NCBI GenBank assembly: GCA_023653115.1
Contig: JAMNXO010000001.1
Coordinates: 1 to 64,000 of the forward strand
DNA from: Erythrobacter sp.
GTDB taxonomy: Bacteria; Pseudomonadota; Alphaproteobacteria; Sphingomonadales; Sphingomonadaceae
Length of the DNA: 64,000 nt
Reading direction: 5' to 3'
Part shown: one piece after another, positions 1 to 64,000 of the stretch
Numbering within the stretch: the first letter of the stretch is position 1
Layout: every line of letters begins with the position of its first letter
The notes under the pieces: model-generated
Seen by the model: only the letters and a program-made list of their open reading frames with translations
What the model was told of the DNA's origin: nothing
Database searches by the model: none
Made by a program: the position numbers and the translations under genes

Positions 1-123
1 CACTCGAAACTGGGCGGGAAGACCCCCGCCGAGATCGCCGGCCAACGTGTCTGGGGGCATGCCCCCAGACACGTTGCCATCCCATCAAACAACCATCATG
101 AAGGAGCAGGACTCTACCTCTGA
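1..123 (+). pseudogene. C-terminal end of an IS3-like transposase (integrase core), cut by window edge
   Basis: Frame 1 is open from the first base to a TGA at 121-123 and encodes 40 residues starting HSKLGGKTPAEIAG. The pattern H-S-x-L-G-G-x-T-P-A-E is what I know from the end of the DDE integrase core of IS3/IS481-type transposases (compare RPHSxLGxxTPAE). The rest lies left of the window, so the intactness of the gene cannot be judged. A perfect 32-nt palindrome sits inside the coding end (44-75). The family call rests on this short motif only. It is typed as a pseudogene only because it is partial here; the full gene may be intact. Confidence 0.5.
44..75. repeat. Perfect 32-nt palindrome inside the transposase end
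   Basis: Bases 44-58 and 61-75 are exact reverse complements (15-bp arms, AACGTGTCTGGGGGC) around an AT centre. Transcribed, they would form a very stable stem with almost no loop. It lies near the 3' end of the transposase frame, so it could act as a terminator or protect the element against read-through. There is no T-run after it. Confidence 0.85.
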
Positions 124-136
124 CTGGTAACAATCA

Positions 137-149
137 GGGGAGCACGTCA
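137..149 (+). mobile_element. Probable right terminus of the IS element
   Basis: The 13 bases at 137-149 read GGGGAGCACGTCA, which on the opposite strand begins TGACGTGCTCCCC. Ends of the form TG...CA are typical of IS3-family elements. The position is just after the transposase stop and exactly before the reading frame of the interrupted gene starts to look like its protein family. This is inference, because the left inverted repeat and the target duplication lie outside the window. Confidence 0.4.
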
Positions 150-476
150 CACCTAATTATTGATCCATCTCAATTCGAGAATTTCAAGGAGCTCGCGATC
201 AAGATCGTCGATGGTTCACGACAAGAGCCGGACACACTTACCTATGAATGGCTTGTCAGTGCTGATCGCACCAAAGTGCATATACTGGAGCATTACCGAA
301 TGTCGGGACTGCTGCCTCACGTCGAACAGACCTTTTCTCCATATGCTGAGAGGTTTCTATCGCTCGCAACCATCGACCAGCTGTTTGTCTACGGCAATCC
401 GACGCCGGAAATCCGCGAGAAACTGGACAGCTTCGGCGCGACCTACCTAGCGCCATTCGTAGGCTTTACACGCTAG
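150..476 (+). pseudogene. Quinol monooxygenase-like (ABM fold) gene, 5'-truncated by the IS
   Basis: Frame 3 is open from about 102 to the TAG ending at 476. From 150 it reads HLIIDPSQFENFKELA, followed by LTYEWLVSADRTKVHILEHY and, at the end, GNPTPEIREKLDSFGATYLAPFVGF. This is the layout of small dimeric alpha/beta-barrel antibiotic-biosynthesis or quinol monooxygenase proteins of about 100 residues. The frame has no ATG, GTG or TTG upstream of residue 1 of the match, and the first such codon is a GTG in the middle (276). The natural start has therefore probably been removed by the IS insertion whose end lies at about 149. A short product from GTG 276 would lack half the domain and is unlikely to work. 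Confidence 0.55.
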
Positions 477-693
477 ACCACTGACAGAGAGGCAGCGCCG
501 AGACCCTTCGTGAAAAAATTGAGAGGGGGTATGTCAGGGGGTATTTCGGTTGGGATTGGTCTAGTTCCTCAATGAATTTATATGGCTAGTAATGGGAAAA
601 TGTCCCTCCTCCGCTACCCTCCTTGCCGCGCCTCAATTTGTGTCGGCCTGCATATTCCTCTAGACGCTTCGTGGGGATTGTTGGGGGGATGCG

Positions 694-1821
694 ATGAAAT
701 CTGTTTCTAGGATGGTGGCTGCGGCCGCTCTGGCTGCGGTGGTGGTGCCGGTTCACGCTGTGGCCGCGCATGACTCGCCCGATCAAGCGCTCGAGGCGTC
801 GCGGGTTGCAGCGATGCGGGACGCGACACTCGCGTTTGTCGCCACGCTCGATGATGCGGGGCGCGCGGCGGTGATGGCGGGGCTCGACAATAATGCCGCG
901 CGCACCGGCTGGTCGAACCTGCCGGCTGTGATGGCGCCGCGCCCCGGGCTCGCGGTGGCAAAGATGGATGCCGGTCAGCGCAAGGCACTTCACGCCATGC
1001 TCGCCGCGGCCTTTTCCAGCCAGGGCTATCTCAAGACCACCACGATCATGTGGCACGAGGACGTGCTGCACCAGATCACCGCTGCCGCGCTCGCCGCAAT
1101 GCCGGACAGCGAGCCGCGCAAGGCGCAGGGGCAGGCCATTCTCTCCTCCTATGACACCGAACTGTTCTACGTCTCGGTGTTCGGCGATCCGAAGGGCGAT
1201 GATTGGGGCTGGATGGTGACGGGGCATCATTATGCCGCCAATTTCACCGTCTCGGACGGCCGCATTGCCTTTACGCCGCTGTTCCTTGGCGCCAGCCCGC
1301 AGATCGTGCCCGAAGGGCGCTACACCGGCTGGCGGATCCTGCAGCACGAGGCAGACCGGGCGCTGGCGCTGATGGCTGCGCTGAAGCCCGATCAGGCCAA
1401 GCAGGCATTGGTCGCTGATGCGGTCGATGGCGAGGTATTTGCGGGCAAGGGCGCACAGGACCGCGCCGGCAAGCCGCGGGGCATCCCCGCCTCGGCGCTC
1501 GACCCTGTGCAGCGCCGGCTGCTCGATGCGCTGATCGACGAATATCTCGGCGATGCCTCGGACGAAGCCGCCGCCCGCCAACGTGCCGCGATTGCGGCGG
1601 ACGGGGCAGACACACTCCACTTCGCGTGGTGGGGGCCGACGGGCGATCCGGCGGCGCGCTTCATGTTCCGCGTGGAAGGCCCATCGATCATCATCGACTA
1701 CGTGCGCGAGCGATCACCGGGTGGCGGTTTCAACCACGTCCATTCGATCGCGCGCGATCCGGCGAACGACTACGGTGCCAAGTGGCTGGAGCAGCACTAC
1801 ACCGAAGCGCACCAGCAATAG
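694..1821 (+). CDS. DUF3500 domain-containing secreted protein
   Basis: This 375-aa protein begins with a Sec-type signal peptide (about residues 1-25, cleavage near VAA-HD) after a G-rich Shine-Dalgarno stretch, GGGGGGATGCG. The body matches what I know of DUF3500: an alanine-rich helical N-terminus, then the DTELFYVSVFGDP and WGWMVTGHHYAANF segments near residues 155-180, and a C-terminal FNHVHSIARDPANDYG motif. Members are periplasmic proteins of unknown biochemical role. The gene stands alone, with 10 nt between its stop and the stop of the convergent helicase gene. I assign the family with good confidence but no function. Confidence 0.8.
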   Translation: MKSVSRMVAAAALAAVVVPVHAVAAHDSPDQALEASRVAAMRDATLAFVATLDDAGRAAVMAGLDNNAARTGWSNLPAVMAPRPGLAVAKMDAGQRKALHAMLAAAFSSQGYLKTTTIMWHEDVLHQITAAALAAMPDSEPRKAQGQAILSSYDTELFYVSVFGDPKGDDWGWMVTGHHYAANFTVSDGRIAFTPLFLGASPQIVPEGRYTGWRILQHEADRALALMAALKPDQAKQALVADAVDGEVFAGKGAQDRAGKPRGIPASALDPVQRRLLDALIDEYLGDASDEAAARQRAAIAADGADTLHFAWWGPTGDPAARFMFRVEGPSIIIDYVRERSPGGGFNHVHSIARDPANDYGAKWLEQHYTEAHQQ

Positions 1822-1831
1822 CCGCGCGCGG

Positions 1832-3652
1832 CTAGGGCTGCTTGTGCTTGTGTCCGGGTTTGCGGGCCGGGCCGGGCTTCTTGCCATGCCACGGCTTGGC
1901 ACCCGGGCCACCCGGCGCGCCGCCGCCGCTGCCATTTGGCTTGCGGGCGAAGGTCTTGCCGGCGGGCTTGGCTTTGACAAAGGCGTTGTCCGCCGTGCTG
2001 CGCGAGGGGCGTAGCTGGCGGTTGCTGCGCGCCACTTCGCGCGGGCCGGTTTCCGAACGCTCGATGATCACTGCCTCTTCCTCGCCCTCGGCCTGCGCAG
2101 TGCGCGCGGCCGCGTCGGCGAATTTGGCAGCGAGCGTGCGCGGGATCTGGAAAAAGGTCTCGGCCTGACCGATGCGGATCGCGCCGATCTCGCCGCGGGT
2201 AACATGGCCGCGGCGGCACAGCAGCGGCAGGATCCAGCGCGGATCGGCATTCTGGCTGCGGCCGATATCCATGCGGAACCACACCGTGTCCTCGAAACCA
2301 GGGCGGTGACGCTCCTTCTGCGCTTCGGCGCGGGCCTGCGGGGTGTTGGCGATCAACTCCTCGGGCTCGGGCATATTGGCGCGGTGGGCGGCGACCAGCA
2401 TCGCAGCGATTTCCTCCGCGCTGCGCTCGGCGAGCAGGCGTTCGGCCAGCACACGGTCGGCTTCGTCGATCTCCACCGGTGCGAGCAGTTTGGCGAGCAG
2501 ACGTTCGCGGTCCTTTTCGAGGATTGCCTCGCGATCGGGCACGTCCTGCCATTCGGCGTTGATCTGCGCGTGGCGCAGCATCGATTCGATCCGCTTGCGG
2601 CGTGAATAGGGCACGATCAGCACCGCGATGCCCTTGCGCCCGGCGCGCCCGGTGCGGCCCGAACGGTGCTGCAGCGTTTCGGCATCACGCGGAATCTCGA
2701 CATGGACGACGAGGCTGAGCGTCGGCAGATCGATCCCGCGCGCGGCGACATCGGTGGCCACGCACACGCGCGCGCGGCGATCGCGCAGCGCCTGCAGCGC
2801 CTGATTGCGTTCGGACTGCGAATGCTCGCCCGACAGCGCCACCACGGCAAAGCCGCGCTCCTGCAGGATCGCATGGAGGTGGCGCACCTTTTCACGCGTA
2901 GCGCAGAACAGGATTGCGGTTTCGGCCTCGTGGAAGCGCAGCAGGTTGACGACCGCGTTCTCGATCTCGGTCGGCGAGACGGTGACAGCCTGATAGGCGA
3001 TGTCGCCATGCCCGCGGCCTTCGCTGATCGTGGCGATGCGCAGCGCGTCGTTCTGGTAACGGCGGGCGAGCGCCTCGATCGGGCGCGGCATGGTGGCCGA
3101 AAACAGCAGCGTGCGGCGTTCTTGCGGGGTGGCATCGAGGATTGCCTCGAGCTCTTCGCGGAAACCCATGTCGAGCATTTCGTCGGCTTCGTCGAGCACG
3201 GCCACGGCCAGCCGCGACAGATCAAGCGCGCCGCGCTCAAGGTGATCGCGCAAGCGGCCCGGCGTGCCGACCACGATGGTCGGCCCCTGGCTCAGCACCT
3301 TGCGTTCGGCCGAGGGGTTCATCCCGCCGACACAGGTGGCGATGCGCGCGCCGGTGCGGCCATAGAGCCAGTCAAGCTCGCGGCTGACCTGCAGCGCGAG
3401 TTCGCGAGTGGGGGTGATAACGAGCGCGCGCGGGGCACGGTCGGGGATCACGCGGTCCATCCCGCCCAGCAGTTCCGCTGCCATCGCAAGGCCGAAGGCG
3501 ACCGTCTTGCCCGAACCGGTCTGGGCCGAGACAACGAGATCGCGGCCCACGGCTTCGGGGCGGAGCACCTCGGCCTGAACGGGGGTGGCGGCCTCGTAAC
3601 CGCGCTCGGCGAGGGCGGCTTCGAGCGGGGCGGGAAGGGCAGGGAATTCCAT
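1832..3652 (-). CDS. DEAD-box ATP-dependent RNA helicase with DbpA-type C-terminal domain
   Basis: The protein is 606 aa from the ATG at 3652; an ATG nine codons upstream (3679) is also possible. The superfamily 2 motifs appear in order: AQTGSGKT (about 43-50), PTRELALQV, TPGRLRDH, DEADEMLDMGF (DEAD), SATMP (motif III), and HRSGRTGRAGRKG (motif VI). A region around residues 440-530 containing VWFRMDIGRSQNADPRWILPLLCRRG fits the DbpA RNA-binding domain, and the tail is lysine/glycine-rich. This is the CsdA/DeaD-DbpA group, which remodels structured RNA and assists ribosome assembly or RNA decay, often in the cold. It is a single gene, convergent with the DUF3500 gene. Confidence 0.9.
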   Translation of the reverse strand: MEFPALPAPLEAALAERGYEAATPVQAEVLRPEAVGRDLVVSAQTGSGKTVAFGLAMAAELLGGMDRVIPDRAPRALVITPTRELALQVSRELDWLYGRTGARIATCVGGMNPSAERKVLSQGPTIVVGTPGRLRDHLERGALDLSRLAVAVLDEADEMLDMGFREELEAILDATPQERRTLLFSATMPRPIEALARRYQNDALRIATISEGRGHGDIAYQAVTVSPTEIENAVVNLLRFHEAETAILFCATREKVRHLHAILQERGFAVVALSGEHSQSERNQALQALRDRRARVCVATDVAARGIDLPTLSLVVHVEIPRDAETLQHRSGRTGRAGRKGIAVLIVPYSRRKRIESMLRHAQINAEWQDVPDREAILEKDRERLLAKLLAPVEIDEADRVLAERLLAERSAEEIAAMLVAAHRANMPEPEELIANTPQARAEAQKERHRPGFEDTVWFRMDIGRSQNADPRWILPLLCRRGHVTRGEIGAIRIGQAETFFQIPRTLAAKFADAAARTAQAEGEEEAVIIERSETGPREVARSNRQLRPSRSTADNAFVKAKPAGKTFARKPNGSGGGAPGGPGAKPWHGKKPGPARKPGHKHKQP

Positions 3653-3828
3653 GGGCGTCAGACTCGATTGATGCAGCACGCCCGAAGGCGCGGCGAACGC
3701 GGCTGTTGGTAGCAGGGCATCCGGGGGAGAATAGGGCGCAAGCCGGTGCGGCTGCGCATGCGTAAGCGGCGCCCATACGCGATTTTGCCGCGTTCCGCTT
3801 GTGAAAAGTGAACGGGGCCGTGGAGCGG

Positions 3829-4179
3829 TCAGGAAAGCCGTGCGAAATTGGCGACGCCGGGGGCCGGACGGCGCTGTGGCTCGGGGCTTTCCGGCATGAG
3901 CGTCAGCCCCGGCGCAAGCGCGGCCAGCGCCGCGGTTACCGCGCCGATCTGCGGGGCCGACACAGCGTAAAACACCAGCTTGGCTTCCTTGCGGGTGTCG
4001 ACCAGCCCGGCCTTGCGTAGCACGCCCAGTTGCTGGGACAGGCCCGGCTGGGTGATGCCAGTCACCTGCTCGATCTCCCCGACATTGCGCTCGCCTGCGG
4101 CCAGCACTGCAAGGATGCGGAAGCGCAGCGGGTGGGCGAGCGCCTTCAGCGCCTCGATCACGGCGTCATCGGCGATCAT
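3829..4179 (-). CDS. ArsR-family winged-helix repressor lacking cysteines
   Basis: The 116-aa protein has an ArsR-type winged helix: ALAHPLRFRILAVLA (helices 1-2), then GITQPGLSQQLGVLRKAGLV (recognition helix region) and a wing EAKLVFYAV. It sits in a sulfide-oxidation locus, where the usual regulators are the BigR/SqrR persulfide sensors. Those sense through a conserved cysteine pair, but this protein contains no cysteine at all, so that mechanism is excluded here. Its start overlaps the end of the peroxiredoxin gene by 4 nt (ATGA), so the two are translationally coupled. A likely operator is the inverted repeat at 4850-4865 in the divergent promoter region. Confidence 0.88.
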   Translation of the reverse strand: MIADDAVIEALKALAHPLRFRILAVLAAGERNVGEIEQVTGITQPGLSQQLGVLRKAGLVDTRKEAKLVFYAVSAPQIGAVTAALAALAPGLTLMPESPEPQRRPAPGVANFARLS

Positions 4180-4826
4180 GCCCCATCCTCGTTTTCGCGC
4201 AGGAACCAGCCGGCGATGTCGGTGGCGGCATAGACATCGTCGAGATCGTGGCTGGGTGCTGCCAGCATCGGCTCGCCCGGCTGCCAGTTGGCCGGTGCCA
4301 GCGCGCCCTTTGCGTCGATCGCCTGCAGCCCGTCAAGGATGCGCAGCATTTCGGGCACCGAACGGCCCAGACTGGCAGGATAGCAGGTCATCGCGCGGAT
4401 AACGCCCGCTGGGTCGATGAAGAAGGTGGTGCGCACCGTGGCGCTGTCATTATCCTGCGCGCCGACCATGCCGAAGGCGCGGCCGATCACCAGTGTCGGG
4501 TCTTCGAGAATGGGGAAGCGCACTTCGACGCCGAAACGGTCGCGGATCATGCGCAGCCAGGCGAAGTGCGAGAACAGGCTGTCGACCGAGAGCGCCATCA
4601 GCGCGCAGTCGCGCTGCGCAAAGGCGGCGGCCTCGCGGGCGAGCGCCACGAATTCGGTGGTGCAGACCGGCGTGAAGTCGGCCGGATGCGAGAACAGGAT
4701 CAGCCAGCGCCCGCGATAGGCCGAGAGACGCGCCGGGCCGATGGTGCTGCGCGCTTCGAAATCGGGGGCGGTGTCGCCGATCCTAAGGCCGGCGCAGGGC
4801 GGGGGGGAGGAGGCAGGTGCGGTCAT
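4176..4826 (-). CDS. Peroxiredoxin, Prx6-like 1-Cys type
   Basis: This 216-aa thiol peroxidase has the AhpC/TSA fold. The peroxidatic cysteine lies in HPADFTPVCTTEF (about residues 47-59), and the C-terminal extension with FMVGAQD..TVRTTFFIDP and a further about 70 residues is as in the Prx6 group, which uses a single catalytic cysteine. I see no conserved resolving cysteine in the C-terminal part. It would reduce hydrogen peroxide, organic peroxides or polysulfides. It is the first gene of a two-gene minus-strand operon with the ArsR repressor and is divergent from the persulfide-dioxygenase-like gene, so it is probably co-regulated with sulfide oxidation. Confidence 0.9.
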   Translation of the reverse strand: MTAPASSPPPCAGLRIGDTAPDFEARSTIGPARLSAYRGRWLILFSHPADFTPVCTTEFVALAREAAAFAQRDCALMALSVDSLFSHFAWLRMIRDRFGVEVRFPILEDPTLVIGRAFGMVGAQDNDSATVRTTFFIDPAGVIRAMTCYPASLGRSVPEMLRILDGLQAIDAKGALAPANWQPGEPMLAAPSHDLDDVYAATDIAGWFLRENEDGA

Positions 4827-4842
4827 TCAGGCTTCATATCAC

Positions 4843-4871
4843 TTGACTCTGACATTGCAATATCAGATACA
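4843..4871 (+). promoter_or_regulatory. Divergent sulfide-locus promoter with ArsR-type operator
   Basis: In the 74-nt gap between the divergent peroxiredoxin and MBL genes there is a -35-like TTGACT at 4843-4848 and, 17 nt later, a weaker -10-like GATACA at 4866-4871. Between them lies TGACATTGCAATATCA (4850-4865), an inverted repeat with 7 of 8 paired positions. A repressor bound there would block RNA polymerase. The palindrome is seen directly; assigning it to the adjacent ArsR protein is inference. Confidence 0.6.
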
Positions 4872-4900
4872 CAATTAACGTAATCAAGCGGAGAAAAGTG

Positions 4901-5833
4901 ATGAATGCCGACGATTCGATCCTTGTTGCGGCGACCGCGCAGGTCGAACGCGCGCGGGCTGATACGGGGTTGCGGCCTGAAATCGCCAGCTTCTTCGATC
5001 CCGCCACTTTTACCGTCACATATGTCGCGCACGATCCGGTCACGCGCGAGGCGGCGGTCATCGACTCGGTGCTCGATTTTGATCCCAGTTCGGGCCGCAC
5101 CGCGACCGCTTCGGCTGACGCGGTGATTGCTTATGTCACTTCGCATAATCTGAAAGTGATTTGGCTGCTCGAGACCCATGCTCACGCGGATCATTTCTCG
5201 GCTGCGCCCTATCTGCAGCAGCAGCTCGGCGGTCGCATCGCGATCGGCGAGCACATCACTGCGGTGCAGGCGGTGTTCGGCAAGCTGTTCAACGCTGGCA
5301 CCGAATTTGCGCATGACGGCTCGCAGTTCGACGTGTTGTTCAAGGACGGCGACACCTTCACGATCGGCAACCTTCCGGTCACCGTGATGCACGTCCCCGG
5401 CCACACGCCTGCCTGCATTGCCTATGTCGTGGGCGAGGCGGTGTTTGTGGGCGATACCATGTTCATGCCCGATTACGGCACCGCGCGCGCTGACTTCCCC
5501 GGCGGCAATGCGCGCACCTTGTTCCGCTCGCTGCGGCGCATTCTGTCGCTGCCGGCCGAGACGCGGCTGTTCATGTGCCACGACTACCTGCCCAAGGGAC
5601 GCACCGAATACGTGTGGGAGACCACCGTCGCTGCCGAGCGCGAAGGCAATGTCCACGCCCATGACGGCGTGACCGAGGATGAATTTGTCGCGATGCGCGA
5701 AGCGCGCGATGCCACTCTGGATATGCCGCGCCTGATCCTGCCGTCAGTGCAGGTCAATATGCGCGCAGGCCATCTGCCGCCGCCCGATGATAACGGCGTT
5801 GTCTACCTCAAGCTGCCGGTCAACGCGGTATGA
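4901..5833 (+). CDS. MBL-fold persulfide dioxygenase-like hydrolase
   Basis: The protein is 310 aa. ATG 4901 is preferred over GTG 4898 because GGAG (4890-4893) is spaced 7 nt from it. The metallo-beta-lactamase motif THAHADH (about residues 91-97), the histidine in VMHVPGHTPACIAY and the metal aspartate in FVGDTMFMPDYGTAR mark a mononuclear iron or zinc centre. In BigR/Blh operons, and in the related ETHE1 family, such enzymes oxidise glutathione persulfide to sulfite. It heads a plus-strand operon; its stop overlaps the next start (ATGA at 5830-5833). Substrate assignment comes from family and context, not from a diagnostic residue. Confidence 0.85.
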   Translation: MNADDSILVAATAQVERARADTGLRPEIASFFDPATFTVTYVAHDPVTREAAVIDSVLDFDPSSGRTATASADAVIAYVTSHNLKVIWLLETHAHADHFSAAPYLQQQLGGRIAIGEHITAVQAVFGKLFNAGTEFAHDGSQFDVLFKDGDTFTIGNLPVTVMHVPGHTPACIAYVVGEAVFVGDTMFMPDYGTARADFPGGNARTLFRSLRRILSLPAETRLFMCHDYLPKGRTEYVWETTVAAEREGNVHAHDGVTEDEFVAMREARDATLDMPRLILPSVQVNMRAGHLPPPDDNGVVYLKLPVNAV

Positions 5834-6279
5834 ACTTGCCGGGATTTCCTGATGCGGCCCCGCTTGCGGGGCTGGGCGGCGGCGTGCTGATCGGGCTCGC
5901 GGCGGCGCTGATGCTGCTGGGGGCGGGGCGGATTGCCGGAGTCTCGGGCATTGCCGCGCGCGCCTTTGGTCTGGCGGAGAGTTCGATGCCGCGTGCCGGG
6001 GCTTGGGCCTTCGTGATCGGCCTGCCACTGGGCGCGCTGATTGTCGCCAGCCTCACCGGAGCCGCCGCGCCCAGCTTTGCCGGGCCGGTCACGCTTGCTG
6101 TTGCGGGTGTGATCGTCGGCATCGGCACGCGGCTCGGTTCGGGCTGCACCAGCGGCCACGGGGTGTGCGGCATGAGCCGCCTTTCGCAGCGCTCGCTGGT
6201 GGCGACGGCAACTTTCATGGTCACCGGCTTTGCCACGGTTGCGGCGATGAACGCGCTCGGGCTGGAGGTGTTGCCATGA
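5830..6279 (+). CDS. YeeE/YedE thiosulfate-transporter-like protein, first half
   Basis: This 149-aa membrane protein has about four transmembrane segments and the cysteine motif GSGCTSGHGVCGMSRLS near residues 99-115. YeeE/YedE (TsuA-like) channels bring thiosulfate or other sulfane sulfur across the inner membrane, and the conserved cysteines handle the sulfur. In many alphaproteobacteria the full-length protein is split into two half-size genes, and the second half follows directly here (ATGA overlap at 6276-6279). It lies in the sulfide operon. Confidence 0.88.
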   Translation: MNLPGFPDAAPLAGLGGGVLIGLAAALMLLGAGRIAGVSGIAARAFGLAESSMPRAGAWAFVIGLPLGALIVASLTGAAAPSFAGPVTLAVAGVIVGIGTRLGSGCTSGHGVCGMSRLSQRSLVATATFMVTGFATVAAMNALGLEVLP

Positions 6280-6695
6280 TCCGCGACACACTCGTTCCGC
6301 TCTTTGCGGGCACGATTTTCGGTGCGGGACTGATGCTGGGCGGGATGACCGATCCGGCGCGGGTGCGCGGGTTCCTCGATCTGTTTGGCGCATGGGATCC
6401 GACGCTCGCCTTCGTGATGGGCGGCGCAGTGCTGGTGATGGCGCTGGCATGGCTGCTGCAAAAGCGGATGCAGCGTCCGGTATTTGCCGAAGGCTTCGCG
6501 CTGCCCGATCGCAGCGACATCACGGCGCGGCTGGTTGGCGGATCGGCGCTGTTCGGGATTGGCTGGGGGATCGCGGGGCTCTGCCCCGGCCCCGGCTTTG
6601 CCGCGCTCGCGATCGAGCCGCTCTCAGCGGCGATTTTCGCGGCGGCGATGCTTGGCGGGATGCTGCTGGTGCGGCTGGTGGAAGGACAGGGATGA
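6276..6695 (+). CDS. YeeE/YedE-like (DUF6691) transporter, second half
   Basis: The protein is 139 aa from the ATG at 6276, which overlaps the previous stop. It has four hydrophobic segments and two short motifs: GLMLGGMTDPARVRGFLDLFG near residues 16-36 and GLCPGPGFAALA near 105-116, which holds the single cysteine characteristic of the partner half. It probably pairs with the upstream half to form one sulfur-compound transporter. The next gene again overlaps at ATGA (6692-6695), so four consecutive genes are translationally coupled. Confidence 0.87.
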   Translation: MIRDTLVPLFAGTIFGAGLMLGGMTDPARVRGFLDLFGAWDPTLAFVMGGAVLVMALAWLLQKRMQRPVFAEGFALPDRSDITARLVGGSALFGIGWGIAGLCPGPGFAALAIEPLSAAIFAAAMLGGMLLVRLVEGQG

Positions 6696-7114
6696 TGGAA
6701 CTGCGTAACATCGACGCGACCCTTGCGGTTGCCCCGCAGATGGCGCCCGAAGAGCTCGCCGGCCTCGCCGCGCAGGGCTTTGCTGCGGTGATCTGCAACC
6801 GCCCTGATGGCGAGGAACCGGGTCAGCCGCCGCTCGACGAAATGCGCCGCGCCGCGCAGGAAGAAGGCCTCGCCTTCCACCACATCCCGGTCGCCGGCGG
6901 GTTGTTCCCGCCTGCTGCCGTGGCCGCTTTCGGCGCGATCCGGCGCGGCACGCATGGCAAGGTGCTGGCTTATTGCCGCACCGGCACACGCGCGGCCTCG
7001 CTCGATGCGCTGGCCAATATCCGCGGCCTCAGTGTCGCGGACCGCGTCGCCAATGCCAAGGCGGCCGGATACGACCTGTCAGCACTCGCCGAGCGCATGA
7101 CAGCGGGCGAATAG
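6692..7114 (+). CDS. DUF442 / TIGR01244-type sulfur transferase-phosphatase domain protein
   Basis: This 140-aa protein starts at ATG 6692 or 6695 (AAGGA at 6682-6686; the second ATG has the better 8-nt spacing). It corresponds to the N-terminal domain of Blh proteins (beta-lactamase hydrolase-like, DUF442). The active-site loop YCRTGTRA has the Cys-x5-Arg form shared by rhodaneses and dual-specificity phosphatases. FAAVICNRPDGEEPGQP near the N-terminus is also typical. In Blh proteins this domain is fused to the MBL dioxygenase, but here the two are separate genes of one operon. A role in passing sulfane sulfur between SQR and the dioxygenase is inferred. Confidence 0.85.
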   Translation: MMELRNIDATLAVAPQMAPEELAGLAAQGFAAVICNRPDGEEPGQPPLDEMRRAAQEEGLAFHHIPVAGGLFPPAAVAAFGAIRRGTHGKVLAYCRTGTRAASLDALANIRGLSVADRVANAKAAGYDLSALAERMTAGE

Positions 7115-7138
7115 GCCCGCACACGGAAGGGACCGGAC

Positions 7139-8365
7139 ATGAGCACACAGCAGCACAAAGTCGTCGTCATCGGCGGCGGCGCGGCGGGGATCGCTACGGC
7201 GGCCTCGATGCTGAAGCGTCGTCCGGGGCTCGACATTGCGATTGTCGAGCCGTCTGATACCCATGCCTATCAGCCCGGGTGAACGATGGTGGGCGGCGGG
7301 GTGTTCGATGTCGCCAGCACCACCCGTCCGATGGCGAGCGTCATGCCCAAAGGCGTGCAATGGGTGAAGCAGGCTGCCGCAAGTTTCCAGCCTGAGGATA
7401 ATCAGGTGACGCTCAAGGATGGCACCACGCTGACTTACGAGGTGCTGATCGTTGCGCCGGGCATCAGGCTCGCCTGGGAGAAGATCATTGGGCTCGAAGC
7501 GACGCTGGGCAAGCATGGCGTCACCAGCAATTACCGCGTCGATCTGGCACCCTATACGTGGGAACTGGTGCAGCAGGTAAAGGCGGGCAGGGCGATCTTC
7601 ACCCAGCCGCCGATGCCGATCAAATGCGCCGGCGCGCCGCAGAAATCGATGTATCTCGCCTGCGATCACTGGCTGCGCGCTGGTGTGCTCGGCGATATCG
7701 AAGTCGAGTTCCGCAATGCCGGCCCGGTGCTGTTCGGCGTGGCGGACTATGTTCCGGCGCTGATGGAATACATCCAGAAATACGGCATCGGTCTCGAACT
7801 CGGCAGCAATCTGGTCGCGGTGGACGGGCCGGCGCAGGTGGCGGTGTTCCAGACCGCCGAGGGCGAGATCAGCCGCAGTTTCGACATGATGCACGTCGTG
7901 CCCCCGCAGGTTGCGCCGCAATTCCTGGCCGATAGCCCGCTGGCCGCGCCGAGCGGGTTCACCGATGTCGATCAGCACACGCTCCAGCACGTGCGCTACC
8001 CCAATATCTTTGGCCTTGGCGATGGCGGCTCCATGCCCAATGCCAAGACGGCCGCTGCCGCGCGCAAGCAGGCTCCGGTGGTCGCGGTGAATGCCTTGCG
8101 CCAGCTGGACGGCAAGGGGCCGACGGCAGGCTATGACGGCTACGGCTCGTGCCCGCTGACGGTGGAGCGCGGCAAGATCGTGCTCGCCGAGTTTGGCTAT
8201 GGCGGCAAGCTTGCGCCGAGTTTCCCGACATGGCTGATCGACGGCACCAAGGCCAATCGCCTGTCGTGGATGCTCAAGGCCGATTTCCTGCCGTGGCTCT
8301 ACTGGAACGGGATGCTGAAGGGACGCGAGTGGCTCGCTGGCCCCGGCGGACTGATCGCTCAGTAA
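7139..8365 (+). pseudogene. sqr: Type II sulfide:quinone oxidoreductase with an in-frame TGA at codon 48
   Basis: One reading frame runs from ATG 7139 to the stop at 8365 (408 codons) but is broken by TGA at 7280-7282. The first part has the FAD-binding motif VVVIGGGAAGIATA. The sequence around the stop reads HAYQPG-stop-TMVGGGVFD, where family members such as human SQOR have Trp (YQPxWTLVGxG), so a TGG to TGA change is likely. The rest looks intact: KCAGAPQK and GYGSCPLTV hold the two catalytic cysteines, followed by TLQHVRYPNIFGLGD and the C-terminal amphipathic MLKADFLPWLYWNGML. An ATG at 7286 could restart translation, but that product would lack the FAD-binding N-terminus. It is either a recent nonsense mutation or a base error. 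The enzyme would oxidise sulfide to sulfane sulfur and reduce ubiquinone. Confidence 0.85.
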
Positions 8366-8369
8366 CGCC

Positions 8370-10127
8370 ATGCTTGCCCGCTATCTCCCGATCCTCGAAT
8401 GGGGCCGCAGCTATGATCGCGGCGTGCTGACCAGCGACCTTATGGCGGCGGTGATCGTCACCATCATGCTGATCCCGCAGAGCCTTGCCTATGCGATGCT
8501 GGCGGGATTGCCGCCGGTGGTGGGCCTCTATGCCTCGATCCTGCCGCTGGTCGCCTATGCGCTGTTCGGCACCAGCCGAACGCTGGCGGTCGGCCCTGTG
8601 GCGGTTGTCTCGCTGATGACAGCGAGCGCGGCGGGCGCCGTCGCCGCACCCGGGACGGCGGCGTATTGGGAGGCGGCAGTGACGCTCGCCGCATTATCGG
8701 GCGTGATGCTGGTGGCACTCGGCCTGCTGCGATTGGGCTTCCTCGCCAACCTCCTGTCCCACCCGGTCATCAGCGGGTTCATTTCGGCCAGCGGCATCCT
8801 GATTGCCACCAGCCAGCTGAAGCACATCCTCGGGGTGAAGGTAGCGGGGGAAACCTGGCCCGAAATGCTCGCCTGCCTCGCCGGCGCACTGGGCGAGACC
8901 AACCTTGCCACGCTCGCCATTGGGATACCGGCAACGCTGTTCCTGTTCTGGGTAAGGAAGGGCCTGAAGCCCGCGCTCCAGCGCCTTAGCCTGTCCCCGC
9001 GCGCCGCTGACATGACCGCCAAGGCCGGGCCGGTGGTGGCCGTGGCAGTGACCATTCTGGCCGTCATCGCCTTCGGGCTGGAAGCGCGCGGCGTTTCGGT
9101 GGTGGGTGCGATCCCGCAAGGCCTGCCGCCTTTTGCGCTGCCTTCCGCCGACCTTGCGCTGATCCAGTCGCTGTGGGTGCCTGCGCTGCTGATTTCGGTG
9201 ATCGGCTTTGTCGAGAGTGTCTCGGTTGCGCAGACCCTGGCCGCCAAGCGCCGCCAGCGGATCGTGCCGGATCAGGAGCTGATCGGGCTCGGCGCATCGA
9301 ACATCGCGTCAGCGCTGTCGGGCGGCTATCCGGTGACCGGCGGCTTCGCGCGTTCGGTGGTCAATTTCGACGCCGGCGCGCAGACCCCGGCGGCGGGCGC
9401 CTTTACCGCGGTCGGCATCGCGCTCGCCTCGCTGTTCCTCACCCCGCTGCTGTTCCACCTGCCCAATGCGACCCTTGCGGCGACCATCATTGTCGCGGTG
9501 CTGAGCCTTGTCGATTTCAAGACGCCAAGGCAGCTGTGGGTCTATTCCAAGGCCGATTTCGCCGCCCATGCTGCAACCATCGCGATCACCTTGTTGGCCG
9601 GGGTGGAGCTTGGCGTGATCGCTGGGGTTGCAGTCGGCCTGCTGCTTTATCTGTGGCGAGCCAGCCGGCCCCATGCCGCCATCGTTGGCCGCGTGCCGGG
9701 CACCGAGCATTTCCGCAATGTCGATCGTCACACAGTGCTGACCTTGCCGCATCTGCTGTCGATCCGGATCGACGAGAGCCTCACCTATCTCAACGCCCGC
9801 TGGCTGGAGGAATATGTGCTCGAACAGGTCGCCGAGCGGCCCGCCCTGCGCCACGTCGTGCTGATGTGCAGCGCGGTCAACGCGATCGATGCGTCGGGGC
9901 TGGAGAGCCTGGAAGCGATCAACCACCGCCTCGCGGACGGGAACATCAGCCTGCACCTTTCCGAGGTGAAAGGCCCGGTGATGGACCGCCTCAAACGCAC
10001 CCATTTTCTCGATGATCTGTCGGGCCGCGTGTTCCTGTCGCAGGACAAGGCCTTTGCCGATCTGGCGCTCGATACTGGCGAGGAACCCCCATCGCCTGTC
10101 CCCGACGAGGCGCGCGGGCTCATCTGA
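8370..10127 (+). CDS. SulP-family anion transporter with STAS domain
   Basis: This 585-aa inner-membrane protein begins 4 nt after the SQR frame and is the last gene of the sulfide operon. About 12 hydrophobic segments (residues 20-420) carry SulP motifs such as IPQSLAYAMLAGLPPVVGLY near residue 35 and GGYPVTGGFARSVVNFDAGA near 313. A C-terminal STAS domain (about 445-560) contains VVLMCSAVNAIDASGLESLE. SulP proteins carry sulfate, bicarbonate or other anions; in this setting sulfate or sulfite is likely. A strong stem at 10151-10189 follows and may terminate the operon. Confidence 0.92.
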   Translation: MLARYLPILEWGRSYDRGVLTSDLMAAVIVTIMLIPQSLAYAMLAGLPPVVGLYASILPLVAYALFGTSRTLAVGPVAVVSLMTASAAGAVAAPGTAAYWEAAVTLAALSGVMLVALGLLRLGFLANLLSHPVISGFISASGILIATSQLKHILGVKVAGETWPEMLACLAGALGETNLATLAIGIPATLFLFWVRKGLKPALQRLSLSPRAADMTAKAGPVVAVAVTILAVIAFGLEARGVSVVGAIPQGLPPFALPSADLALIQSLWVPALLISVIGFVESVSVAQTLAAKRRQRIVPDQELIGLGASNIASALSGGYPVTGGFARSVVNFDAGAQTPAAGAFTAVGIALASLFLTPLLFHLPNATLAATIIVAVLSLVDFKTPRQLWVYSKADFAAHAATIAITLLAGVELGVIAGVAVGLLLYLWRASRPHAAIVGRVPGTEHFRNVDRHTVLTLPHLLSIRIDESLTYLNARWLEEYVLEQVAERPALRHVVLMCSAVNAIDASGLESLEAINHRLADGNISLHLSEVKGPVMDRLKRTHFLDDLSGRVFLSQDKAFADLALDTGEEPPSPVPDEARGLI

Positions 10128-10150
10128 GTTTGCGCCTCTCGTCCATCCTG

Positions 10151-10189
10151 TGCACCGCCGGACACCCCCCCTAACCGTCCGGCGGTGCA
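10151..10189 (+). terminator. Stem-loop after the SulP gene
   Basis: TGCACCGCCGGAC (10151-10163) and GTCCGGCGGTGCA (10177-10189) are a perfect 13-bp inverted repeat with a 13-nt C-rich loop. Only a weak pyrimidine stretch (CCCTTTC) follows rather than a T-run. It lies between the sulfide operon and cydA and probably separates their transcripts. Confidence 0.65.
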
Positions 10190-10266
10190 ACCCTTTCGGC
10201 TTCAAAGCGTATCTTCGTTGCGCCAAAAGCAATTGAACGGCGCCTCCAGGGAATTAGCTACTGATC

Positions 10267-11721
10267 ATGCTTGAGAACCTCGACGCCCTGCTGCTCGCGC
10301 GGATCCAGTTCGCCTTCACGGTGAGCTTCCATTTCTTCTTCCCGGCCTTCTCGATCGGGTTGGCGAGCTACCTTGCCGTGCTCGAAGGGCTGTGGCTGAA
10401 AACCGGCAAGAGCGTTTATCACGATCTGTTCAAATACTGGCTGAAGATCTTCGCGATCGCCTTTGCGATGGGCGTCGTCTCGGGGATCGTGATGTCGTAC
10501 CAGTTCGGCACTAACTGGTCGGTGTTCTCGGACAAGGCAGGGCCGGTGATCGGGCCGCTGATGGCCTATGAGGTGCTGACCGCATTCTTCCTCGAAGCGG
10601 GCTTCCTCGGCGTGATGCTGTTCGGGATGGAGAAGGTCGGCAAGAAGCTGCACTTCGCCGCCACGCTGATGGTGGCGCTGGGCACCTTCGTTTCAGCCTT
10701 CTGGATCCTTGCCGTCAACAGCTGGATGCAGACGCCGACGGGCTATTTCATTGCCGCCAACGGCCAGTTCATGCCAGGGCCAAGCTGGTGGGATATCGTC
10801 TTTAACCCGAGCTTCCCCTATCGCCTCGTCCACACGGTGATGGCGGCTTATCTCACCACCGCCTTCGTGGTGGGCGCCGTGGGCGCGTGGCACCTGCTGA
10901 AAGACCGCGCCAATCCGCACGCCCGAAAAATGTTCTCGATGGCGATGTGGATGGCGGCGATCGTCACGCCCTTGCAGATCTTCGCGGGCGACATGCACGG
11001 GCTCAATACGCTCGAACATCAGCCCGCCAAGGTGATGGCGATGGAGGGGCATTACCAAAGCCACCCCGAAGGCGCGCCGCTGATCTTGTTCGGCATCCCC
11101 GACAGCGAGGCAAAGACTGTGCGCTATGCGGTGGAGATTCCGAAGTTCTCCTCCTTGATCCTCAAGCATGATCTCGACGCGCCGCTGGCGGGGCTCGATA
11201 CCATTCCCGATGACGAGGAACCGCCGGTGGGAATGCTGTTCTGGAGCTTCCGCATCATGGTCGGCATCGGCTTTGCGATGCTGGGCATCGGGCTGTGGAG
11301 CCTGTGGGGCCGGGTGCGCGGCACGCTCTACGAAATGAGCTGGCTGCACCGTGCGGCCGTGCTGATGGGGCCGAGCGGCTTTGCCGCCGTGCTCGCCGGA
11401 TGGATCACCACCGAAGTCGGCCGCCAGCCTTTCGTGATCTATGGCGTGCTGCGGACGGCTGACGCGGCCAGCCCCCTTGATGCGCCCGCGGTGGCGGCAT
11501 CGCTGCTGGCCTTCATCCTGGTCTATTTCACCGTCTTCGGCATCGGCGTGTGGTATATCCTCAAGCTGATGGGCAAGGCTCCGCACGCGGGCGAATACGG
11601 GGTGAAGCGCGGCGATGTCGGCCCGATCCGCACCGCCGGTATCACCCCCGGGCCGACCCAGAACCCCGGCGGCGAGGAAACGCTCCCCACGCACGCCCCG
11701 GGTGAGAAGGAGCCGGTGTGA
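10267..11721 (+). CDS. cydA: Cytochrome bd ubiquinol oxidase subunit I (CIO-like)
   Basis: This 484-aa membrane subunit of the bd-type quinol oxidase binds haems b558, b595 and d. Visible landmarks are the N-terminal ARIQFAFTVSFHFFFPAFSIG with the haem-ligand histidine, the MSYQFGTNW segment, and the quinol-loop signature LEHQPAKVMAMEGHY near residue 250. The loop after it is short, as in the cyanide-insensitive oxidase branch. The usually invariant GRQPW is GRQPF here (near residue 387). Subunit II starts within the stop codon (TGATG at 11719-11723). Bd oxidases resist sulfide, which fits the adjacent sulfide operon. Confidence 0.95.
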   Translation: MLENLDALLLARIQFAFTVSFHFFFPAFSIGLASYLAVLEGLWLKTGKSVYHDLFKYWLKIFAIAFAMGVVSGIVMSYQFGTNWSVFSDKAGPVIGPLMAYEVLTAFFLEAGFLGVMLFGMEKVGKKLHFAATLMVALGTFVSAFWILAVNSWMQTPTGYFIAANGQFMPGPSWWDIVFNPSFPYRLVHTVMAAYLTTAFVVGAVGAWHLLKDRANPHARKMFSMAMWMAAIVTPLQIFAGDMHGLNTLEHQPAKVMAMEGHYQSHPEGAPLILFGIPDSEAKTVRYAVEIPKFSSLILKHDLDAPLAGLDTIPDDEEPPVGMLFWSFRIMVGIGFAMLGIGLWSLWGRVRGTLYEMSWLHRAAVLMGPSGFAAVLAGWITTEVGRQPFVIYGVLRTADAASPLDAPAVAASLLAFILVYFTVFGIGVWYILKLMGKAPHAGEYGVKRGDVGPIRTAGITPGPTQNPGGEETLPTHAPGEKEPV

Positions 11722-12716
11722 TGGATCTCACCGTCATCTGGGCCTTCATCATCGCCTTTGCCGTGTTCGCCTATGTGGTGATGGACGGGTTTGACCTTGG
11801 CATCGGCATCCTGTTTCCGACCTTCAATGCCGGACGCGAACGGGACCGGGCGATGAACTCGATCGCGCCGGTATGGGATGGCAACGAGACCTGGCTGGTG
11901 CTGGGCGGCGGCGGGCTGTTTGCCGCCTTTCCGCTGGCCTATGCGGTGATCCTTCCCGCGACCTATCCGCTGATCATCGCGATGCTGCTTGGCCTCGTGT
12001 TCCGCGGCGTGGCGTTCGAATATCGCTGGCGCGATCCGGGGCATCAGAAGTTCTGGGACGCGGCCTTCACCGGTGGCTCGTTTGTCGCGGCGCTGGCGCA
12101 GGGGATGACACTTGGCGCGCTGCTGCAAGGCATCGAGGTTGAAGGCCGCGCCTATGCCGGCAGCTGGTGGGACTGGCTCACGCCCTACACCCTGCTGACC
12201 GGTCTCGGCACGGTGGCAGGCTACGCCTTGCTGGGCAGCACCTGGCTGATTTGGAAGCTCGATGGCGAGGAGCAGGCCCATGCCCGTAAACTCGCGGTGC
12301 GCGCGGCGATTGCCACGATCGTACTGATGGGCGCGGTGAGCCTCTACAACATCACGCTCAACGCCGATTACGCCGCGCGCTGGCTGTCTGCGCCGGAGAT
12401 CTACTGGGTCGCGCCTGTGCCGATCCTCACCGCGCTGGTGGCGGTCTCGATGCTGCGGGCGATCACGCGCGAGCGCAATTCCAAGCCGTTCTGGCTGGGG
12501 ATCGCGCTGTTCTTCCTAGGCATGAGCGGGCTGGGGGTGACGATCTGGCCCTATGTCGTGCCCGAAAGCGTCACCATCTGGCAGGCCGCCGCGCCCTATC
12601 GCAGCCAAGCGTTCATGCTGGTGGGCGTGGCAATCACCCTGCCGCTGATCATCGGCTACACGGCATGGGCTTACTGGGTGTTCCGCGGCAAGGTCACTGA
12701 CGAGGGGTATCACTGA
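11721..12716 (+). CDS. cydB: Cytochrome bd ubiquinol oxidase subunit II
   Basis: The 331-aa subunit starts at ATG 11721, overlapping the cydA stop, with an AAGGAG Shine-Dalgarno just upstream. It has the typical start VIWAFIIAFAVFAYVVMDGFDLGIG, the WDGNETWLVLGGGGLFAAFP motif near residues 50-70, and about eight transmembrane segments. It forms the heterodimer with CydA and stabilises the di-haem site. Its stop codon overlaps the start of an 11-codon frame (TGATG at 12714-12718). Confidence 0.95.
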   Translation: MDLTVIWAFIIAFAVFAYVVMDGFDLGIGILFPTFNAGRERDRAMNSIAPVWDGNETWLVLGGGGLFAAFPLAYAVILPATYPLIIAMLLGLVFRGVAFEYRWRDPGHQKFWDAAFTGGSFVAALAQGMTLGALLQGIEVEGRAYAGSWWDWLTPYTLLTGLGTVAGYALLGSTWLIWKLDGEEQAHARKLAVRAAIATIVLMGAVSLYNITLNADYAARWLSAPEIYWVAPVPILTALVAVSMLRAITRERNSKPFWLGIALFFLGMSGLGVTIWPYVVPESVTIWQAAAPYRSQAFMLVGVAITLPLIIGYTAWAYWVFRGKVTDEGYH

Positions 12717-12751
12717 TGTCCTCAAGTAGCGCAGCGGTAGGACGACAATAA
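12716..12751 (+). CDS. 11-codon reading frame bridging cydB and the small bd subunit
   Basis: ATG 12716 overlaps the cydB stop (TGATG), and its TAA (12749-12751) overlaps the ATG of the next gene (TAATG). The frame would encode [11 protein letters not shown]. The product is probably unimportant, but the arrangement could pass terminating ribosomes from cydB to the small subunit gene, which has no good Shine-Dalgarno of its own. It may also be a chance overlap. Confidence 0.3.
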
Positions 12752-12885
12752 TGCTCGCGCCTCCCGAGCGCGAGCCCGAAGCGCCGTTCTGGCAGCGCCT
12801 GTTGTGGATGGCGGGCATCTGGGCGGCGAGCGTCGCGGTGCTGGGCGCGGTCGCTTACATCATCCGGCTGTGGATCGCGCCGTGA
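12751..12885 (+). CDS. Small cytochrome bd accessory subunit, DUF2474/CydX-like (44 aa)
   Basis: The 44-aa product has an acidic, proline-rich N-terminus ([19 protein letters not shown]) and one transmembrane helix running from about residue 18 to 41. The size, the FWQRLLWM lead-in, the single helix and the position straight after cydB match the DUF2474 family of small subunits in CIO-type bd oxidases. It should associate with CydAB in the inner membrane. Its stop overlaps the next start (GTGA at 12882-12885). Confidence 0.75.
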
Positions 12886-13232
12886 GCGCGCCCGTCAAAG
12901 TCTGGTTCGACGGTGCCTGCCCGCTATGCCGGCGTGAGATTGCGCTGATGCGGCGGTTGGACAAGCGCGGGGCGATCAGCTTTGTCGATGTGGCAGAGGG
13001 GAGCGATCCTGCCTGCCCGATCGACCGTGCACAACTGCTCGCGCGCTTCCATGCCGAGGAGAACGGCGTGGTGCATGATGGCGCAGCGGCCTTTGCGGCG
13101 ATGTGGCGTGCGATCCCGCTGCTGCGCCCGCTGGGGCTGCTGGCGCGGAACCGCACAGTGCTGCGGGTGCTGGAGGCGGCTTACCTGCGCTTTCTGAAAG
13201 TCCGCCCACGCCTGCAACGCTTCTTCGCCTAG
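12882..13232 (+). CDS. DCC-family thiol-disulfide oxidoreductase (DUF393)
   Basis: The 116-aa protein starts at GTG 12882, coupled to the preceding small subunit gene. An upstream ATG at 12804 in the same frame would read through that gene and is not the likely start. The [12 protein letters not shown] motif (about residues 9-20) gives the DxxCPxC signature of the DCC family, thioredoxin-like proteins whose partners are mostly unknown. The C-terminal [25 protein letters not shown] is also typical. Co-transcription with cydAB suggests a link to respiratory redox state, but that is inference. Confidence 0.8.
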
Positions 13233-13299
13233 TTTCCGCTTGCTCTGCGCCCGCTGATGGTCTGAATCTCCTGCCAGAGAGACGGGAGAGACACAGCCA

Positions 13300-14466
13300 A
13301 TGAGCTATTTCGGCGCGATGCAGAACGAGATCTACAATGCCGGGCTGCGCGGCATCCTGCCCACCTGGCCGGTCGATTTCGCCACCTTGGAAAAGCGCGC
13401 ACACGAAGCGCTCGGCCCGATGATGACGAACTATGTCGCGGGCGGATGCGGGGACGAACACACGCAGGACCAGAACGCCGCGGCCTTCCACCACTGGGGC
13501 ATGGTGCCGCGCATGATGGTCGATTGTTCGGAGCGCGATCTCAGCATCGAACTGTTCGGCCACACCTATCCCACCCCTTTGTTCATGGCTCCGATCGGCC
13601 TCAATGGCGAGGCCTCGCAGGATCGCCACGGGGATATGGCCGCCGCGCGCGCATCGGCGCTCACGGGCGTGCCGTTCTGCGCCTCGACGCTGGCGAATGA
13701 TCCGCTGGAGGATGTGAAGGCAGCCTGCGGCGATACGCCCGCGTGGTTCCAGCTCTACACCCCGAGGAACAAGGAGCTGGCCACCAGCCTGATCCGCCGT
13801 GCCGAAGACGCCGGCTACAAGGCGCTGGTAGTGACGCTGGATACCTGGGTGACCGGATGGCGCCCGCGCGACTTGAACGCCTCGAACTTCCCGCAGCTGC
13901 GCGGCAAGGTGCTGCAGAACTACTTCACCGATCCGGTCTTCCGCTCGCTGCTCGCCAAGCCGCCCGAGGAAGATATGCAAACCGCGATCTTCACCTGGGC
14001 GGCCACCTTCGGCCAGGTGCTGACCTGGGACGACATGGCGTGGTTCAAATCGGTGACCAAGCTGCCGATCGTGCTCAAGGGCATCTGCCACCCGGATGAC
14101 GCACGCCGTGCGGTCGATTGCGGGGCGGATGCGGTCTATTGCTCGAACCACGGCGGGCGGCAGGCCAATGGCGGCATCGCAACTATCGATCTGCTGGAAG
14201 ATGTGGTGCAGGCGGCTGGCGATGTGCCGGTGCTGTTTGACAGCGGCGTGCGTTCGGGCACCGATGCGGTCAAGGCGCTGGCGCTCGGCGCGCGGGCGAT
14301 CGGGGTGGGGCGGCCTTACACCTACGGCCTCGCACTCGGCGGCGCGGAAGGCGCGGCGTGGGTGTTAAGATCGATCCTCGCCGAGGCGGACCTGCTGATG
14401 GCCGTTAATGGTTATCCGACCCTCGCCGACGTGCGTGCTGCCGGAGCGAAGCGCACGGATCGGTAG
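13300..14466 (+). CDS. FMN-dependent alpha-hydroxy-acid oxidase, lactate 2-monooxygenase-like
   Basis: This 388-aa TIM-barrel flavoprotein resembles mycobacterial lactate 2-monooxygenase: YFGAMQNEIYNAGL at the N-terminus, YVAGGCGDEHTQ near residue 47, and the catalytic SNHGGRQ near residue 286, whose histidine takes the substrate alpha-proton. The FMN phosphate site DSGVRSGTDAVKALALGA follows. It would oxidise L-lactate or a similar 2-hydroxy acid, releasing acetate and CO2 if it is a true monooxygenase or the keto acid if a dehydrogenase. The sequence alone does not decide between these. Confidence 0.85.
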   Translation: MSYFGAMQNEIYNAGLRGILPTWPVDFATLEKRAHEALGPMMTNYVAGGCGDEHTQDQNAAAFHHWGMVPRMMVDCSERDLSIELFGHTYPTPLFMAPIGLNGEASQDRHGDMAAARASALTGVPFCASTLANDPLEDVKAACGDTPAWFQLYTPRNKELATSLIRRAEDAGYKALVVTLDTWVTGWRPRDLNASNFPQLRGKVLQNYFTDPVFRSLLAKPPEEDMQTAIFTWAATFGQVLTWDDMAWFKSVTKLPIVLKGICHPDDARRAVDCGADAVYCSNHGGRQANGGIATIDLLEDVVQAAGDVPVLFDSGVRSGTDAVKALALGARAIGVGRPYTYGLALGGAEGAAWVLRSILAEADLLMAVNGYPTLADVRAAGAKRTDR

Positions 14467-14568
14467 AACGTTGCCTGCGCAAGCCCGTTAACCATCACCT
14501 TCATACATTTTCCACAGATTTGCTGTTATCGTGATCTTCATAACAAAAGCGAATCGGGGACGTGTTCA

Positions 14569-14724
14569 ATGGCAAGACCAACTATCTGGTCCAGCGGTCC
14601 AGATCCCATGCGCCGCACTGTCTGCTTTCAGGACGAACACTCGCGCCGCGCGCGCTATGGCCGCATCCAGCCGATGCAGAGCCGCCAGTCGCTGCTGCGC
14701 CGGATTGCCAGCCTGATCGCGTGA
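14569..14724 (+). CDS. Small basic hypothetical protein (51 aa)
   Basis: The 51-aa frame MARPTIWSSGPDPMRRTVC... ends QSRQSLLRRIASLIA and is rich in arginine. A GGGGA at 14556-14560 lies 8 nt before the ATG. The TVCFQDEHSRRARYGRIQPM segment looks composed rather than random, and no other gene competes for the space between two annotated genes. I do not recognise a family. The 100 nt before it are relatively AT-rich and hold TTTTCCACA, one mismatch from a DnaA box, which is not enough to call an origin. Confidence 0.45.
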   Translation: MARPTIWSSGPDPMRRTVCFQDEHSRRARYGRIQPMQSRQSLLRRIASLIA

Positions 14725-14737
14725 TCGCCGGGGGCGT

Positions 14738-16189
14738 CTAGCCCCGGGCTTTGGCCATCATCACCAGCTTGGTATCGGTGAAGGCGAGGTAGCCTTCCTC
14801 GCCGCCTTCCGATCCGAACCCGCTGTCACCCACCCCGCCGAACGGGGTTTCGGGTGACGAGACGATCAGCTGGTTGATCCCCACCATCCCGGCACGCAAG
14901 GCACGGCCGAGGTAGTGCGCCTCGTCGAGATCGCCGCTGAAGGCATAGGCGGCAAGGCCATAACGCAGCGAATTGGCGATCCCGACCGCGTCCTCGATCG
15001 CATCGAACGGGACGATCCCTGCGATCGGGCCGAAGGGTTCCTCGGTCATGAAGCGGCTGTCGGGCGCGGGGTTGGCGATCACAGTCGGCTCGAAGAAGAA
15101 ACCGTTGCCTGCGATGACTTTGCCGCCGGTGACGACTTCGCCGCGATTGCCCCGGGCATCGGCAACGACGGCTTCCATCGCCGCGATCCGGCGGCCGTGG
15201 GCGAGCGGGCCCATGTCGACGCTTTCATCAAGGCCCGGATCACCGACCTTGAGTGCACCTGCCCGCGCGGCGAATTCGGCGACGAACTGGTCGTAGACCT
15301 CGCGCGCCACCAGAAAGCGTGTGGGCGAGACGCACACCTGCCCGGCATTGCGGAACTTGGTCGCGGCGCACATCGCCACCGCGCGCGCCAGATCGGCGTG
15401 CTTGCTGACGATCACCGGCGCATGGCCGCCCAGTTCCGGCGTGAAGCGCTTCATGTGGCTCGCCGCGAGCGCGCCCAGCTGCTTGCCCACCGCGGTCGAG
15501 CCGGTGAAGCTGACCTTGCGCGTGACAGGCGAGACGATCAGGTGTTCGGACACCGGCCCCGGATCGCCATAGACAAGGTTGAGCACACCCGCCGGCACGC
15601 CCGCATCCTCAAAGCATTCGACCAGCAATTGCGCCGAGGCAGGCGAGTTTTCCGCCGGCTTCAGGATCGCGGTGCAGCCCGCCGCCAGCGCACCGGCAAT
15701 CTTCTTGCCCGGTAGGTTGATCGGGAAGTTCCACGGGGTGAGCAAAACGCTCGGCCCCACAGGCTCGTGCGTCACCATCTGCGCAATCAGCTGGTGGCCG
15801 CGGGTCGGGATCAGCCGTCCGCCCTTGCGCTTGGCTTCTTCGCCCAGGAAGTCGATCACATCGCAAGACGAGGTGATTTCACCGATCGCCTGCGCGCGCG
15901 GTTTGCCCATTTCGGCGGTGACGACGCTGGCGATGGCGGGCGCGCGTTCCCGCAGCAGATCGGCGGCGCGGCGCAGGATGGCGTAGCGTTCCGCGCCCGG
16001 GGTGCGGCTCCATGCGGGGAAGGCATCATCCGCCGCCTTCAGGGCCGCATCGAGCTGGGCCGGGCTTGCCTTGGGGCAATGGCCGATCACCGCGCCGGTC
16101 GCCGGGTTGATCACCTCCATCGCACCCGCTTCGCCGGCCTCGATCCAGGCGCCGTTGATGAACATTTTGAGAGTGGGATAGGCGGTCAC
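14738..16189 (-). CDS. NAD(P)-dependent succinate-semialdehyde dehydrogenase-like aldehyde dehydrogenase
   Basis: This 483-aa aldehyde dehydrogenase has all the family marks: LLTPWNFPINLPGKK (about 145-160), the FTGSTAVGKQLG cofactor loop, the catalytic glutamate in ELGGHAPVIV (about 253), and the nucleophile cysteine in NAGQVCVSPTRF (about 287). The C-terminal PETPFGGVGDSGFGSEGG resembles succinate-semialdehyde dehydrogenases of the GabD type. It is cytosolic and transcribed alone, divergent from alanine dehydrogenase. Substrate assignment within the ALDH superfamily is tentative. Confidence 0.85.
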   Translation of the reverse strand: MTAYPTLKMFINGAWIEAGEAGAMEVINPATGAVIGHCPKASPAQLDAALKAADDAFPAWSRTPGAERYAILRRAADLLRERAPAIASVVTAEMGKPRAQAIGEITSSCDVIDFLGEEAKRKGGRLIPTRGHQLIAQMVTHEPVGPSVLLTPWNFPINLPGKKIAGALAAGCTAILKPAENSPASAQLLVECFEDAGVPAGVLNLVYGDPGPVSEHLIVSPVTRKVSFTGSTAVGKQLGALAASHMKRFTPELGGHAPVIVSKHADLARAVAMCAATKFRNAGQVCVSPTRFLVAREVYDQFVAEFAARAGALKVGDPGLDESVDMGPLAHGRRIAAMEAVVADARGNRGEVVTGGKVIAGNGFFFEPTVIANPAPDSRFMTEEPFGPIAGIVPFDAIEDAVGIANSLRYGLAAYAFSGDLDEAHYLGRALRAGMVGINQLIVSSPETPFGGVGDSGFGSEGGEEGYLAFTDTKLVMMAKARG

Positions 16190-16284
16190 GGACGTGCTCC
16201 TGCGTTTGATTCGACCTTGCGCGAACTTGTAATTTTATTGCGCCTCCATTAGCGATATTTCCGCTGCATCGCGAGGAGAGAATC

Positions 16285-17370
16285 ATGCTGGTCGGCGTTC
16301 CCAAGGAAATCAAGCCGAGCGAGTTCCGCGTCGGCCTCACCCCCGAAGCGGTGCGCGAATATGCGTCCGCCGGGCACCGTGTCATCGTCGAGACCGGAGC
16401 TGGCCTCGGCATCGACAAGGACGACGATACCTACCGCAAGGCCGGGGCGGAAGTGGTGGATAGCGCCGCCGAAGTCTTCGCCCGCGCGGACATGATCGTG
16501 AAGGTCAAGGAGCCGCAGCCGGGCGAATGGGTGCAACTGCGCGAAGGCCAGATTCTCTTCACCTATCTCCACCTCGCCCCCGATCCTGAACAGGCCAAGG
16601 GGCTGATGGCATCGGGCGTTTCGGCGGTTGCCTATGAAACCGTGACGGCTCCGGGCGGCGCGCTGCCGCTGCTTGCGCCGATGAGCGAGGTGGCCGGACG
16701 GCTCGCGATCGAGGCGGGCGCGCTGGCGCTGCGTGCGAACACCGGTGGGCGCGGCACACTGATGGGCGGCGTGCCCGGCGTGCTGCCTGCGCGGGTGGTG
16801 ATCCTCGGCGGCGGCGTTGTCGGCACGCAGGCTGCGCGCATGGCGGTGGGGCTGGGCGCTACGGTCGAGATCTTCGACCGCTCGCTGCCGCGCCTGCGCC
16901 AGCTGGACGAGATGTTCCAAGGCCGCGCGATCACGCGCTTCTCCACCGCAGGAACGATCGAGCAGGCTGTCTCTCAAGCCGACGTCGTGATCGGCGCAGT
17001 GCTGATCCCGGGCGCGAGCGCGCCGCACCTTGTGACCCGCGCGATGCTGCCCGAGATGAAGCGGCGCGCGGTTCTGGTCGATGTCGCGATCGATCAGGGC
17101 GGGTGCTTTGAAACCTCGCACGCCACCACGCATGAAAACCCGACCTACGAGGTCGACGGGATCATCCACTATTGCGTCGCCAATATGCCCGGCGCGGTGC
17201 CGCTGACGAGTTCCTATGCGCTCAACAACGCCACCCTGCCGTTCGGGCTGGCGCTGGCGAACAAGGGGCTGAAGGCCTGCGAGGACGACCCGCATCTGGC
17301 CCCCGGCCTCAATGTCCATCAGGGCCGGATCGTCAACGCAGCGGTGGCCGAGAGCCTCGGCTTTTCCTAA
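16285..17370 (+). CDS. ald: Alanine dehydrogenase
   Basis: The 361-aa enzyme catalyses reversible NAD-dependent deamination of L-alanine to pyruvate and ammonia. The start MLVGVPKEIKPSEFRVGLTP, the KVKEPQPGEW segment with the substrate lysine near residue 73, YLHLAPDPEQAKGL with the histidine near 95, and the Rossmann motif VILGGGVVGTQAA near 172-184 are all in place. The C-terminal SYALNNATLPFGLALANKG is diagnostic. A GAGGAGAG Shine-Dalgarno precedes the start. The last codons overlap the convergent FAH-family gene by 4 nt. Confidence 0.95.
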   Translation: MLVGVPKEIKPSEFRVGLTPEAVREYASAGHRVIVETGAGLGIDKDDDTYRKAGAEVVDSAAEVFARADMIVKVKEPQPGEWVQLREGQILFTYLHLAPDPEQAKGLMASGVSAVAYETVTAPGGALPLLAPMSEVAGRLAIEAGALALRANTGGRGTLMGGVPGVLPARVVILGGGVVGTQAARMAVGLGATVEIFDRSLPRLRQLDEMFQGRAITRFSTAGTIEQAVSQADVVIGAVLIPGASAPHLVTRAMLPEMKRRAVLVDVAIDQGGCFETSHATTHENPTYEVDGIIHYCVANMPGAVPLTSSYALNNATLPFGLALANKGLKACEDDPHLAPGLNVHQGRIVNAAVAESLGFS

Positions 17371-18377
17371 ACGGTGACCACTTCCTGCTCGATCGCTCCG
17401 AAGATCGAGTGGTTGTGGTCGTCACGCATCTCGATCCGCACGGTGTCGCCCGCCTGCATGAACGGCGTGGCGGGCGCGCCATCGCGGATGGTTTCGATCA
17501 TGCGGATTTCGGCGATGCAGGAATAACCCGCGCCGCCGTCTGACACCGGCTTGCCCGGGCCGCCGTCCGCACCCTTGTTCGATATTGTGCCGGTTCCGAT
17601 CACCGTGCCCGCGCCCAGATGGCGGGTCTTGGCCGCGTGGGCGACCAGCTGCGCAAGGTTGAAGGTCGCATCCTTGCCGGCATTGGCTCTGCCGAACGGC
17701 TGGCCGTTCAGATCAACCATCAGCGGCCGGTGGATGAGGCAATCGGCCCAGTCCGCGCCCAGTTCGTCCGGCGTCACTGCCACGGGCGAAAAGGCGCTGG
17801 CCGGCTTGGACTGGAAGAAACCGAAGCCCTTTTCCAGTTCGGCCGGGATCAGGCCGCGCAGGCTCACGTCGTTGACGAGCATCAGCAGCTTGATGTGACC
17901 CGCCGCATCTTCCACCGAGACGCCCATCGGCACATCATCGGTGATGCAGGCGATCTCGCCCTCCATGTCGCAGCCCCACGCGGGATCACCCAGCGGTATC
18001 GCGCCGCGCGGCGGCAGGAAGCTGTCCGAGCCGCCCTGATAAATCAACGGATCAGTGTAGAAGCTCTCCGGCACCGTCGCGCCGCGCGCCTGCCGCACCA
18101 GCTCGACGTGATTGATATAGGCGCTGCCATCAGCCCATTGATAGGCGCGCGGCAGCGGCGAGTGCGCTTGCCTTTCGTGGAAGCGTTCGCACGGCACCGT
18201 CTCGTGTTCGACATCGCGGGCGAGCACTTCGAGTTCGGGCGCGATCCGCTCCCAATCGTCGAGCGCGGCCTGCATGGTCGGCGCGATATAGCCCGCCGCG
18301 CAGCAGCGGGTCAGGTCTTTCGAGACCACCACCAGCTTGCCGTCGCGCGTGCCGTTGTTGAGGGTTGCAAGCTTCAT
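17367..18377 (-). CDS. Fumarylacetoacetate hydrolase-family protein
   Basis: This 336-aa protein starts at ATG 18377 (GAGAGGAA upstream); an upstream ATG at 18458 would run into maiA. The C-terminal FAH fold shows the metal-binding acid residues in WGCDMEGEIACITDDVP (about 178-194) and KPASAFSPVAVTPDELG, with the catalytic-loop residues in GTGTISNKGADGG near 275. Together with the adjacent maleylacetoacetate isomerase it would complete homogentisate (tyrosine/phenylalanine) degradation by cleaving fumarylacetoacetate to fumarate and acetoacetate. No homogentisate dioxygenase is in the window. Confidence 0.85.
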   Translation of the reverse strand: MKLATLNNGTRDGKLVVVSKDLTRCCAAGYIAPTMQAALDDWERIAPELEVLARDVEHETVPCERFHERQAHSPLPRAYQWADGSAYINHVELVRQARGATVPESFYTDPLIYQGGSDSFLPPRGAIPLGDPAWGCDMEGEIACITDDVPMGVSVEDAAGHIKLLMLVNDVSLRGLIPAELEKGFGFFQSKPASAFSPVAVTPDELGADWADCLIHRPLMVDLNGQPFGRANAGKDATFNLAQLVAHAAKTRHLGAGTVIGTGTISNKGADGGPGKPVSDGGAGYSCIAEIRMIETIRDGAPATPFMQAGDTVRIEMRDDHNHSIFGAIEQEVVTV

Positions 18378-18402
18378 AGTGGGTTCCTCTCCCGGCTTTT
18401 GA

Positions 18403-19038
18403 TTATTGAGCGTCGATCTGATTATCGGGGTGTGCCGCCGCGAAGGCGGGCAGGGCAAGGCAGGCGGCTTCGATCCGGGTCATGTGCGGACTGGCCGAAA
18501 GATCGTAGGCAAAGCGCCGCGCATTCGCGAGCTGCGGGATCAGCACCACCTCGAACAGGCCGGGCGCATCGCCATGCAGGAAATCGCCGGTCCGCAATTG
18601 CGCCAGCCGCGCCTCGACGGGATCGAGAGTGCGCTTGAGCCAGTGGCGATACCAGGTGTCGATTTCGTCCTGCGAGTGGCCGAGCGGATCCTTGAGATAC
18701 TTCAGCACCGGCAGGTTGTTGACGGCGTGGATTTCGGTCGCGATCCCGTAGGCGAGTTCGCGCACCGTGTAGCGCGCTTCGATATCCTTGGGCAGGAACG
18801 GCGGTGCAGGATAGGCCTCGTCGAGCCATTCGAGCAGCGCCATCGATTGTGCCCGGTCCCGCCCGTCCGCCTCCAGCATCGGCAGCGAGCCGAAAGGGTT
18901 GCGGGCCAGGAACCCGGGTGCCTTGTTTGCGCCCGTCAGCAGGCTCACCGGCACGTTTTCGAAGGCAAGCCCTTTGAGGTTCAGCGCAATCCTGAGGCGG
19001 TAGGAAGTGGAACTGCGATAGTAGCCAAACAGGCGCAT
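18403..19038 (-). CDS. maiA: Maleylacetoacetate isomerase (zeta-class GST)
   Basis: The 211-aa protein has a thioredoxin-like N-domain with YYRSSTSYRLRIALNLKG (about 6-23), carrying the SS catalytic pair of zeta-class glutathione transferases, and the glutathione-binding NPFGSLPMLEADG segment near 47-59. The helical C-domain includes EIHAVNNLPVLKYL. It isomerises maleylacetoacetate to fumarylacetoacetate using glutathione as cofactor. It lies between the dehydrogenase gene (1-nt overlap at 19038) and the FAH-family gene in one minus-strand operon. Confidence 0.92.
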   Translation of the reverse strand: MRLFGYYRSSTSYRLRIALNLKGLAFENVPVSLLTGANKAPGFLARNPFGSLPMLEADGRDRAQSMALLEWLDEAYPAPPFLPKDIEARYTVRELAYGIATEIHAVNNLPVLKYLKDPLGHSQDEIDTWYRHWLKRTLDPVEARLAQLRTGDFLHGDAPGLFEVVLIPQLANARRFAYDLSASPHMTRIEAACLALPAFAAAHPDNQIDAQ

Positions 19039-20243
19039 CAGAACGCAGCGATCCCCGTGATCGCGCGGCCCAGGATCAGCGCGTGGACATCATGCGTGCC
19101 TTCGTAGGTGTTGACCGTTTCGAGGTTCACCGCGTGGCGGATTACCTGATATTCCTCCGAAATGCCGTTGCCGCCATGCATGTCGCGCGCAGCCCGCGCG
19201 ATGTCCAATGCCTTGCCGACATTGTTGCGCTTGACGATCGAGATCATGTCGGGGGCGAAGCGCCCCTCGTCGATCAGGCGGCCGACGCGCAAACTTGCCT
19301 GAAGGCCCAGCGCGATGTCGCTCATCATGTCGGCGAGCTTTTTCTGGAACAGCTGGGTGGCAGCGAGCGGCCGGCCGAACTGGTGGCGATCGAGGCCATA
19401 TTGGCGTGCGGCGGCAAGGCAGAATTCCGCCGCGCCCAACGCGCCCCAGCTGATGCCGTAACGCGCGCGGTTGAGGCAACCGAACGGGCCTTTCAGCCCC
19501 TCGACATTCGGCAGCAGGGCGGATGAGGGCACCCGCACTTCGTCCATCATGATCATGCCGGTGGTCGAGGCGCGCAAGCTGATCTTGCCCTTGATCTTGG
19601 GCGCGGAGAGCCCGGCCATACCCTTTTCGAGCACGAAGCCGCGGATCGCCCCGCCGTGTTCCTCGCTCTTGGCCCAGACCACAAAGACATCAGCAAACGG
19701 CGCGTTGGAAATCCACGTCTTGCTGCCCGAGATGACGTAATCATCGCCGTCGCGCTTGGCGTAGGTTTTCATGCCGGCCGGGTCAGAGCCTGCATCAGGT
19801 TCGGTCAGGCCGAAGCAGCCGATCAGCGTGCCTGCGGCAAGGCCGGGGAGATATTGGCGGCGCTGCTCGTCCGAACCGAAGGCGTAGATCGGGTGCATCA
19901 CGAGGCTCGACTGCACGCTCGCCATCGAGCGATAGCCGCTGTCCACCCGCTCGATCTCGCGTGCGATGAGGCCATAGGCGACGTAATTGGCGCCCGCGCC
20001 GCCGAATTCTTCAGGGATCGTGGCACCGAGCAGGCCTGCCTGGCCCATCAACGGGAAGAGTTCGGGGGCATCGACTTCCTCGCGGAAGGCATCGATCACG
20101 CGGGGCTGCAGCTCGCTTTGGGCAAAGCCGTGCGCGGCGTCGCGGATCATCCGCTCTTCCTCGGTCAGCTGGCTTTCGAGGTCGAACGGATCTTCCCAGT
20201 TGAACGGGGCGATTCCGCTCTTGTTGGCGGGGATGCCATGCAT
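19038..20243 (-). CDS. gcdH: Glutaryl-CoA dehydrogenase-like acyl-CoA dehydrogenase
   Basis: This 401-aa flavoenzyme starts at ATG 20243 with AGGAG upstream; an ATG 12 codons earlier (20279) lacks that support. The order is an acyl-CoA dehydrogenase N-domain, the FAD-binding [18 protein letters not shown] and [15 protein letters not shown] segments, and a C-domain ending in [20 protein letters not shown], where the glutamate is the catalytic base. That last motif is characteristic of glutaryl-CoA dehydrogenase, which oxidatively decarboxylates glutaryl-CoA to crotonyl-CoA in lysine and tryptophan breakdown. It is the first gene of the operon with maiA and the FAH-family gene. Confidence 0.9.
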
Positions 20244-20346
20244 GGCGTTGCTCCTGCTAGTCTTGCTTTGTTTCTCCAAGCCTTCGCAGGCTTGGCGTTT
20301 CAGGGCAAGAGGCGGTGCGGGTCACCCGGTGGTTCAGAGCGCCGTT

Positions 20347-20703
20347 TCAGGCGGTCGCCAGCACCCGGCCCACAGCATCCAGCAGCATGGCTGGCGGGCA
20401 GGGCTTGGCCAGCGCCGTCGCCTGCGGGAAACGCGCGGCAATGGCATCGCGGTTCGCGCGCTCGGAATGCAGGATGACCGGCACATTGTCGTCGATCAGC
20501 TTCTGTGCGAGCTCGTAGCTCAGCCCGTCCGCCAGTTCGATATCGAGGATCGCCAGATCGGGCTTTTCCTTCTGGCAGGCCAGCATCGCGGAGGAAATGC
20601 CGGCGTGCGGGCCTTCGACCTCGTAACCGGCTTCCTCGAATGTGTCGCACAGGTCGAAGGCGGTGATGAACTCGTCCTCGGCCACCAGTATGCGTAAGGC
20701 CAT
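20347..20703 (-). CDS. Stand-alone response-regulator receiver protein
   Basis: The 118-aa protein is one CheY-like receiver domain: the acidic pocket in LVAEDEF (about 6-12), the phosphoacceptor aspartate in LAILDIELADG (about 54), a serine in VILHSERA, and the conserved lysine in ALAKPCPP (about 100). No output domain follows. Such lone receivers relay phosphate or bind partner proteins. No histidine kinase gene is nearby, so its partner is unknown. Confidence 0.88.
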   Translation of the reverse strand: MALRILVAEDEFITAFDLCDTFEEAGYEVEGPHAGISSAMLACQKEKPDLAILDIELADGLSYELAQKLIDDNVPVILHSERANRDAIAARFPQATALAKPCPPAMLLDAVGRVLATA

Positions 20704-20775
20704 GCGCTTCTCCCCGTCTTAACGACTCCCAGCTGCGGAGTGTAACACGGGTTGGACGTAAACCTTGCGCGAATA

Positions 20776-21297
20776 TTATCCGTTTCGACCGAATCTTTCA
20801 GTGAAGCCCGCTTCGTCGGCTGCGGCGAGTAGTTTGGCCTGTTCGATCCACTGATCGCGGGTGATGCGCCCGGCGAAACGGCCGAGCTGCCCGTCGATGC
20901 GGGCGACGTCGACCTCGGTCCATGCGGCAATCTGCGCGAAGGAGCTGACGCCGAGTTCGCCGAGAAGTGCCACCAGTTTGGGGCCAACACCCTTGATGCG
21001 CGCGAGGTCGTCGACGGTAGCCGGAGCAGCGGCAGGAGCGGGGGCGGGAGCAGGCGCGACTTCGGCGACCGGTTCCGGCGCGGGCACAGGCTTCACCGTG
21101 GCGGGCGCGGCATCGATCAGCGCCTGATTGCGCTGTGCCCGCTCGGCCCCTTCGTCGAGCACGTCCTTGGCGCGGATGCCCTGATCGATGATTGTGGTCT
21201 TGCGGTTGGCGCGCAGCAGCAGCCAGATCGCCGCCACCAGCACGATTGCCGCGATGATGATGACAGGCAGCAGAGCGGAAAATTCGGTGTTGGTCAC
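20776..21297 (-). CDS. Membrane-anchored helix-hairpin-helix protein
   Basis: This 173-aa protein has one N-terminal transmembrane helix (about residues 8-29), a cytoplasmic linker, an Ala/Pro-rich stretch (about 68-95, repeats of AP), and a C-terminal domain with IKGVGPKLVALLGELGVSSFAQIAAWTEVDV. That segment is the helix-hairpin-helix fold also seen at the end of some NuoE-like and L21-like sphingomonad proteins. It may bind DNA or protein close to the inner membrane. The function is not known to me. Confidence 0.7.
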   Translation of the reverse strand: MTNTEFSALLPVIIIAAIVLVAAIWLLLRANRKTTIIDQGIRAKDVLDEGAERAQRNQALIDAAPATVKPVPAPEPVAEVAPAPAPAPAAAPATVDDLARIKGVGPKLVALLGELGVSSFAQIAAWTEVDVARIDGQLGRFAGRITRDQWIEQAKLLAAADEAGFTERFGRNG

Positions 21298-21368
21298 TGG
21301 GCGTTTCTCCAGAGCAGAATCGGGTCGGGGCCGCCTTTAGCAGCCCCGACCCTGTCTGCCCAAGCCCC

Positions 21369-23075
21369 TCAGCCGCCCTTCATGCTGCCGGCCAGCGCGT
21401 TGAGCCGCAGAAACTCCTGCCGCCAGAAATTGTCCTGGCCTGCATTGTTCTGATCACCGGCCAGCCGATCGATATCGCCAAAGCCGAAGCCCATCATCAT
21501 TTCATCGCCCCGCAGCACCTGCCCGAAGGCGGCCACCGCAGCAGCGAAGGCAAAGTCGCCCTTTGGCAGCGTGGCGGCCTTGAGCGCAGACGCCGGCACC
21601 GCCTGCTCGATCAGGCGCGACGTGTCGCCGTCCGGCAGCTTGTAGCGCAGCTTGACGTTGGCGGCCTCGGCCAGCCTTGCGGTGGCGGCGGCGTCGGGCT
21701 TGTCCTCATAGCGACGCGGCGCAATCCAGCCCTTGCCGCCGACAGGGACAACTTCGTAGATCGCGGTCACCTGATGGCCTGCGCCGATATCGCCGGCGTC
21801 CACCCGATCATTGTCGAAGTCTTCTTCGCGCAGCGCCCGGTTCTCGTAGCCGACGAGGCGGTATTGCGCGATCACGGCGGGGTTGAATTCGACCTGGATC
21901 TTCACGTCCTTGGCGATGGTGAACAGCGTCGACTGCATCTCCTCGCCCAGCACCTTTTTCGCTTCCAGGGCGCTGTCGATATAGGCGTAGTTGCCGTTCC
22001 CCTTGTTGGCGACCTGCTCCATCATCGCTTCGTTGTAATTGCCCTGGCCAAAGCCGAGCGTGGTGAGCGTGATGCCGCTGTCGCGCTTCTTTTCGATGAG
22101 CTCGATCAGCGCCCTGGTGTCCGAGACGCCGACATTGAAATCGCCGTCGGTGGCGAGGATCACGCGGTTGACCCCGCCCTTGATGAAATTGTCCTCGGCG
22201 ATGCGATAGGCCAGTTCGATGCCTGCGCCGCCCGCGGTGGATCCGCCTGCGTTGAGGCTTTCCAATGCGCGCTTGATCTTGGCGGTGTCGTTGGTGGGTT
22301 CTAGTACCAGCCCGGCCGCGCCTGCATAGACCACGATCGACACCTTGTCCTTCGGCGACAACTCGCCCGCAAGGCCCGCCAGCGCGGTCTTGACCAGCGG
22401 CAGCTTGTCGGGATCGCTCATCGAGCCCGAAACATCCATCAGGAACACAAGGTTGGCGGGCGGACGCTCGGCGGTGTCGATGTCATAGCCGCGCAACCCG
22501 ATGCGCATCAGATAGGTGCCGGCATTCCACGGGCTCTTCGCCACGTCGGTTGTCACCGTGAAGGGCTGGCTGCGATCCTTGGGCCGGGCGTAATCGTAGC
22601 GGAAGTAGTTGATCATCTCCTCGGTGCGCATCGCGTCCTGCGGGGGCATCATGCCCTGGGTGAGGAAGCGCCGGGCATTGGCATAGGCCCCGGTATCGAC
22701 ATCGACCGCGAAGGTGGAGACCGGCTCGGCCTGCGTCAGCTTGACGGGGGAGACCTCCTTGCCGTTGTACCGCTCGTTGCCCGGATCGGTGGCGACCATG
22801 ACGGGCGGGGCGAAATGCTGCGTGCTCACCACTGTGACAGCATTCACGCTCTCCTGCGCCACCGCGCCGGTGCGCACCCGCGATCCGGTGACGACGACGG
22901 ATTGCGGGGCCGGCATCCGCAACGCCGGCGGCGCAGGCGGCGGTGGCGGAGGAGGCGGTGCGACCACGCCGGGCGGCGGCGGCGCCTTCGCCAGCTCTTC
23001 GGGCGCCTTGCTGGCGCAGCCTGCGATCACGGCGCACAGCGCCGCCATGGTGACCAGACGAGTCCCTCGCATCAT
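21369..23075 (-). CDS. VWA-domain lipoprotein (YfbK-like)
   Basis: The protein is 568 aa from ATG 23075 (GGGGAG just upstream). A lipoprotein signal ends in a lipobox VIAGC (Cys about 19), followed by a proline-rich stretch and an N-terminal VWA-associated domain with TFAVDVDTGAYANARRFL. The VWA domain carries the metal-binding MIDAS motif MDVSGSMSDPDKL (about 215) and later ATDGDFNVGVSD. The C-terminal part fits DUF3520. Members are periplasmic proteins whose biochemical role is unclear, often grouped with stress or surface functions. Confidence 0.87.
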   Translation of the reverse strand: MMRGTRLVTMAALCAVIAGCASKAPEELAKAPPPPGVVAPPPPPPPPAPPALRMPAPQSVVVTGSRVRTGAVAQESVNAVTVVSTQHFAPPVMVATDPGNERYNGKEVSPVKLTQAEPVSTFAVDVDTGAYANARRFLTQGMMPPQDAMRTEEMINYFRYDYARPKDRSQPFTVTTDVAKSPWNAGTYLMRIGLRGYDIDTAERPPANLVFLMDVSGSMSDPDKLPLVKTALAGLAGELSPKDKVSIVVYAGAAGLVLEPTNDTAKIKRALESLNAGGSTAGGAGIELAYRIAEDNFIKGGVNRVILATDGDFNVGVSDTRALIELIEKKRDSGITLTTLGFGQGNYNEAMMEQVANKGNGNYAYIDSALEAKKVLGEEMQSTLFTIAKDVKIQVEFNPAVIAQYRLVGYENRALREEDFDNDRVDAGDIGAGHQVTAIYEVVPVGGKGWIAPRRYEDKPDAAATARLAEAANVKLRYKLPDGDTSRLIEQAVPASALKAATLPKGDFAFAAAVAAFGQVLRGDEMMMGFGFGDIDRLAGDQNNAGQDNFWRQEFLRLNALAGSMKGG

Positions 23076-23146
23076 TTTTCTCCCCGCAATCACTGCGAAG
23101 GCAAAAATCGATTCGGACCCGTGAATAGTGACTGAACGTTCTGCAG

Positions 23147-24673
23147 TTACGGCAGATCGGTCGCCGGATCGGGGACAACCTGTTTGCGGAACAACACCTT
23201 GTCGCCCTCGTCAAAGCCGCGCCGCCAGATCACCGCGGCATAGGTGCCGAGCACCGCCGGCACGCCGAACACCAGCTCGATCCACTCGGGCAGCCACGTG
23301 AAGGCATAGCCCACCACCACCGCAGCACCGGCCGCATAGACCAGCGCCCAGCGCCAGTTTGAAACCTTCGCGCCCAGCAACCGACCGAGCAGCAGCGCCT
23401 TCACCAGGCTCGATGCGGCCAGCGCGATCATCAGCGCGCCTGCCGCGCCCGCCGCCTCGTAACCCGCGCCCAGCCCGGCGTTGCGCGCGGCGAGGATGAG
23501 CGCCACGGTAAGCCCCGCCTGCAGCGCGATGATCCCGACCGAGATCGCCAGATTGCGCTTCCTTGCGATGTAAACCAGCACGCTTTCGGAGACGACCGCC
23601 ATCGAGGCGGCGACTTCGGCGGCCAGCAGAAACGCGAGCGCCGCGGTGCCTGCGACATAGTCCGGCCCCCACAGGCCCATCACTGCCTCGCCCGGCACGC
23701 CCAGCACCAGCGCGATCCCGAGCTGCACCGCGATGATCCAGAAGCCCACCTGCCGCACCTGCGCGGCGATTGCCTCCATATTGCCGATCCGCAGGTTCTT
23801 GGTGATCACCGGCGAGAGGATCGGCTCGAAACTGGTCTTCAGCTTCTGCGGCAGGCTCGCGATCTGCTGCGCGGCGTAATAAATGCCGACCGCTTGCGGC
23901 GGGGCGAACAGGCCGAGGATGAAGATATCGAGCAGCCGCGTCCCGCGCTCGATCGCATCCGCGCCGACGATAGGGAAGGCCCGCGCCGACATTGCCAGCA
24001 TCGCGCGCGCCTGCGGCTGCCAGGCTTTCGGCAGGCCATAGGTGCGCAGGAACGGCCACAGCGCTGTCAGCAACCCGGCATAGATCGAAACGATAAAGGC
24101 CAGCGCGAGGCCGGCATCGCGGGTGCCGGGCACGTAGAAAAACACCCCTGCCGCAATCGAGATCGTCCACGGCTCGACAATCGCCCGCGCCCGCACCGTG
24201 GTCGCAATATCGAAGCGATAGGCCTGGGCGGCGAGCAGGATTTCGGTGATCGCAAAGGCCGGGATGGTGGCGACCAGCCAGATGTCCCACGTGCTGTTCA
24301 TCCCGTTGGGGAACATCGGTTCGGGGAACACCAGCAGCACGGCGGCCGCGATCGCGGAGTAGATCAGCGCCAGCAGCATCCCGTCATAGACGAGATTCAC
24401 CTCGGCGCTGCGATCCTCGCCCGCGCCGTCGGACAGGCGCTGCGCCAGCCCGCGCTTTTCGCCCAGCGAGCAAATCAGCGCGACAATCTCGATTAGCACC
24501 AGCGCCGAGGCAAAGCGGCCCAGCGACTCGGCGCCGTAGAGGCGGGTGGCGATGATCAGGAAGGGGATGCGCGCGATCAGCCGCACCACAAATCCCATGG
24601 TGTTGGTGCGCCCGCCCTTGGCCAGCTGGGCCAGATCGTCCTGATCGTCTGCGGCTGTCGTCACGCGCCCCAT
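23147..24673 (-). CDS. Polysaccharide flippase-like membrane protein (MOP superfamily)
   Basis: The 508-aa protein has about 12-14 hydrophobic segments with the N-terminal FVVRLIARIPFLIIATRLYG typical of Wzx-type oligosaccharide translocases, and a second half beginning near FPIVGADAIERGTRLLDIFI. It would flip lipid-linked sugar intermediates for exopolysaccharide or lipopolysaccharide. The start overlaps the end of gpsA by 13 nt, so it is transcribed last in the tsaD-gpsA operon. No glycosyltransferase is next to it. Confidence 0.8.
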   Translation of the reverse strand: MGRVTTAADDQDDLAQLAKGGRTNTMGFVVRLIARIPFLIIATRLYGAESLGRFASALVLIEIVALICSLGEKRGLAQRLSDGAGEDRSAEVNLVYDGMLLALIYSAIAAAVLLVFPEPMFPNGMNSTWDIWLVATIPAFAITEILLAAQAYRFDIATTVRARAIVEPWTISIAAGVFFYVPGTRDAGLALAFIVSIYAGLLTALWPFLRTYGLPKAWQPQARAMLAMSARAFPIVGADAIERGTRLLDIFILGLFAPPQAVGIYYAAQQIASLPQKLKTSFEPILSPVITKNLRIGNMEAIAAQVRQVGFWIIAVQLGIALVLGVPGEAVMGLWGPDYVAGTAALAFLLAAEVAASMAVVSESVLVYIARKRNLAISVGIIALQAGLTVALILAARNAGLGAGYEAAGAAGALMIALAASSLVKALLLGRLLGAKVSNWRWALVYAAGAAVVVGYAFTWLPEWIELVFGVPAVLGTYAAVIWRRGFDEGDKVLFRKQVVPDPATDLP

Positions 24674-25674
24674 TCCTTTGGCGCTTCCAGCTCGGCCTTG
24701 AGGGGGCGGGCGAGGAGATCGGCCACAGCCTTGCGCGCGCTTTCGCCCTTGAGGATCGCATCGACCGCCGCGACAATCGGCATGGCAATCCCGCGCGCTT
24801 CGGCCAGCGCGGCCAGCACCGGCGCGGTGTGCGCGCCTTCGGCCACGGTGCGGCGATCCGCCATCAGTTCAGCCGCGCTCGCGCCTTCGCCAAGCGCCTT
24901 GCCGAGCGAGAAATTGCGGCTGGATGTGCTGGAACAGGTCAGCACCAGATCGCCGAGGCCGCATAGTCCGGCGAGCGTTTCGGCGCGCGCGCCCAGCGCC
25001 TCGCCAAAGCGCAGCATCTCGGCATAGCCGCGCGCGATCAGTGCCGCTCGGGCATTCTGGCCGAGCGCGAGGCCGTCAACCACACCGCAGGCAATCGCGA
25101 GCACGTTCTTCACCGCGCCGCCGATTTCCGCGCCGGTCACGTCGTCCGAGTAATAGGGCCGGAAAGCGGGGCGGGCGATAGCGGGTGCGAGCCGCTCCCA
25201 CTGGGCTGCACCGCCGCTGCACGCCAGCGTGACTGCGGTGGGGAGCCCCGCTGCAACTTCATGCGCAAACGTAGGCCCGGAGAGCACCGCAATCGCGCTG
25301 CCGGGCGAAGCATCGCGCGCAACATCGTTCATCAGGCGGCCGGTGCCGGCCTCGATACCCTTGGAACACAGCACCAGATCGCGCGGGGGCGTGGGCAGGC
25401 CGGCCAGCACCTTGCCCAACACCTGCGCCGGGGTGACCACCAGCGCGGTATCGATCGCGGCAAAGTCTGCCAGATCGCCCGTCGCGCGGATGGTGGGGGC
25501 GAGGTTGGCCGATGGCAGGTAGAGCGGGTTGCGATGGTCGGCATTGATCGCGGCGACCACCTCGGGCTCGAAGGCCCAGAGCAACACCGCGCGTCCATCG
25601 CTGGCGAGCATTTGCGCCAGCGCCGTGCCCCATGCACCTGCGCCGATAACTCCGATGGTGGCAGGCTGGCTCAT
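24661..25674 (-). CDS. gpsA: Glycerol-3-phosphate dehydrogenase [NAD(P)+]
   Basis: The 337-aa cytosolic enzyme reduces dihydroxyacetone phosphate to sn-glycerol 3-phosphate for phospholipid synthesis. The start at ATG 25674 gives the Rossmann motif [17 protein letters not shown]; the longer frame upstream overlaps tsaD and is not used. [19 protein letters not shown], the catalytic lysine in [16 protein letters not shown], and the C-terminal [19 protein letters not shown] are family signatures. It overlaps the stop of tsaD by 4 nt (ATGA). Confidence 0.95.
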
Positions 25675-26756
25675 CCCTTCACTCCCGCACCGCGCACGGC
25701 CTCGGCCTCGGGATCGAGCGGCCAGCGCGGGCGCGCGACGAAATCGAGGCTGTCTCCGGCGAAATGATTGTCCGCCGCCCAGCTTTCGGCCGCCAGCCGC
25801 TCGCATCCGGCCCAGGCAATCATCGCGGCATTATCGGTGCACAGCGCCAGCGGCGGGGCGGTGAAGCGCATCGCGTGTTTCGCCGCGAGCGTTTCCAGCG
25901 CCGCGCGCACCGTTTTGTTGGCCGCCACCCCGCCAGCGACCACCAGCGCGGGAAACGGCCCGGCGCTGGTCAGCGCGGCTTCGAGCCGGTCGATCAGGCA
26001 TTCGACCGCCGCCTGCTGGAAACTGGCGGCAATATCGGCAGGTTGGTGTGCGCCGCTGTCCACCGCGCGCAGCACTGCACTTTTCAGCCCGGCAAAGGAA
26101 AAATGCGGCTCGGCCGAGCCCTTGAGCGGGCGCGGCAGGGGGACGGCTTTGGGATTACCCTCCAGCGCCAGCCGCTCCACCGCAGGCCCGCCGGGATAGC
26201 CCAGGCGAAGCAGCTTGGCGGTCTTGTCGAAGGCCTCGCCCAGCGCGTCATCGATGGTGGTGGCGAGGCGGCGATATTGCCCGACACCCTCCACGGCGAG
26301 GATCTGGCAATGTCCGCCCGACACCAGCAGCAGCAAATAGGGGAAGGCAAGGTCCGCATCGGCCAGCCGCGGCGAGAGCGCGTGGCCTTCGAGGTGATTG
26401 ACCGCCAGCAGCGGCTTATCGGCCGCCATCGCCAGCGCCTTGGCGCTCACCAGCCCGACCATCACTCCGCCGATCAGCCCCGGCCCAGCGGTCGCGGCAA
26501 TCGCGTCGACATCACCTAGAGTAAGGCCGGCTTCGCCCATCACGCGTTCAATCATCGGCGCGAGGCGCTCGGCATGGGCGCGCGCGGCGATTTCGGGCAC
26601 CACCCCGCCATAAGGCGCGTGTTCGGCCTCCTGACTGGCGATCGCCTGCGCGATGATCGTGCCGTCACCGCGCACCAGCGCCACGGCGGTTTCATCGCAG
26701 CTCGATTCGATGCCCAAGACGATTGGCGCTTCAGAGGTGTGCGTTGCCGATCCCAT
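25671..26756 (-). CDS. tsaD: tRNA N6-adenosine threonylcarbamoyltransferase
   Basis: This 361-aa ASKHA-fold protein transfers the threonylcarbamoyl group to A37 of ANN-decoding tRNAs, with TsaB and TsaE as partners. It shows [16 protein letters not shown] at the N-terminus, the [18 protein letters not shown] segment, the metal-binding H-x3-H in NHLEGHALS (about 120), SGGHCQIL and the C-terminal [13 protein letters not shown]. It is the first gene of an operon with gpsA and the flippase, divergent from hemC with a 44-nt gap. Confidence 0.95.
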
Positions 26757-26800
26757 CCGGCTTCCATCTAGTCGCTATGGCGGTTAGGGCAAGGCTAGCC

Positions 26801-27742
26801 ATGACTGAAGCATCCCAAAGCACGCCGAGATTACGCCTCGGCACCCGCAATTCCCCCCTCGCCATGGCGCAGGCCTACGAGACCCGCGCGCGCCTGTGCG
26901 CCGCCCACGGCTGGAGCGAGGACGCGATCGAACTCGTCCCTGTTCTCGCCAGCGGCGACAAGGTGCTGGATCGCCCGCTGTCCGAAATCGGCGGCAAGGC
27001 GCTGTGGACCAAGGAACTCGATCAATGGCTGGGCGAAGGCCGGATTGATCTGTCGGTGCACTCGGCCAAGGATGTCGAGACGATCCGGCCCGATGTGTTC
27101 CACTTCCCCGCCTTCCTGCCGCGCGCTGACCGGCGCGATTGCCTGGTCGGCGCAGCGAGCATTGCGGCGATTCCGCAAGGCGCCGTCGTCGGCACCAGCG
27201 CGCCGCGCCGGGCCGCGCAGCTTTTGAACCTGCGGCCCGATTGCAAGGTCGTCACCTTCCGCGGCAATGTCGCCACGCGGCTTGCCAAATTGCAGGCGGG
27301 CGAGGCGGATGTGACCTTCCTTGCCGCCGCTGGGCTCGAACGTCTGGAGCAGAGCGCGGTGGGCGTGCCGCTCGACCAGGACGAATGGATCCCGGCTGCC
27401 GCCCAAGGCGTGATCGCAATCGAATGCCGCGCCGATGATGCGGCAACGACCGCGCTACTCGCCGCCATTGACCACGCGCCAACCCGCGCCGAACTCGAAG
27501 CCGAACGCGCGCTGCTCGCCGAACTGGGCGGCACCTGCCATTCGCCGGTCGCGGTGCTGTGTGTTGGAGAGGCAGGCGAACTCGCCATGCGCGCCGCGCT
27601 GTTCAGCCCTGACGGGGCCGAGCGGATCGAGGGCAGCGCGCAATTCGCGGCCGGCGATCACGGCCCGATCAGGACGCTCGCGGCCGATCTCCTGTCCCGC
27701 GCCAGCCCCGCCATCGCGGCCCATTTCCGCAAGCCTGCCTGA
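26801..27742 (+). CDS. hemC: Porphobilinogen deaminase (hydroxymethylbilane synthase)
   Basis: This 313-aa enzyme starts at ATG 26801; an earlier ATG in frame (26723) would overlap tsaD. It polymerises four porphobilinogen molecules for haem synthesis. RLGTRNSPLAMAQA, LVPVLASGDKVLDRPLSEIGGKALWTKEL split across residues 40-70, VHSAKDVET with the catalytic aspartate, and TSAPRRAAQLLNLRPD are all present. The dipyrromethane cofactor cysteine lies in ELGGTCHSPVAV (about 243). hemD follows 2 nt later. Confidence 0.95.
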   Translation: MTEASQSTPRLRLGTRNSPLAMAQAYETRARLCAAHGWSEDAIELVPVLASGDKVLDRPLSEIGGKALWTKELDQWLGEGRIDLSVHSAKDVETIRPDVFHFPAFLPRADRRDCLVGAASIAAIPQGAVVGTSAPRRAAQLLNLRPDCKVVTFRGNVATRLAKLQAGEADVTFLAAAGLERLEQSAVGVPLDQDEWIPAAAQGVIAIECRADDAATTALLAAIDHAPTRAELEAERALLAELGGTCHSPVAVLCVGEAGELAMRAALFSPDGAERIEGSAQFAAGDHGPIRTLAADLLSRASPAIAAHFRKPA

Positions 27743-27744
27743 CA

Positions 27745-28467
27745 ATGCACGTCCTCGCGCTCAGACCCGAGCCGGGGCTGTCTGCGACGCTGGAGAAGGC
27801 CCGCGCGCTGGGGCTGGCGATCACCGGGTTGGCGCTGTCCGAAATCCGCGCAGTGGCGTGGGACTGCCCCGATCCGGCGCGCTATGACGGGCTGCTGATC
27901 GGCAGCGCCAATGCGATCCTGCAAGGCGGGGCTGAACTCGCCCGGTTGACCGACAAGCCCGTTTACGCCGTGGGCGAGGCCACCGCCGAGGCCGCGCGCG
28001 CTGCCGGTTTCCGGGTGGCGATGACAGGCAGCGGCGGCTTGCAGGGCGTGCTCGATGCGATTCCCGGCCCCTGCCACCTGCTGCGCATCGCGGGGGAGGA
28101 GCACGTGCCGCTGGCGGCGCCGCAGGGCGTCACCTTCGACACCGTGATTGCCTATGCCAGCGTGATGCTGCCGCTGGATCCTGTGGCACCGCTGCTGGCT
28201 TCGGGCGAGACGCTGGTGCTGCTCCATTCGGCCGCCAGCGCGCGGCATTTTGCAGCCGAGTGCGACCGGCTCGGGCTGGCGCTGGCGGGGATCACGCTCG
28301 CCGCGCTCGGCCCGCGTATCGCAGAGGCGGCAAGCACCACGGAACACGGCGGCTGGCGCGCTGTCCACACCGCCTCCAGCCCCGATGAAGCTGCCTTATT
28401 GGCAATGGCGTCACAACTGTGCCAAGATGGTTACTCCATTCCCGTTCTTCCTCCGGCCAAGCCGTAA
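27745..28467 (+). CDS. hemD: Uroporphyrinogen-III synthase
   Basis: The 240-aa protein cyclises hydroxymethylbilane to uroporphyrinogen III. Primary sequence in this family is poorly conserved. The support is the HVLALRPEPGLSATLEKARALG start, the DGLLIGSANAILQGG and VYAVGEATAEAARAAGF segments (about 48-85), and FTVI-like DTVIAYASVMLP in the middle. The position immediately after hemC is the typical arrangement. It is followed by the mitofilin-like gene, as in many alphaproteobacteria. Confidence 0.88.
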   Translation: MHVLALRPEPGLSATLEKARALGLAITGLALSEIRAVAWDCPDPARYDGLLIGSANAILQGGAELARLTDKPVYAVGEATAEAARAAGFRVAMTGSGGLQGVLDAIPGPCHLLRIAGEEHVPLAAPQGVTFDTVIAYASVMLPLDPVAPLLASGETLVLLHSAASARHFAAECDRLGLALAGITLAALGPRIAEAASTTEHGGWRAVHTASSPDEAALLAMASQLCQDGYSIPVLPPAKP

Positions 28468-28516
28468 GCGCGGCGCCGACAGGACGAGCACAGACAAGGT
28501 CGCACAACGGATCGCG

Positions 28517-29413
28517 ATGGAACCGAATAACGGAAGCCGCCGCAAACCTTCCTCGGGACGGGGACTGCTGCTGGCCGTGCTGTCTGCCTTTCTGGCGGGC
28601 GGCGTGCTGGTCGGCTGGGTGATGTGGTACAATCTTCAGTCCGATGATGCGCCGCGCAGCGATGCGGCCGTAACGGCGCAGGCGAGCAAGCAGGCGGGCG
28701 GGGCGCTGTCGCCTTCGCCGACGCCGCTGGCGGCTGCGATCAAGGCCGAGCAAGCGGTGGAACGCGTGGAAGAGCAGCAGGGCGGGCTCGACCAGCGCCT
28801 TGCCGCTGCCGAACAACGCCTTTCCCGGCTCGATCTGCAAGCCCAGGCCGCCGCCGGCAACGCCGCGCGTGCCGAAAGCCTGCTGATCGCCTTTGCCACC
28901 CGCCGCGCGGTCGAACGCGGGGCGGAGCTTGGCTATCTGTCCGATCAGCTGCGCCTGCGGTTCGGCGACCAGTGGCCCAATGCGGTGAGCACGATCATCG
29001 AATTTTCGCGCAATCCGGTTCGGCTCGACGGGCTGACCGCGCGGCTCGAAGGGTTGGGGCCGCAACTGCGCGAAAGCAGTGAAGGCCCCTCGTGGGGCGC
29101 GTTCCAGCGCGAGATGTCGCAGCTGTTCGTGTTCCGCCGCGAGACGACGCCCTCGCCGCAGCCGCAGCGCCGGCTCGAACGCGCGCGCTGGGCGCTCGAA
29201 CAGGGTCGCTACCAGAACGCGATCGACGAGGTGAAGGGCATGCCCGGCGCCGACAAGGCGGAAAGCTGGATCAAGGACGCCGAACGCTACAAGAAGGCGA
29301 TGGAGGCGCTCGAGGTGATCGAGACCGCCGCCGTGCTCGACCAGCGCGGATTGCGCGATGGGGCGGGCAATCCGGTGCGCTCGCTCAGCAGCCCGCTGGT
29401 GGTGGGGCCTTAG
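28517..29413 (+). CDS. Mitofilin/Mic60-like inner-membrane protein
   Basis: This 298-aa protein starts at ATG 28517 after ACGGATCGCG. It has one N-terminal transmembrane helix (about residues 15-37), a variable linker, a coiled coil (about 75-120) and a conserved C-terminal helical region with RGAELGYLSDQLRLRFGDQW and AIDEVKGMPGADKAESWIKDAERY. Alphaproteobacterial Mic60 homologues with this layout sit next to hem genes and shape the intracytoplasmic or inner membrane. It is the third gene of the hemC-hemD operon. Confidence 0.75.
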   Translation: MEPNNGSRRKPSSGRGLLLAVLSAFLAGGVLVGWVMWYNLQSDDAPRSDAAVTAQASKQAGGALSPSPTPLAAAIKAEQAVERVEEQQGGLDQRLAAAEQRLSRLDLQAQAAAGNAARAESLLIAFATRRAVERGAELGYLSDQLRLRFGDQWPNAVSTIIEFSRNPVRLDGLTARLEGLGPQLRESSEGPSWGAFQREMSQLFVFRRETTPSPQPQRRLERARWALEQGRYQNAIDEVKGMPGADKAESWIKDAERYKKAMEALEVIETAAVLDQRGLRDGAGNPVRSLSSPLVVGP

Positions 29414-29436
29414 TTCTCGTTACCTAATCCGTCCGT

Positions 29437-29516
29437 CCTGAGCTTGTCGAAGGACTGCTTTTCCTGAGCCCACGCACGTCATCAAAAGAATAGTGCAGCC
29501 CTTCGACAAGCTCAGG
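29437..29516. repeat. REP-like inverted repeat (CCTGAGCTTGTCGAAGG ... CCTTCGACAAGCTCAGG)
   Basis: Bases 29437-29453 and 29500-29516 are exact 17-nt reverse complements separated by 46 nt, in the gap between two convergent genes. The word is one I associate with repeated intergenic palindromes in sphingomonad genomes. It may terminate both transcripts or mark a RAYT/REP-type mobile repeat. A related 14-nt half copy lies at 60261-60274. Confidence 0.75.
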
Positions 29517-29537
29517 GCAAACGGGGATGGGGTAAGT

Positions 29538-30764
29538 TCAAGCCCTTAGAATCTCTGGCAAATCCCCCGAAACCCCGCGCGCTTCGTCCATGAAGAAGCT
29601 CTTGAGCATCGGCGTGCGCTGCACTGCCGCCATGCCGAGCCGCCGCACGGCGCTGGCCGTCTTGCCGGGAACACCGAACAGGCGGGTGAGCCCATCGGTC
29701 GCCAGCGCCACCATGAAGCTGTCGAGCCCGCGCCAGGTTTCGTAACGCTTGAGCAGTTCCGGATCACCCGGATCGAGCCCGAGCCGCGCACCTTCGGCCA
29801 GCACCTCGACCAGCGCGCCCACATCCCTCAGGCCAAGGTTGAGGCCCTGTCCGGCGATGGGGTGGATGCCGTGCGCAGAATCGCCGATCAGCGCGAGACG
29901 CTCGGCCGTGATCTTGGCGGTGTGGTGGAAGCCCAAGGGATAGCTGGAACGATGGCCAACCGATTGCACCTTGCCCAGCACCCCGCCCATGCGCTTTTCG
30001 ATTTCGGCGAGGAAGGCGCGGTCGCCCAGCTTCATCACCGCTGCGCCGTCGCGTTCCGACACGGTCCACACCAGCGATGAGCGGTGGGTGCCGTCGGCAT
30101 CATCGTTAAGCGGCAGCAGCGCGAAGGGGCCGGCGGGGTAGAAGATTTCCCACGCGACATTGCCGTGCGGCTTTTCATGCGTGAGCCCGGCGATGATCGC
30201 GCGGTGCTTGTAATCCCACTTGGCGATGGTGATCCCGGCCGAATCGCGGGTCGGCGACTGGCGGCCCTCGGCTGCGATCATCAACCGGCCCTTGAACTTG
30301 CGCCCGTCCGCCAGCACCGCAGCGACCCCATATTCGCTGCGTTGGCGCTCGGTGACGGTCGCGAGCGAAGTCCACTGGATCAGCGGCTCCTTTGCCGCCG
30401 CCTCGAACAGCGCGAGGCGCAAGCGGCGGTTGGGGAACATCCGGCCCAAGGTGCCGCCGCCTTCGCCGGGCACGAAATCGAGCCGTCCGGGCTTGTTCTG
30501 GTCGGTCACCGCGATGCTGGCGATGTCGCAGGCGAACTGTTCGAGGCCATCGGCAATCCCGATATTCTCGAACAGGTGCCAGCTTGCGGTCGAGATCGCG
30601 GTGGCGCGATCATCGAAGCCTTCGGCGGTCAGCTCGGCCGGATCGGCGCGGTCGATCACGTGGCTCGACATCCCCTTCTTCGCCGCAGCGAGCGCGAGTG
30701 TCATGCCCACAAGCCCCCCGCCAAGGATCACAAGATCGCGCGGATTGTCTGTTGTTGCTGTCAC
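29538..30764 (-). CDS. UbiH/UbiF-family FAD-dependent ubiquinone hydroxylase
   Basis: The 408-aa flavin monooxygenase has the FAD Rossmann motif LVILGGGLVGMTLALAAAKKG (about 10-30), the middle DG motif in AAEGRQSPTRDSAGI, and the second FAD motif ALIGDSAHGIHPIAGQGLNLGLRD (split here: GD near 290). These proteins hydroxylate the ring of ubiquinone precursors. The exact position hydroxylated cannot be told from the sequence. It stands alone, facing the Mic60-like gene across the REP-like repeat and divergent from the DsbD-like gene. Confidence 0.85.
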   Translation of the reverse strand: MTATTDNPRDLVILGGGLVGMTLALAAAKKGMSSHVIDRADPAELTAEGFDDRATAISTASWHLFENIGIADGLEQFACDIASIAVTDQNKPGRLDFVPGEGGGTLGRMFPNRRLRLALFEAAAKEPLIQWTSLATVTERQRSEYGVAAVLADGRKFKGRLMIAAEGRQSPTRDSAGITIAKWDYKHRAIIAGLTHEKPHGNVAWEIFYPAGPFALLPLNDDADGTHRSSLVWTVSERDGAAVMKLGDRAFLAEIEKRMGGVLGKVQSVGHRSSYPLGFHHTAKITAERLALIGDSAHGIHPIAGQGLNLGLRDVGALVEVLAEGARLGLDPGDPELLKRYETWRGLDSFMVALATDGLTRLFGVPGKTASAVRRLGMAAVQRTPMLKSFFMDEARGVSGDLPEILRA

Positions 30765-30844
30765 CTTGTCCGCTCCGATTGCGAAATGCCGGTGTCATGC
30801 CTAGAGGGTTGCCGGTGCTGCACGCAAGATTCTTCCCGCATTTG

Positions 30845-32887
30845 ATGCGTCAATTCGCTGCACGCGTGCTTGCGCTCTTCGCAAGTCTCGTGCTGGCGGC
30901 TGCGGCGCAGGCCCAGAACCCCGCGCCGCCCGCAACCGGCTTCGGTGATGATAACATCGCGGTCGAACTCTATGCCGAGGGCGCGCCTGCCGAGGGCAAG
31001 GAGTGGCTGCTGGCGCTGCGCTTCACACCCAAGGGGCCAGAATGGCACGGCTACTGGTCGAACCCGGGAGACGCCGGGGCGGGGATGATCCTGGCGCTCG
31101 ATCTGCCGCCTGACTGGGAAGTGGGCGAAGCGCGCTATCCGGTGCCGCGCCGCCTGCTGATCAGCGGGCTGATGAACCACATCTATGAAGGCCCCTATGT
31201 GGTGCTGGTGCCGGTAACACCGGGACCGAGCGTCACGTCGTTCGGCGTGGGGCCGGTCACCGGCACGGTCGATTATCTGGCCTGCACCGACGAGATCTGC
31301 GTGCCGCAGGCCGCCAATCTCACCGCCAAGACCGGCGGCGATTTTGCGCGCTGGCGGGCCGGTGTCGCGCCGCTGCTGGATGCCGCGGCGCGCTTTGCGA
31401 TCAAGGGCAAGACCCTGCGGGTCGGGATTCCCCTCCCGGCCAGCGTCGCGCTGCCCGATCCGCACCTGTTTATCGCCAACAAGCGGCTGGTTGCCTACGC
31501 CGATCCGCAGACCTTCCGGCGGGTGGGCGATCTGCTGGTGGCGGAGATCCCGCTCGACAGGTTCGGCGGGGGCAAGGCCGATACGGTCAGCGGCATCCTC
31601 GCCTTTGGTGACGGCGGCGGCGTGAGGTTTGTGGCCGATCTGGGCAAGGTGCCCGGCGGCGGCGCGGTGGTTGCCGGGCCGCAGACGGCGGCAGTTCCGC
31701 CGCTGTGGACGCTGATCCTTGGCGCGCTGGCGGGCGGATTGCTGCTCAACATCATGCCCTGCGTCTTCCCGATCCTCAGCCTCAAGGCCCTGAGCCTTGC
31801 GCGCGCGAGCGAGAGCGAGGCCAAGGCGCGCGCCGAGGGCCTCGCCTATACCGCGGGCGTGGTGCTGGCCTGTATCGGCCTTGGCGCGCTACTGCTGGCC
31901 CTGCGCGCGGCGGGCGAGCAGGTCGGCTGGGCGTTCCAGTTGCAGGAGCCGGGCGTGGTCGTGGCGCTGCTGGTGCTGGCGGCCGCGATCACGGCCAATT
32001 TCGCCGGCCTGTTTGAACTGCCCTCGCTTTCGGTCACCAGCGGCGGCAAGCCGGCGGGGGCCTTTGCCACGGGGCTGCTCGCGGCGTTTGTCGCCACGCC
32101 TTGCACTGGCCCATTCATGGCAGCGGCGCTGGGTGCGGCGCTGCTGTTGCCGGTGCCGCAGGCCTTACTGCTGTTCGCGTGCCTCGGGCTGGGGCTGGCG
32201 CTGCCGTTCCTGCTGCTCGGCTTTGTGCCGCCGCTGCGGCGGATGCTGCCCAAGCCGGGCGCGTGGATGGAGCGGTTCCGGCGGATCATGGCGATCCCGA
32301 TGGGGCTGACCGCGCTGGCGCTGGTGTGGCTCACGGCGCAATTGGGCGGGCGCAATTTCGGCCTGATCGCGCTGGTGCTGGTGGTGGGCGTGCTGATCGC
32401 GCTGTGGGTGGTCGGACGGCTGCAGAAGTCCGGCAAGATGGCCTGGCCCGCGTTCGCGCTGGTCGCCGCGCCGTTCCTCGCCTTTGCGGCGGTAGCCCTG
32501 CCTTCAGTCTATGAGGCCAAGGGGGCCGAGGCCAAGGCCAGCATCCACAATCCGCAAGCCTTCAGCCGCGATGCGCTGGCCGAAGCGCGCGCCAGCGGCA
32601 AGCCGGTGTTCGTGTGGTTCACCGCCGATTGGTGCGTGACTTGCAAGGTCAACGAAAGCACCTCGATCGAGCGCGATTCTGTGCGCGCGGCATTCGAGGA
32701 AGAGGGCGTGGTGACGATGGTGGGCGATTGGACCGTGCGCGATCCCGAGATCACCGCCTTCCTGACCGAGCAGGGCGCGGCGGGCGTGCCGCTGTATCTG
32801 TGGTATGCCCCGGGCGCGGATGCTCCCGAACAATTGCCGCAGGTGCTTACGCCTGATCTTTTGGAAGCGAGGGCGCGCTCGAAATAG
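30845..32887 (+). CDS. DsbD/ScsB-like thiol:disulfide transporter
   Basis: The protein is 680 aa from ATG 30845, which gives a clean signal peptide (AAAQAQNP cleavage near residue 24). A periplasmic N-domain carries the cysteine pair in LACTDEICVPQ (about 142-152). The central membrane domain (about 270-570) has LLNIMPCVFPILSLK and ATPCTGPFMAAA with the two redox cysteines. A C-terminal thioredoxin domain has ADWCVTCKVNEST (about 598). Electrons pass from cytoplasmic thioredoxin through the membrane to periplasmic substrates, for cytochrome c maturation or repair of oxidised thiols. Confidence 0.9.
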   Translation: MRQFAARVLALFASLVLAAAAQAQNPAPPATGFGDDNIAVELYAEGAPAEGKEWLLALRFTPKGPEWHGYWSNPGDAGAGMILALDLPPDWEVGEARYPVPRRLLISGLMNHIYEGPYVVLVPVTPGPSVTSFGVGPVTGTVDYLACTDEICVPQAANLTAKTGGDFARWRAGVAPLLDAAARFAIKGKTLRVGIPLPASVALPDPHLFIANKRLVAYADPQTFRRVGDLLVAEIPLDRFGGGKADTVSGILAFGDGGGVRFVADLGKVPGGGAVVAGPQTAAVPPLWTLILGALAGGLLLNIMPCVFPILSLKALSLARASESEAKARAEGLAYTAGVVLACIGLGALLLALRAAGEQVGWAFQLQEPGVVVALLVLAAAITANFAGLFELPSLSVTSGGKPAGAFATGLLAAFVATPCTGPFMAAALGAALLLPVPQALLLFACLGLGLALPFLLLGFVPPLRRMLPKPGAWMERFRRIMAIPMGLTALALVWLTAQLGGRNFGLIALVLVVGVLIALWVVGRLQKSGKMAWPAFALVAAPFLAFAAVALPSVYEAKGAEAKASIHNPQAFSRDALAEARASGKPVFVWFTADWCVTCKVNESTSIERDSVRAAFEEEGVVTMVGDWTVRDPEITAFLTEQGAAGVPLYLWYAPGADAPEQLPQVLTPDLLEARARSK

Positions 32888-32922
32888 CGCCCGAACCCTT
32901 CAGGCCCTGTGAGCGAGGATAC

Positions 32923-32942
32923 GCGCGCCAGCAGGGGCGCGC
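32923..32942. terminator. Short GC stem between convergent genes
   Basis: GCGCGCC (32923-32929) pairs with GGCGCGC (32936-32942) around a 6-nt loop, in the short gap between the DsbD-like gene and the convergent lipoprotein gene. A run of A/T (ATAAAAC) follows on the plus strand. It may serve as a weak terminator. Confidence 0.35.
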
Positions 32943-32948
32943 ATAAAA

Positions 32949-33482
32949 CTAAACGCTGCGGCACGCCTCGATAAGCTGGCCCGGCAGCGTGCTCGGATTG
33001 AGCCGCACCAGCCCTGCGCCCGGCACCGTCACCGTGGCTTCGCGCAACCCGTCGAGCGCGTTCCAGCCTTGCGCCCGCGCGGTCGCTTCGCCCTGCCACA
33101 TCCGCGCCGCGCCGATGGTGGTCGCGTCCACTTCGAACCGGCCGATATAGCCGTTGCCGATCACCGCCAGCAGCGCGCCTGCGCCGCGATCGGCCGGGGC
33201 ATGGCGGGTGATCCTGAGCCGCGCTTCAGCCGTGCCCGCATCCAGACATTCGAGCGCCACCAGCACCGGCTTGCCCGGGATGCCGTAGACCAACCGGGCG
33301 GGCTGCGCGCTCATCGCCCAGATCGCGCCTTCAATCTCGGGCGAGGGCAGGGGTTCGGACGGGCCGCTGGGCGCAGGCAGGTTCGCCGCGCGCGCACTGC
33401 TCGCATCGGCGGGCGGCGGCTTGCACCCGGGCAGCGCCAGCGCCGTCAGCACGGCCAGCGTGGCAAGACCCCGCGCCCGCAT
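32949..33482 (-). CDS. Hypothetical lipoprotein
   Basis: The 177-aa protein starts at ATG 33482, which overlaps the stop of the S10 peptidase gene (TGATG). A longer frame upstream runs inside that gene and is a shadow. A lipoprotein signal ends at LALPGC (Cys about 20), followed by a Ser/Ala/Pro-rich spacer. The rest (IWAMSAQPARLVYGIPGKPVLVALECL ... TLPGQLIEACRSV, given in part) has no domain I recognise. Two-gene operon with the peptidase suggests a shared envelope role. Confidence 0.7.
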   Translation of the reverse strand: MRARGLATLAVLTALALPGCKPPPADASSARAANLPAPSGPSEPLPSPEIEGAIWAMSAQPARLVYGIPGKPVLVALECLDAGTAEARLRITRHAPADRGAGALLAVIGNGYIGRFEVDATTIGAARMWQGEATARAQGWNALDGLREATVTVPGAGLVRLNPSTLPGQLIEACRSV

Positions 33483-34990
33483 CACCGCGCCCGGATAAAG
33501 GCGCGCAGATCGGCCGAGAGCTTGGCCCGGTCCTCGTCGCGCACATACATCATGTGGCCCGCATCGTAGTATTTCCACGTGATCCGGTCCTGCGGGATAC
33601 CGGTGCGCTTCAGCGAATATTCCGCGCCAAAGAACGGTGTGGCGAAATCGTAATAGCCCTGCGCGTTGAACAGGCGCAGCTGCGAATTCTGGCGCATCGC
33701 CTGTCCGATCAGCGGGGCGATGTTGAGATAGGCCTGCCGCCCTCTGCCGCTGCCCAGCGACCAGTCCCATTGCCCGCCGACAGAGCCGATCGATTGGTAC
33801 TGCCGGTTGGTCTGGTAACCCAGCGTCTCGCGCGCCCATTGGTTGATCGCCGCGGTGTAGCCGGCATCGATGCCGTAGAAGCTGGGATCATCGTCAGGTG
33901 TTTCGCCCGCATTGTCGAAATCCTTGCCGGTGTAGCGCGCATCGAGCCTGCCGATGGTAAGGCCCCGGTCGCGCAGCAGCTCCTTGTAGAAACGCTGATC
34001 GGTGACGCGCAGATCGGCCTGTTCGAGATATTCTTCCGACAGGCCGGTGAGGCGGGCGAGTTCCTTGCGCACGCTGGCGCGTTCCTCGGCAGGCAAGTCC
34101 TGCCCTTTGAGCAGCGCGCTCGCAAACGGGCCGATGGCAAAGCGGCGCGCTTCCTCGACGATGGCTTCCACCGAAGGGGCCTGCACCTTGCCGTGGTAAT
34201 AGGCCGCCGCCGCCATGTTCGGCAGCGTCACGACATAGGCCATTTCATTGCCCGGGGTCGGCTCGCGGCCCGCGAAATCGAGGATGGTGGAGATCAGAAT
34301 CAGCCCGTTGAGGCCGACGTCGTTATAGGTGCTGCCCTCCAGTTCATCGACCACCATCGCGGTGCGGCTGGTGCCGTAGCTTTCCCCGCCGAGATATTTG
34401 GGGGAGGACCAGCGGCCGTTGTCATTGATCCAGCGGCGGATCACTTCGGCGACCGCGCGGCCATCCTGCCTGAGGCCGTAATACTTCTTGGGATCGGTGC
34501 CCTGCGTCAGGTGGCTGAAGCCGGTGCCGGGCGGATCGATGAAGACCAGATCGGCGACATCGAGCAGGCTGTCGGGATTGTCGAGCAGCGGATAGGGCGG
34601 TGCGCCATCGTCGCGCGCGTCGGACGGGATCGCCACCCGCTTCGGCCCGAAGGCGCCCATCTGCAACCACACCGAGCCCGAGCCCGGCCCGCCGTTGTAG
34701 ATGAAGAACACCGGGCGCGAAGGATCGGCGGGGGTCTTCACATAGGAGGTGGTGACGATCACCGCCTCGGGCTTGCCGTCATCGCTGCTGAGGATCGTGT
34801 CGGCGATGGTGGCGCGGTAGGTGATGCGCTGCCCGCCAAAGGTGCCGGCAAGATCGCGGGTCTTGACCTGCGCGGCCAGCGCCGGGGCAGGCTTGGCGGC
34901 CTCAGGCTTGGGCGCGTCTTGCGCAGCAGAGGGGGCGACGAGGGCGAGCGTGCTGGCAGCGGCCAGCGCGGCGAGGAATCGGCGGTTCAT
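33482..34990 (-). CDS. S10-family serine carboxypeptidase-like peptidase
   Basis: This 502-aa exported protein has a signal peptide ending AAQD (about residue 24). The alpha/beta hydrolase fold of the S10 family is shown by YNGGPGSGSVWLQMGAFGPKR (split; about 100-120), the nucleophile serine in GGESYGTSR (about 203), and the catalytic histidine in YDAGHMMYV (about 485). It would release C-terminal residues from peptides in the periplasm. It is upstream of the small lipoprotein gene with a 1-nt overlap. Confidence 0.9.
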   Translation of the reverse strand: MNRRFLAALAAASTLALVAPSAAQDAPKPEAAKPAPALAAQVKTRDLAGTFGGQRITYRATIADTILSSDDGKPEAVIVTTSYVKTPADPSRPVFFIYNGGPGSGSVWLQMGAFGPKRVAIPSDARDDGAPPYPLLDNPDSLLDVADLVFIDPPGTGFSHLTQGTDPKKYYGLRQDGRAVAEVIRRWINDNGRWSSPKYLGGESYGTSRTAMVVDELEGSTYNDVGLNGLILISTILDFAGREPTPGNEMAYVVTLPNMAAAAYYHGKVQAPSVEAIVEEARRFAIGPFASALLKGQDLPAEERASVRKELARLTGLSEEYLEQADLRVTDQRFYKELLRDRGLTIGRLDARYTGKDFDNAGETPDDDPSFYGIDAGYTAAINQWARETLGYQTNRQYQSIGSVGGQWDWSLGSGRGRQAYLNIAPLIGQAMRQNSQLRLFNAQGYYDFATPFFGAEYSLKRTGIPQDRITWKYYDAGHMMYVRDEDRAKLSADLRAFIRAR

Positions 34991-35042
34991 GCGACCGAGG
35001 GATGACAGGCTTGGAGGCGGGGTTCAAGCGCGCGCGGCAGGG

Positions 35043-35363
35043 TTATGCAGCGCGGGGTTGAATGCGGTCCAGCTCGCCATTGAGCGCTCGCTTCGCGGTG
35101 CGGAGTTCGGCGCTGGTCTGAAGGCGAAGGAAAAAGCCCTCCGACATGCGGAAGTAACGCGAGAGCCGCAGGTCAAGTTCGCCGTCGATGCGCGTGTCAC
35201 CGTCAATCAAGGCTTGCAGACGAGCAGGATCGACCGCGATGGCGTCGGCCAGCGCGGCGGTGTCGAGCTTCAGAGGCTCCATGAACTCGGTAACCAGCAT
35301 CTCGCCCGCATGCGGGATATGCAGCCAGTCCGAAGTGTCAGTGGTAGTCGACGATTTCGACAT
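35043..35363 (-). CDS. higA: HigA-family antitoxin (XRE helix-turn-helix)
   Basis: The 106-aa protein is a HigA-type antitoxin: HIPHAGEMLVTEFMEPLKLDTAALADAIAVDP (split; about 15-46) holds the start of an XRE helix-turn-helix, and ELDLRLSRYFRMSEGFFLRLQ is the usual C-terminal part. It should bind and silence the HigB toxin and repress the operon. Its start lies 26 nt inside the toxin gene, so the two are expressed together. The classic higBA order (toxin first) is kept. Confidence 0.88.
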   Translation of the reverse strand: MSKSSTTTDTSDWLHIPHAGEMLVTEFMEPLKLDTAALADAIAVDPARLQALIDGDTRIDGELDLRLSRYFRMSEGFFLRLQTSAELRTAKRALNGELDRIQPRAA

Positions 35364-35619
35364 CGTATGCGTTTCCGTTGTTCCAGCGGAAGCATATACG
35401 CCATTTCATGTTGATGGAAATGGAATGCTGACCGGCCCGGTCACGATCCAGTTCGTGCAGGCGGTTGCTCGGCGGCAGCTTGAGATCGTCGAGGGTGTCC
35501 GCGGCGTCGATCATACTGAGCTTTGCTAGCGCGCGTGACTGGATATCGGCGGGCAGTTTGCGGCTGCGCTTACCGTTCCAGATACTTGCTGTCTCTGAGC
35601 AGGCGAAGGACTGGATCAT
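35338..35619 (-). CDS. higB: HigB-family mRNA-interferase toxin (RelE/ParE fold)
   Basis: The 93-aa toxin is of normal length. Family marks are the start MIQSFACSETASIWNG, RKLPADIQSRALAKL (about 19-34), and the C-terminal ISINMKWRICFRWNNGNAYDVEIVDYH (split), with the basic and aromatic residues of the RelE fold in WRICFRW. HigB cleaves mRNA on the ribosome. It is upstream of and overlaps the antitoxin. The pair lies between the S10 peptidase and uvrB, apparently intact. Confidence 0.88.
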   Translation of the reverse strand: MIQSFACSETASIWNGKRSRKLPADIQSRALAKLSMIDAADTLDDLKLPPSNRLHELDRDRAGQHSISINMKWRICFRWNNGNAYDVEIVDYH

Positions 35620-35697
35620 GGCAGGAGACTAGATCGGGCCCCGCCACCTTGCTAGGTTGACGAACGCAAATTTTTTATCTCACGCTGTGGATTAGAA

Positions 35698-37920
<2,223 letters not shown>

Positions 37921-38042
37921 GCACGGCCATATGCGGCGCGCAGGCCTGAATGTGAAGGGCTTCACATTTTCGGGGCACGCATTGCGCTGCGATCGGTTAT
38001 GTTTGCTGGAAACGGGGCAGGCCCGCAGCAGGAGCGACGATT

Positions 38043-38585
38043 ATGAAGCGGATCATCATGGCAGCAGCAGGCGCGGCGCTGATCGCAGGCTGTTCGGGCG
38101 GCGCCGATAGCACCGCGGCCGATGCCGACGGGAACGGCAATGTCAGTCTGAAGGAAGCCGCCAAGAAGGCCGAAGCCGAAGGCCTGAAGCCGCAAGCCGG
38201 CCAGTACAAGGCCGTCATCACCATGACCGGGATCGAAATCCCCGGGATGCCGGCCGAAATGAAGGGCCATGGCGCAGGCATGGTCACCACCACCGAATAT
38301 TGCCTCACCCAGGCCGAAGTCGACAAGGGCTTCGAGGAGATGATGAAGCGCGGCCAGAACGGCGAATGCAGCTATGAAAGCTTCAATCTGGCGGGCGGAA
38401 AGATGGACGCGGTGATGGTCTGCAAGACTCCGCAGGGCGCTGCCCGCATGACCATGAATGGCACGGTTACGCCCACCACCTCCGATTTCACCGCGAGCAT
38501 GGCGATGAAGTTCCCCGATGCGCCGGAAGGCACCATGACCTTCGCCGCCAAGCATGAACGCGTGGGCGATTGTCCCGCCAAGTGA
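38043..38585 (+). CDS. DUF3617 lipoprotein
   Basis: The 180-aa protein has a lipoprotein signal (ALIAGC, Cys about 17), an acidic linker with DADGNGNVSLKEA that resembles half an EF-hand loop, and the DUF3617 body: GQYKAVITMTGIEIPGMP, then TTTEYCLTQAEVDKGFEEM and the closing CSYESFNLAGGKMDA and RVGDCPAK. Four body cysteines could form two disulfides. DUF3617 proteins are periplasmic and of unknown function, common and multi-copy in sphingomonads. Confidence 0.85.
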   Translation: MKRIIMAAAGAALIAGCSGGADSTAADADGNGNVSLKEAAKKAEAEGLKPQAGQYKAVITMTGIEIPGMPAEMKGHGAGMVTTTEYCLTQAEVDKGFEEMMKRGQNGECSYESFNLAGGKMDAVMVCKTPQGAARMTMNGTVTPTTSDFTASMAMKFPDAPEGTMTFAAKHERVGDCPAK

Positions 38586-38655
38586 AATGTGTCGGATTTC
38601 TTACATACGTTACACTTAATTGAACATTCATGTGAAATGTGGCTTGGGTCCGTGC

Positions 38656-39489
38656 ATGGCCCAACCACGTTTCGCCTTTGACACGCCCCGTCTGCCCGCT
38701 CCGCTGATCGCGGCGGCGAGTGCGGCTGGTGCGCAGGCGCAGCAGGCCTATCAGGCCACGAGATTCGCCCGCCGCGTGGCGCTGGCACGCGAGACCTGCC
38801 CCGAGGAATATGAGGCGGGCAAGCCGCGGCTGGTGCAGATGCTGGGCGAAGCACAGGTGCTGCTCGAACCGTGGCGCCGCCCGCGCCGCAAGCTCGATAT
38901 CGCTGCGACCAGCAATCCGCAGATGGTGATGATCCTGCCCGGCTTTGCCACCCATCCGGTGCGTATGCGCTATCTCGCGCACCAGCTCGAAGCCGCCGGG
39001 CACCGCACCAAGCGCTGGGGTCTGGGCTTTAATTGGGGCCCCGACGAGGAGCGTTTCGAGATGCTCGAGGCGCGGTTGGCTGAGCTCCATGCGCGCCACG
39101 GCCAGCCGGTGGTGCTGATCGGCTGGAGCCTCGGCGGATTGTTTGCCCGCGAGCTGGCCAAGCGTCAGCCCGAAGCCGTCGCCAAGGTCATCACCATGGG
39201 CTCGCCGTGCTCCGGATCCCCGCGCGCCAACAATGCCTGGCGCGCCTATCAGTTCATCACCGGCACCAGCGTGGATGCCCCGCCGATCGCTGCTGATCTG
39301 GCAGCCAAGCCGCCGGTGGAAACGGTCGCGCTGTGGAGCGCCAATGACGGCGTGATCGCGCCGCGCTGCGCCGCCGGCCGCGCCGACGAGCGCGACCGGG
39401 CCATCGCGCTGCGCTGCACGCACATGGGCTTTACCTACGATCCGCAGGTGATCCACACCCTGCTCGAAGAGCTCGAAGCCACCCGCTGA
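38656..39489 (+). CDS. Alpha/beta hydrolase (lipase-like)
   Basis: This 277-aa protein starts at ATG 38656; an in-frame ATG at 38620 is also possible. The hydrolase fold shows MVMILPGFATHPVRMRYL with the oxyanion-hole region, the nucleophile in IGWSLGGLFAREL (Ser about 155 from this start), and a late acid/His pair in WSANDGVIAPR and RCTHMGFTYDPQVIH. It looks like the GPI-inositol-deacylase/PGAP1-like or lipase type that acts on esters. No signal peptide is evident. The substrate is unknown. Confidence 0.78.
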   Translation: MAQPRFAFDTPRLPAPLIAAASAAGAQAQQAYQATRFARRVALARETCPEEYEAGKPRLVQMLGEAQVLLEPWRRPRRKLDIAATSNPQMVMILPGFATHPVRMRYLAHQLEAAGHRTKRWGLGFNWGPDEERFEMLEARLAELHARHGQPVVLIGWSLGGLFARELAKRQPEAVAKVITMGSPCSGSPRANNAWRAYQFITGTSVDAPPIAADLAAKPPVETVALWSANDGVIAPRCAAGRADERDRAIALRCTHMGFTYDPQVIHTLLEELEATR

Positions 39490-39570
39490 TACCTTCGCGT
39501 CAAACCCGCTTTCCTTTTGTGAAAGCGGCGTTACCTTGTGCACTGCACCAAAGGGCGGATGCGGGGGTCA

Positions 39571-41001
39571 ATGAGCGCGGGCGGCAGCAATTTTGACGAG
39601 ATGTTCGAACAGGATGGCCAGACCCGGCCGGCCTATGGCGAATATTGCCGCTGGTACAACGAACAGCCCGGCGAGTTTCTCAAGCGCAAAAACCGCGAGG
39701 CGGATGATACCTTCCGCCGCACCGGCATCACCTTCAATGTTTACGGCGAGGATGCGGCAGAAGAACGCCTGATCCCGTTCGACATGGTGCCGCGCATCAT
39801 CACCGCGAGCGAATGGCGCAAGCTGTCGCGCGGGATCGAGCAGCGGGTGCGGGCGCTGAATTCCTTCCTTTATGATCTCTATCACCGGCAGGAAATCGTG
39901 CGCGCCGGCCGCCTGCCCGAACGGCTGCTGCGCAAGAACGATGCGTGGCTGGCCAACATGGTCGGGTTCACCCCGCCGGGCGGGATCTACACCCACATTG
40001 TCGGGATCGATCTGGTGCGCACCGGGCCGGACGAATTCTTCGTGCTGGAAGACAACGCACGCACGCCCTCGGGGGTCTCCTATATGCTGGAGAACCGCGA
40101 GACGATGATGGCGATGTTCCCCGATCTGTTCAGCCGGATCGCGGTGGAGAGCGTATCGACCTATCCGCGCCGGCTCGCCCGCAGCCTCGCCGCCTGCGTG
40201 CCGCCCGCCTTCACCGGCGGCAAGCCGACGGTCGCGGTGCTGACGCCGGGCATCTACAATTCGGCCTATTACGAACACGCGTTCCTCGCCGATCAGATGG
40301 GCGCGGAACTGGTCGAGGGCAGCGATCTGCGCGTGGTCGGCGGGCGGGTGCAGATGCGCACCACGCTGGGCTACAAGCCGATCGACGTGCTCTATCGCCG
40401 GGTTGATGATGATTACCTCGATCCGCTGACCTTCAATCCCGATTCTGCGCTGGGCGTGCCGGGGATCATGGATGTCTACCGTGCCGGCGGGATCACCATC
40501 GCCAATGCGCCGGGCACAGGCGTGGCGGACGACAAGGCGATCTACAGCTTCATGCCCGAGATCGTCGAGTTCTACACCGGCGAAAAGCCGCTGCTGCCCA
40601 ATGTGCAAACCTGGCGCTGCGCCGACAAGTCGAGCCTCGCCTATGTGCTCGACAACCTCGCCGAACTGGTGGTGAAAGAGGTGCATGGATCGGGCGGTTA
40701 CGGGATGCTGATCGGGCCGACCTCGTCCAAGCGCGAGATCGCTGCCTTCCGCGAAAAGCTGATCGCGCGGCCGAGCAATTACATCGCCCAGCCCACGCTC
40801 GCGCTGTCGACCTGCCCGATCTACACCCGTGCCGGGCTCGCGCCGCGCCATGTCGATCTCAGGCCCTTCGTGCTCGTCAGCCCCGAAGGCATCGACATCA
40901 CGCCGGGCGGGCTCACGCGGGTCGCGCTCAAGAAGGGTTCGCTGGTGGTCAATTCCTCGCAAGGAGGCGGCACCAAGGACACCTGGGTGCTGAAGGACTG
41001 A
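39571..41001 (+). CDS. Circularly permuted ATP-grasp ligase (DUF404/DUF407)
   Basis: The protein is 476 aa from ATG 39571; ATG 39559 and GTG 39538 are alternatives in frame. Type 2 circularly permuted ATP-grasp signatures include FDEMFEQDGQTRPAYGEYCRWY (split) at the start, the FRRTGITFNVYGED segment, EFFVLEDNARTPSGVSYMLENR near 165, and VKEVHGSGGYGMLIGPTSSK near 376. Such ligases form peptide-like amide bonds. It is the first of four genes (alpha-E, transglutaminase, Anbu) that co-occur widely and have been proposed to make and remove a peptide modification. Confidence 0.9.
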   Translation: MSAGGSNFDEMFEQDGQTRPAYGEYCRWYNEQPGEFLKRKNREADDTFRRTGITFNVYGEDAAEERLIPFDMVPRIITASEWRKLSRGIEQRVRALNSFLYDLYHRQEIVRAGRLPERLLRKNDAWLANMVGFTPPGGIYTHIVGIDLVRTGPDEFFVLEDNARTPSGVSYMLENRETMMAMFPDLFSRIAVESVSTYPRRLARSLAACVPPAFTGGKPTVAVLTPGIYNSAYYEHAFLADQMGAELVEGSDLRVVGGRVQMRTTLGYKPIDVLYRRVDDDYLDPLTFNPDSALGVPGIMDVYRAGGITIANAPGTGVADDKAIYSFMPEIVEFYTGEKPLLPNVQTWRCADKSSLAYVLDNLAELVVKEVHGSGGYGMLIGPTSSKREIAAFREKLIARPSNYIAQPTLALSTCPIYTRAGLAPRHVDLRPFVLVSPEGIDITPGGLTRVALKKGSLVVNSSQGGGTKDTWVLKD

Positions 41002-41002
41002 T

Positions 41003-41947
41003 ATGCTAGGCCGCACTGCCAACGGATTGTTCTGGATGTTTCGCTATCTCGAGCGGGCCGAGAACACCGCGCGCCTGCTCGAAGCGGCGCTGCGCATGGC
41101 ATTGACCCGCGATGTGGTGACAGCCGAGGCGGAATGGCGCTCGGTCATCGCCACATTGGGGCTGAGCCGCGCCTACGAGGCTGCGCACGACACCTATGAC
41201 GGGGTGCAGGTGTGGAACTTCGTGCTGCGCGGCGCTTCCAACCCCGGCAATGTCCGCGCGATGTTCGGCGGCGTGCGAGCCAATGCGCGCATGGCCCGCA
41301 TCAACATCTCGTCCGACGTGTGGGAAGCGGTCAACGAGAACTGGATGAACCTCGACAGGCTGCTCGCGCGCCCTATCGGCCCGACGGTGGTGGGCGAGGT
41401 GCTGGTGGCGATCCGCCGCGCCGGCACGCAGGTCCACGGCGCTTTCGACGGCTCGATGTTGCGCGACGACGGCTACCACTTCAGCCGCGCCGGCACCTTC
41501 ATCGAACGCGCTGACAGCACCGCGCGCATTCTCGACATGAAATACTTCCTGCTGCTGCCTTCGCTCTCCTATGTCGGATCGAGCCTTGATACGGGGCAGT
41601 GGGAACAGGTGCTGCGATCAGTCGCAGGGGCGCGGGTCTATAGCTGGCTTAACGCCGGGCAGATCGAGGCGCGCGGGATCGTCGAATTCCTCGTGCTCGA
41701 TGATCGCTTCCCGCGCAGCCTGGCCTTCTGCCGCAACGCGCTGCGCGAAAATCTCGCCGCGCTCGCCCGGATGCATGGCGTGGAGGGGCGCTGCAACGCC
41801 CTGATGCGCGAGGCCGATACCCGCATAAGCCAGCTCACCGTCGACCAGATCTTCGAGGCCGGGCTGCACGAATTCCTGGTCGATTTCCTCGCCCGCAATG
41901 CTGCCATCGCGCAGGCGATTGCCGGCGACTACCGGTTCCACGCATGA
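41003..41947 (+). CDS. Alpha-E domain protein
   Basis: This all-helical 314-aa protein starts 1 nt after the ATP-grasp stop. It shows the DUF403/alpha-E start MLGRTANGLFWMFRYLERAENTARLLEA (split), ISSDVWEAVNENWMNLDR near 108, and GTFIERADSTARILDMKYF near 165. The domain occurs together with permuted ATP-grasp ligases, as separate proteins or fused to them. Its biochemical activity is not known to me. It is cotranscribed with the transglutaminase-like gene, which follows after 10 nt. Confidence 0.9.
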   Translation: MLGRTANGLFWMFRYLERAENTARLLEAALRMALTRDVVTAEAEWRSVIATLGLSRAYEAAHDTYDGVQVWNFVLRGASNPGNVRAMFGGVRANARMARINISSDVWEAVNENWMNLDRLLARPIGPTVVGEVLVAIRRAGTQVHGAFDGSMLRDDGYHFSRAGTFIERADSTARILDMKYFLLLPSLSYVGSSLDTGQWEQVLRSVAGARVYSWLNAGQIEARGIVEFLVLDDRFPRSLAFCRNALRENLAALARMHGVEGRCNALMREADTRISQLTVDQIFEAGLHEFLVDFLARNAAIAQAIAGDYRFHA

Positions 41948-41957
41948 GGACGAGCGC

Positions 41958-42830
41958 ATGAGCACGATGACCCTCGCGATCCGGCACACCACGCATTACG
42001 CCTTTTCCGAACCGGTGATGCACGCGCTCCAGCGGCTGCGGTTGACCCCCAAGGAAACGCAGGGCCAGCGCATCATCGACTGGAAGATGCACTTCGAGCA
42101 CGCCCATGCCGAGCTTTCCTACGACGACCAGCATTTCAACCACGTCACGCTGATCGGCATGGAGCCGGGCGCGCGCGAGGTGACGGTGACCTGCGAGGGC
42201 ATTGTCGAGACCGAGGATAATGCCGGGGTGATCGGCCGCCATTCGGGCCACCTGCCCTTGTGGAGCTTCCTGCGGCAGACCTCGCTCACCCGCCCCGGCA
42301 CCAAGCTGCGCGCGCTGCTGCGCGAGGCGGGCGGGCAGGCAGATGGCGAGCCGCTCGATTTTCTCCACGCGCTCTCGGGCCTGATCCGCGACCGGATCGC
42401 TTACGAAACGGGGCGCACCCATTCGGCCACCACCGCCGAGGAAGCAGTGCAGCACGGGTTTGGCGTGTGTCAGGATCACGCGCATATCTTCATCGGCGCC
42501 GCACGGGCCAGCGGCATCCCGGCACGCTATGTCAGCGGCTATCTGCTGATGGACGACCGGATCGAGCAGGAAGCCACCCACGCCTGGGCCGAGGCCCATG
42601 TCGAAGGGCTGGGCTGGGTCGGCTTTGATGTCTCGAACGGGATCAGCCCCGATCCGCGCTATGTGCGGGTGGCGACTGGCAGCGATTATCGCGATGCCGC
42701 GCCGGTCACCGGGATCAGCTACGGAATGGCGGAAGAAGTGCTGCGCGTGGGGGTGGCCGTCTCCCCGCACGTGCCCGCCACCCAGCAGCAAAGCCAGACC
42801 AGCCAGCAGCAGGGCCAGACCAGCCAGTAA
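41958..42830 (+). CDS. Transglutaminase-like protease of the Anbu cluster
   Basis: The 290-aa protein starts at ATG 41958 (GAGGACGAGCGC before it). An N-terminal bacterial transglutaminase-like domain (TLAIRHTTHYAFSEPVMHALQRL, split) is followed by the core with Cys in GFGVCQDHAHIF (about 173), His in THAWAEAHVEGLGWVGFD (about 212) and an Asp. That is a papain-type Cys-His-Asp triad. The tail is a short glutamine/serine/threonine repeat, QQQSQTSQQQGQTSQ, encoded by two copies of a near-identical unit. The core family acts as a peptidase or transamidase. Confidence 0.9.
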   Translation: MSTMTLAIRHTTHYAFSEPVMHALQRLRLTPKETQGQRIIDWKMHFEHAHAELSYDDQHFNHVTLIGMEPGAREVTVTCEGIVETEDNAGVIGRHSGHLPLWSFLRQTSLTRPGTKLRALLREAGGQADGEPLDFLHALSGLIRDRIAYETGRTHSATTAEEAVQHGFGVCQDHAHIFIGAARASGIPARYVSGYLLMDDRIEQEATHAWAEAHVEGLGWVGFDVSNGISPDPRYVRVATGSDYRDAAPVTGISYGMAEEVLRVGVAVSPHVPATQQQSQTSQQQGQTSQ

Positions 42831-42929
42831 CCTGCGTCGCAGCGTATGACGCGGCGCTTTGCCTCGGCGGCGCTTTGCGTTAGGGCCACGCTCCCGCGCG
42901 AAAACCGGGGCAGGGGAAGAGGAACCGAC

Positions 42930-43676
42930 ATGACCTATTGCGTTGGCATGGTGCTCGATCGCGGGCTGGTGCTGATGAGCGACACCCGCACCAATTCGGG
43001 CGTCGACAACATCTCGACCTTCCGCAAGCTGTTCCAGTGGAGCGTGCCGGGCGAACGCATGATCGCGGTCATGACGGCGGGCAATCTGGCCACCACGCAG
43101 GCGGTCATCAGCCAGCTCGAGGAACGCACCAAGGCTCCGGGCGAGCGCGAGAACACGCTGCTCAAGGGGCCGACGATGTTTCAGGTCGCCACCGAGATCG
43201 GCCGGCTGCTGCGCACCACCATCGAGGAAGCGCAGGCCGTCAACGGCGAAAGCGGCAAGGGGCGCTTCACCGCCACCATGATCGTGGCCGGACAGATCAA
43301 GGGGATGCAGCCGCGTCTGTTCATGATCTACCCTGAAGGCAATTTCATCGAAGCCAGCTGGGACACGCCGTTCTTCCAGATCGGGGAAACCAAGTATGGC
43401 CGCCCGATCCTGATCCGCGGCTATGATCGGGGCATGAGCTTCGAGGATGCGGTGAAGTTGCTGATGGTGAGCTTTGACTCGACCCTGAAGGCGAACCTCT
43501 CGGTCGGCCTGCCGCTCGATCTGCTGGTGATCGGCAAGGACGCGTTTGCTGCCAGCCACGAACACCGGGTGACCGCGGATGATCCGTATTTCGCCACGAT
43601 ATCATCGGGTTGGGGGGATGCGTTGCGCTCCGCGTTCCATTCGCTGCCGCCTTACTTTTTTAGCAGCAAGGATTGA
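42930..43676 (+). CDS. Anbu-type proteasome-like peptidase
   Basis: The 248-aa protein starts at ATG 42930 with AAGAGGA in front; the longer frame to 42846 is not supported. The N-terminal nucleophile fold begins TYCVGMVLDRGLVLMSDTRTN, with Thr2 exposed after Met removal, as in HslV/proteasome beta subunits. FTATMIVAGQIKGMQPRLFMIYPEGNF and the C-terminal SVGLPLDLLVIGKDAF match Anbu. The Anbu ring is thought to work with the ATP-grasp, alpha-E and transglutaminase proteins encoded just upstream. Confidence 0.9.
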   Translation: MTYCVGMVLDRGLVLMSDTRTNSGVDNISTFRKLFQWSVPGERMIAVMTAGNLATTQAVISQLEERTKAPGERENTLLKGPTMFQVATEIGRLLRTTIEEAQAVNGESGKGRFTATMIVAGQIKGMQPRLFMIYPEGNFIEASWDTPFFQIGETKYGRPILIRGYDRGMSFEDAVKLLMVSFDSTLKANLSVGLPLDLLVIGKDAFAASHEHRVTADDPYFATISSGWGDALRSAFHSLPPYFFSSKD

Positions 43677-43818
43677 CGCCCGGGCGACATCATGGTTCGT
43701 TTCGGAGTGAATTAATTACATTAATTCCGTTGGTTAACGTAATCCAGATACGGTAAATCCTCCGGATCGGCGGCGACCCTGCGTGAATTGCGTAAGGGGT
43801 TGGCGCAGTCATCATCGC

Positions 43819-44439
43819 ATGACACGCAAAGCCTCTCTCCACTTCATCGACTCGTGCAGCCGCCAGCGTGCCGAATTGGCGCGTGTGGGTTTCGCCCTGG
43901 GCCACCATTGTGAGGTCTACGGCGATTTGTCCGAGCTTTCTGTCCACCCGCCACGCGAAGGCATCATCATCGCGCGCGACACCGCAGAGGAAGGCGGCGT
44001 CGGCATGATCCTTGACCGGCTGAGCCGGCTCGGCATCTGGCTGCCGCTCATCGCGGTGGATGTGCAGCCCCGCCCGGGCCGCATTGTCGAGGCGATCAAG
44101 GCAGGTTCGCTGGATTATCTCGCCCTGCCGCTCGATCCCGAGCGTTTCACCCGCTGTCTCACCCGCATCGGCAAGGAAGCCGAGCAGTTCGGCGCCGCCC
44201 GCCGCCGCATGATCGAAGCGCGCGACCGCATCTCGACCCTCTCGACCCGTGAGCGCGAAGTGCTCGACTGGCTGGCCGAGGGCAGCAGCAACAAGGCCAT
44301 CGCGCGCGAGCTCGATATCAGCCCCCGCACGGTGGAAATCCACCGCGCCAATATGATGAACAAGCTGGGCGCACGCCACGCAGCCGAGGCCGTGCGGCTG
44401 CGGCTCGAAGCCAAGCTCGAACCGAAATTGCGGGCCTGA
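43819..44439 (+). CDS. LuxR/FixJ-type transcriptional regulator with degenerate receiver
   Basis: This 206-aa protein has an N-terminal receiver-like domain and a C-terminal LuxR helix-turn-helix (LSTREREVLDWLAEGSSNKAIARELDIS, split; about 140-165; then RTVEIHRANMMNKLGA). The receiver lacks the acidic pair at the end of beta-1 (FIDSCSRQ has one Asp) and has leucine instead of the conserved lysine in LALPLDPERF. Phosphorylation by a normal kinase is therefore doubtful. The start is ATG 43819; no histidine kinase is nearby. Confidence 0.82.
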   Translation: MTRKASLHFIDSCSRQRAELARVGFALGHHCEVYGDLSELSVHPPREGIIIARDTAEEGGVGMILDRLSRLGIWLPLIAVDVQPRPGRIVEAIKAGSLDYLALPLDPERFTRCLTRIGKEAEQFGAARRRMIEARDRISTLSTREREVLDWLAEGSSNKAIARELDISPRTVEIHRANMMNKLGARHAAEAVRLRLEAKLEPKLRA

Positions 44440-44722
44440 CGCAAGGCAAGCGGAAGGCGCCCTGCCGCTAAGAGGCAGGGCGGTGACCGCTGACCGCTGG
44501 CGGTTCACGAACGTCTGCCACGTGCGGCCAACGCCTCCGGCCGCACGGGCAGGCTACACGACCGTTACGGGACAAGACCCCCGGGCGGCTCTGGAACTGC
44601 GGATGCAGAGTACCGGGGCCGCCAACTTTGTTTTGGGGCGCGTGCGGCAGCTTCTATCGCGGTGTGCGGGGCCGCGCGGGGTATGGGCCGCGCTGGGTAT
44701 GTGGCGCGCGTCGGTCAGCCGA
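44440..44722. other. Intergenic region with two strong GC stems
   Basis: This 283-nt stretch separates the LuxR-type regulator from the convergent extensin-like gene. GCCCTGCC/GGCAGGGC (44459-44481) is a terminator-like stem just after the regulator, and CGTGCGGCC/GGCCGCACG (44521-44547) is a second 9-bp stem with a 9-nt loop. The rest is G/C-rich, with no credible protein frame. A small RNA is possible but I cannot match any known family. Confidence 0.5.
44459..44481 (+). terminator. Stem-loop after the LuxR-type regulator
   Basis: GCCCTGCC (44459-44466) and GGCAGGGC (44474-44481) pair perfectly around a 7-nt loop (GCTAAGA), 20 nt after the stop codon. No T-run follows, so it may be a Rho-assisted end or a stabilising 3' structure. 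Confidence 0.55.
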
Positions 44723-45451
44723 TCAGCGACAGAACTTCGCGCTGCCGCCTTCGAGGTGGAAGTGATCCTCGTGCGCGGCATTGTAGGCCGGGCCGAGCAC
44801 GGTGCCGAAGCGTTTGCAGGCGCTCTTGTGGACCACCCGCAGAAACTCGCGCGTGGCCGCATCGCCGCCGTCCCAATCGCGCTTCAAGACAATCCGCCGA
44901 CCGTCAGCCAGCACGAAGCCTGACACGTCGATCGCCTCGGCACGGGCGTGGGCGGAGCGGCGTTCGCTCCCCGCGACATTGCGGCAGGCGTAGGAGCCCA
45001 TTGTCTCGATCTTCGCGATCGGGCTGCCGAGCAGCTGGCGCGCGGCGCGGTCGACGCCGAAGCGCGCCCAGTCGCCGAACGCCTTGGCCGTGCCGCAGCG
45101 CACCGGGCCAAGGTTGCTGATGCTGAGCGGTGCGCGGTCGCCCGCCAGCGCCGAGAGTTGCACCGTGCCAAGCTTGTTGCACCCGGGCGCGGCGTAGGTA
45201 TCGGGCAACCGTTCAAACCGCGCCCCGCTCGCGCCGAGATCGGCAAGGCAGCCGAGTTCCTCGCTCGAAGTGGTGTAGCCTTGCGGGGCCGAGGTGATGC
45301 GGGTGGCCGGGCGGGCAGGCGCGCTGGCCGATCCGCTCGCCGCTCCCGGCGCTGCGCCGCCGCTGCCGCCTGGCACCAGCGAGCCGCACGCCGTCAGCGC
45401 CAGTGCGCTGGCCAGAAGCGTCAAGCTGCGAAGATGGTCCCTCGTCGTCAT
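44723..45451 (-). CDS. Extensin-like C-domain lipoprotein
   Basis: The 242-aa protein starts at ATG 45451 (ACGACGAGG before it). The lipoprotein signal ends ALTACG (Cys about 18), followed by a Gly/Ala/Ser-rich linker. The extensin-like C-terminal domain (about 60-240) shows YTTSSEELGCLADLGA, the His in SAHARAEAIDVSGFVLADG, and the closing AAHEDHFHLEGG, which together form a zinc-peptidase-like (D-Ala-D-Ala carboxypeptidase) His-Asp-His set. Six cysteines lie in that domain. It probably acts on the cell wall. Confidence 0.85.
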   Translation of the reverse strand: MTTRDHLRSLTLLASALALTACGSLVPGGSGGAAPGAASGSASAPARPATRITSAPQGYTTSSEELGCLADLGASGARFERLPDTYAAPGCNKLGTVQLSALAGDRAPLSISNLGPVRCGTAKAFGDWARFGVDRAARQLLGSPIAKIETMGSYACRNVAGSERRSAHARAEAIDVSGFVLADGRRIVLKRDWDGGDAATREFLRVVHKSACKRFGTVLGPAYNAAHEDHFHLEGGSAKFCR

Positions 45452-45547
45452 GACTAAGGAAAGTTGCACAAGAATGGTTAACAAGCCGGAAACACGTTAG
45501 CCCGAAGGTTGGCCCGAAGCATGATCGCCTCGCGCCGGTGATAGCGC

Positions 45548-45937
45548 TCAGGGCAGCTCGTCGGCGACCTGTTCCCACAATTCGATCTTCACGCCATCGG
45601 GATCGAGCAGCCAGGCAAACTTGCCATAGCCCTCGTCTGCCTCGCCAAGGATGGCGACCTCCTTGGCGCGCAGCATGGCGACAAAGCCGTCCAGATCATC
45701 AACCCGCAGGTTGATCATGAAGCCGCCGCTGCCGGGCTTGATATACTCATCATCGGCAAAGTGGCTGATCAGCGAATAGGGGTGCTGGCGCGGCTCGGCG
45801 TCCCATGCCAGTTGCGGGCCATAGGGGCCGTCGATCCCCAGCGTATCGCGATACCAGTCGCGGGTCGCGGCCGGATCCTTCACCACATAGAACACGCCGC
45901 CAAGTCCGGTGACGCGCGGTTGTGCTGCCTTGTTCAT
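45548..45937 (-). CDS. VOC-family (glyoxalase/bleomycin-resistance fold) protein
   Basis: The 129-aa protein has two beta-alpha-beta-beta-beta halves with GLGGVFYVVKDPAATRDWYRDTLGI (split) and NLRVDDLDGFVAMLRAKE, ending KFAWLLDPDGVKIELWEQ, where the glutamate is the metal ligand. The family covers glyoxalases, dioxygenases and resistance proteins, and the substrate cannot be read from the sequence. It stands alone. Confidence 0.85.
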   Translation of the reverse strand: MNKAAQPRVTGLGGVFYVVKDPAATRDWYRDTLGIDGPYGPQLAWDAEPRQHPYSLISHFADDEYIKPGSGGFMINLRVDDLDGFVAMLRAKEVAILGEADEGYGKFAWLLDPDGVKIELWEQVADELP

Positions 45938-45991
45938 TTCTGTGTCCCGCTCATGCAGGGGTTATGCGCCGGTTTGCGGAGCGGGGAAAGA

Positions 45992-47461
45992 TCAGTCTGC
46001 GCGGCTGTGCGGCCGGGTCATCCGGCTCACGAGGATGATCGCCAGGAAGGCCGCGATGAAGCCCGGCACGATCTCGTAGAGCCCCGGTCCGCCCATGAAT
46101 GCCGCGTTCCAGCCGAGCGCGATCCAGCCCGCGACCACGCCCGCGCCGGTCACCAGTCCCGCCACCGCGCCCGCGCCGGTCATGCCGCGCCACATCAACG
46201 CCAGCAGGATCAGCGGGCCGAACGCGGCGCCAAACCCCGCCCATGCGTTGGCGACAAGGCCGAGCACCTGGCTCTCGGGATCGGCGGCGATGACCATCGC
46301 GGCGCCCGCCACCAGTGCCACCGAAAGGCGCCCGATATTCACCGCCTCGCGCTCGCTCGCATTGCGGCGCAGGAACAGGCGGTAGAAGTCCTCGGTGAGC
46401 GAGGAAGAGGAAACGAGGAGCTGCGAGGCAATCGTGCTCATGATCGCAGCCAGCAGCGCGGCATAGAGGAAGCCGGTGACCGCCGGGTGGAACAGCAATT
46501 GCGCGAGCAGGATGAAGATCGTCTCGGGATCTTCGACCACCAGTCCGGTGCTTTCCGCATAGGCGCGGCCCGCAAGCCCCACCGCGACCGCGCCGACCAG
46601 CGAGATCACCATCCAGCTCATCCCGATCACGCCGGCGCGGCCGACGTTCTCCACGCGGTCGATCGCCATGAACCGAACGATGATATGCGGCTGGCCGAAA
46701 TAGCCGAGCCCCCAGGTCACCGCGCTGATCACGCCTACGAGACTCGCGCCCTGGGTGAGGCTGAGGAAGCCGTCCTGCGGCACTGCGGCAATATCGATCC
46801 CCGCGCTGGCTTCGGTCCCGAACAGGATCACCAGCGGCATCACCACCAGCGCCACCATCATGATCATGCCTTGCACGAAATCGGTCAGGCTGACGGCGAG
46901 GAACCCGCCGATCATGGTGTAAACCAGCACGATCCCCGCCGTGATGATGATGCCGAGCATATAGTCCGAAAGGCCCGTCGCCGGCAGCGATCCGGCAAAG
47001 GCGGTGGCGAACAGCTTGCCCCCGCCGACCATGCCGGATGCGGTGTAGACGGTGAAGAAGCCGACGATGATGATCGCCGATGTCACCCGCAGCGTCGTGC
47101 CGCTTTCAGGGAAGCGGTTGGCGAGGAATTGCGGGATGGTGAGCGCATTGCCCAGCCGCTCGGTCTGTTCGCGCAGACGCGGGGCAACGATGATCCAGTT
47201 GAGCGCCGCGCCCACCGTCAGCCCGATGGCGATCCACGCTTCGACCAGCCCGCCTGCATAAATTGCGCCGGGCAGGCCGAGCAGCAGCCAGCCCGACATA
47301 TCCGAAGCGCCCGCGCTGAGTGCGGTGACCGAGGGCGAAAGGTTGCGTCCGGCCAGCAGATAGCCCTCGGAGTCTCCCCGGGTTTTGGCCCAGGCATAGA
47401 CTCCGATGGCGATCATCAGGACGAAATAGGCAGCGAGGCTGGCAAGGGTATAGGCGTTCAT
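45992..47461 (-). CDS. putP: Sodium/proline symporter
   Basis: This 489-aa SSS-family permease starts at ATG 47461; ATG 47479 is six codons earlier. LAGRNLSPSVTALSAGASDMSGWLLLGLPG (split; about 38-70) is the PutP signature, and MIGGFLAVSLTDFVQGMIM holds the sodium-site region. About 13 transmembrane helices are predicted. It couples L-proline uptake to the sodium gradient. It is transcribed alone, between the VOC protein and typA genes. Confidence 0.93.
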   Translation of the reverse strand: MNAYTLASLAAYFVLMIAIGVYAWAKTRGDSEGYLLAGRNLSPSVTALSAGASDMSGWLLLGLPGAIYAGGLVEAWIAIGLTVGAALNWIIVAPRLREQTERLGNALTIPQFLANRFPESGTTLRVTSAIIIVGFFTVYTASGMVGGGKLFATAFAGSLPATGLSDYMLGIIITAGIVLVYTMIGGFLAVSLTDFVQGMIMMVALVVMPLVILFGTEASAGIDIAAVPQDGFLSLTQGASLVGVISAVTWGLGYFGQPHIIVRFMAIDRVENVGRAGVIGMSWMVISLVGAVAVGLAGRAYAESTGLVVEDPETIFILLAQLLFHPAVTGFLYAALLAAIMSTIASQLLVSSSSLTEDFYRLFLRRNASEREAVNIGRLSVALVAGAAMVIAADPESQVLGLVANAWAGFGAAFGPLILLALMWRGMTGAGAVAGLVTGAGVVAGWIALGWNAAFMGGPGLYEIVPGFIAAFLAIILVSRMTRPHSRAD

Positions 47462-47544
47462 AGGCGCGGGGGGTAACAACCCCGCCGTGCCTTGACCACT
47501 ACCCGCCGCGAGTTTTCCCGCAGCGGGCTATTCCGGCCTTTGGA

Positions 47545-49377
<1,833 letters not shown>

Positions 49378-49795
49378 TTTTTCGAGTTTTCCAGTCAAAA
49401 CCCGGGCGCAGCCGAACCGGGCAGGTCAAAAGCATGGCGCACGGCCAGGCGCGCGGGGTTAGGCCGGGTTTGTGGCGGGTTGGCGACAGGCCGCGACGCT
49501 ACGGCACAGTGCCGCGTGCGTGCTGCTTGTTGCAATGCAACATCGCCGCGCCGCCTAGCGCAAGAGTGCTCGCGGGGCAAGCGCCGGGGCGCGGGCGCGG
49601 CATTGCAATGGCTTACTCACTGTTGCGTCAGTGCCACACAGGCGCCTTTTGCCCCGGAAAAGCGCGGGCTTTGCGCTTGTCGCGAGTCCGTCACTCGCTT
49701 ATCACAATCGCCGACGACCGCGGGAGAGAGCGCATCGGGAGGTGCGTGCCGGAAAACCGGCGCCGGGGTCGAGGGATTTGAGGAGAGGAGCTTCC
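49378..49795. promoter_or_regulatory. Divergent promoter region between typA and the TonB receptor, with a TGTTGCA palindrome
   Basis: No gene is visible in these 418 nt. The clearest element is the inverted repeat TGTTGCA-A-TGCAACA (49528-49542). A related single half site, GCATTGCAATGGC, lies at 49600-49612. Such TGC/GCA palindromes resemble sites of PhaR-type or other alphaproteobacterial repressors, but I cannot assign a protein. The 80 nt before the receptor are AT-poorer and carry a GAGGAGAGGAG Shine-Dalgarno. The interval probably holds promoters for both genes. Confidence 0.5.
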
Positions 49796-52381
49796 ATGCG
49801 TTCGACCCACACCGGCACTGCCGGATCGTACCGATTCACCCTGCTGGCAGGTGCTGCAGCCTTCGCCGTCGCTATGCCGGGCGTTGCCCAGGCACAGGAC
49901 GCCGAGCCTGAAGCGCAAGAAGGCAGCAACCAGATCATCGTTACCGCGTCCAAGCGCGAGCAGACGCTGCAGGAAACCCCGATCTCGGTGTCGGTGACCA
50001 GCGGCGAAGTGCTTGAGCAGGCGCAGATCCGCGACGTGCTCGACCTGCAGACGGTCACCCCGTCGCTGCGCGTGAGCCAGCTGCAGAGCGCCTCGTCGAC
50101 CACCTTCATCATCCGCGGCTTCGGCAACGGCGATAACAACTTCGGCATCGAGCCTTCGGTCGGCGTGTTCATCGACGGCGTGTTCCGTTCGCGCTCGGCT
50201 GCGGCGCTGTCCGACCTCAACATGGTCCAGCGCATCGAAGTGCTGAACGGGCCGCAATCGACCCTGTTCGGCAAGAACGCGTCGGCCGGTGTGATTTCGG
50301 TCGTGACCAAGGAGCCGCAGTATGAATTCGGCGGCCAGGTCGAAGCCAGCTACGGCAACTTCAACGCCATCGTCCTGCGCGGCGAACTGACCGGCCCGAT
50401 CAGCGAGAACATCGCCTGGTCGCTCGACGGCAGCTACAACAAGCGTGATGGCTACGCGACGATCGTCAACCTCGACGAGGAAATCTCCGAGCGTAACCGC
50501 TGGTCCGCCCGCGGCCAGCTGCTGATCGAGCCGAGCGCCGACCTCAAGATCCGCGCGATTGCCGATTACTCGAAGATCGACGAAGCCTGCTGTCAGGTCT
50601 CGACGCTGGTGGCCGGCCCGACGGCGCCTGCGATCTTCGCTGTCGGCGGCGCGCTCGACACCAATTTCTTCAGCTACAACACCTTCCTGAACCAGGTTCC
50701 GGAAAACGTCGTCGACAACTACGGCGGCTCGATCCAGGCTGACTGGAACATCGGCAACCTGACTGTCACCTCGATCACCGCCTATCGCGAGCTCGAGAAC
50801 TTCCAGAACCAGGATGTCGACTTCACCAGCGCCGAAGTCGTCAGCGAAATCCGTAACCAGAAGGTCGATACCTTCACCCAGGAACTGCGGATCGCTTCGG
50901 ACTTCGATGGTCCGCTCAACTTCCTGCTCGGCGGGTTCTACTTCGACGAGTCGATCACGCAGGACAGCAGCCTGACCACCGGTCCGGATGCGCGTCCGTT
51001 CTTCGCTCTGCTCGCCGGCAACCCGCTGGTGTTCAACGGTGTGGAAGCCGGTCTCGGCCTGCCGCAGGGCTCGATCTTCTCGGCCGGCCCGCTGACCGCA
51101 GAGCAGTTCTCGATGGACAACACCGCTTGGTCGGTGTTCGGCACGGTCGACTTCGAGCCGATCGATGGCCTCGTGTTCACCGCGGGCTTCAACTACACCG
51201 ACGACAAGAAGGACTTCGCGCTCACCCAGCAGGCGTTTGACGAGCTTGCCAACATCAACCTCGTCGATGCGTTCATCACGGGCGCGACCCTGCAGAACCC
51301 GGGCATCCCCGATGTCTTCACCCGCGCCCAGTTCCAGGCGCTGCCCGGTGCCGTCCAGCAGCAGCTGCTCGCCGCTGCCACCAACCCGGCGACCAACCCG
51401 CTGATCGGCCTTGCGCCCTTCCAGTTCCAGCCGCCGTTCCTCAACCTGCCGAACGCGGTGGAGCCGGGCCGCACGCGGGATGACGAGTTCACCTACCTGC
51501 TTCGCGCTGCCTATCAGGTGTCGAACGAAGTCAACGTCTACGCCAGCTACTCGACCGGCTTCAAGGCGAGCTCGGTCAACCTGTCGCGTGATAGCCGTCC
51601 GGTGTTCGGCGACTACATCCCCGGTCCGGGCCGCTCGTTCTTCGGCGCGCCGTCCTCGCCGGTCACCGATGCTGGCCTTGCCGTGCCGAACCTCGGCACC
51701 GGTTCGCGCTTTGCCGGGCCGGAAGAAGCGGAAGTGTACGAGCTGGGCATGAAGGCGCAGTGGGACGGCTTCGGCTTCAACCTCGCGCTGTTCGACCAGA
51801 CCATCCAGGGCTTCCAGAGCTTCCTGTTCACCGGCACCGGCTTCCAGCTGAACAATGCGGGTGAGCAGTCGGTGATGGGCTTCGAACTCGACAGCTCGAT
51901 CCGTCCGGTTGACGGCCTCGTGTTCACCTTCGCGATGACCTACCTCGATGCCAAGTTCGACAGCTTCACCGAAAGCCCGGTGGGTGATTTGACCGGCGCG
52001 CGTCCGGGCGGCATCCCCGAATTCAGCATCGCCACCTCGGCGACCTACACGCATGAATTCGGCTCGAGCGGCAACAAGCTGGTGACGCGTCTCGACTATG
52101 CCCACGAAAGCAATGTCGACATCAACAACGGTCTGCCGACCTTCAACGGTCCGATCACCGCGCGTCGCAACAACACGATCTTCAGCCGCGAAACCAACCT
52201 CGTGAACGGCTCGATCATCTTCCAGATGGAAAGCGGCATCGAAGTCGGCGCATGGGCGCGCAACCTGCTTGACGATCAGTACATCATCACGGTGTTCGAC
52301 GGCGTTGCGCAGTCCGGCACGGTCTCGGGCTACCCGAGCCAGCCGCGCACCTATGGCGGTCTGGTGCGTTTCAAGTTCTGA
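49796..52381 (+). CDS. TonB-dependent outer-membrane receptor
   Basis: The 861-aa protein starts at ATG 49796 after a strong GGAGAGGAG site. A signal peptide ends AQAQD (about residue 38). The TonB box region (IIVTASKREQTLQETPISV), plug domain with TFIIRGFGNGDNNFGIEPSVG and IEVLNGPQSTLFGKNASAGV (about 98-165), and a 22-strand barrel ending in YGGLVRFKF follow. The terminal aromatic residue is typical for BAM recognition. Sphingomonad receptors of this subclass take up diverse organic substrates. None can be named here. A classic terminator follows. Confidence 0.93.
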   Translation: MRSTHTGTAGSYRFTLLAGAAAFAVAMPGVAQAQDAEPEAQEGSNQIIVTASKREQTLQETPISVSVTSGEVLEQAQIRDVLDLQTVTPSLRVSQLQSASSTTFIIRGFGNGDNNFGIEPSVGVFIDGVFRSRSAAALSDLNMVQRIEVLNGPQSTLFGKNASAGVISVVTKEPQYEFGGQVEASYGNFNAIVLRGELTGPISENIAWSLDGSYNKRDGYATIVNLDEEISERNRWSARGQLLIEPSADLKIRAIADYSKIDEACCQVSTLVAGPTAPAIFAVGGALDTNFFSYNTFLNQVPENVVDNYGGSIQADWNIGNLTVTSITAYRELENFQNQDVDFTSAEVVSEIRNQKVDTFTQELRIASDFDGPLNFLLGGFYFDESITQDSSLTTGPDARPFFALLAGNPLVFNGVEAGLGLPQGSIFSAGPLTAEQFSMDNTAWSVFGTVDFEPIDGLVFTAGFNYTDDKKDFALTQQAFDELANINLVDAFITGATLQNPGIPDVFTRAQFQALPGAVQQQLLAAATNPATNPLIGLAPFQFQPPFLNLPNAVEPGRTRDDEFTYLLRAAYQVSNEVNVYASYSTGFKASSVNLSRDSRPVFGDYIPGPGRSFFGAPSSPVTDAGLAVPNLGTGSRFAGPEEAEVYELGMKAQWDGFGFNLALFDQTIQGFQSFLFTGTGFQLNNAGEQSVMGFELDSSIRPVDGLVFTFAMTYLDAKFDSFTESPVGDLTGARPGGIPEFSIATSATYTHEFGSSGNKLVTRLDYAHESNVDINNGLPTFNGPITARRNNTIFSRETNLVNGSIIFQMESGIEVGAWARNLLDDQYIITVFDGVAQSGTVSGYPSQPRTYGGLVRFKF

Positions 52382-52405
52382 TCGCACTGACTCACTGACA
52401 CAAAG

Positions 52406-52439
52406 AAGGCCCCGCGCTGATGAAGCGCGGGGCCTTTTT
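52406..52439 (+). terminator. Rho-independent terminator of the TonB receptor gene
   Basis: AAGGCCCCGCGC (52406-52417) pairs with GCGCGGGGCCTT (52425-52436) around a 7-nt loop and runs into TTTTT. It is 25 nt after the receptor stop and is the clearest intrinsic terminator in the window. Confidence 0.95.
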
Positions 52440-52507
52440 CGTTTGCGCGGGCTCGGCGAATGTGATGGATTGTCGTGGCTTAATCAGCACCAACGGGGGA
52501 TCACACA

Positions 52508-52915
52508 ATGGAATACATGATCATGCCGCTCAAGCGGTACGCCGAGTTTTCGGGACGTTCGCGGCGCAAGGAATACTGGATGTTCGTGCTGCTCCAGATG
52601 CTGTTGCTGGTGCCGCTGGTACTTCTCGTCACACTTTTCGCCGCCCCGCCTGCGGATTCAGCCGACCCGTTTGGCAGCGTTGCTGTTCTGGCAGTGCTCG
52701 GGGTCTATTTCCTCGTGTTCTTCATCCCCGGCCTCGCTGTGCAGGTCCGGCGCTTCCACGATCAGGACAAGTCGGGCTGGTTCATCCTGCTCGGCTTCAT
52801 CCCTTACGTCGGCAGCATTGTCCTGCTGGTATTCATGTGCCTCGAAGGAACCCGCGGGCCCAACCGCTTCGGTCCCGATCCCAAGGATCCCTACGCCGAA
52901 GACGTCTTCGCCTGA
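52508..52915 (+). CDS. DUF805 inner-membrane protein
   Basis: The 135-aa protein has the DUF805 start MPLKRYAEFSGRSRRKEYWMF, about three to four transmembrane helices, and the conserved RRFHDQDKSGWFILLGFIPYVGSIVLLVFMCLEGTRGPNRFGPDP region, of which RRFHD and GPNRFG are diagnostic. It is a small integral membrane protein of unknown function. A possible start six residues later (Met6) keeps the same domain. It is expressed alone downstream of the receptor terminator. Confidence 0.88.
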   Translation: MEYMIMPLKRYAEFSGRSRRKEYWMFVLLQMLLLVPLVLLVTLFAAPPADSADPFGSVAVLAVLGVYFLVFFIPGLAVQVRRFHDQDKSGWFILLGFIPYVGSIVLLVFMCLEGTRGPNRFGPDPKDPYAEDVFA

Positions 52916-52944
52916 TCTGATACTGGCCGGGCGCTGCGGGGAGC

Positions 52945-55470
52945 CTAAAGCTCGCGCAGCGCCCGCGCCGGTTTCGCCCGCAGCAGCGGCAGCGATCCGG
53001 CCAGCGCAAACGCCAGCACAATCCCGACGCCGAGCCCGAGCACGCCGAGCACCTCGCCCCAATCGGGCAGCCAGTCGAACTCGAACAATTGGGTGATCAC
53101 CACCCAGGCGAGCCCGCCGCCGAGCGCCAGCGCCACCAGCGCCAGCACGCCGGCCAGCAGGCCATACTCGGCCAGTTGCAGCAGCAGGATCTGCCGCCGG
53201 CTTGCGCCCAGCACCCGTAGCATCACCGTGTCATAGGTGCGCGCCGCCCGCGCGGCGGCAATCGCGCCCATCAGCACGGCGAGGCCCGCCAGCACGGTTA
53301 CCGCGGCCGCGGCGAGGGTCGCCAGGCTGACCTGCTGGAGCAGATTGCGCGCCTCGACCAGGATGCCGCCCACCTCGATCACCGAGCTGGAGGGCATTTC
53401 CTTGACCATGGCGCGCAGCAAACGCCCGCGCGCTTCGCTGTCCGCGCCCTCGGGCAGGTCGACCGTGGCCGAAAGATTATGCGGCGCATCGCTGATGGCA
53501 TTGCGGGAGAAGACGAGGATGAAGTTGAACCCCATGCTTTCCCAGTCGATCTCGCGCAGATTGGCGATGCGGGCGGTGCGTTCCACGCCGAGAATGCCGA
53601 TGGTGATGTAATCGCCCACTTCGAGCCCTGCGGCCTTGGCGAGTTCGGCATCGATCGAGACCAGCGGTTCGCCCTTGTGGAACGGGCTCCACCACTTGCC
53701 GGCGACCACGCGGTTGCCCTGCGGGATGGTGTCGGCATAGGTCAGCCCGCGCTCGCCGCGCAGGCCCCAGGCGCCTTCGGGGATTTCCTCGAGATCGGCG
53801 ACGCGGATCATCTTGTCCTTGGGGCCGTAAGCCAGCACCGCGCCGCGCATGGTGGGCACCGTGCGGATGCCCGCCTTGGGGAAATCGGTCTGTACCAGTT
53901 CGAAGAAGCGCGGCTCCTTGTCGCGGGGCACGTCGAGCACGAAGTAATCGGGCGCCTCTTTGGGCACGCGCTGCTGGATATTGCCGTCAATCGCGCTCTG
54001 CACCGCGGCGAGCAGCACGAAAGCGGCAAGGCCGAAGCCCAAGGCCGTCACCAGCGCCCCTGTCGGCGCGCCGGGACGGTGAATGTTCGCAAGCGCGCTG
54101 CGCAGCAAGGGATTGCGCGGACGCGGCAGGCGGCGGGCCAGCGTCTGGATCGCCCAGCCAAGCCCCGCCAGCAGCAGCAAGGCGCCGCCCGCACCGAGCA
54201 GGAACCCGCCCGACAGCATCGGCTGCGCGGTCGTCAGCAGCGCCAGCGCGCAGATCGCGGCGAGCCCGAGGCCGGTGGCGATCAGCGAGCGCTTGTCCCG
54301 CGCCAGCGGCACGATGCCCGAACGCATCAGCGCCATCGCCGGGAAGGTGCGCGCGCGCAGCAAGGGCGCAGCGGCAAAGGCGAAGGCCACCAGCAATCCG
54401 TAAGCCCCCGCCAGCAGAAGCGCCGGGGCCGAGATGATGAACCCGCTCTCGACCGGCAGCAGCCCTTGCAGCGCGCTCGCGAGCAGCGGGGTGCCAAGCA
54501 CGCCTGCGGCAAGCCCCGCAAGGCTGCCCGCCAGCGCCGCGACGCCGATCTGCATAGCATAGATGCGCACGATATCGGAGGAAGTCGCGCCGAGCACCTT
54601 CAGCGTGGCGATGCTGGTGCGGCGCTGATCGAGATAGGAGGACACGCCGCCGGCAATCCCGATCCCCGCGATAACCAGCGCGGCAAGGCCCACCAGCGTC
54701 AGGAAATCGCTCATCTGCCGCACAAAGCGGTCTGCGCCGGGCGAGGCGCGGTCGCGGGTGCGAATGTCGAAGCCGGCATCGGGGAAGGCCTTGGTGATGG
54801 CTTCCTCGGCGGCTTCGGGATCGCGCGCGGGATCGGAAAAGGCGATGCGGTGCTTGGACTGGTAGAGCGCGCCGGGTTGCAGCAGGCCGGCGGCGGCGGG
54901 CACCGCTTCGGCAACGATCACCGTCGGGCCGAGCTGGAAGCCCTCGGACAGGCGATCGGGCTCGTCCTTGATCACGCCTGCGGCGGTGAGTGTGGTGGTG
55001 CCGACAGTGAAGCTGTCACCCACCTTGATCCCCAGCCGTTCGAGAGCGGTTTGCGCGATCCACGCATCGCGGCCGGAGGGCGCGCCGACCTTGCGCCCAT
55101 CGGCGAGACCCAGCGTGCCGAACATCGGCCACTTGCTATCGACCGCCTTCAATTCGATCGGGGCGGCGGCTTCGGGCGTGCTTGCCATGGCTTGCAGACG
55201 GAAACCGCCCGAGATTTCGCCATATTGGGAAAGCGCCGCCAGTTCCTCGGGCCGCAAGTCGCGCTGCCACACCTCGACTTCGAGATCGCCGCCGAGCAGT
55301 TCCTGCCCTGACGAGGCGAGTTCATTCTCGATTGCGGCGGTGAGCGTGCCGATTGCAGCGAGCGCGGCGGTGCCGAGGAAGATGCACACCAACAGCAGCC
55401 GCAAGCCGCGGAAACGGGCGTTGAGATCGCGGCGGGCGATGGTCCATGCGGTGCTGAGCGGCAGGCTCAT
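52945..55470 (-). CDS. ABC transporter permease, YbbP-like (FtsX domains)
   Basis: This 841-aa protein has one N-terminal transmembrane helix (FRGLRLLLVCIFLGTAALAAIG), a large periplasmic part, and two FtsX domains with repeated membrane segments (about 260-420 and 730-830). Sequences such as LVGLAALVIAGIGIAGGVSSYLDQRRTSIATLKVLGATSSDIV (given in part) are typical of MacB/FtsX permeases. It pairs with the ATPase encoded just upstream (4-nt overlap at 55467-55470). The YbbA/YbbP set is conserved next to tesA. Confidence 0.88.
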   Translation of the reverse strand: MSLPLSTAWTIARRDLNARFRGLRLLLVCIFLGTAALAAIGTLTAAIENELASSGQELLGGDLEVEVWQRDLRPEELAALSQYGEISGGFRLQAMASTPEAAAPIELKAVDSKWPMFGTLGLADGRKVGAPSGRDAWIAQTALERLGIKVGDSFTVGTTTLTAAGVIKDEPDRLSEGFQLGPTVIVAEAVPAAAGLLQPGALYQSKHRIAFSDPARDPEAAEEAITKAFPDAGFDIRTRDRASPGADRFVRQMSDFLTLVGLAALVIAGIGIAGGVSSYLDQRRTSIATLKVLGATSSDIVRIYAMQIGVAALAGSLAGLAAGVLGTPLLASALQGLLPVESGFIISAPALLLAGAYGLLVAFAFAAAPLLRARTFPAMALMRSGIVPLARDKRSLIATGLGLAAICALALLTTAQPMLSGGFLLGAGGALLLLAGLGWAIQTLARRLPRPRNPLLRSALANIHRPGAPTGALVTALGFGLAAFVLLAAVQSAIDGNIQQRVPKEAPDYFVLDVPRDKEPRFFELVQTDFPKAGIRTVPTMRGAVLAYGPKDKMIRVADLEEIPEGAWGLRGERGLTYADTIPQGNRVVAGKWWSPFHKGEPLVSIDAELAKAAGLEVGDYITIGILGVERTARIANLREIDWESMGFNFILVFSRNAISDAPHNLSATVDLPEGADSEARGRLLRAMVKEMPSSSVIEVGGILVEARNLLQQVSLATLAAAAVTVLAGLAVLMGAIAAARAARTYDTVMLRVLGASRRQILLLQLAEYGLLAGVLALVALALGGGLAWVVITQLFEFDWLPDWGEVLGVLGLGVGIVLAFALAGSLPLLRAKPARALREL

Positions 55471-56162
55471 TGCGGATTTGCCGTGTCCGACACGATCACC
55501 CCGTCGGCCATCGTCAGCACCCGTTCGCAGCGCGCCGCAAGGCTGGCATCGTGGGTGATGATCAGCAGCGTCGCGCCGGTTTCCGCGCGGCGGGCCAGCA
55601 GCAGGTTGATGATCTCCTCGCCAGTCGCCGCGTCGAGATTGCCGGTGGGTTCATCAGCGAAGATCAGCTCTGGGCGCGGCGCGGTGGCGCGCGCGATGGC
55701 AACGCGCTGCTGCTCGCCGCCCGAAAGCTGGGTGGGGTAATGCCCGGTGCGGTGGCCTAGGCCGACCGCCTCCAGTTCCGCCAGCGCGCGCGGCGCGGCA
55801 TCGCTGGCACCGGCAAGCTCCATCGGGGTGGCGACATTCTCGGCCGCGGTCATCGTGGGGAGCAGGTGGAAGGCCTGCAGCACGATCCCGATCCGCCCGC
55901 GGCGCGCGGCGGCAAGGCCATCCTCGTCGAGCGCCGTGAAATCCGCGCCCGCCACGGTCAGGCTCCCGCCGCTCGCACGTTCGAGGCCGGACAGCACCGC
56001 CATCAGCGAACTTTTGCCCGAGCCCGAGGGGCCGAGCAGCGCGACCACCTGACCATGGGCAATATCAAGGTCGATACCCCGCAGGATCGTGACCGGGGCA
56101 GCATTGCTGCCAAGGCTGAGGGTGAGGTTGCGGGCGGAGATTGCAAGAGAGGGACTTGTCAC
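55467..56162 (-). CDS. ABC transporter ATPase, YbbA-like
   Basis: The 231-aa ATPase has Walker A GPSGSGKSS (about 44-52), signature LSGGEQQRVAIARA (about 140), Walker B LIFADEPTGNLD and the switch histidine in LLIITHDASLAARC. It is of the LolD/MacB type that energises FtsX-like permeases. It is the first gene of the exporter pair and is divergent, with a 59-nt gap, from the TesA-like esterase gene, an arrangement conserved with E. coli tesA-ybbA. Confidence 0.92.
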   Translation of the reverse strand: MTSPSLAISARNLTLSLGSNAAPVTILRGIDLDIAHGQVVALLGPSGSGKSSLMAVLSGLERASGGSLTVAGADFTALDEDGLAAARRGRIGIVLQAFHLLPTMTAAENVATPMELAGASDAAPRALAELEAVGLGHRTGHYPTQLSGGEQQRVAIARATAPRPELIFADEPTGNLDAATGEEIINLLLARRAETGATLLIITHDASLAARCERVLTMADGVIVSDTANPQ

Positions 56163-56221
56163 AGGGTTCCGATGGCATAGGTGGGGACGGGCAACAAGCT
56201 ACAGCTAGGGAAGGCTCGCGG

Positions 56222-56944
56222 ATGCACAAGCGCGGTTGGTCGAATATTGTCACAATTGGCGCGCTGGCCCTCGCGCTGGCGGCGTGCGGCGGCGAGGCGG
56301 ACGAGGCGTCCCGCGCGCCCGAGGCGGCCGCATCGGCTGAAGCTGATCTGCCCGCGATCCCGGTAATGGGGCCGGAACGCCGCATCCTCGCCTTCGGGGA
56401 CAGCCTGTTTGCAGGCTACGGCCTCAAGGAGGGCGAGAGCTATCCGGCGCGGCTCGAAGCAGCCTTGCGCGCCAAGGGCGTGAACGCGGTGATGACCAAT
56501 GCCGGGGTCTCCGGCGATACCAGTGCTGCGGGGCTGCAACGGCTCGCCTTCACGCTTGATGCGCAAGCGGCCAAGCCCGATCTGTTCATCCTTGAGCTTG
56601 GCGGCAATGATCTGCTGCGCGGTATCGCGCCCGATCAGACCAAGGCCAATATCGCCCAGATGCTCGAGACGTTGAAGGCGCGCGGCATTTCGGTGCTGGT
56701 CATGGGGATGCGCGCACCCCCCAATTACGGGCCGGAATATCAGGCGCAGTTCGACGCGCTCTACCGCGATCTTGCCAAGCAGCACGGCGCAGACCTGATC
56801 CCGTTCTGGCTGGAGGACATCTACCGCGAGCCGGACCTGTTCCAGAACGACAAGATCCATCCCACTGCGCAAGGGATCGAGCGCCTGGTGGCCTCGACGC
56901 TGGGCGAGGTCGAAGGGGCCTTGCCGCCGCCTGCCGAAAGCTAA
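56222..56944 (+). CDS. Arylesterase/lysophospholipase of the SGNH (TesA) family
   Basis: The 240-aa lipoprotein starts at ATG 56222 (AGGGAAGGCTCGCGG region). The signal ends LALAACG (Cys about 22). The SGNH blocks are visible: block I ILAFGDSLFAGYG with the nucleophile serine (about 59-71), block II GVSGDTSAAGLQRL, block III LELGGNDLLRG (about 124), and block V DKIHPTAQGIERL with the Asp-His pair (about 217). It hydrolyses acyl esters in the periplasm. Confidence 0.92.
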   Translation: MHKRGWSNIVTIGALALALAACGGEADEASRAPEAAASAEADLPAIPVMGPERRILAFGDSLFAGYGLKEGESYPARLEAALRAKGVNAVMTNAGVSGDTSAAGLQRLAFTLDAQAAKPDLFILELGGNDLLRGIAPDQTKANIAQMLETLKARGISVLVMGMRAPPNYGPEYQAQFDALYRDLAKQHGADLIPFWLEDIYREPDLFQNDKIHPTAQGIERLVASTLGEVEGALPPPAES

Positions 56945-58029
56945 AGCCGCTCCACGCTCCCGCCGCTGACCCGCCAGATCGCCGCTTCGCCGCGGATCGC
57001 TTCGAAGGGGGCGAGTTCGGTGCCGGTCATCCATACCTGCGCACGGCCCTGCCGCAGGCGCCGGAACAGTTCGGTGCGGCGCACGGGATCAAGGTGAGCG
57101 GCGACTTCATCGAGCAGCAGCACGCTCGGCCGGCCCGCCGCTGCAAGGATGCCGTGAGCGAGCGTGATGGCGATCAGCATCGCTTTCTGTTCGCCGGTCG
57201 AGCAGGCCGCGGCAGGCTGGCGGGTGCTGGCCATGATCACTTCGAGTTCGTCACGCTGCGGGCCGGTGAGCGCGCGGCCCGCGGCCCGGTCGCGCGGGCG
57301 ATTGCGGGCGAGTTCGGCGCGCAGGGCGATCTCGTCAGCCGGGCCGCCGGGGCGATAGGTGAGGGCAGGGCGGGCAAAGGGCTCGGGCGGGAGCGCGGAA
57401 AGCTCGTCTGCCAACCGCGCCACCAGTTCCGCACGGGTGGCGCTGACTGCTGCGCCATGGTCTGCCACCTGGGCCTCGACAGCATCCATCCAGCGCGGAT
57501 CGCCGCCATTCTCCAGCAGCCGCCCGCGTTCTCGCAGCGAGGTTTCCAGCGCATTGACCCGCCGCGCATGATCGGGCGCGATGGCGAGCGCCATGCGATC
57601 CATAAAGCGCCGCCGTGCGCCCGCGCTGTCAGTGAACAATCCGTCCATCGCCGGGGTGAGCCACGAAAGCGCCAGCCACTCGGCGAGGCTCGCCGCGCTC
57701 GCGCTCGCGCTATTGACCCGCACCAGTCGCCGCGCAGGGTTACCGGCCTCGGTATAGGTGCCCAGCCGCGCGGACACCGTGCCTTGCTCCATCAGGCTCG
57801 CGCCGATGGCGAAGGGCAGGGGAGCATCGCCGGGGTTGGCCTTGCGCGCCAGATCGCCAAGGTTGGCGCGCCGGAGCCCGCGTCCTGGCCCGAGCAAGGA
57901 GAGCGCTTCGAGCAGGTTGGTCTTGCCCGCCCCGTTTTCGCCCACCAGCAGGTTGAAATGCGCAGGCTCGCTCAGGCTGGTGGCCGCGTGGTTGCGGAAG
58001 TTTTCGAGGCTGATTTTGCTGAGGCCCAT
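56941..58029 (-). CDS. recF: DNA replication/repair protein RecF
   Basis: The 362-aa SMC-like ATPase starts at ATG 58029 (MGLSKISLENFRNH). Walker A is VGENGAGKTNLLEALSLL (about 29-46), and the C-terminal signature and Walker B are STGEQKAMLIAI and VLLLDEVAAHLD (about 285-325). It binds single/double-strand junctions in DNA gap repair with RecO and RecR. An ORF extension to 58209 is not used. Its 3' end overlaps the convergent esterase stop by 4 nt. Confidence 0.93.
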   Translation of the reverse strand: MGLSKISLENFRNHAATSLSEPAHFNLLVGENGAGKTNLLEALSLLGPGRGLRRANLGDLARKANPGDAPLPFAIGASLMEQGTVSARLGTYTEAGNPARRLVRVNSASASAASLAEWLALSWLTPAMDGLFTDSAGARRRFMDRMALAIAPDHARRVNALETSLRERGRLLENGGDPRWMDAVEAQVADHGAAVSATRAELVARLADELSALPPEPFARPALTYRPGGPADEIALRAELARNRPRDRAAGRALTGPQRDELEVIMASTRQPAAACSTGEQKAMLIAITLAHGILAAAGRPSVLLLDEVAAHLDPVRRTELFRRLRQGRAQVWMTGTELAPFEAIRGEAAIWRVSGGSVERL

Positions 58030-58162
58030 GGCGCCTGTGCGGTTAGCACAGGGGGGCGATTTGGCCAGTGCCAAGCGCCCCGGAATACCCGATCCCAAAC
58101 ATTGGCAAATTTTCCCAAGCTTTCGCCCGGGTGAATGGGCTGTCGCCTGACTGAAAGCAAGG

Positions 58163-58184
58163 AAATGGCGGATTTCTGCCATTT
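58163..58184. promoter_or_regulatory. Inverted repeat upstream of the sigma-54 promoter
   Basis: AAATGGC (58163-58169) and GCCATTT (58178-58184) form a perfect 7-bp inverted repeat with an 8-nt spacer, ending 8 nt before the -24 element. It may be a repressor or activator site. It is closer to the promoter than a normal sigma-54 enhancer site. Confidence 0.45.
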
Positions 58185-58191
58185 TCCGAGT

Positions 58192-58209
58192 TTGGCACGG
58201 CTCCTGCAA
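58192..58209 (+). promoter_or_regulatory. Sigma-54 (-24/-12) promoter
   Basis: The sequence TTGGCACGGCTCCTGCAA contains GG at 58194-58195 and GC at 58206-58207 at the required 12-nt offset, and matches the consensus TGGCACG-N4-TTGCA with one mismatch (C for T in the -12 block). The transcript would start near 58219 and reach the first microprotein Shine-Dalgarno about 40 nt later. Transcription would need RpoN and an enhancer-binding activator, such as PspF. Confidence 0.85.
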
Positions 58210-58271
58210 TACATTCCACGTCCCCGGGATGGTCCCGCAGGACAGTGAAAAACACCAAGGAGACCAACACC

Positions 58272-58385
58272 ATGTATGCCCTCGACGCCTCGAACCGCCT
58301 GTTCGCTGCCGTTTTCTCGCTCGTCATCTCGGCCGCGTTCTTTGCCTATGCGATCGTCCCGGCCAGCCCCAGCCTCGTTGCCTGA
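58272..58385 (+). CDS. 37-aa membrane microprotein 1
   Basis: ATG 58272 is preceded by AAGGAG at 58257-58262 with 9-nt spacing. The product begins MYALDASNRLFAAVF and ends FAYAIVPASPSLVA. Residues 9-29 form one hydrophobic helix. The gene is the first after the sigma-54 promoter. The second microprotein has the same length and the same FAYAIVPA(S/T)P ending, so the two arose by tandem duplication. Function unknown; the link to pspC suggests membrane-stress sensing. Confidence 0.75.
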   Translation: MYALDASNRLFAAVFSLVISAAFFAYAIVPASPSLVA

Positions 58386-58428
58386 GCCTGACCATCCACC
58401 CCACGCTTTTCAAAAGGACCATCTGACC

Positions 58429-58542
58429 ATGTTCGGCCCCGAAACCACCGCCCGCCTCGCTTCGGCGACCTTTGCTGTGATCCTGACGATCGCCAGCTTC
58501 GCCTATGCCATCGTGCCTGCCACCCCCGGCATGATCGCCTGA
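58429..58542 (+). CDS. 37-aa membrane microprotein 2 (paralogue of the first)
   Basis: ATG 58429 is preceded by AAAGGA at 58413-58418. The product begins MFGPETTARLASATF and ends FAYAIVPATPGMIA, with one hydrophobic helix (about 9-29). It shares the RL-x-x-A-x-F-x-x-x-x-x-x-A and FAYAIVPA(S/T)P positions with microprotein 1 but otherwise differs. The two are separated by 43 nt, and the PspC gene follows 31 nt after it. Confidence 0.75.
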   Translation: MFGPETTARLASATFAVILTIASFAYAIVPATPGMIA

Positions 58543-58573
58543 TCGACCACCCTTTCACCGGAGTTTGATTGAA

Positions 58574-58789
58574 ATGAACAACGTCACCCGCAATTCCGAT
58601 GGCAAGCCGCCCCGTGCCGGCTTCCGCCTCGACAAGACCAATGCCAAGGTCTTCGGCGTCTGCGCCGGGATTGCCGACTATTTCGGGATTGATGCGATGC
58701 TGGTTCGGATCGGCTTTGTTGCCGGTACGCTGCTCGGCTTCGGCAGCGCGATCCTGATCTACCTTGCGGTCGCACTGATCGCGGATTGA
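58574..58789 (+). CDS. PspC-domain membrane protein
   Basis: The 71-aa protein starts at ATG 58574 with GGAG at 58559-58562; TTG 58565 is too close to that site. The PspC domain spans most of it: GFRLDKTNAKVFGVCAGIADYFGIDAMLVRIGFV (split) and a transmembrane helix GTLLGFGSAILIYLAVALIA. PspC senses envelope stress and in other bacteria releases PspA from PspF. No PspA, PspB or PspF gene lies in the window. It is the third gene of the sigma-54 operon. Confidence 0.9.
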   Translation: MNNVTRNSDGKPPRAGFRLDKTNAKVFGVCAGIADYFGIDAMLVRIGFVAGTLLGFGSAILIYLAVALIAD

Positions 58790-58854
58790 GTGCAGCGACT
58801 GGAAAGAGCGGTTCCCGGTTTTTCGGGCCGCTGCACCTGATCTCAAACAACCGG

Positions 58855-58877
58855 GAAGGGGCCAGTTTGGCCCCTTC
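58855..58877. terminator. Terminator between pspC and the convergent SDR gene
   Basis: GAAGGGGCC (58855-58863) pairs with GGCCCCTTC (58869-58877) around AGTTT, followed by TTCGTTT. A second larger hairpin, GTGCAGCG (58790-58797) with CGCTGCAC (58829-58836), lies directly after pspC. Together they would end both transcripts. Confidence 0.8.
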
Positions 58878-58882
58878 TTCGT

Positions 58883-59665
58883 TTACATCGCGCTGATCCC
58901 GCCATCCAGCTTCAGTTCGGCGCCCGTCATGAAGCGGCTTTCGTCGCTGGCGAGATAGAGCACCGCATTGGCGATGTCGTTCGGCTCGCCCACGAATTTG
59001 AGCGGGATCTGGCGCGCCAGCTTTTCCAGCAGCACATCCTTGTCGAGCGATGCCGCCTTGGCGGTGCCATCAAGGATCGGGGTATCGACAAAGGTCGGGT
59101 GCACCGAATTGCAGCGGATGTTCATGCCCTTCTTGGCGCAGTGGAGGGCAATCGACTTCGACAGCATCCACACCGCCGCCTTGCTGGCATTGTAGGCGGG
59201 CATCGTATCGCTGGCGATCAGCCCTGCAATCGACGAGATATTGATGATCGACCCCGGTGCGTGCTCGCGCATCAACGGCAGGGCCTTTTGGCAGCCGTGG
59301 AAGATCGAATTGACGTTGATATCGAAGCAGCGCTGCCAGTCTTCAAAGGTGCAGGTCTCGATATTGCCTGCAACCCCGATCCCGGCATTGTTGACCAGCA
59401 CGCTGAGCCCGCCCAGCTGTTCGCGCGCGGCATCGACAGCGGCTTCCCACTGGGCCGGATCGGTCACATCATGGGCGATACTGAACGCGGTGCCTGCGCC
59501 CATCTCCGCGTTGATGATCGCTGCGGTTTCCGCCGCGCCTGCGCCATTGATGTCAGTCGCCAGAACCCGCGCGCCTTCTTGCGCCAGACGGATGCAATGC
59601 GCGCGGCCAAGGCCCTGCGCGCCGCCGGTGACCAATGCGAGCTTGCCCGCTACTCTGCCTGCCAT
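58883..59665 (-). CDS. Short-chain dehydrogenase/reductase
   Basis: The 260-aa SDR has the cofactor motif VTGGAQGLGRAHCIRLAQEG (about 13-32), NNAGIGV near 91, the catalytic Ser in IINISSIAGLIAS (about 142) and the Tyr-x3-Lys in PAYNASKAAVW (about 155-165). An Asp after beta-2 (LATDINGAG) suggests NAD preference. It is 3 nt downstream of the Nudix gene, in one operon. GGGAGAGGATTGAAAT precedes its ATG. Substrate unknown. Confidence 0.88.
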   Translation of the reverse strand: MAGRVAGKLALVTGGAQGLGRAHCIRLAQEGARVLATDINGAGAAETAAIINAEMGAGTAFSIAHDVTDPAQWEAAVDAAREQLGGLSVLVNNAGIGVAGNIETCTFEDWQRCFDINVNSIFHGCQKALPLMREHAPGSIINISSIAGLIASDTMPAYNASKAAVWMLSKSIALHCAKKGMNIRCNSVHPTFVDTPILDGTAKAASLDKDVLLEKLARQIPLKFVGEPNDIANAVLYLASDESRFMTGAELKLDGGISAM

Positions 59666-59668
59666 ATT

Positions 59669-60229
59669 TCAATCCTCTCCCAAATATCCCGGTGTCAGTA
59701 ACATCGCGATGCGCACGTCGACCGCGTGCCCTGCGCGCCGCCACTCGGCCACGAAGCGCGAAAGATCGCGCAGCGCAACCCGGTGGACGGTGATATTCTC
59801 GCCTTCGGTGCCGCCACCTTCGCTGACGCGCGTGAGGCCCGTCGCCTTCAAGAGCGTGAAGCATTCGGAGACCATCCCGGGCGAGGAGTAGAATTCGCCC
59901 AGCACCTCGAGCTTGCCGGCGCGGTAACCGGTTTCCTCTTCCAGCTCGCGCGCAGCGGCGGCAGTGGCATCCTCGCCCTGCTTGCCCTCGTCATCGCCGA
60001 TCAGCCCGGCGGGAATCTCGAGGCTGAAGCGCGACAGCGGCACGCGGTACTGGCTGACAAGGATCACGTGGCGGGTGCCATCGGCATCATCATCCAGCGC
60101 GATGATCGCAGCTGCGCGAATGCCGCGCGCGCGCCCGACATATTCCCACCGTCCGCGGGTTTTTGCAGTGATGAAGCGGCCTTCCCACATCACCTGTTCG
60201 GGCAGGTCGGCGTCACGGTCTTTGAGCAA
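59669..60229 (-). CDS. Nudix hydrolase, ADP-ribose pyrophosphatase-like
   Basis: The 186-aa protein carries the Nudix box around GEDATAAAARELEEETGYRAG (about 98-118), where the G-x5-E-x7-RE-x-x-EE-x-G pattern holds with RELEEETGY, preceded by VPLSRFSLEIPAGLIGDDEG as in ADP-ribose pyrophosphatases. It probably hydrolyses NDP-X compounds such as ADP-ribose. It is first in the operon with the SDR gene. Confidence 0.9.
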   Translation of the reverse strand: MLKDRDADLPEQVMWEGRFITAKTRGRWEYVGRARGIRAAAIIALDDDADGTRHVILVSQYRVPLSRFSLEIPAGLIGDDEGKQGEDATAAAARELEEETGYRAGKLEVLGEFYSSPGMVSECFTLLKATGLTRVSEGGGTEGENITVHRVALRDLSRFVAEWRRAGHAVDVRIAMLLTPGYLGED

Positions 60230-60260
60230 GGGAAACTCCGTCGCGGCAGGCAGGGAGCGT

Positions 60261-60274
60261 CCTTCGACAGGCTC
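60261..60274 (+). repeat. Partial copy of the REP-like word
   Basis: CCTTCGACAGGCTC at 60261-60274 differs from the 5' 14 nt of the repeat arm at 29500-29516 by one base. It sits in the 74-nt gap between the Nudix gene and a TPM-domain gene, without a matching partner arm nearby. Confidence 0.5.
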
Positions 60275-60303
60275 TCGCGCGGCGGGTCAAGAGGGAAGGG
60301 CGC

Positions 60304-60978
60304 CTAAACCTCGATCAGCCGGTCCGGCAGCTCGTTTACGTCCTCGCTTCCGCGCGGGAAATGCTCCGCCAGCACAAAGCCGACATCGCGGATGCCCGCA
60401 GCCAAGCCTTCGGCAATCCGGCCCTTGCGGATGTGGCTGAGCATATCGCCCATCGCCTCGCCCCACACCTCGGCCGGAACCTGGGACGCGATGCTTGCGT
60501 CCGCGACGATTTCGGCGCGGTGTTCGCGCATCGAGAGGTAGATCATCACGCCCGTCCGCCCGGTGGTGCGACGTTCCGCGCCGACCTTGAACTGCCGCAC
60601 CGCCTGCGCGTGCACACGCGCGGTCTTGGTGGGGCTGGGGACGAGAACGAACTTGAGCGGCTCCCATTGCTGCACCAGCAACACAGCGAGAAACTTCACC
60701 AGGCCAAGGCCGATCACCATGCTGGCAAGCTCTCCCGTCGTCCATTCATGGCCCCAGCCGCCAACGATCCAGTCCCATGCGTCGAGGAACGGCAGGGGGA
60801 AGGCGGCAAATACGCTCATCGCGGTAAAGGCCGCGCCGATCGCCCACAGCAAGGCGACATCGGTGTAGCCATCCGAGCGTTCGGCCAGCACCGTGACGAT
60901 CTCGCCCGAAGTGGCGCTTTCCGCTTCGGTCACCGCATCGGCGACCAGCTTGCGTCCAGCATCATCAAGCCATGCCAT
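60304..60978 (-). CDS. TPM-domain membrane protein (short form)
   Basis: The 224-aa protein starts at ATG 60978, 2 nt after the stop of the upstream TPM gene. Alpha/beta TPM features are the N-terminal VTEAESATSGEIVTVLAERSDGY, two transmembrane segments (about 45-110), and ERRTTGRTGVMIYLSMREHRAEIVADASI (split). The family members sit with LemA and YgcG-like proteins. Function is linked to the membrane, possibly photosystem-like repair elsewhere, but unknown here. Confidence 0.8.
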   Translation of the reverse strand: MAWLDDAGRKLVADAVTEAESATSGEIVTVLAERSDGYTDVALLWAIGAAFTAMSVFAAFPLPFLDAWDWIVGGWGHEWTTGELASMVIGLGLVKFLAVLLVQQWEPLKFVLVPSPTKTARVHAQAVRQFKVGAERRTTGRTGVMIYLSMREHRAEIVADASIASQVPAEVWGEAMGDMLSHIRKGRIAEGLAAGIRDVGFVLAEHFPRGSEDVNELPDRLIEV

Positions 60979-60980
60979 GC

Positions 60981-61904
60981 CTACCACCCTCCCGAGGCGC
61001 CGCCGCCTCCGGAACTGCCACCGCCAAAGCCTCCAAAGCCGCCGCCCCCGAAGCCGCCACCGCCGCCGAAGCCGCCGCCATCATTGTCGCGGTCCGACAA
61101 GGCGCCGCGCAGAATGGCGCTACCGACTTCCCACAGGATGATATCGCGCGCGGTATCGGCAGCATCGCGGCCCCGGGCACCCCACGGGCCGACCCCGCTT
61201 GCGCGGTATTTGCGCCGCCGCCGCCGTCCGGCCAGCAGTGGCAGGACGAAGAAGAAGAACAGGAAGGCGAGCCAGATCAATACGCCCACCGGAAACCCGC
61301 CGTCGCTTTTACTGCGCTGGGCCTGCGCGGCTTGGGCGGCTTCCTCGATCGCGATCGCATCCTCGGGGCTTTTGGCAAGATGAGCGAGAATGGCGGCGAC
61401 ACCGTCGCTCACACCCGCATCGAAATTGCCTTCCTTGAAACGCGGTGAGATCACGTCGTTGATCACCCGCCCGGCCATGATCCCGCCGAAATAGCCATGC
61501 AGGCCGTATCCCACCTCGATCCGCATCTTGCGATCATCGCGGGCGACCAGCAGCAGCAGGCCGGCATCACGCTTGGCTCCGCCGATGCCCCACTTGTCGG
61601 TGAACAGCGTCGTTGCATAGGTCTCGATCGACGTTCCGCCGAGGCTCGGCACCGTGGCAACGATGATCGCGCGCCCGGTCTGGGCATTATAGGCGCGCAG
61701 CTCTGTATCGAGCCGGGCCTCGGTTTCGGGCGAGAGGATGTCCGCCCCGTCATAGACCGGGCCTTCGGGGCGGGGCGGATAGTCCTGCGCCTGCGCTGCC
61801 GTGCCGAGCGCGAGCCAGAGAAGGCCCGCCAGCAGCAGCAGCGCCCGGCGCAGCGGGGCGAGGGCGGTGTTCACTTCAGTTGGAAGCTGCCGGAGGTATG
61901 CCAC
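60981..61904 (-). CDS. TPM-domain protein with Gly-rich C-terminus (YgcG-like)
   Basis: The 307-aa protein has an N-terminal signal segment (LLLLAGLLWLALGTAAQAQD), a TPM domain (about 50-190: VYDGADILSPETEARL, MRIEVGYGLHGYFGGIMAG), one transmembrane helix (about 205-225) and a glycine-rich tail with GFGGGG repeats ending GASGGW. The first ATG gives residues overlapping lemA by 29 nt; a GTG at 61874, 1 nt after the lemA stop, is an alternative start just before the signal segment. It is the second gene of the lemA-TPM-TPM operon. Confidence 0.87.
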   Translation of the reverse strand: MAYLRQLPTEVNTALAPLRRALLLLAGLLWLALGTAAQAQDYPPRPEGPVYDGADILSPETEARLDTELRAYNAQTGRAIIVATVPSLGGTSIETYATTLFTDKWGIGGAKRDAGLLLLVARDDRKMRIEVGYGLHGYFGGIMAGRVINDVISPRFKEGNFDAGVSDGVAAILAHLAKSPEDAIAIEEAAQAAQAQRSKSDGGFPVGVLIWLAFLFFFFVLPLLAGRRRRRKYRASGVGPWGARGRDAADTARDIILWEVGSAILRGALSDRDNDGGGFGGGGGFGGGGFGGFGGGSSGGGGASGGW

Positions 61905-62505
61905 CGGTGATGCCGGTCATGTCGATCTCGGGGTTGGCTGTGGCGGCCTCGTCAGCCTCGAAATACTCGAGCGGCTTGGCGCCGTGGATCACGTTCGCCC
62001 CGATGCTGGAAGGGAAGGTGCGGATTTCGGTGTTATAGTCGCGCGCGAGATCATTGTAGCGCACGCGCTCGGTGTTGATCTGGTTGTTCGCCTCGTCGAT
62101 CGCCACCATCAGATCACCGAAGCGCGGCTGGCTGGCGAGCTGCGGGTAGTTCTCCACCACGGTGCGAAGCTGGCCCAGCGCCTGGGTGAGCTGGTTCTGC
62201 GCATCGTTGAACTTCTTGAACTCTTCCGGGTTCGACAGATCATCGGTGGTGATGTTGATCGACGTCGCGCGGGCGCGGGCATCGATCACGCCCTGAAGAA
62301 TGTCCTTCTCAGAAATCGCTGCGGCCTGCACCACCGTGACGAGATTGGGGATCTTGTCCGAACGGTTCTGAAGCGCGCTTTCGACATTGCCCCATTGCGC
62401 CTTGGCGGCTTCTTCCTTGGTGGGAACGGAATTGATCCCGCAGGCCGCAAGGCTGAGCGCTGCCAGAGCGGCGAATGCACCGCGCAACATGGTGGTGAAC
62501 GTCAT
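61876..62505 (-). CDS. lemA: LemA-family lipoprotein-like membrane protein
   Basis: The 209-aa protein starts at ATG 62505 after a near-perfect AGGAGGG site; the longer frame to 62637 is not used. The signal ends LSLAACGINS (Cys about 22). The LemA body shows QWGNVESALQNRSDKIPNLVTVV (split; about 37-58), LTQALGQLRTVVENYPQLAS and ERVRYNDLARDYNTEIRTFPSS. LemA proteins are helical membrane-anchored proteins of uncertain function, usually followed by TPM genes as here. Confidence 0.92.
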   Translation of the reverse strand: MTFTTMLRGAFAALAALSLAACGINSVPTKEEAAKAQWGNVESALQNRSDKIPNLVTVVQAAAISEKDILQGVIDARARATSINITTDDLSNPEEFKKFNDAQNQLTQALGQLRTVVENYPQLASQPRFGDLMVAIDEANNQINTERVRYNDLARDYNTEIRTFPSSIGANVIHGAKPLEYFEADEAATANPEIDMTGITGGIPPAASN

Positions 62506-62682
62506 GTTTCGATCCCTCCTGATCGCGCCGGAGCCGGAGCGGGCGCAGCGCACAGACTTTCTGTATTGTGGATATAGCACACCTCCCTTCCGGTTCAAGC
62601 AGTGGAAGGGACAAGGCACCCGACTTGGCAGCGTCATCGGGCAGTGCCAGAAGGAAGCGGCAAGCAGCGCAAGGGGATCATC

Positions 62683-63105
62683 ATGCTGTCGGATTTCAAG
62701 GCTTTCATCGCCAAGGGTAACGTCATCGATCTTGCTGTCGGGGTGATTATCGGCGCCGCGTTCGGCGCGATCGTCAAGTCGCTGACCGACGAGATCATCA
62801 TGCCGATCATCGGCGCGATCTTTGGCAGCATCGATTTCTCGGATCGCTACCTCGTGCTCTCGGGCGAGGTCGCTCCCGGCACGCCGCTTGCCGCTGCGCG
62901 CGAGGCCGGGGCCAATGTGCTTGGGCTGGGCGCCTTTGTATCGGTGGTGATCAACTTCCTGATCCTCGCCTTCATCATCTTCCTGATGGTGCGCTATGTG
63001 AACAAGGTCACCGCGCAGCTGGCAAAGCCCGAAGAACCGGCAGCGCCCGCCGGTCCGACCGAGCTGGAGCTGCTCGCCGAGATCCGCGATTCGCTGAAGA
63101 AGTAG
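62683..63105 (+). CDS. mscL: Large-conductance mechanosensitive channel
   Basis: The 140-aa protein starts at ATG 62683 (AAGGGGATCATC before it). MscL has two transmembrane helices: [19 protein letters not shown] (about 13-31) and [20 protein letters not shown] (about 85-104), with a periplasmic loop between and a cytoplasmic C-terminal helix bundle ([15 protein letters not shown]). It opens under membrane tension during hypo-osmotic shock. It is alone, upstream of ssrA. Confidence 0.96.
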
Positions 63106-63136
63106 CGGGAGCCCCGCTCACTTTACATTCAGGATT

Positions 63137-63475
63137 GCCGCGCTATCTGGGTCGTGTCGGGCAACCGACTATGGCGATAAATTGCTGCGTGTAATAGATG
63201 CAACGGACCCGGGGGCAGTACCCGGCGGCTCCACCAGAAGCGGCGGCCCTTAACCGGGTGCCGCAACTCCTGATGGGGCCGAACCAGGATCGACGTGTGT
63301 TGAAAGGCGTAGTTTTTGCCCGGGCTGAGTAACCCGCATAAGGCTCAAAAACCATAAGTGCCAACGATAACGAAGCACTCGCAATCGCTGCGTAATTGAT
63401 GGGCTAACGCCCTTCTTTTATTAGGCTAAAAAGCGCGGTTGGACCGACCGGGCAACAGAACGGATACCGGGGGCT
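63137..63475 (+). ncRNA. ssrA: Permuted two-piece tmRNA (alphaproteobacterial type)
   Basis: The acceptor piece comes first. It has a T-arm CCGGG-GGCAGTA-CCCGG (63209-63225), the acceptor strand CGGCTCC (63226-63232), A, and CCA encoded at 63234-63236. The coding piece starts at 63275 with GGGGCCGAACCAGGATCGACG, whose first seven bases pair with the acceptor strand (one G-U). The tag frame GCC AAC GAT ... GCG TAA (63360-63395) encodes ANDNEALAIAA. A P5-like hairpin GGGC-TAAC-GCCC follows at 63401-63412. The 5' end (hairpin near 63141-63176) and 3' end are approximate. tmRNA frees stalled ribosomes and tags the broken product for degradation. Confidence 0.93.
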
Positions 63476-63767
63476 CGGGGCGGGCCTAGCAACAGAACCG
63501 CCCCACCTTCACGCTCGGGCGCACGGCCCTTGCCGTTCCGATGCAGGATCTCTCCCGATCGCTTGAACAGGTGCCGCGCGTTGACGCTGCGGCACGTTTT
63601 AGCGTTCCTGAAGTTTCAAGACATATGCAGCGCGTGCAACTGCCGCCTGCCGAATAGTTTCGAAGTGAACAGCAAATTTCCTTAACGCCAAAAAAAGTGT
63701 TGGAGTGCGCGGCAACTTGAGTTCAAAGGCGGATTGGGTCGCCCTAGGACGAATTTTGGAACACGTG
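63476..63767. other. Intergenic region between ssrA and the lasso-like gene
   Basis: A GGGGCGG/CCGCCCC hairpin (63477-63504) may end the tmRNA transcript. The word CAACAGAAC occurs twice, at 63463-63471 and 63490-63498. Further on the sequence turns AT-rich (AAATTTCCTTAACGCCAAAAAAAG, around 63675-63700), as expected for a promoter in this GC-rich genome. I see no gene here. An in-frame GTG at 63705 could extend the next gene but lacks support. Confidence 0.45.
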
Positions 63768-63923
63768 ATGACTTCTTCGAAATCAGATGATCGCTGCGCA
63801 CGTCGGGCTTACGCCGCGCCGCAGCTCACCACCTACGGACTGTTCCGTGAACTGACCGCTTCGGGAAGCGGCACTTTGACGGAAAACAATGCAGGTGGCG
63901 GCCAGCCGACCCGTCGTCCCTAA
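63768..63923 (+). CDS. Lasso-peptide-like precursor (51 aa)
   Basis: ATG 63768 has GGA at 63758-63760, 7 nt upstream. The product starts MTSSKSDDRCARRAYAAPQL and carries the leader motif Y15-x2-P18-x-L20-x3-G24-x5-T30, which B-type lasso maturation proteins recognise through their RRE domain. With Thr30 at position -2 of the leader, the core would be residues 32-51: Ser1 start, Glu8 as ring acceptor (Glu39), an eight-residue macrolactam ring, then a Gly/Asn-rich loop and a PTRRP tail. Maturation genes would lie beyond the right edge. The leader match is firm; a true lasso core is inferred. Confidence 0.72.
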   Translation: MTSSKSDDRCARRAYAAPQLTTYGLFRELTASGSGTLTENNAGGGQPTRRP

Positions 63924-63946
63924 TCAGCGCTTCTGCCTGATGGATC

Positions 63947-64000
63947 GTGGCTGAGCGAGGGGCTGCTAGTGGCAGCCTTGAGTTCGGCCACTTCCTTTTC
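63947..64000 (+). CDS. Possible start of a downstream gene, cut by window edge
   Basis: From GTG 63947 the frame stays open to the end and reads MAERGAASGSLEFGHFLF (initiator GTG as Met). It begins 23 nt after the lasso-like precursor gene, where a cyclase or leader-binding/protease gene would be expected. The Shine-Dalgarno (TGATGGATC) is weak and 18 residues cannot identify a family. Confidence 0.3.
   Translation, partial: MAERGAASGSLEFGHFLF

Follow-up and report, generated by a model that had tools for sequence, protein, structure and literature searches.

A solitary lasso-type precursor gene between ssrA and the ast operon of an Erythrobacter genome

The open reading frame at 63768-63923 of the window, by which the whole 64,000-nucleotide stretch of Erythrobacter DNA analysed here is meant, is a genuine, intact lasso-type precursor gene. 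It lies by itself between ssrA and the ast operon, no lasso cluster having been found beside it or in the assembly, and is probably cryptic in its host, a reading given a probability of about 60%. It appears to be a lone representative of a known precursor family rather than part of a new biosynthetic cluster. The host genome (G000) is a draft of 2.40 Mb in 65 contigs, 86% complete, and the window is C27:1-64000.

Results and Discussion

The precursor gene and its sequence

The features of the window discussed in the text are as follows.

62602-63105, plus strand: mscL, on the upstream side (frame from the ORF list, whose real start may be more internal); Pfam PF01741, 145.9 bits
63141-63486, plus strand: ssrA, permuted tmRNA, upstream marker of the site; ARAGORN, tag ANDNEALAIAA; Rfam RF01849, 218.9 bits at 63118-63469
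63513-63982, no strand: segment of about 470 bp carrying the precursor, no inner blastn match in 81 other ssrA-ast gaps; gap comparison and GC
63768-63923, plus strand: orphan lasso-type precursor gene, 51 aa; translation, 44.3 bits with a profile of cluster relatives, alignment of 12
63983-64000, no strand: start of the insert-to-astB DNA common to 76 of the 81 other gaps, continuing past the window; blastn of gaps

Translation of 63768-63923 (+) gives MTSSKSDDRCARRAYAAPQLTTYGLFRELTASGSGTLTENNAGGGQPTRRP followed by a stop, with a leader of residues 1-31 (Y15, P18, L20, G24 and T30, the last at position -2) and a core of 20 residues, 32-51, SGSGTLTENNAGGGQPTRRP, in which Ser1 and Glu8 are given by core numbering. 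This bears out the preliminary description, which had read a complete leader Y-x2-P-x-L-x3-G-x5-T and a 20-residue core with Ser1, Glu8, the loop NNAGGGQP and the tail TRRP. Only one of the window's 1404 six-frame segments of at least 20 residues contains the leader motif, here with Thr at -2, and an acidic residue at core position 7-9 is present as Glu8. The calculated monoisotopic mass is 1937.93 for the cyclised core, one water less than the 1955.94 of the linear core.

A profile built from nine cluster-linked precursors, with the window protein and two other ssrA-linked orphans excluded, matched the window frame at 44.3 bits (E 8e-13); the runner-up segment in the window reached 6.8 bits, and the best score in five first-order Markov copies of the window was 10.3 bits. 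Together with the family alignment, this match supports the identity as a lasso-type precursor that had been proposed. There are features that a chance open reading frame would share: the gene is short, the protein scores 16.3 bits with the NCBIfam lasso leader model NF033521 (lasso_leader_L3), 2.7 bits below the cut-off of 19, and a simple consensus scan of L007 480-1350 found no sigma-70-like promoter. A chance frame is nevertheless hardly credible against 44 bits from a profile that excludes the gene, where the Markov copies gave at most 10.3, and against two positional counterparts in the genomes G024 and G028. NF033521 is matched by 11 of 12 relatives at E ≤ 1, and no Pfam family was found for the window precursor protein.

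Search for maturation enzymes

The preliminary description had expected maturation genes just to the right of the precursor, a flank that is readable because the contig extends to 598,541 bases. That expectation was not borne out: tblastn with ten proteins taken from a related lasso cluster gave no match in the next 26 kb (L007 and L008). Within the window the same ten proteins matched only an ABC transporter at 56087, with 32% identity, so that no RRE/B1 protein, B2 protease or Asn-synthetase-like cyclase was found beside the precursor by tblastn in the window and the next 26 kb. To the left of the precursor lie ssrA (tmRNA), mscL, lemA and TPM-domain genes, and to the right astB, astA, an M20 peptidase gene and ksgA-, pdxA- and surA-like genes. 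Pfam families were assigned to six of the ten ORFs scanned in the right flank, leaving four without a family; beyond about 16 kb the ORFs were covered by tblastn with the cluster proteins only, bar one ORF without a family. A lasso cluster to the right of the precursor is rejected on the flank genes and tblastn together.

The search of the whole 2.40 Mb assembly (86% complete) gave zero matches to PF13471 (B2), zero matches to PqqD at E ≤ 0.1 and no lasso cyclase. The four Asn_synthase matches of the host are the XrtA/PEP-CTERM amidotransferase, which is the sole full-length one, QueC, MnmA and ArgG. The match at C27:489863 was considered as a lasso cyclase and rejected because it is a TIGR03108 protein, with 946.8 bits for that model (cut-off 816.9) and 270 for the lasso cyclase model NF033535 (cut-off 525). 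The true cyclase of the cluster in G072 also falls under the NF033535 cut-off of 525, at 486, and reaches only 197 with TIGR03108. The gene, which was to be a probable new RiPP had the maturation genes been next to it, is a real finding but not a new RiPP cluster, its enzymes having been found neither nearby nor in the assembly. With no cyclase or RRE gene found downstream, the fallback offered at the time fits better: one of many leader-only homologues.

In established lasso biology, a PqqD-like B1 protein binds the lasso leader, B2 cleaves it after the residue next to Thr(-2), and the lasso cyclase links the N-terminal amine to an acid side chain (PMC10368454, PMC8498205). By this route we infer that the window leader would be bound by the PqqD-like RRE of some lasso system and cut off after Ala(-1) by a B2 protease, and that a cyclase would then link the amine of Ser1 to Glu8; maturation would require a host equipped with a cluster. 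The precursor is probably cryptic in its present host because no docking, cutting or cyclising enzyme was found in the genome.

The enzymes may be missing from the assembly because the genome is an 86% complete draft, and a lasso cluster in the unassembled part might then mature the precursor in trans in this organism. Consistent with this, a PF13471 match occurs in 61 of 100 genomes of the genus, and G024 has an ssrA-linked orphan in addition to a full cluster (C45) and enzyme genes at C23:475-492 kb. Three separate markers (B2, PqqD and lasso cyclase) are, however, not found in 2.40 Mb, and G028, which is about 100% complete, is also without found enzymes, and we consider maturation in trans in this organism rather unlikely.

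The ssrA-ast site and its other orphans

The precursor gene fills the gap between ssrA and astB, which in the window genome measures 813 bp and consists of 26 bases of tmRNA tail, about 470 bp of unmatched DNA and then DNA common to other genomes. The GC content of the unmatched segment is 57.6% vs 65.5% for the window, and equally low values occur in 13 of 636 window pieces of that size. Thirteen other gaps look like empty sites, because the common DNA begins within 160 bases of the end of ssrA. The gap, from 63487 to astB in the window genome, ranges from 382 to 3297 bp in 82 genomes. DNA related to it also occurs in L152, L155, L128 and L133.

A tmRNA was detected in 92 of 100 sampled genomes of the genus, and 90 of these ssrA loci were analysed, with G016 and G040 omitted for matches at contig ends; seven of the 90 were ended by contig ends or were under 3.9 kb. 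AstB lies to the right of ssrA in 83 of the 90, and the precursor is present in three (G000, G024 and G028; E no higher than 6e-19, against 2.3 for the following match), by a profile that contains the three orphans themselves. The precursor was found in none of 80 named ast loci of other species, 45 of them with a tmRNA in reach (best E 1.6).

The two other orphans, at C23:105301 in G024 and C6:718097 in G028, belong to two other species of the genus and likewise lie between ssrA and astB, with the same leader, Glu8 and RRP end as the window gene. The G024 orphan has Ser1 and is separated from ssrA by a GNAT gene, whereas the G028 orphan has Ala1 and a unique segment longer than that of the window. 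The three share 41-50% identity with each other or with the query. Mutated leader residues in close strains, which the preliminary description had named as evidence against it, were not what was seen in these other species, since the residues are kept in both. No remnants of cluster genes were seen by tblastn around any of the three.

The G028 genome, about 100% complete, has no PF13471 match and three Asn_synthase matches (TIGR03108, QueC and MnmA); therefore, an orphan without enzymes does occur. A PqqD match in G028 (16.6 bits, cut-off 23.4) was rejected as an RRE, there being no related cluster gene in the surrounding 3 kb. G024, on the other hand, has its full cluster at C45, and C23:475-492 kb holds further genes for a cyclase, PqqD and a B2-like protein, so maturation in trans is possible in that genome. 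Among the results listed by literature searches there was no ssrA-linked or stand-alone lasso precursor, and the recurrent, syntenic orphan-precursor site is mildly new here.

Cluster-linked relatives and core variation

Six of 114 genomes of the genus, host included, match at E ≤ 1e-5, and a family-wide search with alignment A2 found matches in eight of 397 genomes at E ≤ 1e-4, again host included. Precursors within complete clusters occur in G072 (two), G079 (two), G112 (three), G084, G083, G081, G007, G025, G096 and G024 (C45), and for the closest of these relatives the distance to a Transglut_core3 gene is 2.5-3.6 kb. The G072 cluster encodes a nucleotidyltransferase, an ABC exporter, a cyclase, two precursors, an HprK-like kinase, a PRMT/PrmA-like methyltransferase, PqqD, B2 and Wzy_C, and nine clusters, the G072 query cluster counted, share this gene set in a tblastn comparison that excluded G083.

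An alignment of 12 rows has invariant Y, P, L, G, F, T and A in the leader and Gly2 and Glu8 in the core. The cluster-linked precursors of the genus share these residues with the window gene, and many an RRP or RRA tail, but they carry Ala1 or Gly1 and sit inside complete clusters, where the window gene has Ser1 and is alone. Glu8 is found in 17 of 17 precursors compared. The window core is thus one of an Erythrobacter-group family with the pattern Ala/Gly/Ser1-G-S/T...Glu8 and a tail that is mostly RRP or RRA; the other members of this family lie in complete clusters.

Ser1 had been described as unusual, which stands only against Gly1, as the 14 cluster precursors are split between Ala1 (8) and Gly1 (6); Ser occurs in two of the three orphans. 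The title of the report on caulonodins IV-VII, by Zimmermann in 2014, announces unprecedented N-terminal residues, so a core without Gly1 is not new. The first residues of these caulonodins reportedly include Ser1 and Ala1, and they are said to be made from complete clusters. With such non-Gly first residues, and with Ala1 and Gly1 varying among the cluster relatives, Ser1/Glu8 is a minor variant. The proteobacterial precursors of the BsfA type, with split B1/B2, resemble the window gene in the YxxPxL leader, Thr at -2 and acidic core residue 8 (PMC10368454). BsfA itself has Gly1 and Asp8 (PMC10368454), against Ser1 and Glu8 in the window core, and unlike those systems the window gene is not accompanied by B1, B2, C, kinase or exporter genes, nor were such genes found elsewhere in its genome.

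Several further arrangements were observed among the relatives. A PRMT/PrmA-like methyltransferase accompanies cores mostly ending in RRP/RRA in G072:C139 (L070) and eight similar clusters, and methylation of the tail arginines in G072-type clusters is a thought that may be entertained as a putative modification. A Wzy_C O-antigen-ligase gene is always present in the same nine clusters. On the minus strand of G096:C35:15001-32000 (L077), a lasso cyclase and a precursor lie in one 714-residue open frame with no stop between them, possibly because the two are fused, or because they overlap and the second has an internal start. The cluster at G086:C1:337001-354000 (L079) has relatives of the nucleotidyltransferase, ABC, cyclase, kinase, methyltransferase, PqqD and Wzy_C genes, and no B2 match there by tblastn or PF13471. 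GSVRNLTGGS-type precursors lie beside a cyclase-like gene in G050 (L076) and G009 (L082), with no Transglut_core3 match within the 18 kb examined, and the ten cluster proteins found no match in the stretches examined around the GSVRQLTGGS-type precursor-like genes at G029:C1:173187 (L073) and G038:C1:96917 (L083). G038 has no PF13471 match at all.

Origin and persistence of the orphans

In an AstB tree of 77 genomes the three orphan hosts fall in one clade of 38 genomes (SH-aLRT 98) and are not sisters; the orphan label needs three changes on this tree, in which many inner branches of the 38-genome clade are weak. In the precursor tree G000 and G024 group at 89/89, while all three orphans form one group in 13% of 200 bootstrap trees, with p 0.44 in the one-clade test. 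On the precursor tree a single origin of the three is neither shown nor rejected; their history may have been a single ancient gain followed by many losses, several gains, or exchange via the common flanks. Most likely the precursor came into, or was kept at, the ssrA-ast site as a small precursor-only segment.

The protein has no match in phage and plasmid collections or viral contigs, and a phage or plasmid origin is rejected on that basis. A direct scan of genome_contigs with the window protein found no relative. No regulatory motif common to the orphans emerged from a short-word comparison of nine upstream regions, which had only short words in common, apart from a 14-base word shared by G024 and G084 and a match between the cyclase ends of two clusters.

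The gene could also be a relic, left from or copied out of a cluster and now without selection. The low frequency of the precursor (3/90 ssrA loci) agrees with this, as do hosts that are not sisters and the three changes on the AstB tree, which fit scattered gain or frequent loss. We regard a relic as unlikely, however, as none of the three orphans has lost the leader residues or Glu8, despite 41-50% identity, and no cluster-gene remnant is seen around any of them.

Intact orphans at one chromosomal site, in genomes without found enzymes (G000 and G028), would also fit a peptide that functions without being cyclised into a lasso, for instance in linear form or as a decoy competing for the RRE of other clusters. 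This is very unlikely, given that Glu8 and Gly2, which by analogy would be important to ring closure, are kept as expected for cyclisation. It is also quite unlikely that the precursor is maintained at the ssrA-ast site in several enzyme-less species, either for a role of its own in unmodified form or as a substrate common to enzymes that are gained and lost over time. If this were true, the leader-core pair would amount to an independent genetic unit, moving or persisting separately from the maturation genes. An intact, lone and probably cryptic precursor remains the preferred reading.

Implications

A textbook lasso leader and core at the edge of a window need not mean that a cluster adjoins, and as a natural-product lead the window gene is weak until a producer with the enzymes is found. 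Three species of one genus carry intact precursors at one site, and in two of the three no enzymes were found; if these orphans are expressed, they would offer a test of precursor function before cyclisation against maturation by distant clusters.
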